Shown here piece after piece: positions 1 through 64,000 of a DNA stretch of 64,000 nt (position 1 is the stretch's first letter; every line of letters starts with the position of its first letter). The stretch is from Amaranthus tricolor (lineage: Eukaryota > Streptophyta > Magnoliopsida > Caryophyllales > Amaranthaceae), in NCBI RefSeq assembly GCF_026212465.1, contig NC_080062.1:6655635-6719634 (forward strand), in the 5' to 3' direction. Made by a program: the position numbers and the translations under genes. The notes under the pieces were generated by a model. It made no database searches, had not been told where the DNA came from, and was given only the letters and a program-made list of their open reading frames with translations.

Positions 1-540
1 TACACAACAATGTGATTTAACACACTGATTTAACATGAACATGAAATGGATTTTTTAAAACAGCAATGATACTCACTGATTCAATGAACATGAACATACA
101 CAGCAGTAGCATCACATACGCAGCAATGTGATTTAACACACTGATTCATACAACACTGATTCAATGATACACAACAGCAGCATCACATACACAGTATACA
201 CATTATACTAATCAACAGCACTAACGTCAAGACTAGTCAAAACAACAATGATACACAGCAGTAGCATAACATACACAGCAGTAGAGTGTTTGCTTGCTGC
301 ACTTAACATCAAGACTGATAAAGACTCACTTAACATTAGCACTGATCAAGACTCACTTAACAGCATCCAAATTCAAAACATTGCTTGTTGTTTGCTGCTT
401 GCTGCACTAATCAACAACACTGAACAAGACAGTTTGCTGCACTAATCAACAGCACTAACAGCACATACAATGTACTCATTGCTGCACTAATCAACAGCAT
501 TGATCAACACTAGTAGATTTAACATATACACATACACTTA
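1..540. repeat. CA/ACA-rich degenerate short tandem repeats
   Basis: The stretch is built from recurring short words such as acagcagtag, acacactgatt, atgatacac and actaatcaacag in irregular order. No credible gene is seen; the 65-residue open frame inside it is a by-product of the repeats. It lies downstream of the MULE transposase and may be the element's subterminal region. Confidence 0.5.
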
Positions 541-797
541 ACATACACATAACACTTGTAGATCCAGTTCTTACAAAGTCTTAAACAAAATACATTGGTT
601 CTTGCAAAATAAAACATACGCAGATCCAGTTCTTACATTAATTGAACAAAGTACATTCAACACCTACTTCTAACTTTCAACATTTAAAGTCACATCTAAA
701 TTTGACTAATTTGATCCATTACACATGAAGCAAATCTAGTTGTTGCTGATTGCGTTTGTTGTTGACTACTAGAGCTAGGCACATCAGTTGTTGTTGA

Positions 798-2947
798 CTA
801 TTGAGTTGAAGAAGAACCCTTTTTAGGCCTTCTACCCTTTGATTTCTTCTTTTTTGTTGTTGGTGGTATGGGTGGATTCTTACAGCCCTTTTTGTTGTAA
901 CCTAGATTACCATATTTACCACATCTCTTTTGCTTGGAATCTCTAACAGCACATGCAGGCTTCTTTCCTCCTTTTCCTTCATCAGCTTCCTTCTTTCTTT
1001 TCCTCTTCTTTGGCCTTCCAGGCATCTTTCGAAATCGTGGAGGAAATGGTCTGGCCAAAGTGGTTGTGGGCCACATTTTGTGTCCTGGCATACCATGAAA
1101 CTTTGGACCATAGGTCTTTGCATACGTTTCTATATGATAGGCGTTGTGGAAAAATTGGTTGCAATCTAATTTTCTAAGAACAATACAAGCCATTGCATGT
1201 TTACAAGGGATCCCAATAAGTGTCCAACTTCTACAATGGCAAGTCTTATTGGTCAAGTTGACAACATAAGACTCTTCATCATCATCCACCTTAAACTCAA
1301 AACACATCCACTGGGATTACCCTTAAATCGTATATATCCTTTGCATTTTTTTTCAATCATTTTGTTGACAGATGGCATCAACACACTTTCAAAGTTACTC
1401 AACCCTTTCTTTTTAGCTGCACTTCTTTGCATCACATACCTCCTAATCCATTCCATTAGAGAAATTATAGGCTTCCCCCTTGCTTCTCTTAAAACGTTAT
1501 TGAATGATTCACAACAGTTGTTTAACAACATTCTAGATTTACTCCTTGTCGGAAAAGCATGCCTAGACCAATGTTTTGTAGGAATAACAACTAGATATTC
1601 ATATGCTTCAACAGAAATCTTCTTAATTTCATTCATTCCTCTATAAAAATGAAACTGTGAAAATATATTGTTACTAATTAGTTGAACTTTATCTCAAATA
1701 ATTATATGTATAGTGGAATCCATACCTTGTTGTAAGCTCTTGCTGCTCTCCAAAAGGGTTGTTTATACAACTCTCCAGGGAACTTGATCTTGAAGTTCAT
1801 ATATACCTGCAACAGAACCTAATTTTAGCTTCAGGAATCACTGAGCTGAAAGCTTCAACCAAATATCATTTTCAGTGCAATTCTTTTTTCCATATAACAC
1901 TTAAAATATTTCACTTCACAACCTAACTCCCTATTAACCTGTGTCTCAAATGCCTTCAATTTCCAAGTTGGATTTTCCCTCCAATCTTCTATGTATTTCT
2001 CAGCTAAATACAAAGCAATGACTTTATTATTTTGGTGTTGGTGACCACAAGTATGCATGGAAAAATAACTCCTTATTTGAAGTGTCTCCTCATCTTTCAA
2101 CTTCACAAAATGAACCTTAAAATTACACTTCTTCTCCTTCCCACAAACACAGTTCACAATTCTTGCGTTTGCTTTACTACAGTTGCATCTATTGTAGCAA
2201 TACACAATGATCCTACTACTACCATTATGCAGGTAATAATAATTGTAACCACATTCAATAGCATTAGTACCTTAGTGATTTTCTAAATACATATGTTGAT
2301 GGAAATTTAAGGTCTAAAGATAAATTGATCTTATCCTTGAAATCAACCTTAGGAATGAATGTAGGATAGCTACTTATACCTTCCTCATCATCATTCAATG
2401 CACGCACATCATCATTATCAGACTCCAGTTCATCCCCTTCTCCATTATAGTATATGTCTCTATTGTTTTTTTTCATCAATCTCCTTATCTACTGCCAATC
2501 TAATTTCATCATCACCTATAAACACATCGTTAAGACCATAAATTACATTTTCTACAAACAAATCAGCATCATCCTCAGATTCATCCTGATCACCACCACT
2601 ATAATCTTCATCACTACTATCATCAAAATCAGAATCTTCCTCCTCTATGTGGGCTCCCTCGGTTGCTGTGAGGTATGGGGTGGAAACAGTAGCTGAGTTT
2701 TCTGTTTTAAATCTAGGGTTAGCACTCAAAGGTTCTTTAAAACCCATATCTTTGACCAGTGGTCCCTTTTCCCCAACATCGACATGTGAATTTGTACTTT
2801 CCAACTCATCAACCTTATCTGCCACATCAGCACTTTCAATATCCACCTCATCTACCCTAACATCCCTACATTACCCACCTCAGTAGCCAACTCAGACCCA
2901 TTCTTTTTATACTTAATAGCCTTTTTTCTGGTTTTCGTTTTCTTCAT
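798..2947 (-). pseudogene. Mutator-like (MULE) transposase, catalytic core deleted
   Basis: Minus-strand pieces read in the order of a plant MuDR-type transposase. First comes a basic then acidic N-terminus (2947-2264, with a frameshift near 2855-2880). Next is a DNA-binding zinc segment rich in Cys/His (2205-1855), then the tail of the transposase domain (VIPEAKIRFC, FPGELYKQPFWRAARAYNK, about 1855-1705). The C-terminal block follows, with NNCCESFNNVLREARGKPI (1636-1253) and a SWIM finger CHCRSW...CKHAMA (about 1250-1170). The end is a basic tail with a decayed CCHC knuckle (CGKYGNLGYNKKGC). The DNA-binding segment joins almost directly to the last part of the DDE domain near 1858, so the part that should carry the first catalytic acids is absent. 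Intervening frame changes and possible small introns also break it. It is a non-autonomous remnant. Confidence 0.85.
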
Positions 2948-3988
2948 CTTATTGATCTAGCTAATTTTATGAACCCTAACAAATTATTCAGACACAACAA
3001 CAATGAATTCACAAAGTGCAAAATAAAAAACAGCAAATTAAGAAAAAAAATGCAGCAATCAGACAATCAAATGCTTAAACCAAAAAAATGAAGATGAACC
3101 CTAAATTGTAAGAATGAACTAGAAAACCATAATTGAGAAGTAGTACATACCAGTATAGGAGGAGGAATTAACTGAGATGCAATTAATGTAGAAGAAGTAA
3201 AGTGGAGGATGGTAGAGAAAGTCGAGATGGAAGAAGAAGGGTGTAATGTTTGTGTAAGTTATATCTTTCATCACTAGCATTGATGGAAGAAGAAGAAGAG
3301 TGTTTTAATTACTCACGTGATACTCCACGTGCTAGTTAAAGTGTAAAGTTAACGGTCAATATACGACAATCGTTAACTGGTAGTCATTTGCAAACTTTTG
3401 TGTTACATTAGGTTTTTTTGCACAAAAATTTACATAAGGTAGTTTTTTAAAAAGGGCATATAGATTAGGTAGTTTCTTATAATTTTTTCTTTTTTAAAAC
3501 AAAATTAATATCATTAAACACAAAAAAAAAGAAAATATAAAAAATATCAAAGTTAAAGAAATTGGATGTTTTTTAACGGATTCTGCTACGGAATTTGTTA
3601 AATTATAACCTTGTTGCTACCATGTGGAAAAAACTTTAAAAGTGCTACCACAATGCTACCATGTAGAATTGTCCGTGATTTTATTAACTCATTTTCTCTC
3701 AAAAATACTTCATTCTTTTCCTTTTTCTGTTATCAAACGTCTAATTGCTTACCTTAATTGACACATTTAAATGATTTTAATCACTTACTCATTTTATATT
3801 TTTCTAAAATTGTACGATACAATATATGTCCTCTTTCTTGTCTCAGGGACGCACTGTCCTACCCTCAATTTTGTTCACCTCTTTCTTTATTAAATTAAAC
3901 TTTAATAAATTAAAATTGAACATTGAATAATATAAATTTTCCCTTCATATATAGATTTATATAATTAATTGGATTACATAACCAACTT
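2948..3988. other. AT-rich spacer, possible MULE terminal region
   Basis: No gene is seen. The segment at about 3400-3495 (repeated gtagttt words around an A/T-rich core) looks like a MULE terminal inverted repeat, but the matching end would lie left of the window, so this is inference. Confidence 0.3.
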
Positions 3989-4129
<141 letters not shown>

Positions 4130-4242
4130 AATACTAGAATACTAGTAGAACAATAACATAAGAATAGTATTTATTTACTTATATTTGTTTATTAGGCTGT
4201 CTTTTATATTACTTTAATTTATTACATCTCTAGCTAGTTGGG

Positions 4243-5103
4243 TCATGCAGGGTGATTTTGCCGCATCAAACGATGATCACGTCGCTCAAACTTCCTAGCC
4301 CAAATGTGTTTTCCACTACTATTACGAAACTTAGCAATGTATTTTCCATTCATAATTTGATCCATATATGAAACGCATTTTAACTCCATTCGAGCATACA
4401 AACATTGAACTTTTGGATCATTTTTTGCTTCCATTTCAAAATTTTCAATACAATCTCCACACATTTCTGTAAAGAACATTTTTGCTTCCATTTCTGAGAC
4501 CGGAAACCCTCTTGAAAATGTTAGAAAAAGTGTTCTATCATCAATGGGTGCTTCAAATTTGAGTTTCCAACCCCAATTTCCTTTACTTGGAATTGTATAA
4601 TTCATGGGTAAAACATAAATTTCAAGAGAACCAAATGTTGGGTTTGGAAAACCATGAATAATAAGAGGTTTATCAAAATTAAAATTTGATGGGATTGTTA
4701 AAACTTGTAATAAAATATCAGTAAAAATCCAAGTACAAATTTCACTTAAATAAGATTTTACACCACTAATAGTAGTGTATTTTGATTGGGAAATTGTTTT
4801 CAAAGTAGTTTCTTGACCTATAATTGTAGACATAAGGGTAAGGGTACCACCATGAATTGTGGGTGATTTTGATTTAAGACAATTGATACATAAAGCACCT
4901 TCATTTGCTATGGCATCAAGAAGATTGTTTGAAATCTTTGATAAATTGTGTATGATTTTACATTGTTTTGCATTCTCTAGCCATAGAAATAGGGCCATGA
5001 TCAATAAGGTTTGGGAAGGTGGTCTTTTTAATGTGATAACAAGCCTTGCAAAGATTTCTCTATCCATGGAATGAAAGAGATGGAGTTCACCAATGGTAAC
5101 CAT
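4243..5103 (-). CDS. Plant-specific uncharacterised protein with RRM-like C-terminal half
   Basis: A single uninterrupted reading frame of 286 codons starts at ATG (5103) and stops at TGA (4243). The N-terminal half contains the pattern DREIFARLVITLKRPPSQ...IMALFLWLE followed by a helical, Cys-containing stretch. The C-terminal half has RTLFLTFSRGFPVSEMEAK, then QCLYARMELKC and ends GKHIWARKFERR. I recognise this as a family of plant proteins of unknown function, usually about 280-320 aa and single exon, whose C-terminal part resembles a degenerate RNA-recognition motif (inference). No signal peptide or membrane segment is obvious. A TATA box lies about 95 bp upstream, so the gene looks intact and expressible. 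RNA binding is plausible but not shown. Confidence 0.8.
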   Translation of the reverse strand: MVTIGELHLFHSMDREIFARLVITLKRPPSQTLLIMALFLWLENAKQCKIIHNLSKISNNLLDAIANEGALCINCLKSKSPTIHGGTLTLMSTIIGQETTLKTISQSKYTTISGVKSYLSEICTWIFTDILLQVLTIPSNFNFDKPLIIHGFPNPTFGSLEIYVLPMNYTIPSKGNWGWKLKFEAPIDDRTLFLTFSRGFPVSEMEAKMFFTEMCGDCIENFEMEAKNDPKVQCLYARMELKCVSYMDQIMNGKYIAKFRNSSGKHIWARKFERRDHRLMRQNHPA

Positions 5104-5201
5104 TGTAGGAAAGCAAAGAAAAAGAAAGCCAAATGGTGGGAGTGAAGTAGAGAAATGAGCAATGGAATAGAGAGTTGTATTAGCTTAGGCTAATCCTCTT
5201 C

Positions 5202-5208
5202 TTTTATA
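5202..5208 (-). promoter_or_regulatory. TATA box of the uncharacterised gene
   Basis: TATAAAA on the minus strand, about 99-105 bp upstream of the ATG at 5103. Transcription would start near 5175, giving a 5' leader of about 70 nt. Confidence 0.6.
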
Positions 5209-5495
5209 GGCATATGCTCATTAATTATTATTTTAATTAATTATTGTGGAATTAATGAGTAAAAACAATTAAAGAAAATTTAGCCAATAAGGAATTGCAA
5301 AAATAATTTTAACCAATAAGACATTTGCAAAAAAGTTTTACTTTATCCACGTCTTATTTCTATTACCTTATTTCTGTTGAAATAAATACATGTGTATTTA
5401 TTTCGTATCATCTTTCTTCTTTATTCCAATTTTAGCAGATTTTTATTTATTGAAACTTAATTTTATTAGAGAAAAGTTATTTATGTTGAACTAAT

Positions 5496-5929
<434 letters not shown>

Positions 5930-5939
5930 TGATATCATA

Positions 5940-8680
5940 TAGCCTAAAAGGTAATAAGCATATTGTTGTATAATTATCTCTTAGTTTTTATTTGTTCTTT
6001 CATTTCCCTCAAAATAAAAATTTTATAAAGATCTTCATATTATGAAATTTCTAACACATTTTTATAGAATACCCATATATTTATTTTTTTTGCATTAAAA
6101 ATTACTTCATTCTTTCATATTAACTGTACCCTTATTCAATAAAAATCAATAATATAAAGAAAATGTGCGAATAACACTGAATAAGTTTAGGTCAACCTCA
6201 ACCATATAAAAAATTCACCTCCAAAAGTAAAATAATCTATATTATTTAATTTTACTAAGAGAATATATAGAGTTGATTTGTTAATTTTTAGTTGGAAAAT
6301 AATACAAAAAAAACAAGTGAATATATAAAAATTGAGATAAACAAAATCAATATATTTGCAGGTGAGATTATAACTTTTTATAGGACTTTTATTTTGCAGG
6401 GTTTTCTTTATATTTGGGGGTTTAATTATTTGCGTGCATTCCTCCTATCCTCTCCCTCGAAGAGTATGGGTATGCTATGTCCACTATCTCTTCTCCCGAA
6501 CCCTATCTTTATGCAGGATGCTGGACTAAACACTATGACCATTAAAAATTTTAGACCACAACCAAATTAAAAGAACAACTCAAATAAAAAATATAGTAAG
6601 CCGTAGAGCATAGAGTATCATTTTGTAAATCCAAACACATGCAAAACACCATGCTAACAATAATCTCAATTATTGTAACTGATTTCCTAATATGTTATCT
6701 CAAAAAATATATGTAACTTATATGAAAAAGGAATAGTATATACTTTAAGTTAATTCAAATGGAGTTTTATGCATATAAGGTCATAAATCATGAATGGTTC
6801 TATATATTAAGGATTACAATAGAATTATTGACATTATTTTCTACATATATACATAATTTTTTTTATTCATTAGGATTATTATTAAAAATACTAAACCATG
6901 GTCCATGGGTCTATTAGATTAAAAAATTGTTAGAGTAGATTCAAACGATCATCATTATATACAGTGTATCCTGTATATAGAAGTTATAATCAAGATTTGA
7001 AGAGGGATAAAAAATGGCATACTCTTAGTGAAAATGATAAGAAGGTTGTGGCCAAAAACGTTCTCGCCTCAAGAGCACACTCAAATGAAAACGAACAAGA
7101 CAAGATAAAACAAGTAGCACGATATGACTAGGCAAGACTAGTATTAAGGCTCATAACATAAGCCAAACAAATATAAAAATAGTCATAAAGACACAAGCAT
7201 CAAGCTAAACAAATACTTATATATATATATCAATGGTTTAGGACAAGAATTTGACGTCCCCAACTATTGTAAATTGAATTAAAATGAAATTAAATTTAAA
7301 TAAAGTAATTCAAAAAATAGTGAAGATTAAGAATAAAAGTAATGTAATAATTCAAATTTATAATAAATTGTTTTGAAAAACCTCTCAATCATCTAACTCT
7401 TTTTGAAATTAATATAATTGATTGATAACAGATTTATACAACATCCAGTATATCATCCACATCAGAAATAACAATTACAAGCTAATGAATAACAATTGAG
7501 ATCAATTTAATTGACAATCCAAATTCATGAAACTACAATTGTAGATGATATTTGACACTTTTGTATGTTCTCCTTACGCTGTTGTTAGATTTTTCGTTCC
7601 TATTCACCCTAATTGTTCTATATGCTTTTTTAATGCTATTCTTTAATCCAATTTAATTTATACTTTATTTTTAACCTATAAATTAAAACATAGTTAAGTA
7701 GATCTTATTTAATTTGTCATAATGTAAATTATAAACTTTATTAATATCAATTTTTTAAAGCTTTTATCATGCACATAAAGATATTTAAGATCGAACGTTG
7801 TATTGAAGAGTCCAAAAAGTTAACAGGATTGGATGGATAGGATGGACTACAATTTTTAACTCTCCGTTCATAATATTTGTCCGCTTTAAGTTTTTTACTT
7901 TAGATTAAAAAATTTAGATTTGATTTTTGAAGCATATATTGAAGATAGAATATATTAATGTTGGATCTTGTTAGATTCGTCTTGATGCAAAGTTTTTTTA
8001 ACATATAAATTTTACAATTTGTTATGATGTGCACCTAAAGATATTAAGGCTCAAAATTTGCTTTAAAAAGCGTACAAAAAGTAAAGTAAACAAACAAAAA
8101 AAATCGGGAGAAATAATAAACATTTAGATTTGATGTATTTCCTACAAATTGGATTGAATTTGATATACAATTTTAGTAAATGCGAGATTAATATCTTCTT
8201 CAACATTAAAAATCTTTACAACAAATCAACTTTTACTATAAAATTAAATCATGGCGTCAAACTCATACGTAGACATGACGATATAGTATTATTTTTACTT
8301 ATTTATTTTTTCAAATCATTTTAAAAAACTTATCATCAATTAAAAGGTTAAAAATACCATTTTCAAGCATCAAGTTTATAATTAGTATTATTTCCATCCC
8401 AATTAAGGTTTTACAAGATGCTAGAAAATGCTTGACTAGTCAATAGTTATTGTTTGTTTTGTAATGATTGCAATTCATGCTTTATTTGAGGGGGGTTTTT
8501 AGAAAACATGGTAGATTTTTCTACCGTCAAGCAGTTACGTTTTGCTTGATGTCTTATGTTAAAATAATTATAATAAAATGAAAATAACTCTAAAAATATT
8601 ATATTGTCACTTATAAAATAGACAGAAAATAAATTTACAACCTATCACAATAAATAAAATAAGAAGCAATTAGCCACAGA
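5940..8680. other. AT-rich gene-free DNA
   Basis: No credible gene. The only structured piece recognised is a SINE-tail-like segment at 6430-6500, described separately. The rest is A/T-rich sequence without convincing open frames. Confidence 0.6.
6430..6500 (+). mobile_element. SINE-tail-like fragment
   Basis: TGCGTGCATTCCTCC...AGTATGGGTATGCTATGTCCACT aligns by eye with the 3' part of the tRNA-headed SINE at 16960-17020 (TGCGTGCATCTCTCT...AGAATGAGTATGATATTTTCACTT). Only the tail part is evident here. Confidence 0.45.
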
Positions 8681-8816
<136 letters not shown>

Positions 8817-8859
8817 TTAAAAGCAATTTAAATATGATCTACAATTAACTATAAATCAT

Positions 8860-10650
8860 CATCACCATCATCAACATCATCATCATCCAACCCAGTATAA
8901 CCCGCTCATAGAAAAAACAATGGACAGGGTATGCGGAGGGAAGAATGGCGGCAACTCATACCCATAGAGGAGAGCGTGGTCAAAAGAATCCCCCGGCTCG
9001 AGAAAGATATGGAGACGTAGCTACACGTGAAAGATAAAAAGACCTATAAATGAAAAAGTAGACCCACCTACAAAATAAAACAGAATAGAAATAAAAAGGA
9101 ATAGAAGGGGACAAAAAACTAATAAAAGAAACGAGAGGAGCAGGATGGTAAGAACACAAAGAGGTAATCTATGAGGGCATTAGTAATCTAAAACATAGAT
9201 ATGACGACTCCAATCACCCCTATCCCTAGTCAGGCCCTTGGAGAAATTTAGCTCACGCAAGTCAACTTTAATATGTTCATTGCAAGTTCTCCTGGGTCTT
9301 CGTCGACTCCTCTTACCCTCTACTATAATGCTTTCTACTCTCCTCACAGGGGCGGCGAGGGTCTTTCTCTGCAAATGTCCAAACCATCTCAATCTATTTC
9401 CGCGCATTTTTCCAAAAATAGGGGCTACTTCTAGTTTGTCTCTAAACTCTTGGTTCTTAATTCGATCCATCAACGTGTGCCCACACATCCACCTCAGCAT
9501 ACGCATTTCTGTGACTTTCATCTTATGTTCAAAAATTTTTTTAACAGGCCAACATGCGGTCCCATATAGCAGAGCAGGTCTGATTGTCGCCTGGTAGAAT
9601 TTTCCTTTTAACCTATTTGGAAATTTCTTATCACATAGCACCGCGGTGGCTGCACGCCACTTGATCCAACACACTTGTATGCGATGGTTTACATCTTCGT
9701 CAATCTCTCCATCCCTTTGAATGATTGATCTCAAATACTTGTACTTGGTCTTACATTTAACAACTGCTTCTCCTATGGACACCTCTGGTTCACTTACCGG
9801 TCTTGTTCCACTAAAGTCACATCACAAATACTCAGTCTTCTATGACTAATGCGCAACCCTTTACCTTTTAAAGTTTCCCTCCATTCATCCAATTTATTAC
9901 TAACCTCCTCTCTAGTTTCTGCTACCAGAACTATGTCGTCCGCGAAAAGCATGCACCATGGTACCGTCTCCCAAATAGATTGAGAAATCTCTTTCATAAT
10001 GACAGTAAAAATGAAAGGGCTTAGAACCGATCCTTGATGTAGCCCAACTTTAACCGGGAAAGGCTTTGTTATCGCCACCGGTGTTTGAATGTTAGTCGAC
10101 ACTCTGTCTTACATATCCTGTATAGCCTCAATATACACTGAAGAAATACCTCTAGCCTTGAGGCTATCCTAGATTATGCCTTGTGGTATGTTATCATACG
10201 CTTTCTCCAAGTCAATGAACACTATATGTAAATCCTTTTTTCGCTCCCTATATTTCTCCATCAGTCTCCTCAAAACATGACTTGCCTTAATGGTTGACCT
10301 TCCTGGCATAAAATCGAATTGGTTCTCTCTAATCACTATTTCTTGTCTAATTCTCTTCTCTATCACTCTTTCCCACAATTTCATTGTGTGGCTTAAAAGT
10401 TTGATACCTCTATAGTTCCCACATACTTTCGCATCACCTTTGTTTTAAACAGAGGTATTAGTGTGTTGTTCCTCCATTCTTCTGGCATTCTATGTGTCCT
10501 AAAATCGTATTAAAGAGGTTTGTCAGCCAACGAATGTCCTCTTCTCCTAAACCCCTCCACACCTCAATCGGGATGTTATTTGGTCCGACTGCCTTTGTTC
10601 TCCCCATCTTTTTGAGAGCTTTTCCTACTTCTTTTGTGGTAATAGCACTC
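8860..10650 (-). mobile_element. 5'-truncated RTE-type LINE
   Basis: The minus strand carries reverse transcriptase and the downstream 3' end of a non-LTR element. It finishes in a trinucleotide tail of ATG/GATGATG type (plus strand atcatcaccatcatcaac, 8858-8885). The endonuclease half is missing: recognisable coding similarity stops near 10650. A SINE at 17.8 kb shares this 3' end. Confidence 0.85.
9180..10650 (-). pseudogene. RTE reverse transcriptase ORF (frameshifted)
   Basis: Three frame-shifted pieces together read as an RTE-clade reverse transcriptase. The first piece, upstream of 10384, includes GPNNIPIEVW, then RENQFDFMPGRST and HIVFIDLEKAYDNIPQ (10384-10169). The second (10102-9794) has GLHQGSVLSPFIF and the catalytic FADDIVLVAE. 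The C-terminal piece (9782-9180) has KYLRSIIQRDGEIDEDVNHRI, CDKKFPNRLKGKFYQATIRPALLYG and RLRWFGHLQR. Catalytic Asp pairs are visible, but frameshifts between pieces and the missing endonuclease make it non-functional. The frame order is as expected for plant RTE elements. Confidence 0.88.
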
Positions 10651-10736
10651 GCTAATCCATCTTAAATAACTGATGTAATTACATTAGTAACTATTAACTA
10701 CTATAATCAATAATTGACCGACATAATTGCATTAAA

Positions 10737-11284
10737 AATAATGAGCCAATATAATAAATAATAAAAAATTAATAAATATGAAAAAATAATAATTAAATAA
10801 CACAAGTATTTGGAACGAGATTTACTAAAAAAATACTCCCTCCTATTCAGCCAAAGAGTCCTATTTGACTTTTCACGAATTTTAAGGTGGGTCAAAATGA
10901 GATGTTAAGGGTAGGAGAGAGAGTGATGTTATGGGTTTTTAAATGAATTGATCAAGAGATTAATTATTCCCTCCAAATTTGAAGATACTTGTATACTTTT
11001 ACAAATGGTAAATAATGAGCCAATATAATAAATAATAAAAAATTAATAAATATGAAAAAATAATAATTAAATAACACAAGTATTTGGAACGAGATTTACT
11101 AAAAAAATACTCCCTCCTATTCAGCCAAAGAGTCCTATTTGACTTTTCACGAATTTTAAGGTGGGTCAAAATGAGATGTTAAGGGTAGGAGAGAGAGTGA
11201 TGTTATGGGTTTTTAAATGAATTGATCAAGAGATTAATGATTCCCTCCAAATTTGAAGATACTTGTATACTTTTACAAATGGTA
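10737..11284. repeat. 274-bp perfect-spaced tandem duplication
   Basis: Two copies (10737-11010 and 11011-11284) are nearly identical; I see one difference (ttaattattcc versus ttaatgattcc). Each copy contains about 99 bp of flank and then about 175 bp starting at the mariner terminus TA|CTCCCTCCTATTCAGC (10836 and 11110). The duplication therefore spans the left insertion junction of the mariner-like element. Confidence 0.95.
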
Positions 11285-11709
11285 AATATTTTTCACCTCC
11301 AAAAGTCTTTAATTTTTTTCAGTTCATAGTGAAAATTACATAGTTCGGGTTCATAACCGAAAATACATACGTCCTACAAATACATTACATAATTAGTCCG
11401 ACTAATAAAGAAAATTACATAGTTCGACTACTTAATCTCGGATAGCCTTCTCAATTCTTCAACAGCTTCGATGTAGTTGCAGTCTTTGTTGATCATGTGG
11501 GTGCGGATTTTTTTTCGATCAGTGACTTCAGATTTTTCACATTACCAAAAAAATCAATGAATTAATATTTTTATAAATTGCCACGGAATTGTAAACAATT
11601 AACCAAATTTTCATTTTGTAAAAAAATCATCACAGTACCATCCCATTTTGTTTCAAAAAACCAAAAACAAATGTCCAAAAAAAAACAGAAATCAACTTAA
11701 ACAAACCAG

Positions 11710-11859
11710 AAACCAGAATGCACAAACAGACGCCAAAAATGAAAATGCAAGCTAAACAGAAACCAGAATACACAAACAGGGCCCAAAAATGAAAGTGCAA
11801 GCTAAACAGAAATCAGAATACACAAACAGGCGCCAAAAGTGAAAGTGCAAGCTAAAAGA
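11710..11859. repeat. 50-bp minisatellite, three units
   Basis: Units begin at 11710, 11760 and 11810. Each contains cagaat.cacaaacag then tgaaa.tgcaagctaaa, with a few substitutions between units. It lies just upstream of the transposase start. Confidence 0.9.
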
Positions 11860-11992
11860 AAATCAACTTAAACAAATCAGAAACCAAAGTCATCAAATGT
11901 TGGCGCCATTAATGAAAATGCAAAACAGATATTCAGACCTAGTTGATTATATACCAAGTCATCAACCTCATTAATTACACATCCAAATTAAA

Positions 11993-13350
11993 ATGGCTCC
12001 TTCCAAAAATCTCTCCACCCAACAAAGAAATCAAATAATGCAAAAACTATTTTCCACATTAAAAAAATAAAGAAAACCAGTGCAAGGAACAATTAATGCA
12101 CTTGCAACAGAATTTGAAGTGTGTAGGAAAACCATCACGAGATTATGGAAAGAAGTTCAAAAGCAAAGGGTAACCAACAACATAGTCATCAACCTCAACA
12201 ACAAGAGGGTTGGAAGACAAGCACCAAACAAGATTCAATTTGATGAGGAAAAATTCAAGTCCATCAACTCAGTTGCAAAGCAAATAGAGGTATCACAGTT
12301 TACGGTTTGTAGGTGGAAGAAGGACAAAGTAATTAGAAAGCACACAAATGCAATCAAGTTGCAATATGATGAACAAAATGATTCTTTCAAGTTTAAGCCA
12401 CATACTAACATTGTTCATATTGATGAAAAGCATTTTTATCTAACCCGGGAATCACATACTTACTACCTAGCACCGGGTAAAGTAGAACCACATAGGGAAT
12501 GTCAGTCCAAAAGATTCATCTCAAAAATAATGTTCATGTGTGCTGTTGCAAATCCAATTTTTTTAACTAATGGTGATGTGTTTTTTGATGGTAAGATAGA
12601 GATATGGCCTTTTATTATTCAAGAGTCTGCCAAAAAGAGCTCAAAGAACAATAAGAGGGGGGAATTGGAGACCAAGCCAATACAATCAATAACCAAAGAG
12701 CATATGAGATCAATGCTAATAACTAATGTCCTACCCATCATTAGAGCTAAGTGGCCACACGGAACGTCAAAGCACATTTTCATTCAACAGGATGATGCAA
12801 AGCCACACATAGCACACAATGACAGAGAGTATATGGAGGAGGCAATGAAAGATGATTTTTTTTATACAACTTGTACAACAACCACCAAGTTCTCCTAACA
12901 TGAATGTACTAGACCTAGGATTTTTTAGATCAATTTAGGCTTTGCAATATCAGAAAGTAACCTACAATGTACCACAATTATTAAGGGCTGTGAGTAATGC
13001 ATTTGACAATTTAAGTCCTTAATTGTTTAAGATTTGTGTTCATAACATTACAAGCATGCATGATTGAGGTCATGAAAAGGCAAGGGGGTATTGACTATCA
13101 TATCCCACATATGAAAAAAACCAAAGCAGCTAGGGAAGGGACTTTGCCTAACTATCTAAGTGTGGACAAACAGTTAGTTGTTGATTCTCTTCAACATTTA
13201 TTCACAAAAATCAGTTCAGAGACCATGAAACTATTGGTGGAAATGATAGGGTATGCAGAGGTTATTGAAGAAGGTCAAGTTAATGTCACTGACAACATAA
13301 CCACCACAGCAAGCCAGATGCATGAACAAAAAATCCAACAACAAGAATAA
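11993..13350 (+). pseudogene. Mariner-like transposase (inactive)
   Basis: The frame starts at ATG 11993 (MAPSKNLSTQQRNQI) but meets an in-frame TAA at 12068. It continues with a helix-turn-helix region (LATEFEVCRKTITRLWKEVQ), then the catalytic domain: first Asp in VHIDEKHFYL, KSKRFISKIMFMCAVANP, DGKIEIWPF, and second Asp in IFIQQDDAKPHIA. A frameshift near 12855-12865 (T-run) precedes PPSSPNMNVLDLGFFRSI, where the third catalytic Asp (SPD in active relatives) is Asn. Another stop follows, and the C-terminus is at 13036-13350. Plant mariner-like transposases are DD39D enzymes of about 450-500 aa cutting at TA. This copy has nonsense, frameshift and active-site lesions. Confidence 0.9.
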
Positions 13351-14997
13351 ACCACAACAGCAAGAAGAACAATAGAGAGGAAGTTTTTTGGGAGCAACAA
13401 CAATGAACAAAAACAACCACAAACACAACAGTGAAGATCATTTTTGGAAGAATAGGACCAGATCAAGCATAACAGTCAACAACCTTTTAGGAGCAACAAC
13501 AACAATAAACACCAACATAACAAGTACGAAAATGAACAGCAAGCAACACAGCAAAACAGAAAAGGAAATCACTTACCATGTCAACACAGCAAATCATGAT
13601 TTTTTTGGACAAATTTTGAGATCTTGAAAATGGGATGTTTCAGATTGAAACAACAAGTGTAAAAATTTAATGTTGTTTAAAATGAAACATTTGTACTCAT
13701 GCTTACAATAATGAAAAAAAGTGATTTTTTTTTACAGAACTCTCAGAAAATTTTCATTTTTGTGAAATCATTGAGCAAAAAAAAAATATCTAAACACTTT
13801 AAGTCTTGGAAAACCATCTTTTTTGTTCGTTTTTTAGTGGCAAAAAAAATGCTCTCACTTAAAGATAATTGAGCATGTGAAAATCATGCATCAAAAAACC
13901 CTAAAACGAAAAATCATCACCAGTCAAAACACAACCACAAGAACAAAAACATACTTGAAAATGGGCCAAGTTTGTCAAGCCAATCTTCAACCTCACAATC
14001 AGTTTTAGAAAAATAAGCATCAATAGAAGAATATTCACGATCAGGCCACAGATCAACCTTAGGAGTGTAAATGGGTTCACCCTCAGAATCTAATTCTCTA
14101 CCCCACTTTGGATCTGTTTCAACTGAAAAGCATGCATCATCATAGGAGTCAAAAAACTCATCGTCATAAAACTTAGGGTTCTCTAGAGGAGATTTGGGGA
14201 TTTTCAGAGGGGAAACATTAGGCGAGTTAGGGTTCTTGAGAGGGGAGGTACTGAGCGATTTAGGATTATTGAGAGGAGAGGTGAGGTAACGAGCAATTTG
14301 GGGTTTTCCATGAAGATAGAGCTAGGTAAAACCAAGAAAAACGCAAAAGAGAGATGAAGGAGAAGAACAAGAAACCACGAAGAAGGAAATCAGAGGACAG
14401 AGAAGAGCACAAACCCAAATCTACGGTTCTAAGGAAGAGTTAATAATGGAGGAAACCAGAGGACAGAGAAGAACACGAAGAAGAAAATGAAAGGGGATGG
14501 GGTGAGGTGGGGTGGGGTGGGGTAGGGTTGGTAGGGTTAGGGTTTAAATTGGAGGGAAGGATTAAGTAGTGTTTATATTAGGTTGGTTTAATTGATTATT
14601 TAAGATAAGAGGGGTAAATTAGTTGGGTTTAATGAGGGCATAAATGTAAATATGTTAAGTCAAGTAAGGGCATAAGGGTAAAAATTACATACCAAAAATA
14701 AAAATGGAACATTTAGGGTGACTTGACCCTAAAAGGAATGAGACACATAAGCTGAATAGGAGTGAGTATAATAGTTGTGTCGTTTAAGTAGGGAGAATTG
14801 TTTTAGTATGGGCTGAGCCAACAAAAATGCATGTATAATCCACTATTTTTTTATTTTTTTATATGAAAACATGCATGTAATTTTTTGATTAGATAATTCA
14901 CCACCTTTTTTTATATTTATTTCGTAGTTAATGGAAGGGCTCTTAGCGGCGGATAATTATTTTTTATCGCTATTAATGAACATTCTCACTCCATACC

Positions 14998-15111
14998 TGT
15001 TAGAGTATATCATGTGGCCTCAACCATTATATAATTTTTTGGTTAAGGCCTTAGGATATACTATAGTTTAAGCTGATGGTTACGTCTCAGAATGTATTAT
15101 ATACTCTAACA
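14998..15111. mobile_element. Small fold-back element with TGTTAGAGTATAT ends
   Basis: TGTTAGAGTATAT at the left and ATATACTCTAACA at the right form a 13-bp perfect inverted repeat around a 114-bp unit with further internal complementarity (gcctcaacca/tggttaaggcc). The end sequence is the same as the terminal repeat of the TRIM-like copies at 18540 and 27.5-27.8 kb, suggesting two such ends in inverted order. Confidence 0.6.
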
Positions 15112-16863
15112 CATATTCATTTGTTTAATAGAGCATATAGAAGGAATCTAAAAAGCAACTTGTCCATAAATAACTCTAGTATCAATGTTCAACGTTTCCA
15201 AATTTAAAATCAAATTGTTTTTGCAAGAAAGAACAGTTACACTTGCAAGATGTATGAAAACATGATCATGCAAAAAGATCAACTAGCACTACTGACAAAG
15301 AATAACTGGATTAACAGGGTTGGTTGTAGCATGTTTAATATGTTTAATTGCACAGTGTTCCGAAAATTTGGTGGTCTTAATTTTAAATCATGTAATATAT
15401 ATTAAGAGTTTAAAAATACAAAATTATTAAAAAAATATAATTTTTGAAATTACACAAATCTTTAAAGAATTTTTTAATTTTTGCTCTGTACTTAATTGGG
15501 TATCTTTTAAGCCAAAAATGACAAAGTATGTTATTATCTCTAAGGAAGCAATCAATTTCTCTAGGGCTTGTCTTCATTCAAAGCCTAATTATGAAATAAA
15601 AATAAAGTGAATTGAGATGCAAATATCATGTGTGGTGAACTGGTAGTCAAAAGTTAAAGGGTTCTTTCATTAAAATATCAAACTTCTTTTAGTAGGATGT
15701 TTCTTAAAACCTTAGCAAGTTATTCATGAAAACACTTTCTATATTTTTTAATTCTTGTAAGTTGTAACTCACCCTTTACACACACACGTTGAGAAAGAGA
15801 TTATAAAAGTATATTTAAGGTTTTCTTTACCTATTAAGGTGTGCGTGTATTTTCTTATAGCTCGGAGTTAGAAAAGATTTTAATAATCTAACTCAATAAT
15901 GTTGTCACATAGGACGTAAAATATTATTTGTAAAACTTTAACTTTATTTTAGCTCAATATTTCAATTCAACATTTATTTTTATTAGGTTAATTCTTTTAT
16001 CAATTAAGAAATAATACAATTAGAATGAATGTTAGTTGCATTACAATAAGGGGTATGACAAATGACTTTTTCATTAACATTTTTGTTGACTTTTTACTTT
16101 TGACATTTGAGATTGTTTGGTAAATGATTTTTGGATTCTTTTTTGTTACTCTTGGCTTTTAATTTGTTGATTAGCTAAAATGCCAAAAAAGTGTTGTAAA
16201 TGGCTTTTTAGCTTGTTGAAAAGCTGGCTTTTATACCAAAATTTAGACAATAACTTTGTTAGCTTTTTTCAATAGCTTTAGACTTGTTTGCCTGCTTTTT
16301 TCCTATAATAAACAACCAACAACCATTAATTAAAATACTATGCATCTCACTAAATAGTTGACTTCATGGGTGAAGCTACACCATGGGCCGGCAGAGGCCC
16401 AACCCCCTTAGCCGAAAATGTGATCCTTTGTAATTTTGGCTTTGGCCCCTTACATATTATATAATTCAAAAAGTGCATAATTGTAACAAAAATTACTATA
16501 GGTAAATAGTTGGGATAACATATTTGTAATCTAACGTTAATGAATCAAACCTAAATTTAAACTATTATCTTTAGTAGACTAATAAATTTAATTAATACTA
16601 TAATGTCACTACTATTTATCTTTCATAATTTCATATTCATCCTTTTTTAGTATGTGTGTTTATATTTTGCTATCTTAATTCAAATAGTGCTTTTTTTGGA
16701 GACTTAGAAGGCAAATCTATGGAGTCAAAAACACTTGGTTTTTTTTAAAAAAAGGGGTAATTATAAGGAAGCTTCAACTATATTTGGTAAATATAATTTT
16801 TTGCTATGATTAAAGTTCATTTCAGTCTATATAATTTTAAAATTTTCATGTTTTAATCGAAAA
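15112..16863. other. AT-rich gene-free DNA
   Basis: No credible coding sequence. The segment 16050-16330 is rich in gactttt/ggctttt and agctttt words and may be an old hAT- or MITE-like remnant, but I could not define ends. Confidence 0.5.
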
Positions 16864-17035
16864 TTCTTGTGGCTTAATAGATAGAGCATCTGCATGTGGA
16901 GTAGAAGGTTTGGGGTTCGACCCCTACTAGGCGCAGGTATCAGTTGGGGTGTTTCTTGACTGCGTGCATCTCTCTTTATTCCCTCCTTGGGAGAATGAGT
17001 ATGATATTTTCACTTCTTTTAGGAAAAAGAACCCC
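16864..17035 (+). mobile_element. tRNA-derived SINE
   Basis: The 5' part resembles a tRNA: A-box-like TGGCTTAATAGATAGAGC (16870-16887) and B-box GGTTCGACCCC (16914-16924), followed by TACTAGGCGC. The non-tRNA body (gtatcagttggggtg...tgcgtgcatctctc...gagaatgagtatg) runs to about 17030. Internal Pol III promoter boxes plus an unrelated body are the SINE signature. The 5' end (16864) and 3' end (17035) are approximate. Confidence 0.65.
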
Positions 17036-17804
17036 CCCTAGCAACGTAATTAATATTTACCAAAATTTTCCATACAGCTGATTTATCAACTAATACTTTT
17101 TAACCGTCCAAACTAGCTATAGCAAATAACTCTAACCAATGGTGATTTGCAAAAAAACCTATTTACTTAGCACTTGTCCATTATTTAATTTTCATGAGCC
17201 TCAAATTTTAACAAAAAAGAATTTACATGATTTTGATTTGAAGTTTACTTAACTAATATAGTATAGTTTTATTTAGCCCATATAACATCAATTATTCAAC
17301 CACAAAATTATGATAAATGAATAAATGATGCCTAACTTTTTAACAGTTTTGCTTGGAATTATGCTACGTTTTGTAGGTATGACGTTTTTTTCGTTTCGTT
17401 TCAGGTTCAAATCAAAGGTAATAAAGTATTCCAACACCAATAAATTAACATCTAAATTGGATAAGGACATATGGCTGGCGATGTTTCATTAAACATACTC
17501 TTATTATCCACATTTTGCCCTAGTTCTTTCCAAAACATATCGTCTTTTCTTAATTGTATAAAATAACAATTTTAAAGTTTACGTCTTGGATTTACGAATT
17601 ACAGATGTTTTTTTCAAATACAACCACAAAAATATTAAAGTTTACAATGTTCAGAATAATTCATAGGAATTCGTCTATTTTTATAGTTGTCATTTTAGGT
17701 TAAGTGGTCAGAATTCTGATTTGGCCTGAAACGCTGTAGATATTGATACTTTGGAGCCTGTAATTCGCAAAAAAAAAAACATTGAGACTGTAATTCTTAA
17801 AAGT

Positions 17805-18050
17805 GCTAAACTTTAAAATTCATCATCATCATACCCAGTGTATCTCGCACATAGAAAAACTATTACCATGGTCTGGGGGAAAAAAAAAGGTGAAAATTCA
17901 TACCCATAAAAAAGAGCACTGCCAAATAGCCTTTCAACTCGAGAAAAAAGATTTGTTAAATAAAAAGGGTCCAACCAAGTTTAAACCAGTGACCTCTTGA
18001 TCTGCAGTCAAATGCTCTACCACTGAGCTATGGAGCCATTGTTAAACCTT
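17805..18050 (-). mobile_element. Chimeric SINE: tRNA-Cys head with RTE-like tail
   Basis: Reading the minus strand, a tRNA-Cys-like head (18037-17966) is followed by a body that matches the 3' end of the RTE LINE at 8867-9000. Shared blocks are CTCGAG, CTATGGGTATGA, TTTTTCTATG.GCG and ATACTGGGTATGATGATGATG, ending in the same ATG-repeat tail. Flanking words gctaaacttt (17805-17814) and gttaaacctt (18041-18050) agree at 8 of 10 positions and could be a decayed target duplication. An adjacent tRNA pseudogene beside an RTE fragment is the alternative. Confidence 0.65.
17966..18037 (-). pseudogene. tRNA-Cys(GCA)-like sequence, decayed
   Basis: Cloverleaf arms can be drawn: D-arm GCTC..GAGC, anticodon stem TTTGA/TCAAG with loop CTGCAGA (anticodon GCA), and a variable loop. 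The acceptor has a C3-C70 mismatch. The T-arm ACTGG-TTTAAAC-TTGGT shows C-to-T changes at former CpG sites, so the B-box TTCGA is lost. A T-run follows directly. It is unlikely to be a working tRNA gene. Confidence 0.8.
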
Positions 18051-18539
18051 ATAGTTTTAATTCAAAATTTATTCAAAAATATATTTAATATTTTTTAATA
18101 ATAGTAAAATCAATTAATCAATCTTGTAAATTGTAAACTAAAATGTAAAACAATCCAAGTTAAACATTCGGACGCTTAAAGCTTATTAGTGGAGTTAGTT
18201 CATCATATATAAAAAAAAATAAGTGTTTTTTCCGGTTATATATACTACCAATCTAGATTTGCAACTGTTTCATATGGATTCATTTTTTAAAATCTTTGAA
18301 GCTCGTGAGTTGGACGAAACCGTCTACATTATTTCATGCGCTATCTTTGACTTAGACTTGACCAAGTTACAAACTTCGTTCGACTTTATTATGTGCCCAA
18401 TTAATATTTTTGGATCTTAAACCCAAAAAAAATCAATATAATATTCACAAAATCAAAAATTGGAAGAAAATAATTATAAATCCAAGAAAGGAAAAATATT
18501 ACCCTGCTAAAGATATTAATAATCTCAAATGCTTGAGCT

Positions 18540-18611
18540 TGTTAGAGTATATAACATATCCTGTGGTCTCAACCATTAGCTTAAGCTTTTGATTGAGTTG
18601 GTTCCTTGACA
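18540..18611 (+). mobile_element. Solo terminal repeat of a TRIM-like element
   Basis: TGTTAGAGTATATAACATATCC...GGTTCCTTGACA: begins TGTTAG and ends GACA, 72 bp, matching the terminal repeats at 27.5-27.8 kb. Confidence 0.5.
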
Positions 18612-20051
18612 GAGCTTTCTTTTTGTTAGACCAAACCTTATCTTTCAGATTCTTAATCAAAATCAACTTAAAATAATATCTTCCAGAAAATTTTAATATA
18701 GAATATAATCATAAAAAGGCAGATTTTACTCTGTATATATAATATAAACACAACTAATTTAAGAAAATTTTATTTTTTAAAACTTATTACAATACACAAT
18801 CATATTAAAATAATATTATTTCAAAGCTATAAATATGTAGCATGGGTTAGAGGATGATTATTGAGTAGTACTCTATTCAAAATAAATAATTTTTGTCTTT
18901 CGTTTAGCAATTATTTAATTAATTATTATTATATTGTGCCGAGCTTAAATAATGGTAAGACTCTTATGGTCATTTGCATTTATTTAAAGTCTAACATCTC
19001 TTATTTTATACATCTCAGTTTTTTTATATTATTAATATTAATGACGCATGAATTGATGCCTCTATTTTTAATGGATGTTCGGTTCGGAGGAAAATATTTT
19101 TTACGAAATTTAGGGTTTTATTATGAAAATTATTTTTGAATTGTAATTACTCATGGTATTTATTTGGCTTTAATTATTGTGTTTGGTTTAATGGAAAGTC
19201 AGTAAACTAATAAGTGAATATTAAAATGTTGAGAAATAAAGAGTAGTAAAATATTGGTTTCTTTTAATTTTGGGGAAAAATGTTTATATAGGGATTACAA
19301 TAGTTATTGTTTTTACACCCTGGTTTTTCATTAAAATTATTGTCAAATAATCAAAAAATAAAAATTAAAAACAATAGTTATTTCCAAATAATATTTTTTT
19401 TCCCAAGCCTAATAAACACTCCTTCTAAATTATGTTTGAATTCGGAGTCAGGCTCAAGAATCTAATACACGTAAACGGGGAGAAGGAATTCATTTATCCT
19501 ATCAGCATGTTTAAATTGAGGGTAAATTTTTAAGGAGAGAATAAAAGTCAAACTAAAAAAAAAAACCAAGGAGTTAGATTGGAAATTAATAAAATATAAT
19601 TGTTAGAGAAATAAAAAATTAGTTATAAAGTAATGAGAAATGAATAGAATAACAACTAGTATTCACTATTACTTTTTTTTTTTTTTATTATTTTCACCGC
19701 ATCTGTACTTAGGGCTATATGCTTGATATGTAATAGATTACAACTTTTATCATTTTATGTCGTATTTGAATTTTAATATTATTTATTAATTACTTTAAAT
19801 TTGTGTTTTATTCTTGATCTATAATTATATTATAACACAATCATGTTAAATTTTGTTTAGTTCGTCTCGGCGCAAAGATAATTAATATCATTTTTTTACA
19901 ATTTTTATGCCACACAATTAGTGATATTAATGAAATAGTACATTACTAAATGTATCCGGTTAAATACGACACTTAAGTTGATTAGTATATATAATTGTGA
20001 AAGAATTCAATCAAAACTATAATCTTGTAAGAAAAGAAATATAAATTGTTT
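18612..20051. other. AT-rich gene-free DNA
   Basis: No convincing gene; short open frames here have no recognisable domains and no supporting codon pattern. Confidence 0.5.
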
Positions 20052-20056
20052 GATTT

Positions 20057-20415
20057 TATTAGAATATTAGAATATCTTAGAATAATATCTCTTTGATTTC
20101 TTACATATTTTTGTATATCTTTGTGATTATGTAGAATATTAGGAAAATATTTAGTTTCCTAAAGTATAATGGCAATCTTGTATATATAGACATTAATCTT
20201 AATGAGAAAGGCAACCCGAGTTAGTCTTACATGGTATCATTATTAGAATATTAGAATATCTTAGAATAATATCTCTTTGATTTCTTGCATATTTTTGTAT
20301 ATCTTTGTGATTATGTAGAATATTAGGAAAATATTTAGTTTCCTAAAGTATAATGGCAATCTTGTATATATTGAAATTAATCTTAATGAGAAAGGCAACC
20401 CGAATCATTCTTACA
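20057..20415 (+). mobile_element. Copia-type LTR pair with only 9 bp between (TGGTATCAT)
   Basis: Two 175-bp LTR copies (20057-20231 and 20241-20415) are nearly identical (about five differences seen by eye). They are separated only by TGGTATCAT, the start of a tRNA-iMet primer-binding site. GATTT is duplicated exactly at both outer edges (20052-20056 and 20416-20420), so the whole LTR-PBS-LTR unit is one insertion that later lost its interior. It sits about 120-150 bp upstream of the first recognisable polygalacturonase exon. Confidence 0.85.
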
Positions 20416-20531
20416 GATTTTACATTTTTACTTACTCTAATACTCTCCAACTTAGAAATAATTATTCACTACAAAAAATCTTAATTTCCATAATATTTAG
20501 TTGTACTTTACCGGAAATTTTTTTTTTTTAA

Positions 20532-23500
20532 TATTTGGGTGTTAATACTACTTCATTCATAACGCAGGAATATTATATTTCCTTAGGAATTGTGTGTATT
20601 CTATTACAAGTATCTCTGCAGCTTGTTTTAGGCATACGCAGTCATGATCATGGAATTGGTCTTCTTGAAGCATCAATCTTTAATGTCATTGATTTTGGAG
20701 CCATTGGAGATGGCCAACATGATGATAATCCTGTATGTTTTTATTTTTATTTTTATTTTTATAAATACTTACATTTTATCATCTGATGAACATAATTTGG
20801 GAATAAAAATGAGTTGAATTAATTAATTATATGAAGTAACAATTAGTAATTTTTTAGGTAAATCTTTTTTGTGGGAATAGGATGGCTATGGAGGGGCTAA
20901 TAGAATTAAATGAAGAAGTTAAATTTTAATATTTCTAGAAAATCATACTCCCTTGCTCCAAAATTTGCTATTTTATACCAATTAAAATGAGATGTTTTTG
21001 GATATATTAAAAAAAATTCAAAGGGCCGGAGTGAACATATACATTCCTTAAAACTGCATATAGTTAATTATATTATAATTTTTGCTTTTTTGTTACTAAA
21101 TATTTATAATTTTAGGTTCTTGTATATAGCTTTACGGATTGTATATATATCATTTCTGATAATTTTATCAACCATTATAATTTTTACTCGTCACAATTTA
21201 AGTTAACCCAAATAAAATTAATTCAGTTATTACTTAAAAAAATAATTTTTATTTGTTTTTGGCAGCTAAAAAAGGAATAGAAAAAAAACAATTATTATTG
21301 ACAAAAACGAAAGTTTTCTGATTTATATAATTCCCCTTTAATTTTTGTTTAATACAAATACCTGTCAACATCAGTAAAACTTATAATTTTCACTAATTAA
21401 AACCTATTTTAATATTGTGAAGGACTATTTGAATTTAATGATATATTTTCTCAAATTATAGTTCAATTCTATTTATAATTTCGATGTTGTGATGGTTCAT
21501 CTCACATCGATAAATTAAAAATGGTATTCACAATTTATAAGTACTTGGAGTCATTCCTCCCACAGCTATATGATTTTGGGACGATATATCCTTATTTTAT
21601 AAAGTGTGTACATCGTACTTAGTGTTTCCTCGATTATATAGTGAGATTGACAATAAGTCTTATATTATATGTTGCAAAGGCATTTTTGAAAGCATGGGAA
21701 GCTGTATGTGGTGCTACAGATGAAACTCCAACCCTTATAATACCTGCGGATAAAACCTTCTTATTGACTCCTATTTCTTTTCATGGTCCTTGCAAATCCA
21801 CTAGCCTTCATGTTCAGGTAATTATATATTCCAATACTCTTGTTTTATTAACACTTTTTGTTCATGTAATTTATTTCCCCTAATTTCATTATTATAATTA
21901 ATAACTAATCTTATGTTTGTTTAATTACGGCATACAATAAAAAATAGAATTAATTATATTTTTCATAGATGTTGTAGACGGGATTTGATCTTGTCAAGGG
22001 ATCATTTTTACCAAAGATTAAATTTTGGTTGAGATGGTGAAGAAAAATTATGGTTTTAATTAATATCATTTCTTTCATGTGGAATTATAATGCATATTAT
22101 GATGGTGACTTGTATTGTATTTATAATTTTATTCTGTAGAGCTCTTGTGTGTGGGAACATAACGCTCTATATTATAGGAAATCAGAATATATTATAGGAA
22201 ATCAGAATATTTTGTATTTTAGGAATTATCTTATTTAGTCTTTATTTTTTCTTCCTAGATTAGAACGGTGATTAGTGTATATAAACCACGCTTGTAACTC
22301 TTCCAAAAAAAATAATACAAACTGTATTCAGCCATAATCAAAACCTTAAACGTTTTTTCCGTTTTTCATGGTATCAGAGCCAAAGGTTAGTTTCGGGACG
22401 ATACATTTCTTTCAGCAACATCATCTACCTTTTTTACCCTTACCTGCAATGGAAGACGAAACACAGAACAAAAACCAAAACAACCAGTAACTTATATCAG
22501 TTGTACAAATGGAACAAATGTTCCAATACTTTCAACAGCTTACCAAACAGAATAATCCCACAAGTGAACCACAATCAACTTACCTTCGAGTAGCCGAAAA
22601 ATTAACATACCAAAATTACACCAAATGGTGTAAACTCATTCAGATTGCAATCGAAAGAAGGGAACGTCTCAATCACATCATCGACGCCCCTCCGGAACCC
22701 ACAGCCTCAAATTACTTACAATGGAAACAACGGGACTCGGTTGTTTTATCATGGATTATAGGCAATATTGACTCAGATCTAGTGAATCAATTTCTTGATT
22801 ACACTACGGCATGGGATCTCTGGAAAGGGATCGAGACTCTCCTGAGTAGGGGAAGGGACGAGTTACAAATATTTGACCTAAGCAGTAAAGTAGCAAGTCT
22901 CAAACAGAACAATGAATCAATTGAAGTGTATTATGGCAAACTCAATACACTGTGGAAGGAAATCGATCGTCGGATGCCAAATCCGATGAAGTGTTCTGAG
23001 GACATCACACAATTTAATTCATTTATCCAGAGACAGAAGCTCTATCAGTTCTTGGCTGGCATAAACGAAAATCTGGATAAAGAAAGTCGTGATTTGCTAA
23101 ATCAAGATCCTTTACCCACAATCAAAATGGCGTACGCCATGATACGTCGAGAACTAGCACGACGTGGTATCATGGGTACCACCTCATCACTAGGAACGAG
23201 TCCTTCAGAGATCGGTAAAGGTCTTGCCATCAAAAGCCGGTCAGAAACTTCATTCTGGCATGATAATGGAGATCGGACCCACCTTAAGTGTACTCACTGT
23301 GGAGGTACAAAGCACACAAAAGAAGGATGTTTCAAGCTAATATGGTACCCGGAGTGTGGGAAGAACATAAGCACCGGAGAGCCGCCACCAAGGCCACGGT
23401 TTCCCGTACCGGCGGCAAGGCTCACCTTGCTACTGAGTTTTTCGACAACCAGCAAACACCTCAAGAGCCCACCGTCGATCTCCATAATCTGACAGGTAAT

Positions 23501-26500
23501 GCAAGTAGTACGGGAAAATAAACCAGCAGTCATGGAAGCAAAGAAGAGTCTGGAAAGGACTCTAATAATGGCGAAAAACAGGAGGAAAGAGAGAAAGCAG
23601 GGTCAGGAGAGAGACAGGAGCGGTGGGGTATTACCAAAATTAGCTCTTTTTATAGGGACACTAATAACCCTACTCCCACCCAAATACTCGGATACCCCCA
23701 CACCTCAACCCACCAAATAAATAAATCCATTCCACCTTAAATAACAATAAGGGATTACTATGTGAGCAAAAAAATTCGACATGGATTTTTGATTGTGAGG
23801 CGACTGACACGATGACATATGAACCAACTGATCTCCTCTCTTTCACACATACTCCTCGCCATAAAATTCAAACTGCCAATGGTGAATTTGTTGATGTTAC
23901 TAAAGCTAGACCAATCGATATTTCCCCGTCTTTACATCTTAAAAATTGTCTTTTAATTCCTAAATTAACTCATGAACTCCTGTCTATTAGTCAGTTAACT
24001 AAGGAATTAAATTGTACTGTTCTCATGACATCTAATGGTTGTACTGTGGAGGATGCTCAAATAGGAGCGATCATTGGGCGTGGTACTGAGAGAGGAGGAT
24101 TATACTATGTGGATGAGGCGGGTCACAAAGGTCATACATCGCTTGCTCATGGATCTTCTAATCACCAACTAAGGATATGGCATAAACGTCTTGGACATCC
24201 ATCAGTTTGTTATTTGAAACGTCTTGTTCCATCACTTCATAGCTGTAATAATTTTTTGAATTGTGAATCTTGTGCGTTAGCAAAATGTCACAAACATTCG
24301 TATTCTCCTAGCTTATCCCGTACTCATAAACCTTTTGTGCTATTGCATTCTGATGTATGGGGCCCAGCTCCTGTTTTCAATTCTTATGGTTTTTCATATT
24401 TTGTTCTCTTTGTTGATGATTGCACTCGTATGAGTTGGGTATATGTTTTAAAACACAAATCTGAAGTCTTTGATGTTTTTGTTACCTTCTATAACATGAT
24501 TGTTACCCAGTTTCACACTCAGCCTCAAATTCTCAGTTCTGATAATGGGGGGAATATGTCAATCTAAACATGAAACAATTTATTAATGATCATGGCCTAT
24601 ACACCAAACTACATGCCCTGATACCCCTCAGCGGAATGGTGTCGCTGAGCGAAAAAACCGAACCCTTCTTGAAATTACTCGCTCCCTCATGTTTGAATCT
24701 CGGGTTCCTGCATCATATTGGCTAGAAGCTCTTGCCACTGCTACTTACTTAACCAATCGCCTTCCTACCAAAGCCTTACACTTCCAAACCCCCCTAAACA
24801 CTCTTAAAACCCACCTTGATGTTCCCTCTTCACATTCTCTTCCCACTCGAGTATTTGGGTGTGTTGTGCATGTTCATCTTCCCACACGAACACGGACCAA
24901 GCTTGAACCCCGTGCTGTCAAATGTGTGTTTTTGGGATACGGAACCACCCAAAAAGGGTACAGATGCTTTGATCCCATGTCCATCGGATGTATGTGACTT
25001 TAGATTGTGAGTTCTTTGAGGACTCCTACTACTTTTCCCAGCTTCGATCTCAAGGGGAGAACCATAGTGAGGATCTAAGTTGGCTCATATTTCCTAGTAG
25101 GATAGACCCAAAAGAGCAAGTAGGTTACACCACCGACACTGCCTCTGAAACGATTGTTCATTCTCCTACTCCTCAGTTCACTCCAGCTCCTGAGCATCTT
25201 GACTTTCTTAAATCTCCTGAGGTAATTGGTAATATTTCTCATAATGTAATGATTGATAATGTTACGACTGAAGATGCAGAATCCGATGTTGAAACTAATA
25301 ATGAACAAAGTACTGAGTTGTCTAACAGGTATGAGTTACCTCCAAGGAGTACAAGGGGTGTTCCTCTAAAAAGATATGATCCAGATTATGAAGCAAAAAG
25401 ATCTCGATACCCTATAGACCGAAACGATGTTGAATCCTTAGCTCAGACAACATTAGCCTTTAACATCTCTCTGTACTCCAATAAAATACCGAGAAATGTT
25501 GAAGAGGCCCTTCAGGATCTTAAGTGGAAGAAAGCAATGGAGGAGGAAATATCGGCCCTGATGGAAAATAAGACTTGGAAAAAATGTGAGCTACCTAAAG
25601 GGAAAAAGGCAGTAGGATGCAAATGGGTGTTTACTATCAAATACCATGTAGATGGAACCATCGAACGCTACAAAGCTCGACTAGTAGCAAAGGGGTACAC
25701 TCAAACATATGGTGTAGACTATTCTGAGACATTCTCACCAGTAGCAAAGATTGATACTATCCGAGTTCTTTTCTCGATTACAGCAAATAAAGATTGGCCC
25801 TTACATCAATTCGACGTGAAAAATGCATTCTTACATGGTGAACTAGAAGAAGAAGTGTACATGAAACCTCCCCCAGGGTTCTCGGAAACATACAGTCTAA
25901 GAGAAGGGTGTAGACTCAAAAATGCTCTATATGGCCTCAAGCAATCTCCTCGTGCATGGTTTAGGAGGTTTACATTTGCTATGAAGAAGTTCGGGTACAA
26001 ACAAAGTAATTCAGATCATACACTATTTCTCAAGAAAAGAAAAGATCTGATTACTTGCTTAATCATTTACGTGGATGATATGGTGATCACGGGTGATGAT
26101 GCAGATGAGATACGGGAATTAAAGGGAAAACTGTCAGGTGAATTTGATATGAAAGACTTCGAAAGTCTAAAATACTTTCTTGGTATTGAGGTTCTACAAT
26201 CAAAGAGGGGAATTTTCATTAGTCAAAGGAAGTATATCATAGATCTCTTGGCAGAGATTGGCATGCTTGACTGTAAGCCAGCAGACATACCCATCGCAGC
26301 AAACCATGGGTTACAAATTATTGCAGGGGAGAAACCGACAGATCAGGATCGTTATAGGAGATTGGTAGGGAAACTCATTTATCTTTCTCACACTAGACCT
26401 GATATCGCATATGCAGTTGGTGTCGTCAACAGATTCATGCACAAGCCACAAGTTCAACATATGACTGTTGTAATGCGAATATTGAGGTATCTGAAGAGTA

Positions 26501-29500
26501 CAAGTAGCAGAGGACTCCTGTTTGGTAAAAATGATAATTTGGATCTCCTAGCCTATACAGATGCAGATTGGACTGGTGATAGAGATGACAGAAAATCAAC
26601 ATCAGGGTATTTCACCCTTGTCGGGGGAAATTTGGTCACTTGGAAAAGTAAGAAACAAAAAGTAGTAGCACTGTCTAGTGCAGAAGCAGAATTTCGGGGA
26701 ACTGCGAAGGGTATCACCGAAGTACTATGGATTAGGAAGCTTCTAGGAGAATTAAACTTTCTACAGAAAGGGCCTTGTAATCTCTTTTGTGATGATAAAG
26801 CAGCCATCAGCATCTCCGGTAATCCAGTGCAACATGATCGCACAAAACATGTTGAAATTGATCGGCATTTCATCAAAGAGAAACTCGAGGAAGGGATCAT
26901 CAATCTTTCGTTTGTTCGTTCAAAGGAACAACTTGCAGATATTCTCACCAAAGCAGTTTCTTCGGAATCATTTGACAGTGCTATATGCAAGTTAGGTCTC
27001 GCTGAACCATACGACCTAACTTGAGAGGGAGTATAGGAAATCAGAATATATTATAGAAAATCAGAATATTTTGTAATTTAGGAATTATATTATTTAGTCT
27101 TTATTTTTCCTTCCTAGATTAGAACGGTGATTAGTGTATATAAACCATACTTGTAACTCTTCAAAAAAAAATAATACAAACTGTATTCAGCCTTAGTCAA
27201 AACCCTAAACGTTTTTTCCATTTTTCATACATAATATGTCTTAAAGCCTCAAATCATAAGTTAGCTTTCATATACTGTTGTTTTTCAAGTGGAATTATTA
27301 ATCCTAAATATAAAGGAGATTTTATGCCTATACGACTCTCATGTAAGGAGCATAGTATAATATATATATTTTAACGCCTCAATTATAGATCCATAAGCAT
27401 AACTTTTAGTGATGTTGGTTTTTCTGAAAGATCTCAAAGTAATGTTATGAACTTCGCATATCTTTACCAATTAAAATAATTAGCTTTGACTCAATTGTTA
27501 AGAAACAATTCAAACAAAAGAATAAGTTTGTCAAGCAACCAACTCAACTAAAAGTTTAAGTTTATAGTTGAAGCCCCAAGATATGTTATATACTATAACA
27601 CACCCCCTCACACGAGAGTCTATTGGGCTAGAAGTGTGGATGCAGCACAGGACTTCATCATAGCTGGAGCTAAATATTCCACTTTAAATAAGGGGTGGTT
27701 GAGATTTAAACCCATGACCTCTTATCACGTTGGCTTCTGATATTATTGAAGCCTCCGAATATTTTATATACTCCAACACCATTCTCTCAAACTCTCTCAA
27801 ACACGAGTCGTTGTTATTAGTAATTGTTGTCCTTAATTAATGACAGATAGAAGGAACACTTTGGGCACCGGATAGCCGCGATGCATGGAAAAATTGTGAA
27901 GCTAATTCATGGATAGTTTTTAAAGACATTGAAAACCTCATTATAGATGGATCAGGATTGCTTAATGGCAAAGGCTCTACTTGGTGGAATCATGATGATG
28001 ATCATGATTCCTCTATTCATGATGCTCAAATCGTATGTCTTCTCAATTAAAAGCTAAAATTACTCCTTCGTCTCAGTCAGATTGTTATATTTCTACATAA
28101 AAAAACTCTAGATAAAACATAATGTTATAACAACTTGATTGAGACGAAACACTGTTTTATAAACTATAACGGGTCCATATAGTTGTTGGTACTAAAAAGT
28201 GGTAATAGAAATGACTTTTGTCGCCTATGATAACAAAATTTTAATCATAAAAAATTTAAAATTTTCTATTAACACCTAACACCACCTTTTTTTCTACAGT
28301 ATCTAATACTACCTTTTTAAATGGTAATGTATTGAAATAAATTTTATGAAGAAAATAAGATGATTGAAAAATAACGAGTATTAACCATTAAAATTGTCAA
28401 GATATTTTCAAACTAAAATTACATTAACTATATATTTCCAGTACCATCATTTAATACCGACTATCAAACAGGTAAGTATTTTTATGTTACATATTGCATT
28501 AGTTCATCAACATATATAGACTAATTAAACTCTTGATCATTAATTACAGGATGATGTGTGCGACCATCCCAGGGTAATTACACTTAAAACTCATCTATAC
28601 CTTTACATAAAGTTATTTAGGAACTGTTCTAATCACCTCATTAATTTTTGTTTTGATTACACATATATTCGATGTATTGTTTTAAAGTGGAGAGAACAAT
28701 TATTCCTAGAATGTGTTATACAAATTAATGGTTTTTTTCATTCTTTTTTTTTTTTTTTTAAACTTACTTTTGACATTTTGCTTTAAATGGAGTTTAAGTC
28801 AACTAAAAATTTTTAGGTTATTATATAAAAGTAAATATTGTTTAACTATTATAGCAAATAATTACCGTTTAGTAGTTAAGACGTGTATAGTTTTCATACT
28901 AAAGGCTTGTGATCAAATCTTGTCCCACGTAGTTTTTTTGTTTAGATAACATTTTTGGCCCTCTAAGGCTTTAACCTATAGGCCAAAACTTTAACTTTCT
29001 TTGACGAGAAATTATCAAAAATAAATTAATTTTTGTTTAATTCGATGAAAATAAATTCAATTATGTTAATTTTGAATAAGCTTATTTGTTCGGTACAATT
29101 GCTGAAAATATACAAAACTACTGGTTATTCTTAATTGCTTGATTTATAAGGAGCTTTGAAGATCTATAAACAATAAATGGTTTTATTTTTAGCAAATATA
29201 ATAGGTGGGTTTTTTTTTTTTTGAGTTGTTTTTCGCTAATAAACCAAGCCAACATTAAAGTTGAATAGCTAGTTTAACGGCTAGTAAATTAGCGAATACT
29301 TTTAGCAGATAGTCAACTCAGTTAATACTTTTGACTAAGCCAATACTTTTAGCTAATATTTTGAGCTAATTTACAGGTTTTAGCAATTCAAAATTGCAAT
29401 GGGCTTCAATTAAAAGGAATAACAAATAAAGACAGTCCAGGACCCCATTTAGCAATTAATTCTTGCAACAATTCTATTTTATCAAATCTTCAGATAATTG

Positions 29501-32500
29501 CTCCAGAAACCAGTGAAAACACTGATGGAATTGACATTAGTTATTCAACTCAAGTTCAAATTACTGATTCTAATATTGGAACAGGTTTTTTTTTTATTTC
29601 AATTTCATGAATATTGTTTTATTATATGAGTTATGAAAATTTTAAATTAATAATTCAACTTTTAACCCATTTATTGTAAATAATATCACCTTTAAATTCT
29701 TTTTTAATAATTCAACCTTTGTATTTAGTCTAATAATCCAACCTTTTCCCATTATTTTGTTATTGTCAACGTTTCCATTTTATATGCTGATAGTGAACTA
29801 AGACAAAGATTTGATTATAAGAAAATAATTTAAATTTAGGATAATTTACAGTAAATGGGTAAAAAAATTAAATTATTAATGTTAATTTTTTCTATAAATT
29901 TTTCTTTAATATGAATTATTAATCTTTAATCATATAATTAGGTGATGATTGTATAGCAATAGGAGATGGGACATCAAGGATTAATATTACTGGGATTATG
30001 TGTGGACCAGGTCACGGAATAAGGTTTGTGATCAATTGTCCCTTTATGATTTGAGATTGCTATTAATCTGATTTTTTTTTTTTAATATCACTATCAGTAT
30101 TATTTTTGAAGGGATTAAGGAGTAATATTTTTCCTAGCACAATTGAAGTTTATTTTATATTTCCATAGTATTTGAAAGTCTAATTTTCATGTTTTAACAT
30201 TTCTTTGTTTTTTTTTTTTATGTGTTTAGTGAATTTAGATACACATAAATTATTTATTTATTTATTTATGAAGTATTGGAAGCTTGGGAAAAAATGGAGG
30301 AATGGCCAAGGTTGAACAAATTTATGTAAGAAATTGTACTTTTAATGGAAGTTCAAATGGTGCTAGAATCAAGACATGGCAGGTCCATTTTCTAATATTA
30401 TCAAAAATAATTAATTAATTTATTTGTATTTTCGAAAAGTATGGTTTTATTTTATGTAATTTGTTTACACAGGGTGGATCAGGTTATGCAAGAAATATTA
30501 GTTTTGAAGATATCCCTCTTATAGATGTAAAAAACCCAATTATCATTGATCAATATTATTGCTTTGGTCCTGGTGGCTGTCCCAATCAGGTAAAACTTTG
30601 TGTAATTTTGATTCTCATCTAATCATTTTTATTCTGAAATATTTTAGGTCAGAAAATTGAACTTTGTCTTAATTAAGAAAACATTTGGAATTTGGATGCA
30701 TAAACTATTTAAGAAAACTAGTACTACATTTAACATGTTAAAACTCCTATGTTCCATTATTTGAACATTTAGGTTAGAAAATCGGGTTTTGTCTCAAACG
30801 AAAATTAAATATCACTTTTTAATATAGGTCTTAGATTTGATTTTTATCTAACAATCTTTTTTCCTTCAGTTATTCTGAAACATTTAGGTCAGAAAAATGA
30901 TTTTTGTATTGATTAATAAGCAAGTATCACTTGTTAGAAAATGTTATGGCTGTTCGATTCTCATTTAATTTACTCAGTTTTCTTAGTCTAACCTGTTATA
31001 AAAAAACATTTAGGATAAAAAGTTCTCATATGTGATTAAAATCTAAAATTCGACTAATTAAATAAGTCATAAAACTAGTACTCCCTCCTATTCAACTTAT
31101 GTGTCCCATTTTCTTTTATGGTCAAGTCACCTTAATTGTCCCATTTCTATTTTTGGTATGTGTTTCGGTAATGAAACGAGGAAGTGGAAAACACTTGAAA
31201 TATCGTTAGTAGAAGCGTTATCAGGAGCGGCGATTCGTGGAAGGAAGCGACCTGAATTCCTGCAACACAAAGCGTTAGCCTTGTCCGGGGGTGATCTCCA
31301 GGAAAACCCCTCCGACGCTCAAGTTAGAACAAAGATGTGAGATCTAATGAACAAAATGATTATAGACTGAATGCAAGAGCAGAGATATTTGGGTTGAGAT
31401 GACTTGTATGTGGGTAGACTAATGAAATGTAGTGTGAGTAGAGATATTAAGAGGGTTATTTTTTAGATGATCCCTTCCTCTTTGATGGTTGTCCCTATTT
31501 ATAATGGTGAAGAAGGAAGTTATTTCAGAGAGGAGGTTGAATATCATGGAAGTAGTGGGCAGTTACCAGCCTTGGAAGAAGGAGAACCAAGTAATGAGGG
31601 ATGAATGGGAAGTTGGGTCAATCTGGAGGTTACTTTCCTGGAGGGAGTTATGGTATTTTGAGGGTCACTTGCTCATGGGCCAACTAAGGAATTTGGAGAA
31701 TTCAAGAAAAGTCCATTGAATAAAAAGTCATGGTCAATATAAAAGGTAAAAGGGTATTATGGTAATATGACATTAATAATTTAAATAAATAAATAAATTA
31801 GATAAGTGATACCATGACAGTATGGATTTTTGACTTTTATGCCCTTAGTAACTTTATCTTATTTTCAATTATACCCTCCATTACCCATACTAATTTTCCT
31901 CCCTTACATTAAAAAACCCATAATACCACTCTCTTTCCTACCCTTAGGGTCCCACGTTTGACTCTCCTTAAAATCCGTAAAAAGTCAAATGGGACTCCTA
32001 AGTTGAATAGGAGGGAGTATTATTTAACACTCATTTCAAAAAAATATTATTTAACACCTATATATTTTTCTCTTTCAAAGTCATTCATCTATTTTTTATT
32101 AATGTAATATTTAATCAATATATCACATATATTAGCTACTCAAATTAATATATCTTAGTTTAATGAATATGATACATAATAATACTTCTATTAGATACTC
32201 AAATATACACGCTCCTTTTGCCTTATAATTAATTTTTCTTTTGTTTTTCACTTCATCCAATATAATTATTCAATCGGACAACCTTTAATATCTTTAACTA
32301 AAAAAAATTGTTTGACTATGTTAAACATATACAATATAAATAATACTATATAAATTAAAACTAATTGATTAATATTGTAAAAAAAAATAGGAATTTAGTA
32401 TTAGAAGGGAGCTAGGGTGTACTCCCTCTGTCCCATTGAATTTGCATAATTTTTCATTTTGGTCCGTCCCATTTAATTTGCATCATTTCTATTTTTGGAT

Positions 32501-33531
32501 AATGACCCACCACTTTCTTTTAATCTCATCCCTACATTTTAACTTTCTTTCAATTTCATCCACATGATTTACTCTTTCTCTTCATTTATTATCATTTTTT
32601 TTAAAAATTTACCCACTTTCTCTTTGATGCAATTCAAAGAGAACACATGAGTATTAATTAATATTAGACAGGAGCTAGGGCGTATAAATTAATGACATAT
32701 TTTGTATGATAAAAATGAAAGTTGATCATATACTTATAGAATTATAATTATTTTGGGTTATTTTACTTTTTTTATATAATTTCTATTTTTAATAATGACT
32801 CGCCATTTTTTTACTTACATCCATTCATTTTAACTCTTTTTTAATTTTATTTACATAACTCTTTATTTATTACCAAATATTTACATTTTTTTTGAAAATA
32901 ATTTGTTTTCTCTTTGATACCATTTTAAAGGGTCATGCCAAGAAGTCAAATCAACCATAACTAATGTTGAAGCCCTAATACATGTTATATATTTCATTAT
33001 ATCATGTTCACTCATACGAAAACCCTTAGGTACCTCATGCTTGTCATTAAGAATTACACTTGAAAAAAAGGTAGATGAGATTCAAATCCGTAACATTGAT
33101 TTTTGGTACCTTATCAAGAAAATAATTCGATTAAAAGGTAACAAATGGATACACTATATATTCTATCATATTCAAGTCTCAAATCCCACCTACGTGAGAT
33201 CAGAGCTATTTAATTTATAAGTTATCGGGATAATGAAATATTGTTGTAATGTAATTTTAATTTCTTTTCCTTTTTTTTTTCTCTTGACATACGAAAGAAA
33301 TCGGCCGTGGAGATTAAAAGCGTGACATATAAAGGCTTCCATGGAAGTTCATCAAGCATGGCGGCTATAACTCTAAATTGCAGCAGTTCGATACCCTGCA
33401 CCAGCATTTTAATGGAAAATATTAACATTACTTCTTCAAATCCTTCGGTTAATCAAACCATTGCGTTTTGTGAAAATGCCCAAGGAAAACAAGATTTTGT
33501 TTCACCTCAAGTCTCATGTCTAACTCATTAA
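20532..33531 (+). CDS. Polygalacturonase (GH28 pectinase), nine recognisable exons
   Basis: Exons read by splice site and phase: to 20732; 21680-21817; 27847-28032; 28550-28573; 29377-29584; 29942-30023; 30274-30382; 30473-30589; 33298-33531 (TAA). All junctions keep frame, giving about 430 residues, the usual size. The N-terminus has a hydrophobic secretion signal ([19 protein letters not shown]) and then [18 protein letters not shown]28 motifs are all present: [31 protein letters not shown] and RIKTWQ, with paired Cys near the end. The enzyme hydrolyses alpha-1,4-galacturonan in pectin of the cell wall. No ATG is in frame: the frame opens only at 20532, after a stop, and acgcag|GAATAT could be an acceptor at 20567, so the true first exon is upstream or lost. 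Intron 2 hosts a Ty1-copia element, and intron 8 hosts mariner/Stowaway elements. Confidence 0.9.
22369..22381 (+). other. Copia primer-binding site (initiator tRNA-Met)
   Basis: TGGTATCAGAGCC directly after the 5' LTR, the standard complement of the plant initiator tRNA-Met 3' end. Confidence 0.9.
22449..27024 (+). pseudogene. Ty1-copia gag-pol polyprotein, broken
   Basis: Order is gag, protease, integrase, reverse transcriptase, RNase H, as in copia. The likely start ATG (22449) is followed by an in-frame TAA at 22488. Gag continues from 22509 and carries a CCHC knuckle ([14 protein letters not shown]). The region 23400-23760 is frameshifted. Protease has FDCEATDT where the active DSG triad is expected. 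Integrase shows the HKRLGHPS...CESCALAKC zinc motif, HSDVWGP and SSDNGG, with a frameshift near 24560. The reverse transcriptase/RNase H part (24988-27024) is open for 678 codons, with [22 protein letters not shown] and YTDADWTGD. Gag, protease and integrase lesions make the copy inactive. Confidence 0.92.
27529..27777 (-). mobile_element. TRIM-like element in polygalacturonase intron 2
   Basis: On the minus strand a truncated terminal repeat (TGTTGGAGTATATAA, from 27777) runs into ATATCAGAAGCC, resembling a primer site. A short non-coding interior follows (ggtcatgggtttaaatctc), then a second terminal repeat TGTTATAGTATATAACATATC...TTGACA (27602 to about 27529). Short repeats, a primer-site-like word and no coding capacity suggest a terminal-repeat retrotransposon in miniature. 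Confidence 0.5.
31081..32017 (-). mobile_element. Non-autonomous mariner/Stowaway derivative in intron 8
   Basis: CTCCCTCCTATTCAACTTATG at the left and GTTGAATAGGAGGGAG at the right are flanked by TA (31079-31080 and 32018-32019). The left 90 bp resembles the right end of the mariner element at 14766, and the right 130 bp resembles its left end (tttgactttt.acg.attttaagg, gggtaggaaagagagtg). It is the same family inverted. The interior (31165-31740) is GC-richer and unrelated to the transposase. Confidence 0.85.
31165..31740. other. GC-richer insert of unknown origin inside the mariner derivative
   Basis: Contains gcgacctgaattcctgcaac and ctccgacgctcaagttag, words I associate with plant LTR-type repeats, but I could not delimit terminal repeats. 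The 79- and 76-residue open frames here carry no domain I recognise. Confidence 0.4.
32422..32651 (+). mobile_element. Stowaway MITE, 230 bp
   Basis: TA|CTCCCTCTGTCCCATTGAATTTGC at the left, and a decayed inverse (GATGCAATTCAAAG...ATGAG|TA) at the right. The TA target duplication is present. Confidence 0.7.
32741..32938 (+). mobile_element. Decayed Stowaway MITE of the same family
   Basis: Internal words (tttctatttttaataatgac, catccattcattttaactc, tctctttgatacc) match the MITE at 32422-32651. The termini are eroded. Confidence 0.5.
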
Positions 33532-33604
33532 TATATTCATCATTTTGTTCTATTTTTCAAGTTTTAATGAAATTAAGTTTGTGGAATTGAAATGATTAAA
33601 AAGA

Positions 33605-36271
33605 GGAAAATTTGATTTCAAAGGTATGACTTTGTCTCTTCCGATTTAAAAGGTTCAAACTTTCATTTATTTTTGGGAAATTATAAATGGTGCCCTTGTA
33701 CTATTGAAAAATTACAATGGTACCGAACTGCATTTCAGTGGTACCCCCCAATTATATGGTAATTACAACCGTGACCTTAATGATGAATTTTCCGTTAAAT
33801 GTCCGTTAAATTTGAAATTTAACCTAACCATGGTTAGTTTCTTCATCTTCTTCCCTTTTCTCTTTCATAGCTGCTCTTCTTCCATGGCAGCTCTTCTTCC
33901 ATGGTTAGTATGGAATTAGTCTTTGAATCTTTGCATTTGAAATACACTTACAAAACCCCACAATTCCTTCTAATTCAGTGTAATCCTAATTCCAGTACAA
34001 GCTCTTTCTCGGCATTAAATTTCTGAAAATTAGCTAATTTCTCGGCATTAAATTCAGTGTAATCCTTCCATGGGGTTGCTAATTCCTCAAAAAAAATGTG
34101 AAATTGTAAAACATGAACCCTAATTTAGTTCATGCCATTTTTGGGTAAATTCTTTGTCTTTCTTTTAATCTGTATTTTTTCACTTTTGGGTAAATTGCAG
34201 CAATTTGAGTTCAGCTCTTCAATTTTCATAGTGAATACCCAAGAATAAATAGACAAATTAGGATAAACTAAGAACCTAAAAATTAAAAAGTGCAGAAAAA
34301 TGTAAAAATTAAACCCCAAATAATTATATAAATTAAACCCATAAAATTGCTAAAATTGAAACCCAGAAATTGAATAACATTAAAAAATAAAAAATATCAA
34401 AATTTCAACAAAAGTTGCATAAATTAAATGATAAAATATCAAAGAGTCGTCGACAAACCCACCGTCGATCGGTCTCCTTCTTCACCATCAGATGTCAAGC
34501 TAATATGGAACACCAATAATCTTCAACGGTCAAATTAGAAAATGGAAGAAAAGTTGGGTCTCAATCCCTCCTTCATCATCTTCAAACAATTCAAATAAAA
34601 TATTTAAAAAAGTGGGCAAAATAATTACCATATTTGGTTCAATTGTTCAATCCCTATATATTTGCTCAATATAAATTGCAAATTCATTCATACCGAAATG
34701 TTGAATATTGAAATTCGATAAATCGAAAAAAATTCCAGATTATAAATGCAAAAGCCTTAAGCCTTTTCTAATTTCATTTTTTTCTTTTTCGAAAAATGGA
34801 AGCTTTTGGTCTTTCCATTTATTCTTGGGTATTCACTATGGAAATTGAAGAACTGAACTCAAATTCCTGCAATTTGTAATTCCATACTAACCATGGAAGA
34901 AGAGCTGCCATGGAAGAAGAGCAGCCATGAAAGAGAAAAGGGAAGAAGATGAAGAAACTAACCATGGTTAGGTTAAATTCCAAATTTAACGGACATTTAA
35001 CGGAAAATTCATCATTAAGGTCACGGTTGTAATTACCATATAATTGGGGGTACCACTGAAATGCAGTTCGGTACCATTGTAATTTTCAATAGTACAAGGG
35101 CACCATTGATAATTTCCCTTTATTTTTTAAAGGTTTGAACTTTGGGGTGCCTCCGCTTTTAAAGGTTCCTCCGGTTTTTGTAACCTAGAATATCAGGTTA
35201 CCTTCTTCCCTTTGTTTTCTGCATCTGATTTTTGTACTCGGCCAAGTCTTCTTCATCCCTCAACAATGGCATCTTCACCATAAGGATGATATTTTCTTGT
35301 TTGATGATCTTAAAAAAACCCAATAAATAACAAATTATAAATCTTTAAAACAAATTCTTCAAAAACATGAAATTGCAACAACACCTACAAAAACAGGATG
35401 AATAAACAATCAGTAACATTAGCAAGCAACAGCAATTATGAGAAATAGACCTTTTGAAGCTCAAGATTATTCAAAATCAAAGAATAAGAACAGAAATTGA
35501 GCAAACCTGGGGAAAAGATGTGAGAACTTAAGAAAAACTCTGAAAATAAAAAACCTTAAATGGACTATAAAATCAGTAAAAACCCAATTCTAAAACAGAA
35601 ATCTTCAAATCTTGAAGTTATAAAAGAGAGGAAAGAAAAGGAAAGAAAGATGACAAATAAATATCCAATTGAAGTTATAAAAGATAGGAAAGGAGAAAAA
35701 ATAAAGATGATGAACAGACCATGGTAAAAAAAAACTTCATAAAAGAGCAATCTTCAAAATCTTTAAAATTAACAAATACGCACTTAAAGAAAGATGACAA
35801 ACAAATACCCATTTGAAAAAAGATGGCAAACAATTAATATTTCAGAAAATAAAAATCTTCAAAATTAACAAATACTCAATAAAAATCTTCAAAACTACAT
35901 TTACAGTGTCCTGGATTTCTTTGTTAGTTTCTTCAAATCCTTCTTCCTTGATTTCTTCTTCAAAGGAACGATAATTGAAGAAAGATGGCATCACTAGTAC
36001 CTGGATTTCTTCGTTAGTTTCTTAAAATGGTGAAGAAATAGAAAGTTTAGGGATTGAAAAATGGTGAAGAAAGAAGGAGGGGATCACCAGTACAAGATGG
36101 AAGAAGAAAGAAGGGAAAAAAAGGATGAAAAATACCATTTCAACTGGTAAAAGGTAATCGAACCTTTAAAAGCGGAGGCACCCAAAGGTTCGAACCTAAA
36201 AAAAATAAATGAAAGTTCAAACCTTTAAAAGCAGAAGAGACAAAGTTCGTACCTTTGAAATCAAATTTTCC
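33605..36271. mobile_element. Outer long-TIR MULE-like element, 2.67 kb
   Basis: About 120-bp inverted ends (GGAAAATTTGATTTCAAAGG at the left, its complement at the right) include the words ttaaaaggtt.aaactttc and tgcctccgcttttaaaggtt. Flanking 9-mers TTAAAAAGA (33596-33604) and TTAAAAAAA (36272-36280) agree at 8 of 9 positions, the target duplication size of Mutator-like elements. No transposase is seen. It begins 74 bp after the polygalacturonase stop codon and is interrupted by a second element. Confidence 0.85.
33675..35118. mobile_element. Inner long-TIR MULE/fold-back element, 1.44 kb
   Basis: Inverted ends of about 240 bp (GGGAAATTATAAATGGTGCC / GGCACCATTGATAATTTCCC) are flanked by an exact 9-bp duplication TTTATTTTT (33666-33674 and 35119-35127). 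Further inverted homology (attcttgggtattcactatg) occurs at 34230-34250 and 34820-34845, so the arms extend inwards. It lies within the left TIR of the outer element. No coding capacity is recognised. Confidence 0.92.
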
Positions 36272-36318
36272 TTAAAAAAATTAATTGAAAAAGAGTTATG
36301 AAATTCTCGAGATTCCTA

Positions 36319-36550
36319 TTTCCTGCATCCCACTGAATTTGCAACATTTTTTATTTTGGTCTGTTCCACTTAATTTGCATCATTTTTAATTTTAGACAAT
36401 GGCTCACCGCCCACCACTTTCTTTTAATCTTATCTATACATTTTAACTCTATTTGAATTTCATCCACAGAATTCGTTCTCTTTCTTCATTTATTATCACT
36501 TTCTTAAAATTATTATCTTTCTCTTTGATGCAAATCAACGAAGAGATGTA
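36319..36550 (+). mobile_element. Decayed Stowaway MITE
   Basis: Same family as 32422-32651 (tcccactgaatttgcaacat, ggctcaccgcccaccacttt, ctctttgatgcaaatcaac), with eroded termini. Confidence 0.55.
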
Positions 36551-37904
36551 CATTTTGTAACATGTTCATTTGAACCCCTCACGAATCACAATAGAATAAA
36601 TCTTACTTTCAAATCCTATTAAGATTGCTATATAGTATATTTCTCTTAAAAAGTTCTCATATAAATATGAAATTTAACAATTTCAATGGGATAGAAAAAT
36701 AATTAGAAAAAATAAGTTCAAATCAATAAAATATAAATTCAGTCAAATAAAGTTAGAAATATTAGGTGATACTTGACTATGAGTTTTTATATTAAAAGGA
36801 CAAAAAAATTAAATTAATAGAAAGGTAATCCTATAGTTATTAGCTTAAATATTCAAGTAAAACTAAATTTATAAATTTAAATATCAAATTTATGATTACT
36901 AATGGTTGCCAATGAATAATTTAAATTTTGTGTTAAATTTTTTATTTTTTAGAATTTATTTATTATATTTGATTGGCATTTTATTTAATTTTTTACTAAT
37001 TGAAAAAACAAAAGGCTTGTTGATGAGGTAAAGGGTACCTAAAACAATTGACAATTACAACAAATCGGTAAAATTAAAGTTGCAAAAATTATACCAAATC
37101 GGTAAAATTGAAGTTGCAAAAATTATACCGAAACAAATTAATTCCCCAAATTAAGATTTATTATCGAATCAACACAATCAATTAGCAAACAATAAACCGC
37201 CAAAAATATAACGTCAAAGCAAGCAACAATCAAAACAAAAACACTTAAACATATTTTAGGTAAGCTGAAAAACCATACTTTCAACCAAAATTAAAAAGAA
37301 ATTACCATATGTAACTCACATTAAATTTTGACTACTTAGAACACTATTTCTAAACTAAACTCAATTAATTTTACCAAACATCTCTAAAACCACCAACAAG
37401 CAAACAGCCTCAAATCCTTATGTTCTTGTACAATTATGTCTCTTTAAATTTGCTATTTATAGTAACATTGTCTAAGGGACAATATCACGTTCAGTATCAA
37501 AATGGACAAAAAGAGAAACTCAGCACAAATAGAATAAAGCTCACTTTCTCAAGACACTAAAGATCAATACAATCCGATACTCCTAAACCTTTTAAGATGA
37601 GTTTTTTTCTGCATTAGCCATCATGTCTACATTCTACATATATCCACAAAAGTTGATAAGACATAACAGCTACAACATTCTAAAATTAACACAATAGTTG
37701 AGCATTCTGACAATAGGAAAACTACCAATACCATTACTTGAGTCTACAATGCCTTCAGAAATTCAAGACAACAAAAAAACTGCTGAATTCAACAGCTTCA
37801 GCAAAGCAAAAACCACCGCACATACTTCTAATTCCGTCCACCATCTTCTCGGAGATATTTCCACCGCATGCAACCATAAGCTTTGCTAGTGTGGTGTACC
37901 TATC
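36551..37904. other. Gene-free DNA between two convergent genes; includes helicase 3' UTR
   Basis: The right part (about 37560-37904) is expected to be the 3' UTR of the minus-strand helicase. The rest is AT-rich without recognisable genes. Confidence 0.5.
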
Positions 37905-49342
<11,438 letters not shown>

Positions 49343-49485
49343 AGTTCTGTACAAAAAATACATATTAGCTTTTTCAGATTCAAATCCAAATTAGGGTTTT
49401 CAATCCCAAGAAAACAACTAGAACTGATTAAAACCAAAAAAAACAATCGAAATTAAAACAGCAGCAAAAAAAGATGAAAACCAAC

Positions 49486-49530
49486 CTTCGAGTGAAGAAT
49501 TCGACGAGCTAGGGTTAGGGTTTTATCAAA
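49486..49530 (-). promoter_or_regulatory. Non-coding first exon of the helicase with telo-box
   Basis: A donor-like CGAAG|GTTGG at 49486 and the acceptor GTACAG|AACTATG at 49347 suggest a 5' UTR intron of about 139 bp. The upstream exon contains AAACCCTAACCCTA (minus, 49510-49523), the telo-box found in leaders of plant genes for translation and RNA metabolism. The 5' edge is uncertain. Confidence 0.55.
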
Positions 49531-49534
49531 AGTC

Positions 49535-50085
49535 TGCAAAGGAAAATGTTAGACGAAAAAGGGGAAATAGTAGTAGAGATAAATGAGAGAAGGCAGCGAA
49601 AATAAAAACGAAGGGTTTAATATAAAGAGAATATGTGAAATTGACGGGTTTGAGCCCTTTGTGGCGGCAGGATTAATTTTCAAGATTTATACTAACACCT
49701 TCTCAGGGAGATACGACCTCAAAGTAACTTTTATTATTAGGCTATTTAATTTAAATATAAGACATGTCTTCTAGTGAAATCGTCTCGTATAAAAATTTGT
49801 GTTCAAGATTTTATGATTTTAAATGGGAATTAACGGTTGAGGTTGATTTGATTTTTTTTTGTAGTTAAGTGTGATTTTGATTGTGAGTTCAAACTTTATA
49901 AAATCTAATTATTACTATGTCCGTTCAATTATACTTTTATTATTTTTACTGTTAAAAATATTGAAGTATCATTATTCTTTTATCTTTAGGTTAATATCTA
50001 AAATTGACATTTTTAAATTAAATAATAAAGCTAATTATTAATGGATTGTGACATGAAGTTTTATATTGTAGCATGTGCATTTTAA
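49535..50085. other. Helicase promoter region and AT-rich spacer
   Basis: No gene is seen. The 63-codon frame at 49583 lies in the presumed promoter of the minus-strand helicase and has no recognisable domain. Confidence 0.5.
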
Positions 50086-50089
50086 GTTT

Positions 50090-50485
50090 TTGAGGAGGTG
50101 GATTCATCTGAGCGATCCACCTGTAAAGAAGCTCTTGTGGGATCTGAATCAACTTAGTGACTTATTGCTATGATTGATAAGATGGAGAGTTTACAGAAAA
50201 ATAACACGTGATCACTTGTCAAACAATCACCTGACCAGAAAATTGCTACTTGTAAATGTCTCTTTAAGAAGAAAGAGGAAAAATCATCGCCTAAGGGTAT
50301 CAGGTATAAGGCAAGACTAGTTGCAAGAGAGTTCATAGAACAATAAGGCGTAAACTATAATGAGATTTTCTCACTAGTGGTTCGACACACTTCCCTCTAG
50401 GTGTTACTTGCAATAGTTGCACGACAAGATTTAAGAACTTAAGCAACTAGATGTCAAGACTACTATCCTACATGAAGAGTTCGTA
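50090..50485 (+). pseudogene. Ty1-copia reverse transcriptase fragment
   Basis: Frame-shifted reading gives the copia RT entry: [62 protein letters not shown]-like and LDVKTTILHEE. Stops interrupt it. It differs from the element at 22-27 kb and ends abruptly where gypsy sequence begins. Confidence 0.75.
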
Positions 50486-51558
50486 TACAAACTATGGTTT
50501 TCAATTTTTCATTAGTCTAAAGAACCCTAGATTTTATCTTTTAACATTTTCAATTAATTTGTAATCAAGGTTATCTTCTGATTTTGATTCTTTCAAGTAT
50601 TCTTTCTATTCTCTCACCATTTTGGGTTTATGTTCATCTCAACCTCCATTGTTGAGAGTTGAAGCTATTGCAATTTCTGGGTTTTATATCTTTGATTATC
50701 GATCACCTTCAAACTTTGTAGGTGTATTCCTTCTTGCTTTAATTACATTATTCCTTTGTTATTTTGCAATCTCATAATGGTTTGTGATGTTCACCATTAT
50801 TGAGTTATACTATGTTTTTGCTTAATTTCAGTTGCTTGATCATCATGTTAGCATTTATTGTCATTGCTAGATATATTGATAGTATGAGTAGTAAGTAGTC
50901 TTTTAGGGTTAGGTTGACCCAATCTTTGCATATGGACTGATTTGGTAGTTAATAGTTGATGTTGATTTGATTGTGAACCCAAGAAGGGGGTTACTCTGTT
51001 TATTGTGTTAAGGTCACTTTGATCGCCTTCTAAACACCAATGAGAGTTGGGTTTCTAGGAGATCCGACCTCTCTCAATGATCGGAGTTGAGGGCAAGGGA
51101 TCAACGAGAGTTGAACCTTGCACTCACCCTATAGATTGGGAGTTTCACCCTTCGCCTACGAGAGTAGGGAAGGATTGACGATTTGTTGGATATTTGTTGC
51201 CCATGGGAACGAGAGTGAGGGGAATAAGATTCTCGGATGTGATCCCAAGCCCGATCCAGGATCGGATTACACTTCGTATTTGAATTCACACCTTTACAAT
51301 TAACCCAAAGTAGACCCTTAACTTGTCATATGAAGTCCATTGTATGTAAGTCAGCCCCTACCTCGGTGTTTTCTTTCTTTATTGTTTTTGTTAATTACAA
51401 TCATAGTTTAACCATCATCTACCTATATCTTATGTTATCCCAGTACCTAAGAGGCCTTAAGTCTCGCATTCCACTCCTTATGTTCGACTCGTATGTACTA
51501 CAACACCGTGCACTTGCGGTAACTCACTATTTGAGATAAATTTGTGTGAATAAGTTTT

Positions 51559-51576
51559 TGGCGCCGTTGCCGGGGA
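51559..51576 (+). other. Primer-binding site for tRNA-Asp
   Basis: TGGCGCCGTTGCCGGGGA is the exact complement of the 3' 18 nt of plant tRNA-Asp(GTC), including CCA. Confidence 0.92.
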
Positions 51577-51654
51577 GTGAGATTTGTAAGACTTAAGTTG
51601 ATTTTCATAGGTGTTGATTGTATATAAAAAAAAACAAAATACTTGTTTGCTTTA

Positions 51655-52719
51655 ATGGCTAGCTTCACTTACCAATTTGAACATGAACCTTTTTGGAGGT
51701 ATTGTTGGAGACTCGGTGACTTTCTCCCTTGTGACCATGGTATTGAAATGTGGGAGATGTGTAATTTGATGTATGAGGGCCTTAATGTTGAAAATAGGAA
51801 TTTAGTAGAGTGTATGCATAATGGTGTGTTTTTCGCTCAACCAATTGAGCAAGCATGGGACTTCTTTGAATGGTTGTCCAAGGACACATATGAATTGGAA
51901 ATGGCTACCATGAACACTCACTACTCTTCGCCCTCCCTTGACATACCTCAACCGACTTGCATTGACCATTTCAAGACTGAACACTCTTATTTGGCACGAA
52001 GGGTTGATGTTAATATAAACAATTTTAATAGGAGTCCTTATGAGAGTCTTGGCTTGGGGGGTGATCTAAATATAGGGAATGATGACTTAGTGTCCTTTCT
52101 TCCTTCTTTGTGCCCCTTGCCACTCATGGATTGTAGGCTAGACCCTAATGATACAATTTTAAATTCTATTAAGGGTCTTATTAAGAAGTGTAAGGCCATA
52201 TCCCAAGACCTTAGTGAACTTTCTCTTTCTTATAACAATGAGCCTTGTGTGGATATGGTTTGTGATGGCTTGAATTTAGAGGAGGATTATATGTCATATG
52301 ATAATGTTCTTTACTTTGATGAGTCTCTTTTGCATACACATGTTGCTTGTGAGTCTCATGTCATTACACAATGTGACCCTCCTATAGTTAAGTCTTGTGA
52401 TGTTGAGCATTATTTTCATGAGTCCTCCCCCATCCCCATTTGTGAGTCTCATGTTTTTATGCCTCTTGAGCATGACTTTTCTATGCCATGTATGTTTGCA
52501 CCACTTTGTTGTGAGACTCTTGATGAGGTGCCATGTGTGCCTCACATTAATGAGTCTCCTATGTTTGTGCATTCTAATCCTTTATACGAGCCTAGTGACC
52601 AAGAGACTAATGTCTACATTAATAATGTAACACCCCGGCCCAACGAACCACCGGTGACTATTCATGGAGACTGTAGACTAGCCCCACAAACCAACACAAG
52701 TCTTTTCAGCGCACTTTGA
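51655..52719 (+). pseudogene. Gypsy gag-like ORF, interrupted by a Cassandra LTR
   Basis: ATG at 51655 gives MASFTYQFEHEPFWRYCWRL. The N-terminal 90 residues keep the retrotransposon gag pattern: EPFWRYCWRLGDFL, HGIEMWEMCNLMYEGLN, RNLVECMHNGVFF and EQAWDFFEWLSKDTYE. After that the protein is long, acidic and repetitive (CESHVITQ, CESHVFMP) without a zinc knuckle. From about 52626 the frame runs into the inserted 5S-related LTR, so the last 31 or so codons are not gag. Coding-like sequence resumes after the insert (52951-53277). Confidence 0.65.
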
Positions 52720-52896
52720 CCTCACTCGTGCGCACCCGAGAAAACTTCCTAAGAGGTCACCCATCCTAAGATTGTTCCCCACCAAGCACGCTTAATTGTG
52801 GAGTTCTTAGCAAATGGGCGCCCATGAAATGAAGATGCACCTTGTTGATATGAGTAGTCTATCAATCCTTTTTCATGTTAAATATGGGGTATCACA
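52626..52896 (-). mobile_element. Cassandra-type solo LTR with 5S rRNA homology
   Basis: The 271-bp unit begins TGTGATACCCC and ends CGGGGTGTTACA (minus). On that strand 52809-52745 is plainly 5S rRNA-related: AAGAACTCCACAATTAAGCG, TGCTTGG, then GATGGGTGACCTCTTAGGAA, corresponding to box A and box C of the 5S internal promoter with a few changes. 5S homology inside a short LTR defines Cassandra TRIM elements. I see no clear 5-bp target duplication (AATAA versus AGTGA). Confidence 0.85.
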
Positions 52897-55153
52897 AGTG
52901 ATGAGTCTCAAGTACATGTTTTTTTTGCGTCTTCTGTTGAGTTCTACGCTATGTCTCTTGGTCACTTTGATGTGCTTCCCGCCACTCCTGCTCATGTTCA
53001 TATTGATGATTTTATTGCCTTGCCATCGATTGGTCATGTTATGACTTACATTGACTTATGTCATGACATACCAACTGATTCCTATTCTTTTCCTTTTGTC
53101 GGCTTTTCCTTTGGCTTTTCATCATGTAATGATAAGCCACTTTTATGTGCCTTCTTGCTTTTGGCCTTCTTCTTTGCCTATTCTCTTCTAATCTACTATG
53201 TCTTGATCTCTGCTTTTACTGGGAGTGAGTTTGATAAACTCCTTCGGGGTTTAACTAGATATTTATTGAAAAAGGTCTAGCTAATGACCTTAAAGAAGCG
53301 CTTGTTAGAAGGCAACCCAACCAAATTTCATTTTCTAGTTTTCATGTTTTTGAGTTGTGTCTTTTTTTTTTTTGGAAGGCTTGGTTACTTGGATTGTTAT
53401 GACATGGTTTGATATTTTTTTTAACCTACCCACCCACCCTTTAGAGGGTCTTTTATATCCTTATTGGCTTGGGTGTGCCACCCCTTCCTTTTGCACCTTC
53501 TTTCGAATCGTTAAGCATTCGGGACGATGCTTGGTCTTGCTTGGGGGAGAATGCACTTTCTCTTTTGTGCATATTTATCGTGTTTGTTTATTTTTCTTAT
53601 TTTATGTCTTTTGCTATTACTCTTGCTCTTATTTATGCATGCTCCTTCTTATTTATGCCCTTCTCGAATGCGATTTGATAATGGTAATATGCTTGCATTA
53701 GTTGGCTTTGTTTATGCATTTTGCTTTTTAAACCCCTGACCTTGGTTTTGTTTGAGTGTGAGAGCATGGATGTCACTCTTTGACTTGCAGTTCCATTCCT
53801 TTGATTTGGCACAAGTAGGATTCTAGGTGACCCTCTTTAGGCAACGCGAAGCGCACTTGGGTTAGTGGCGCAGCCATTGATGCTGAGCAAACACAAATGA
53901 CCTGTTTGTGAGGTTTGATTGAGCCTTCTCTATATGATACATGCTTATTTTTGAGATGTTTGATGTGTAGCGCACTAGGCATGACTTGAGGGACTTGGGC
54001 ATTGTATGGATCTAGTTGCTAGTTTGGATCACGCCTATTCCCTTTCTTTCTTACTCCCATATTAGCCAACATTATACCCCACTTTCTTTCATATCTCGTT
54101 TGAACCTTCCACTTTCCTTCTTACTCCTCTATTTTCACACTTTTCTTCACCTTCACCCTACCCCTTTTGTAGCATACTAGTTGGTTTGGTTGATGGTATG
54201 TTAATGGTTGGTTTATCACACTTGGCATAGGTCTTTAGCTTATCTTTGATTTTTGAGTTTTTCTTGAGGTCATCACTTGTATATATCATGGTGATATTTC
54301 AACTTTAGATATGGTTGTATATATTAGTTGGTATTGTATTGCTCTAAGAGCCCTTTGGTTTCTCTACCCGCTTTTGGTAGCGTTGTGTTTGTTTTTATAT
54401 TATTTGAAAAAAAAATGAAAAACAAATAAAAAAAGAAAAAGAAAAATAAAGGTCAAAAGTTTGTATAGAAAATTATTAGTAGTTAATAAATGCCAAGTTT
54501 TGTGAAATCATAGGTCATTTTGGTTTGTTTTGGGTTAACTAGCTAGTTATGCTACCCCATTTTGTAAGCTTAGCCTTCCTTACCCTTCCTCTGTTTCACC
54601 ACACTTTAGCCTTTATCATTTCACATCTTTTCGGTTGGTCCATCTACATCTAATGAAGCCCAAGCTTTTGAGTCCCCGAGTACCGAGGTACGAAACACAA
54701 ATACATCTTTGTGTTAGAGGCTCACATTACATTGAGCCATAGGTTGAGCAAGAGTGATGCCTAAACACATTTGAGTGTGGTTGTCATTTGGATTGCATAT
54801 ACCTATAGTGAGGTTTGCTTGCATCTTTGTGATTGGCTTGGGAGCTTTGGCTCAGTTTGGTTGTTTGGTGTGTCTTGTGTGGGCCATTTAGAGACTAGCT
54901 CGGGAGCCTCGGGTTGTCACTTCAAGTTAATAGAGCCATGAGCCCAACTGCTCAAGAGTGTATTCGTGTCTTCTTGTACTTTCTATGACTATGGTTGGGT
55001 TTTTGATGTTCATTTTTGTAAAGCCAACTTATCAATGCAAGCGTGTTCATCATTTATGCCATAAGGATGCTTATTACATGCGTGTGTTGTGATTTTGCGA
55101 GATTTCTTGATTGCTTTAATGCTCATCTTGCTTGAGGACAAGCAAGGGCTTAC

Positions 55154-55163
55154 TTGGGGGGAG
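55154..55163 (+). other. Gypsy polypurine tract
   Basis: TTGGGGGGAG immediately before the 3' LTR start TTGATAACTC, preceded by TTGAGGACAAGCAAG, a context common to tRNA-Asp-primed plant gypsy elements. Confidence 0.8.
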
Positions 55164-55164
55164 T

Positions 55165-55800
55165 TGATAACTCTTCATTTTACCCTTGTTTTATGCTTAT
55201 TTAGTTTACATTCTCATGTTGTTGTTGTTCTTTCTTATTAGTTTTATGGGATTTGATCGCCCTTGTGTAGGGTGTATTGTGTTTTTCTCGTTTTTGCAGG
55301 ATTGATCACCTTTTCCCGAGCAAAGCAAGTTAGGGACGATGCGCCCCTAATCCCCCAGAGGTTTTGGAGAGGGAACAGAGCTAAACTGAGGATAGGAAAT
55401 AGTCCCAAGCACTCATTTGAAGGCAAGGAGGCAAGAGGACCTTGACATGAGCATTTTGGGAGATTTTGATGAGATCGATCGGTCGATCACTTTAGATCGA
55501 TCAATCGATCTCATTTGAAAACTTTGCTTAGCCCTAATCGTGACATGACTAAGCACATTAATTTACGACATCATTTCCTTAGAATTAAGGAGAGAATTAA
55601 GGGAATGAAGATTGGCACTGCTAAAAATTCTGCGAATATATTCACCATGTGTGTACCTACATGGACTTGTTGAATATCACACGATTTTGAGGGCCATTAA
55701 AGGCATTTTGGACTCATAAAAGCAATTTGGGTATTTAGAGACAATCAGGGTGGCAGAGGGAGAGTCTAGCATCATCTATGCATCTAGTTTGAGATATGTT
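55165..55800 (+). mobile_element. Gypsy 3' LTR, truncated
   Basis: Starts TGATAACTCTTCATTTTACC. It contains a GATC-rich palindromic patch at 55469-55521. The right edge is uncertain because copia-like sequence follows. Confidence 0.65.
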
Positions 55801-55820
55801 TTTATGGGATCATTTAACAC

Positions 55821-56065
55821 AAGGTGGAGATTGTGATAATATGAGCTAAATCTATTATGATTAGATTTTTAGGGGTTCTATAAAAACCCTCTTAACCATC
55901 TAATTGTATTATGTATTCAATTCTCTCCTCACATATTGAAAAATTATAATATCTCCCTACCAGTGGACGTAGCCAACACATTATTAGTAAACTACGTTAA
56001 ATTTATGTTTTATCTTTATTGTTTTTGTTTATCTTCCTTGCATTTGTTTCATTTTAAGTTGACTA
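55821..56065 (+). mobile_element. Copia polypurine tract and 3' LTR fragment
   Basis: AAGGTGGAGATTG followed by TGATAATATGAGC resembles a copia purine tract and LTR start. The rest (ttctataaaaaccctcttaa, ctaccagtggacgtagcc, aaactacgttaaat) matches the conserved R/U5 character of plant copia LTRs, including the TATAAA-type promoter. It may belong with the reverse transcriptase fragment at 50.1-50.5 kb. Confidence 0.55.
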
Positions 56066-56509
56066 CTAAATAAAAATTATTTAAAACCCATAATATTATA
56101 TTACGCGTCTTATAACTACTACTACAAATCTACAATTAACCTACCTCAAACTTAACCTCAACCTCAACATCAACCACATACTTGCATAATCATAAGGGCA
56201 AAGCCAAAAATGTTACTCCTATTACATAATCCTTAGATGATAATTTTGCATAAAAAATTAAAATTTCAACATGTTTATCCCATCTCAAACATATTCAATT
56301 CTCACCACATTAAGATCTTATTGCTTGATTCAAGTATTACAAACGAATTTATAGTAATTATTCCAACTTTCCAATGAATATCATGTCTACTTACTCATTT
56401 ATGCTCATATACCTTCTATTAACCAACAACTTAATCAAGAACTCATCACAATTATAACATTATTCGCCATATTATAGAGCAATTAAGCAATAATTAGTTT
56501 AATTAGACC
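56066..56509. other. AT-rich spacer, 3' flank of the carboxylesterase
   Basis: No gene is seen. The part next to 56509 should hold the esterase 3' UTR. Confidence 0.5.
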
Positions 56510-57469
56510 CTACAAACTATTAATAAACTCAGCCATTTGCCTTTGTAACAAAGATGTTGAATCTGATTTGGGATGAAACACATTATATATATGACCTTCA
56601 TTTTTAGCTTCAATCAATTTCACATTTTTCACACCATTTTTCTTCAAATAATCAGCATACATTTCTCCTCTTTCCTTAAGAAAATCTAATTCAGCAACAT
56701 GAACGACCACCCTAGGGAATGAACTCCATTCATCATGATTAAGCTTAATCTTCTCATAATTACACCCAAAATAATCGCGATTTGATCCTTCGGGTATGCT
56801 TAATTTCCAAAACATATCATTCATTTGAACCTCTACATTACTTTCGTTCAACATTTCTTGGGTAGTCCTCTTCTCACTACCAAAATAAGGGTGTATTAAT
56901 AATATCCCCTTGATTTGGACACTACTTAAGTCATGATCATTGTCATGATCGTCTCTCTTAGTAGCTTTTATGACTATGTTATGAGCAATATTCCCTCCCG
57001 CGCTATCCCCTGATAGGAAAACACGAGAAAGATCAGCTCGTTTAAGCCATGGTTCGGTTTTGGCACTCTTTATAAGCCACTCGAGAGAGGTACAACCATC
57101 AGCATAAGCTATTGGAAGGCGATTCTCAGGGGCAAGGCGATAGTCAATTGAAAGGATGATGGCTTGGGATAATGAAGCTAAGTCTCCTAGGAAGATGTGG
57201 TAGTTAAGCCATGTTGTTGACCCAATACAAAATCCACCACCATGAAAATACAACAAAATAGGAAGTTTATGGGTAGATGCATTTATGGTTGGTGTGTTAG
57301 GAAGGAAAATTCTACCGGTGATTGGTTTGGATGGATCAATGACTACGTCTTTGGACTTGTAGTTGTCGTTAGATTCCGGTGAGGCTATGGCAATGTCCGG
57401 AGCAAAACGCTTAACAGTTCCATCGGAATAGACTTGGAGAAAATTTGGTGCTTCTCCTATAAGAGACAT
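56510..57469 (-). CDS. Plant carboxylesterase (CXE, alpha/beta-hydrolase fold-3)
   Basis: An intact single-exon frame of 319 codons starts at ATG 57469. The oxyanion-hole motif HGGGFCIGS lies near residues 75-83. The nucleophile elbow GDSAGGNIAHN is near 153-163, the catalytic Asp is in AELDFLKERG (near 259), and the His is in NEGHIYNVFHP (near 288), so the Ser-Asp-His triad is complete. The N-terminus (EAPNFLQVYSDGTVKRF) and DVVIDPSKPITGRIFLP are typical of plant CXE proteins, relatives of 2-hydroxyisoflavanone dehydratase and of the gibberellin receptor GID1. GID1 lacks the catalytic His; here it is present, so an active esterase is expected. No signal peptide is seen, so it is probably cytosolic. 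The substrate is unknown. Confidence 0.93.
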   Translation of the reverse strand: MSLIGEAPNFLQVYSDGTVKRFAPDIAIASPESNDNYKSKDVVIDPSKPITGRIFLPNTPTINASTHKLPILLYFHGGGFCIGSTTWLNYHIFLGDLASLSQAIILSIDYRLAPENRLPIAYADGCTSLEWLIKSAKTEPWLKRADLSRVFLSGDSAGGNIAHNIVIKATKRDDHDNDHDLSSVQIKGILLIHPYFGSEKRTTQEMLNESNVEVQMNDMFWKLSIPEGSNRDYFGCNYEKIKLNHDEWSSFPRVVVHVAELDFLKERGEMYADYLKKNGVKNVKLIEAKNEGHIYNVFHPKSDSTSLLQRQMAEFINSL

Positions 57470-57566
57470 ATTTTGAGTCGGGATGATGGAACGTGGCAGA
57501 GTGTATCAAGATATGTTGTATATTCTAGCAGAACGAAACGATGTTTCATTGGTATCTGAAAAGGTG

Positions 57567-57574
57567 TATTTATA
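57567..57574 (-). promoter_or_regulatory. TATA box of the carboxylesterase
   Basis: TATAAATA on the minus strand about 100 bp upstream of the ATG at 57469. Confidence 0.6.
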
Positions 57575-57799
57575 TTTGGAGGATGAGTTGGGTAAAGGGT
57601 TAAGTTGATCATGTTTATAATCATGGATCATTTATGTATTATTTTACAATTTAGAAATTAGTTAGTTGGAGAGTAGATGAGAAAGACGCAAATAGGAATT
57701 AAAGATAATATGATTAAATATTAAAGAGTAAAGCACAAGCTGTATGAATACAAACAAAATAAACAGAAAAAAAAAAAAAGTAAAAAGTAAAAAAATTAT

Positions 57800-57872
57800 C
57801 GCACCAAGTAGGGGTCGAACCTACGACCTTCTGCTTAGGAAACAGACGCTCTATCCACTGAGCTACAGGCGC
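57800..57872 (-). tRNA. tRNA-Arg (anticodon CCT)
   Basis: A full cloverleaf is readable: acceptor GCGCCTG/TTGGTGC, D-arm GCTC..GAGC, anticodon stem TCTGT/GCAGA with loop TTCCTAA (CCT, reads AGG), T-arm GTAGG-TTCGACC-CCTAC, and an intact B-box. A run of seven T (plus-strand A, 57789-57795) follows as Pol III terminator. Two acceptor positions appear as G-U wobbles (C-to-T changes) relative to the common plant sequence I know, so activity is likely but not certain. No intron. Confidence 0.92.
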
Positions 57873-58475
57873 CTTTGTTGATATAATGTCTTTGCTTATA
57901 TTAAATAGTGCAAACTTGAAATTCTAAACAACATTACATTAATCCAATTTATTAAATGACCTAATAAAGAGGTTGTAAGCAGTTGACCCTTGATAGAAAA
58001 TGTCATGTGCAGTTTCACATAAAAAAACTAAAAAAATACACATGATTTAATAAATCATTTTACTTTAATCCATTATCATCTGAAATTAAAAGATTATGAA
58101 ATCTTTAATCCTATAGAAATAATAGATATTCTAGTTTTGAAATAGTGAAGGAAAATTCTACAGTTCTTATCAATGAGACTGCAACACAGAAGAATCCATT
58201 AACAAAAAAAAGAAGACAAAAGTAGAAAATTGTGAGATAACGATCAAAATGTAGCAAAATGAACATCTTCAGATACTTTTTATACACCCTTTTGGATGAA
58301 ACCTTAAAGTGTCAATGGGCTTATGGTACATGAAACATTTATAGTGAAAGTTTTCTACTCGCGCAAACCCTTAGTGAAAATTTCGAATCAAAACGCGGAC
58401 GCAAAAAGAAAAAAGGTCAGGTGAATCAAGCAGTGTGGCGGTCTAGAGTGGAGTGCTCCGGCAGTCCGGCTTGCC
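57873..58475. other. Spacer and SPX 3' UTR
   Basis: No gene is seen. The right part should be the 3' UTR of the SPX gene. Confidence 0.5.
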
Positions 58476-61400
58476 CTACTTGGCAGCTTGCTCTATGAAG
58501 GGAATTTTCTTCCAAGTTTCGTCCTCCAACGTGCTACTGTCCAATGGGGGCAATGAAAATGCATTCACTGTAGAGCTTCCACTCCGGATTTCTTTTAAGG
58601 CTCGTAAAGCCGAGAGAGTAAGTTTCATGTACATATTCTCCATATGCTCGATTTCAGGCAAGTCTTTATCGGTAAGCAGGCTTTCTTTGCTTCCGTTACC
58701 AGCGTCTGACGCAGAAGCTTCGTTTGAGATGGTTACGGTTTTTAGGGATGAGTCTTGTGGCTCGTTTTGAGAGAAAAGACGATCTAGTGTAGCTTCACAT
58801 TCTTTTACAAGCTTGGAGATGGTGTCATTTGTGTAGAATGGCTCTTGCAAAACCTTTTGGATGAAGGGCAAGCGTATTAGACTACCACTACGCTTGTCGT
58901 ACTTCTTTAGTATCTTCACTAAACCTGCAAGGAAATAGTGATGTGCATAGACATCAGCAGTATAACTGTGAGATAAGGATATTAATTTGACAAATTCAAG
59001 GAAAATTTACAGAGAAATTGATGCAAACATGACAACTATTTCCCTTGTGACTTGTGATACATCAATAAAACTCCAAAATGAACATAAACTTGTAACTACA
59101 GATTCATTGATCACTCTTAATTTTGTGAGGGGAGAGGGGGGCGACGTTGGGTTATTTAAAAATGTCAGTTTAACAGAAAAACTGCTTAAAAGACGGCCAG
59201 TAAACCAAAAATGAAATTCTGTCAAGCATCGAGGAGAGTAATTATTAGAGCCTAGAGTGCTTAAAAAGAAACTGAGAACAAACCACATGAGGTACTAAAG
59301 TAAAGAAATCAAGACAGCAATCAAAGAATGGCTGGAGTAACTAGACTGAAATTTCAAACACATATTACCTTCTTGAGTTATAAGAAACCAAGAATATTGG
59401 CTTTCGTTAATGAAACTTACAAGAGCAGAAAACATTATAAACGATACAAAGGGAGGAAAACATCGAATTCAACCATCATAAGCAAAGAGATCTAAACACC
59501 AACAAGGGTGGTTCTTAGCCCATTCAAAATTACCAATTTAGAATATTCTCTATTTCAAATTGTTTTTTTTTTGAACTCTATTTCAAATTGTTAATAAAGG
59601 GCTCCATTTTTTTCAATAATTATATATATAAGTAAACAGGTCCTGATTTTGCTCCGCACCTGAACACCAAACAGTCGATGAGCCAAGGAAAATATGCAGC
59701 ATTGTATCAAACAAAACATAGTGGGGAAGTTTAAAGGAATTGATATGTAAGTAATAAAATTCAAAGATATAAGGCAGGAAAAAAGATGATTTAAACACCT
59801 GTATAGTTTAGGGCACTGTAGTTCTCCAACAGAACCATTTCTCCATGAAAATCTACAACCTCCCTTCCAACTCTCATCAGCTCCTCATTCGAGTGCCTAG
59901 CCTCTGCCAACCTGTCTTGTAGCTCCTGCATGATAAACAAAGAGAACTAGTAAGCAGATGAACTAAATTTCATGCAAGACTGTTAAATTAGGCTGGATTT
60001 AATGTAAATGCCAGCATAATAACGGGGAAACACGAGGTGCACACACTTCATAAGCCAAGGAGATATATACCATCCCAAAACCATATGGCCATGGAAAGAA
60101 TGACTCCAATAACTTATAAAGTGTGCACACCATCTTTTAATTTGTCGAACCATCCCAACATAGAGGTCACTTACAAGTAGATTTTTAGTCAGATTTCAAG
60201 CACATTGCATTCAAAAAAAAAATGAAACAAGTTCAGGTCGTGCACGCTTCTGACAAATATTCATACAATACTAACTTCTACAATTCGACTAGGCATGATT
60301 TGTCACATCAAGACAAGCCCAACTTCAAATAACTAGTAAATGAAATGACAAAAAAGAGGAGATCCGCTTTTGGGAATGGATATTCCAAGATCCAAGAAAT
60401 ACTAGATTAACATGTAGTGTGATACTAAATAATATCTCTCATTTTTCTTTCTTTACACAAAGAAGCAAGCACCGAGAATCAAATACATAACGGTCACCAT
60501 ATGAAAATTCTATCAAGGGAAATCATGCTACAAACCTTCCACTCACAATAATACAACACCTGTCTAAAGCAAGGCTAAGGATACGGAAAGGGCATATATC
60601 CAGCAACATCATTTGAAGTAGTCACAAAATTTGAGGCTATTCATGAGTATATGCTGTTTATAAACATTGAACTGAAGATATATTGTTAGAGCTTGACCAA
60701 CATAATCCAAGGTGGACTGTGGATCATAGAAAAATTGCGGATGTCGTAGCAATTGCTGAAAGCCCGAAACAATCACAATGTCGTGGAAGCGGCACCTTTA
60801 TGTGTTATGGCACGCTTTGTGAGCATTGCAATGTGAAATGTTAACATGAAAAATATCCACTTTATCATAAAAATTCAAGTTTTTTAGAACATGTATTTTA
60901 ATTAAAACTTATAATAAATGAATTTAATGCCTAGCAATTCAGAATAACAAATTATAAGGATTGTTACTCCATGTTTTAAAACACAAGTAACAGGAATCTG
61001 CGGAGGTAAGCTCGATATATTATAAAGTGGCCATTATCTTGTACTACTAGGAAATAATAAATCTTCAAATAGTCAAACACAGGCCAAGTTCCATATCCAG
61101 GCATTAATAACTCGTGAATTGATGTGTGCATGGATGAATGCTCCCACATGTTATCATGAAAGGGCCTTTCGAGGGTTAAGGGGTTTCTTTGATCAAAACG
61201 AATACAGAATGCACTTTGATTATTATAAAAAAAAGATGATTTCTCATTCACTAAAGGAACAAGTTAAGTAATTGAAATTCCACTTTCCATAAAGACACCC
61301 TTTTGACACTCTAGAAAATATAAAGCAAAGAGAATATAGATTTATCACTTTAAGAATGTTCTAATCATAAAAGCAACTCAGTAACATTCACATGGAACAG

Positions 61401-63663
61401 GAGCAACCCAAAAAGAATCACATAAAACTAGAGAGAAACAACACTCCTACACTACAAGTCATCACAATTTTCCATCAATCATTAATTGTTACAATCCTTA
61501 TTTTAAGAAAAACTTGATTGATCTGTCACTCCATCATACACCACAACTATATGTTTGACATATTATGTTCTTTCTAAATGCCAAAGATTCCTCTTCGGAC
61601 TCAAAAAACTTATTTGTCTAATTAAGAATCTCACACCAAAGGTCACATGACACTAGCTGGCATCATCTTCATGAGCTCCTACAATTACATTGATGAACTA
61701 CGAAATTTCCCGAATAGTAGAGTCTACAAAGAAAAAGGCTACTTTACCAAAATCCAAAAATAAAGTTAACTCACTCTTCTTTTTCCATTTTGATGTCATG
61801 CATCTTTGAATGTCAACTAAAACATATTGCAACACCTTGCAATAAAAAATTGTTGCAAGTCAAGTTCCACCAATACTTCAACATTGGGAGATATTTTTAT
61901 ACTTAGCTTATCATATCCATAAACATCAACAACATTACACAAAGGTAACGCTTATATGAGTTCATGATAACAAGCTCCTGGCTATATATTCCCCACTTAT
62001 TTATAACTTGTTTTATTTTAAATTCAGACTTTTAATACTTTAGTTGTGTTTTATTTTTAAGTCATTTCAAATTGTTTGATTTGTAATATTTTGAATTTAG
62101 TTTGGCTTGTAATAGTTAGTTTAGGACTTTTAGTTTAGTAGGGGAATGTTAGATCAAGTATTGTAACATTTTTAAAGGAGTCCAACATCACAAGAAAGAA
62201 GACAATTGGGCCAGTAACTTGCGTAAGTTATCAATACAGTGTGAAGACAACAATTACATGGAACAAATAACTACCTTGATGATGGGAAGTTGTGTGTTTA
62301 CATGAGAAAAGTGAAACTTTGTTTCAAAGCCCTGGCATTTCTATCTTCACCTACCTTGTTTCTCAAGCTTGTTTATTTTAAAGGGTCTCTCCCGAACTTG
62401 GAACAAAAAATGCATCCCATTCTTGATAAACATATCTCAACAAGTTCCAAACATTGCAACGATCACTAACATCCTTCAAAACATAAACAAGTGGGTCCTC
62501 AAAATACAAAAAATGATCACACAGCGGCAACTAAAATCACCATGTCCCCTCAACTTCCACAGTTCCACTATTCGATCACATAGAACCACTACGACAATGA
62601 TCCCAAAGTCTTAATCCCAAAATATTTGGGTCGGCTACCTTAATTAATAGATCACTTTGTCCGAGTGAAACCTTTAACTCCATTCATTTAAATTTTCTAA
62701 CAACTCTAACCTTTAAATCGAAATCCTTCATATCCTTTACCAGAATAGAAACATATACTACTCCTTTTCTCCTGGTTGTAACGTGAAGGGCCCTCTTATG
62801 CGAGGATTATAGCAACCCCCCCAGAGTAAACCTCGTAAGAAAGATCCCAAATCATTCACCTAGGTGACAACTTCCTTCGGAGTCACATAATTCAGGAAAT
62901 TTTCGACACGGCAAGGATCCTACAGCCTACAAAAAAACGCTCAAAAACACTTTCCTTCTATAAAAAATGGATGTTGCAAGAAAACAGTAAACGCAACCGT
63001 CACCAATTTAAAAATTCTTCAAGCACAATTAAAAAAATACTTATCTGAACAAAAACTTCCTGATTATAGAAATCAATTATCAATACTATGCCCTAATTAA
63101 AATATGCTGTTTATACCTTTTTGGTAAAGAAGATAAAATCAAAGATTCTCCATACAAAATTAAATAAATAAAAATCAAAGATGACATTTTTAATTGCCGC
63201 CAACTTCTATGAAATAACAATTATAATAATAAAAATGAATAAACTAATATACTACAACTACATGCAATTAAGTATTTCAAATTCTGCAAAATAAATTCAC
63301 TATTCACAATTATATCGATAAAAACCCTAAAAAAATAGTAAAATTCAAGAATTATGAAAAGAAAGGACTTACTTTCCATCGAATAACATACTCTTCTTCC
63401 TTTTCAACAACAAATGTGTTAAATTTATCTATTTCAGCCTCTAAAAGAGCGATAAAATTATTGACTTCATTCAAAACGGAGTCACTATTTTGATCTTCGG
63501 TAGTGAGTTTAGGTCGTTTGAGAGGCTTAGAAGAATCATGATCGCCATTAATGGGGTAAATAAGCTTCAATTGTTTCTTAAGATCTTTGTAAGAAAGAAA
63601 TTTGTCGCGCCAATCAGGAAGAGTTTGCAAGATTAAGTAGCTTAAGATTTTCCAGAACTTCAT
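58476..63663 (-). CDS. SPX-domain protein (SPX1/SPX2 type)
   Basis: Three exons (minus): 63663-63373, 59925-59799, 58924-58476. All phases join, giving 288 codons. The N-terminus MKFWKILSYLILQTLPDWRDKFLSYKDLKKQLK carries the Lys-rich SPX helix that binds inositol pyrophosphates. A linker, then [64 protein letters not shown] and LPFIQKVLQEPF complete the SPX domain. The C-terminal part ends FSLPPLDSSTLEDETWKKIP. There is no RING, EXS or membrane region, so it is a stand-alone SPX protein. Such proteins bind PHR transcription factors when phosphate is plentiful and restrain the phosphate-starvation response, mainly in the nucleus. Intron 1 is 3.4 kb. Confidence 0.93.
62575..62665 (-). mobile_element. 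LINE/SINE-tail-like fragment in SPX intron 1
   Basis: On the minus strand GTAGCCGACCCAAATATTTT then GGGATTAAGACTTTGGGATC resembles a widespread plant non-LTR 3' end (CGACCC...AAATATTTGGGATTAAG). Only this piece is evident. Confidence 0.4.
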
Positions 63664-63702
63664 AGTTTGTTAGAAACAGAAAAGAATGAAATGGGAGGAT
63701 GA

Positions 63703-63754
63703 GAAATTAAGAGAATATTTCGGGGGAAGAAATTATGAGAATATTTCGGGGGAA
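63703..63754. repeat. 26-bp tandem duplication in the SPX leader/promoter
   Basis: gaaatta.gagaatatttcg plus ggggaa occurs twice (63703-63728 and 63729-63754), differing at one base, beginning 40 bp upstream of the SPX start codon. Confidence 0.92.
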
Positions 63755-64000
63755 AAGGAGAAACAAATAGAGTAAAAAAATTGTGGATAAAGAGGAATAA
63801 ATGACTATGGTGGCCTTATTAGATGGTGATGATGATGATTTAATAATTGTGTCTCATGTAGGATTAAAAGGCATTTTTAAAAAAAAATTGTAAGATGAAT
63901 TAACTAATGAATGATATATTTTATAAATGTTTATTTTGTTTTAAAAAAAAACCTACTTATATGATATAAATGTTTGCAAAAGATATCTACTTTTTGACGA
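63755..64000. promoter_or_regulatory. SPX upstream region
   Basis: AT-rich sequence upstream of the minus-strand SPX gene. I looked for the PHR1-binding P1BS motif (GNATATNC) and did not find a clear match in this part; the promoter continues beyond the window. Confidence 0.35.

Follow-up and report, generated by a model that had tools for sequence, protein, structure and literature searches.

The window analysed here, a 64,000-nucleotide stretch of the Amaranthus tricolor genome (contig NC_080062.1, positions 6,655,635 to 6,719,634 of the forward strand), contains a mariner-like element at 11110..14766 on the plus strand, which we call the window copy of family a. An earlier note on this DNA had proposed an element bounded by terminal inverted repeats (TIRs) and flanked by TA, and both the sequence and its ends bear this out. 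The flanking TA dinucleotides lie on both sides of the element, at 11108-11109 and 14767-14768, and the TIRs are clearest at 11110..11126 (plus strand) and 14750..14766 (minus strand), where the left end, CTCCCTCCTATTCAGCC, matches the reverse-complemented right end, CTCACTCCTATTCAGCT. The first 179 bases of the element have a second copy, 99% identical, at 10836-11014, 274 bases upstream of the left end; the left end and its flank have thus been duplicated in tandem.

The plus-strand transposase gene was found at 11993..13350, where the note had placed it, but it is a broken remnant of the DD39D type: aligned to the open copy L024, it has 5 stops in 454 codons, and its open pieces run from 12080 to 12898 and from 13036 to 13350. 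The DDD catalytic triad can be read in three copies, L024, L048 and L053, with 122 and 39 residues between the aspartates. Matches of the transposase in Pfam were each below the curated cut-off (DUF7769, E 1.7e-5; HTH_23, E 2.7e-4; DDE_3, E 0.013), a search against PDB sequences gave no match and the predicted structure model was of poor quality.

On the opposite strand lie the two exons of a second gene. Exon 1 occupies 13955..14311 (minus strand) and ends at 13955, directly before a splice donor GT (13953..13954, minus strand; GTATGT). Its proposed start did not hold up: the ATG at 14311 does not share the frame of the rest of exon 1, reading from it meets a stop at codon 36, and the frame of the relatives is open only from about 14270 to 13955. 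Exon 2, including the stop codon, lies at 11428..11525 (minus strand), as had been predicted; it follows CTGAAG and an acceptor AG (11526..11527, minus strand; AATCTGAAG), and its 98 bases equal the length of the L024 exon 2. With this ATG in another frame and the coding frame open over part of exon 1, the window copy does not encode the protein that had been described for it. Unlike the window copy, L024, L048, L051, L052 and L053 do encode the second-gene protein. The window element is thus a dead copy of a transposon, broken in both genes; the antisense gene with its two exons does exist, as a gene of the transposon.

This last point rests on a comparison of copies. A DNA search of the Amaranthus tricolor genome (520 Mb, 45 contigs) with the window element gave 1393 candidate places, 40 of which were scored, and the family a set comprises 39 copies, the window copy and 38 others fetched from the genome. 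Exon 1 is present in 30 of these, exon 2 in 29 and both in 21. The earlier note had reasoned that a gene carried by every copy would belong to the element, and a gene carried by this one alone would be a capture. In all nine copies that lack exon 1, the match to element DNA does not extend there; nine of the ten that lack exon 2 likewise have no element DNA match at that place, and the tenth, L036, is gapped. Copies without an exon therefore lack the element DNA itself (with the gap in L036), which favours a gene of the element. The splice signals are retained as well: 29 of the 30 copies have the donor GT, which reads GTATGT in 25, and the acceptor AG is found in 27 of the 28 copies with letters there, one further copy being gapped.

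The reading frames of both exons are open beyond chance, as judged by counting stops in all six frames. In the claimed frame of exon 1, 14 stops occur in 2934 codons, as against 93 to 630 in about 2900 codons for each of the five other frames; for exon 2 the figures are 5 stops in 872 codons and 20 to 87 stops in the other five. Third codon positions hold 42-43% of the differences in the second-gene exons (43% in exon 2). Pooled pN/pS within family a is 0.55 for exon 1 and 0.54 for exon 2, values that are expected if dead copies are the source of many of the differences. A pN/pS of 0.60, near the 0.55 of the coding frame, is also reached in one exon 1 frame on the opposite strand, yet this frame contains 119 stops.

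The same order, exon 1 followed by an oppositely oriented transposase and then exon 2, recurs in three other families of this genome, which were read from representatives (one or two each for families c and d). The transposases of the families with this layout are down to about 56% identical. The nested opposite-strand layout suggested for the window, with the transposase inside the intron of an antisense gene, holds in four of four families; in the earlier note's proposal, such a layout would couple the two transcripts. In family b, L048 has 36-nt TIRs and a 479-aa DD39D transposase, which is flanked on its two sides by exons 1 and 2, both of them open and on the other strand. Forty of 2228 candidate places were scored for this family, and 30 are full length, 27 of them at at least 91% identity and 17 at at least 96% (L048 is included in each of these counts). 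L048 and L051, which lies on another chromosome, show 6 differences in 3548 aligned bases, none of them coding, in addition to 13 gap columns. L052 differs from L048 by 5.3% in non-coding DNA, by 2.5% in exon 1, by 2.1% in exon 2 and by 2.6% in the transposase, and both genes are open in L048, L051 and L052 alike. In a search with the transposase, 15 of 92 matches span residues 1-478 or 1-479 at at least 96% with no stop. A genome search with the divergent exon 1 of the protein P0030 returned 233 candidates; all 150 that were scored match, 120 of them without an internal stop. The idea that matches to exon 1 of 159 codons are deletion derivatives was rejected, as several are full-length copies at 91-93%.

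Family c (L047 and L050) has the same order of exons and transposase. Both of its transposases are broken, the exon 2 frame of L047 is broken too, and no complete TIR pair was seen in either locus. Positions 3677-3963 of L050 also hold 287 bases that resemble a Stowaway-type MITE, with 33-nt inverted repeats that start TACTCCCTCC. Family d was detected by way of its transposase, which is 55-56% identical to the protein P0051 (12 matches, 10 without stops). Its representative, L053, has TIRs and a 501-aa DD39D transposase; exon 1, on the strand opposite the transposase, ends in the donor CATTTTCTC|GTATGG, and the acceptor of exon 2, AATCTGAAG, is identical over nine bases to that of families a and b. 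Joined, the two exons encode a product of 131 aa, at the same place in the element. Searched singly against family b within the 5-kb locus, the exons of L053 gave E 2.8e-6 (exon 1) and 0.059 (exon 2), and a profile of six joined proteins from families a-c matched the joined d protein at E 3.3e-9, the best of 20,000 shuffles reaching 0.12. Because the d junction was chosen by the analyst, this profile match speaks for homology and not for splicing. Another d copy, on another chromosome, is identical to L053 in two stretches (802 bases) that include both exons. Near-identical copies are thus seen across chromosomes in both families (L048 and L051 in family b, L053 with L054-L055 in family d). 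The data suggest that families b and d have transposed very recently. TIRs with a TA target duplication are present in the window element, L048, L049 and L053; L024 has no TA on its left side. The second gene, then, is present at the same place across families a-d, as expected of a gene encoded by the element.

The in-phase junction anticipated for the window is identical to that of an NCBI gene model, LOC130806949 (P0004, 132 aa), and is conserved in other copies. P0004 is itself identical to the joined exons of L024, a copy in which the transposase (491 aa) is open as well. Gene models that are spliced past exon 1 number three, and P0004 is the only one to use exon 2. The other two, P0030 (LOC130825072, at L047) and P0042 (from A. 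hypochondriacus), start with exon 1 and then continue into other residues, leaving the element; the P0030 tail was looked for in the 4.8-kb locus L047 and was not found there. These continuations possibly represent exonisation of a transposon gene or errors of annotation. They could also be taken to mean that exon 1 is complete in itself, reading into the intron or being spliced variously, and that exon 2 is a stretch of exon-like conserved DNA. Many of the database proteins among the matches listed do end in intron sequence (e.g. SSMFLFL), and endings of this kind, as expected of unspliced predictions, speak for exon 1 alone; moreover, the DNA near exon 2 is about as conserved as exon 2 itself. 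Against this reading, exon 2 bears the codon signature described above in its few stops and its share of third-position differences, its acceptor and phase are conserved, a match to it lies at the same place in family d (weak when searched singly), and P0004 joins both exons. We therefore hold it to be quite unlikely that exon 1 stands alone, and prefer a gene of two exons.

Between families, the second gene is under purifying selection at the protein level, although the estimate is rough. For the joined gene, dN/dS was 0.17 [0.08-0.31] between families a and b, 0.27 [0.12-0.51] between a and c, and 0.28 [0.14-0.52] between b and c (Nei-Gojobori with Jukes-Cantor correction and a codon bootstrap, L047 being excluded for its broken frame), values that are to be read as rough since pS is 0.56-0.68, with synonymous sites close to saturation. 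When L049 replaced L048, the values were 0.17 and 0.23. The transposase gave 0.10 [0.06-0.15] between a and b. For exon 2 by itself, with its 31 codons, the dN/dS intervals extend to about 1 or beyond; the comparison of L048 with L049, at 13 differences and 0.59 [0.19-2.73], is uninformative. It might be argued that what is conserved here is an antisense RNA, which would form double-stranded RNA with the transposase gene and so limit it, the reading frame being secondary. An unspliced antisense transcript would indeed be complementary to the whole transposase gene, and the DNA around the exons is conserved too. A coding frame that avoids stops and favours third-position changes, a dN/dS of 0.17-0.28 between families and a junction phase kept in four families all speak for a protein instead, and we consider it unlikely that RNA is the conserved product. 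All the same, the gene may act through its RNA as well as through the protein.

The earlier note had left the choice between capture of a host gene and an undescribed accessory protein. The copy test described above favours a gene of the element, and recent capture of a host gene found no support: no paralogue was found in the searches made, and the gene is present across families. Transposons often capture gene pieces, and in the literature searched there is no known counterpart of the second gene in other plant mariner elements, so that an element which took up a piece of a host gene in antisense and carried it passively has to be considered. Such a passenger would be hard to reconcile with four families that share its place, orientation and junction although their transposases are down to about 56% identical, with constraint on the joined gene between families, or with the searches made, in which no host paralogue was found. 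No host paralogue outside a transposon stood among the protein matches or was recognised among the genome matches; long or distant ones could escape, given that the genome listing held 150 scored exon 1 places, part of which were opened, and that proteins far longer than the queries could be missed. Since the searches could miss such paralogues, a capture may have taken place long ago. As a whole, we regard capture as very unlikely and the second gene as one of the element's own.

Between the transposase and exon 1, the intron also contains a conserved block, apparently non-coding, at 13560..13952 (L024 3640-3950), with a mean pairwise identity of 0.83-0.93 in 60-base bins of L024. A middle coding exon was considered here and rejected, as indels break each frame (judged by eye). 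The block holds an imperfect palindrome and two ATCATTGAGCAAA-like repeats (the latter seen by eye), and on its antisense strand GGTAAGT is found in 15 of the 17 copies with letters there. Its signal is possibly an alternative donor, the 3' end of the transposase transcript or something else.

The second-gene protein is 128-165 aa long and resembles no family in the databases searched. Pfam returned no family for it at E up to 10, and for 17 of the proteins together gave a single insignificant match, in 1 of the 17; the PDB sequence search found no matching chain, and the best hit of a Foldseek search (E 8.2) was no fold match. In the profile search, 6 of 50 matches bear an organism name, all of them A. 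tricolor or A. hypochondriacus. Across 17 aligned proteins, the invariant or near-invariant residues read E-T-x-P-x-W-G-x-x-L-D-x-E-x-E-P-I-Y-T, then D-x-x-F-x-x-x-D-C-E-x-E-x-W-L-D, and the family d protein retains ETDPxWGR and GPFS. N-terminal parts are often rich in [ST]-P-x-[KR], which we take to be a CDK-type consensus: 79 matches were counted where shuffles would lead one to expect 9.0, and they fall in 32 of the 53 sequences, which are related, partly fragments and partly redundant. The motif is absent from the other 21, P0004 among them, and none was seen by eye in the L053 protein. The AlphaFold model of P0004 has low confidence over its first 90 residues and two helices, at residues 101-114 and 118-131, for which the block means are 85-92. 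The protein is thus predicted to be mostly disordered, with a helical hairpin. A reading in which these helices span the exon junction was rejected, as the predicted hairpin (101-131) begins at the split codon and lies in exon 2; since exon 2 alone encodes it, the prediction is no argument for the joining of the exons.

Soymar1, Osmar, Vulmar1 and Ppmar1/2 resemble the amaranth elements in their TA target, their CTCCCTCC-type ends and a single DD39D transposase of about 480-500 aa. MuDR, a plant transposon of another superfamily, carries a second conserved gene beside its transposase. Plant mariner-like elements were described in 2022 as typically having one ORF, the transposase (PMC9632168), and to this the amaranth elements, on that description, add an opposite-strand gene of two exons. 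The ciliate TBE elements, also Tc1/mariner, have extra ORFs, one of which (22 kD) is reverse to the transposase, and their ORFs are under purifying selection with dN/dS of 0.1-0.3 (PMC4724952). As far as that description goes, they resemble the amaranth elements in the reverse-oriented extra ORF, but they are ciliate elements with three ORFs side by side and no reported gene split around the transposase. PIF/Pong elements are plant DNA transposons with a transposase and a second conserved gene, and for their ORF1 a role in binding DNA and contacting proteins is proposed (PMC5543537); from what is described there, they differ in belonging to another superfamily, and the amaranth second protein has no Pfam match. 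A reverse extra ORF in ciliate Tc1/mariner elements and two-gene plant transposons of other superfamilies are therefore already known, as described in these sources. In the open-access PMC literature searched, no report of a plant mariner with a second gene was recognised; within that literature, the second gene of these elements appears to be new.

Taken together, these elements probably form a DD39D mariner-like group with two genes on opposite strands, the predicted second product being an accessory or regulatory protein. The exons of the second gene lie near the ends of the element and its intron would contain the whole transposase; transcription would start in the right end, and the transposase region would be spliced out of the transcript. 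The product may be a small regulator with a disordered N-terminus, often rich in S-P-x-K/R, an acidic core centred on ETxPxWG and, at the C-terminus, a helical hairpin that could bind a partner, either the transposase or a host factor. This protein would act in trans, permitting or tuning transposition. It seems more likely to regulate transposition than to catalyse it, since the rice Osmar transposase alone reportedly moves Stowaway elements in yeast. Precedents for such a protein include the second gene of MuDR, ORF1 of Pong and the VANC anti-silencing proteins. As the exons stand beside the element ends, internal deletions can destroy the transposase yet spare the second gene. L049 (2.3 kb) lacks most of the transposase and L018 a large part of it, and both exons are kept in each. 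Non-autonomous derivatives of this kind could go on supplying the second protein.

A more far-reaching proposal, which we put forward tentatively and think rather doubtful, is that the antisense two-exon gene is an ancient and general part of plant DD39D mariner-like elements whose product regulates transposition in trans, perhaps under cell-cycle control, and is supplied even by derivatives without a transposase. If so, the gene would have escaped notice because of its short, split and fast-evolving exons. Mariner elements are abundant in plants, as are the Stowaway MITEs that they mobilise. Whether the elements make a second protein is directly testable, as one sequenced plant has near-identical copies in which both genes are open. 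Nesting one gene in the intron of another on the opposite strand is also an uncommon arrangement for two genes, one of which internal deletions can spare. Plant mariners have been treated as one-gene systems, and a second conserved protein would redefine what constitutes an autonomous element; it might also help to explain how some lineages remain active or restrained.
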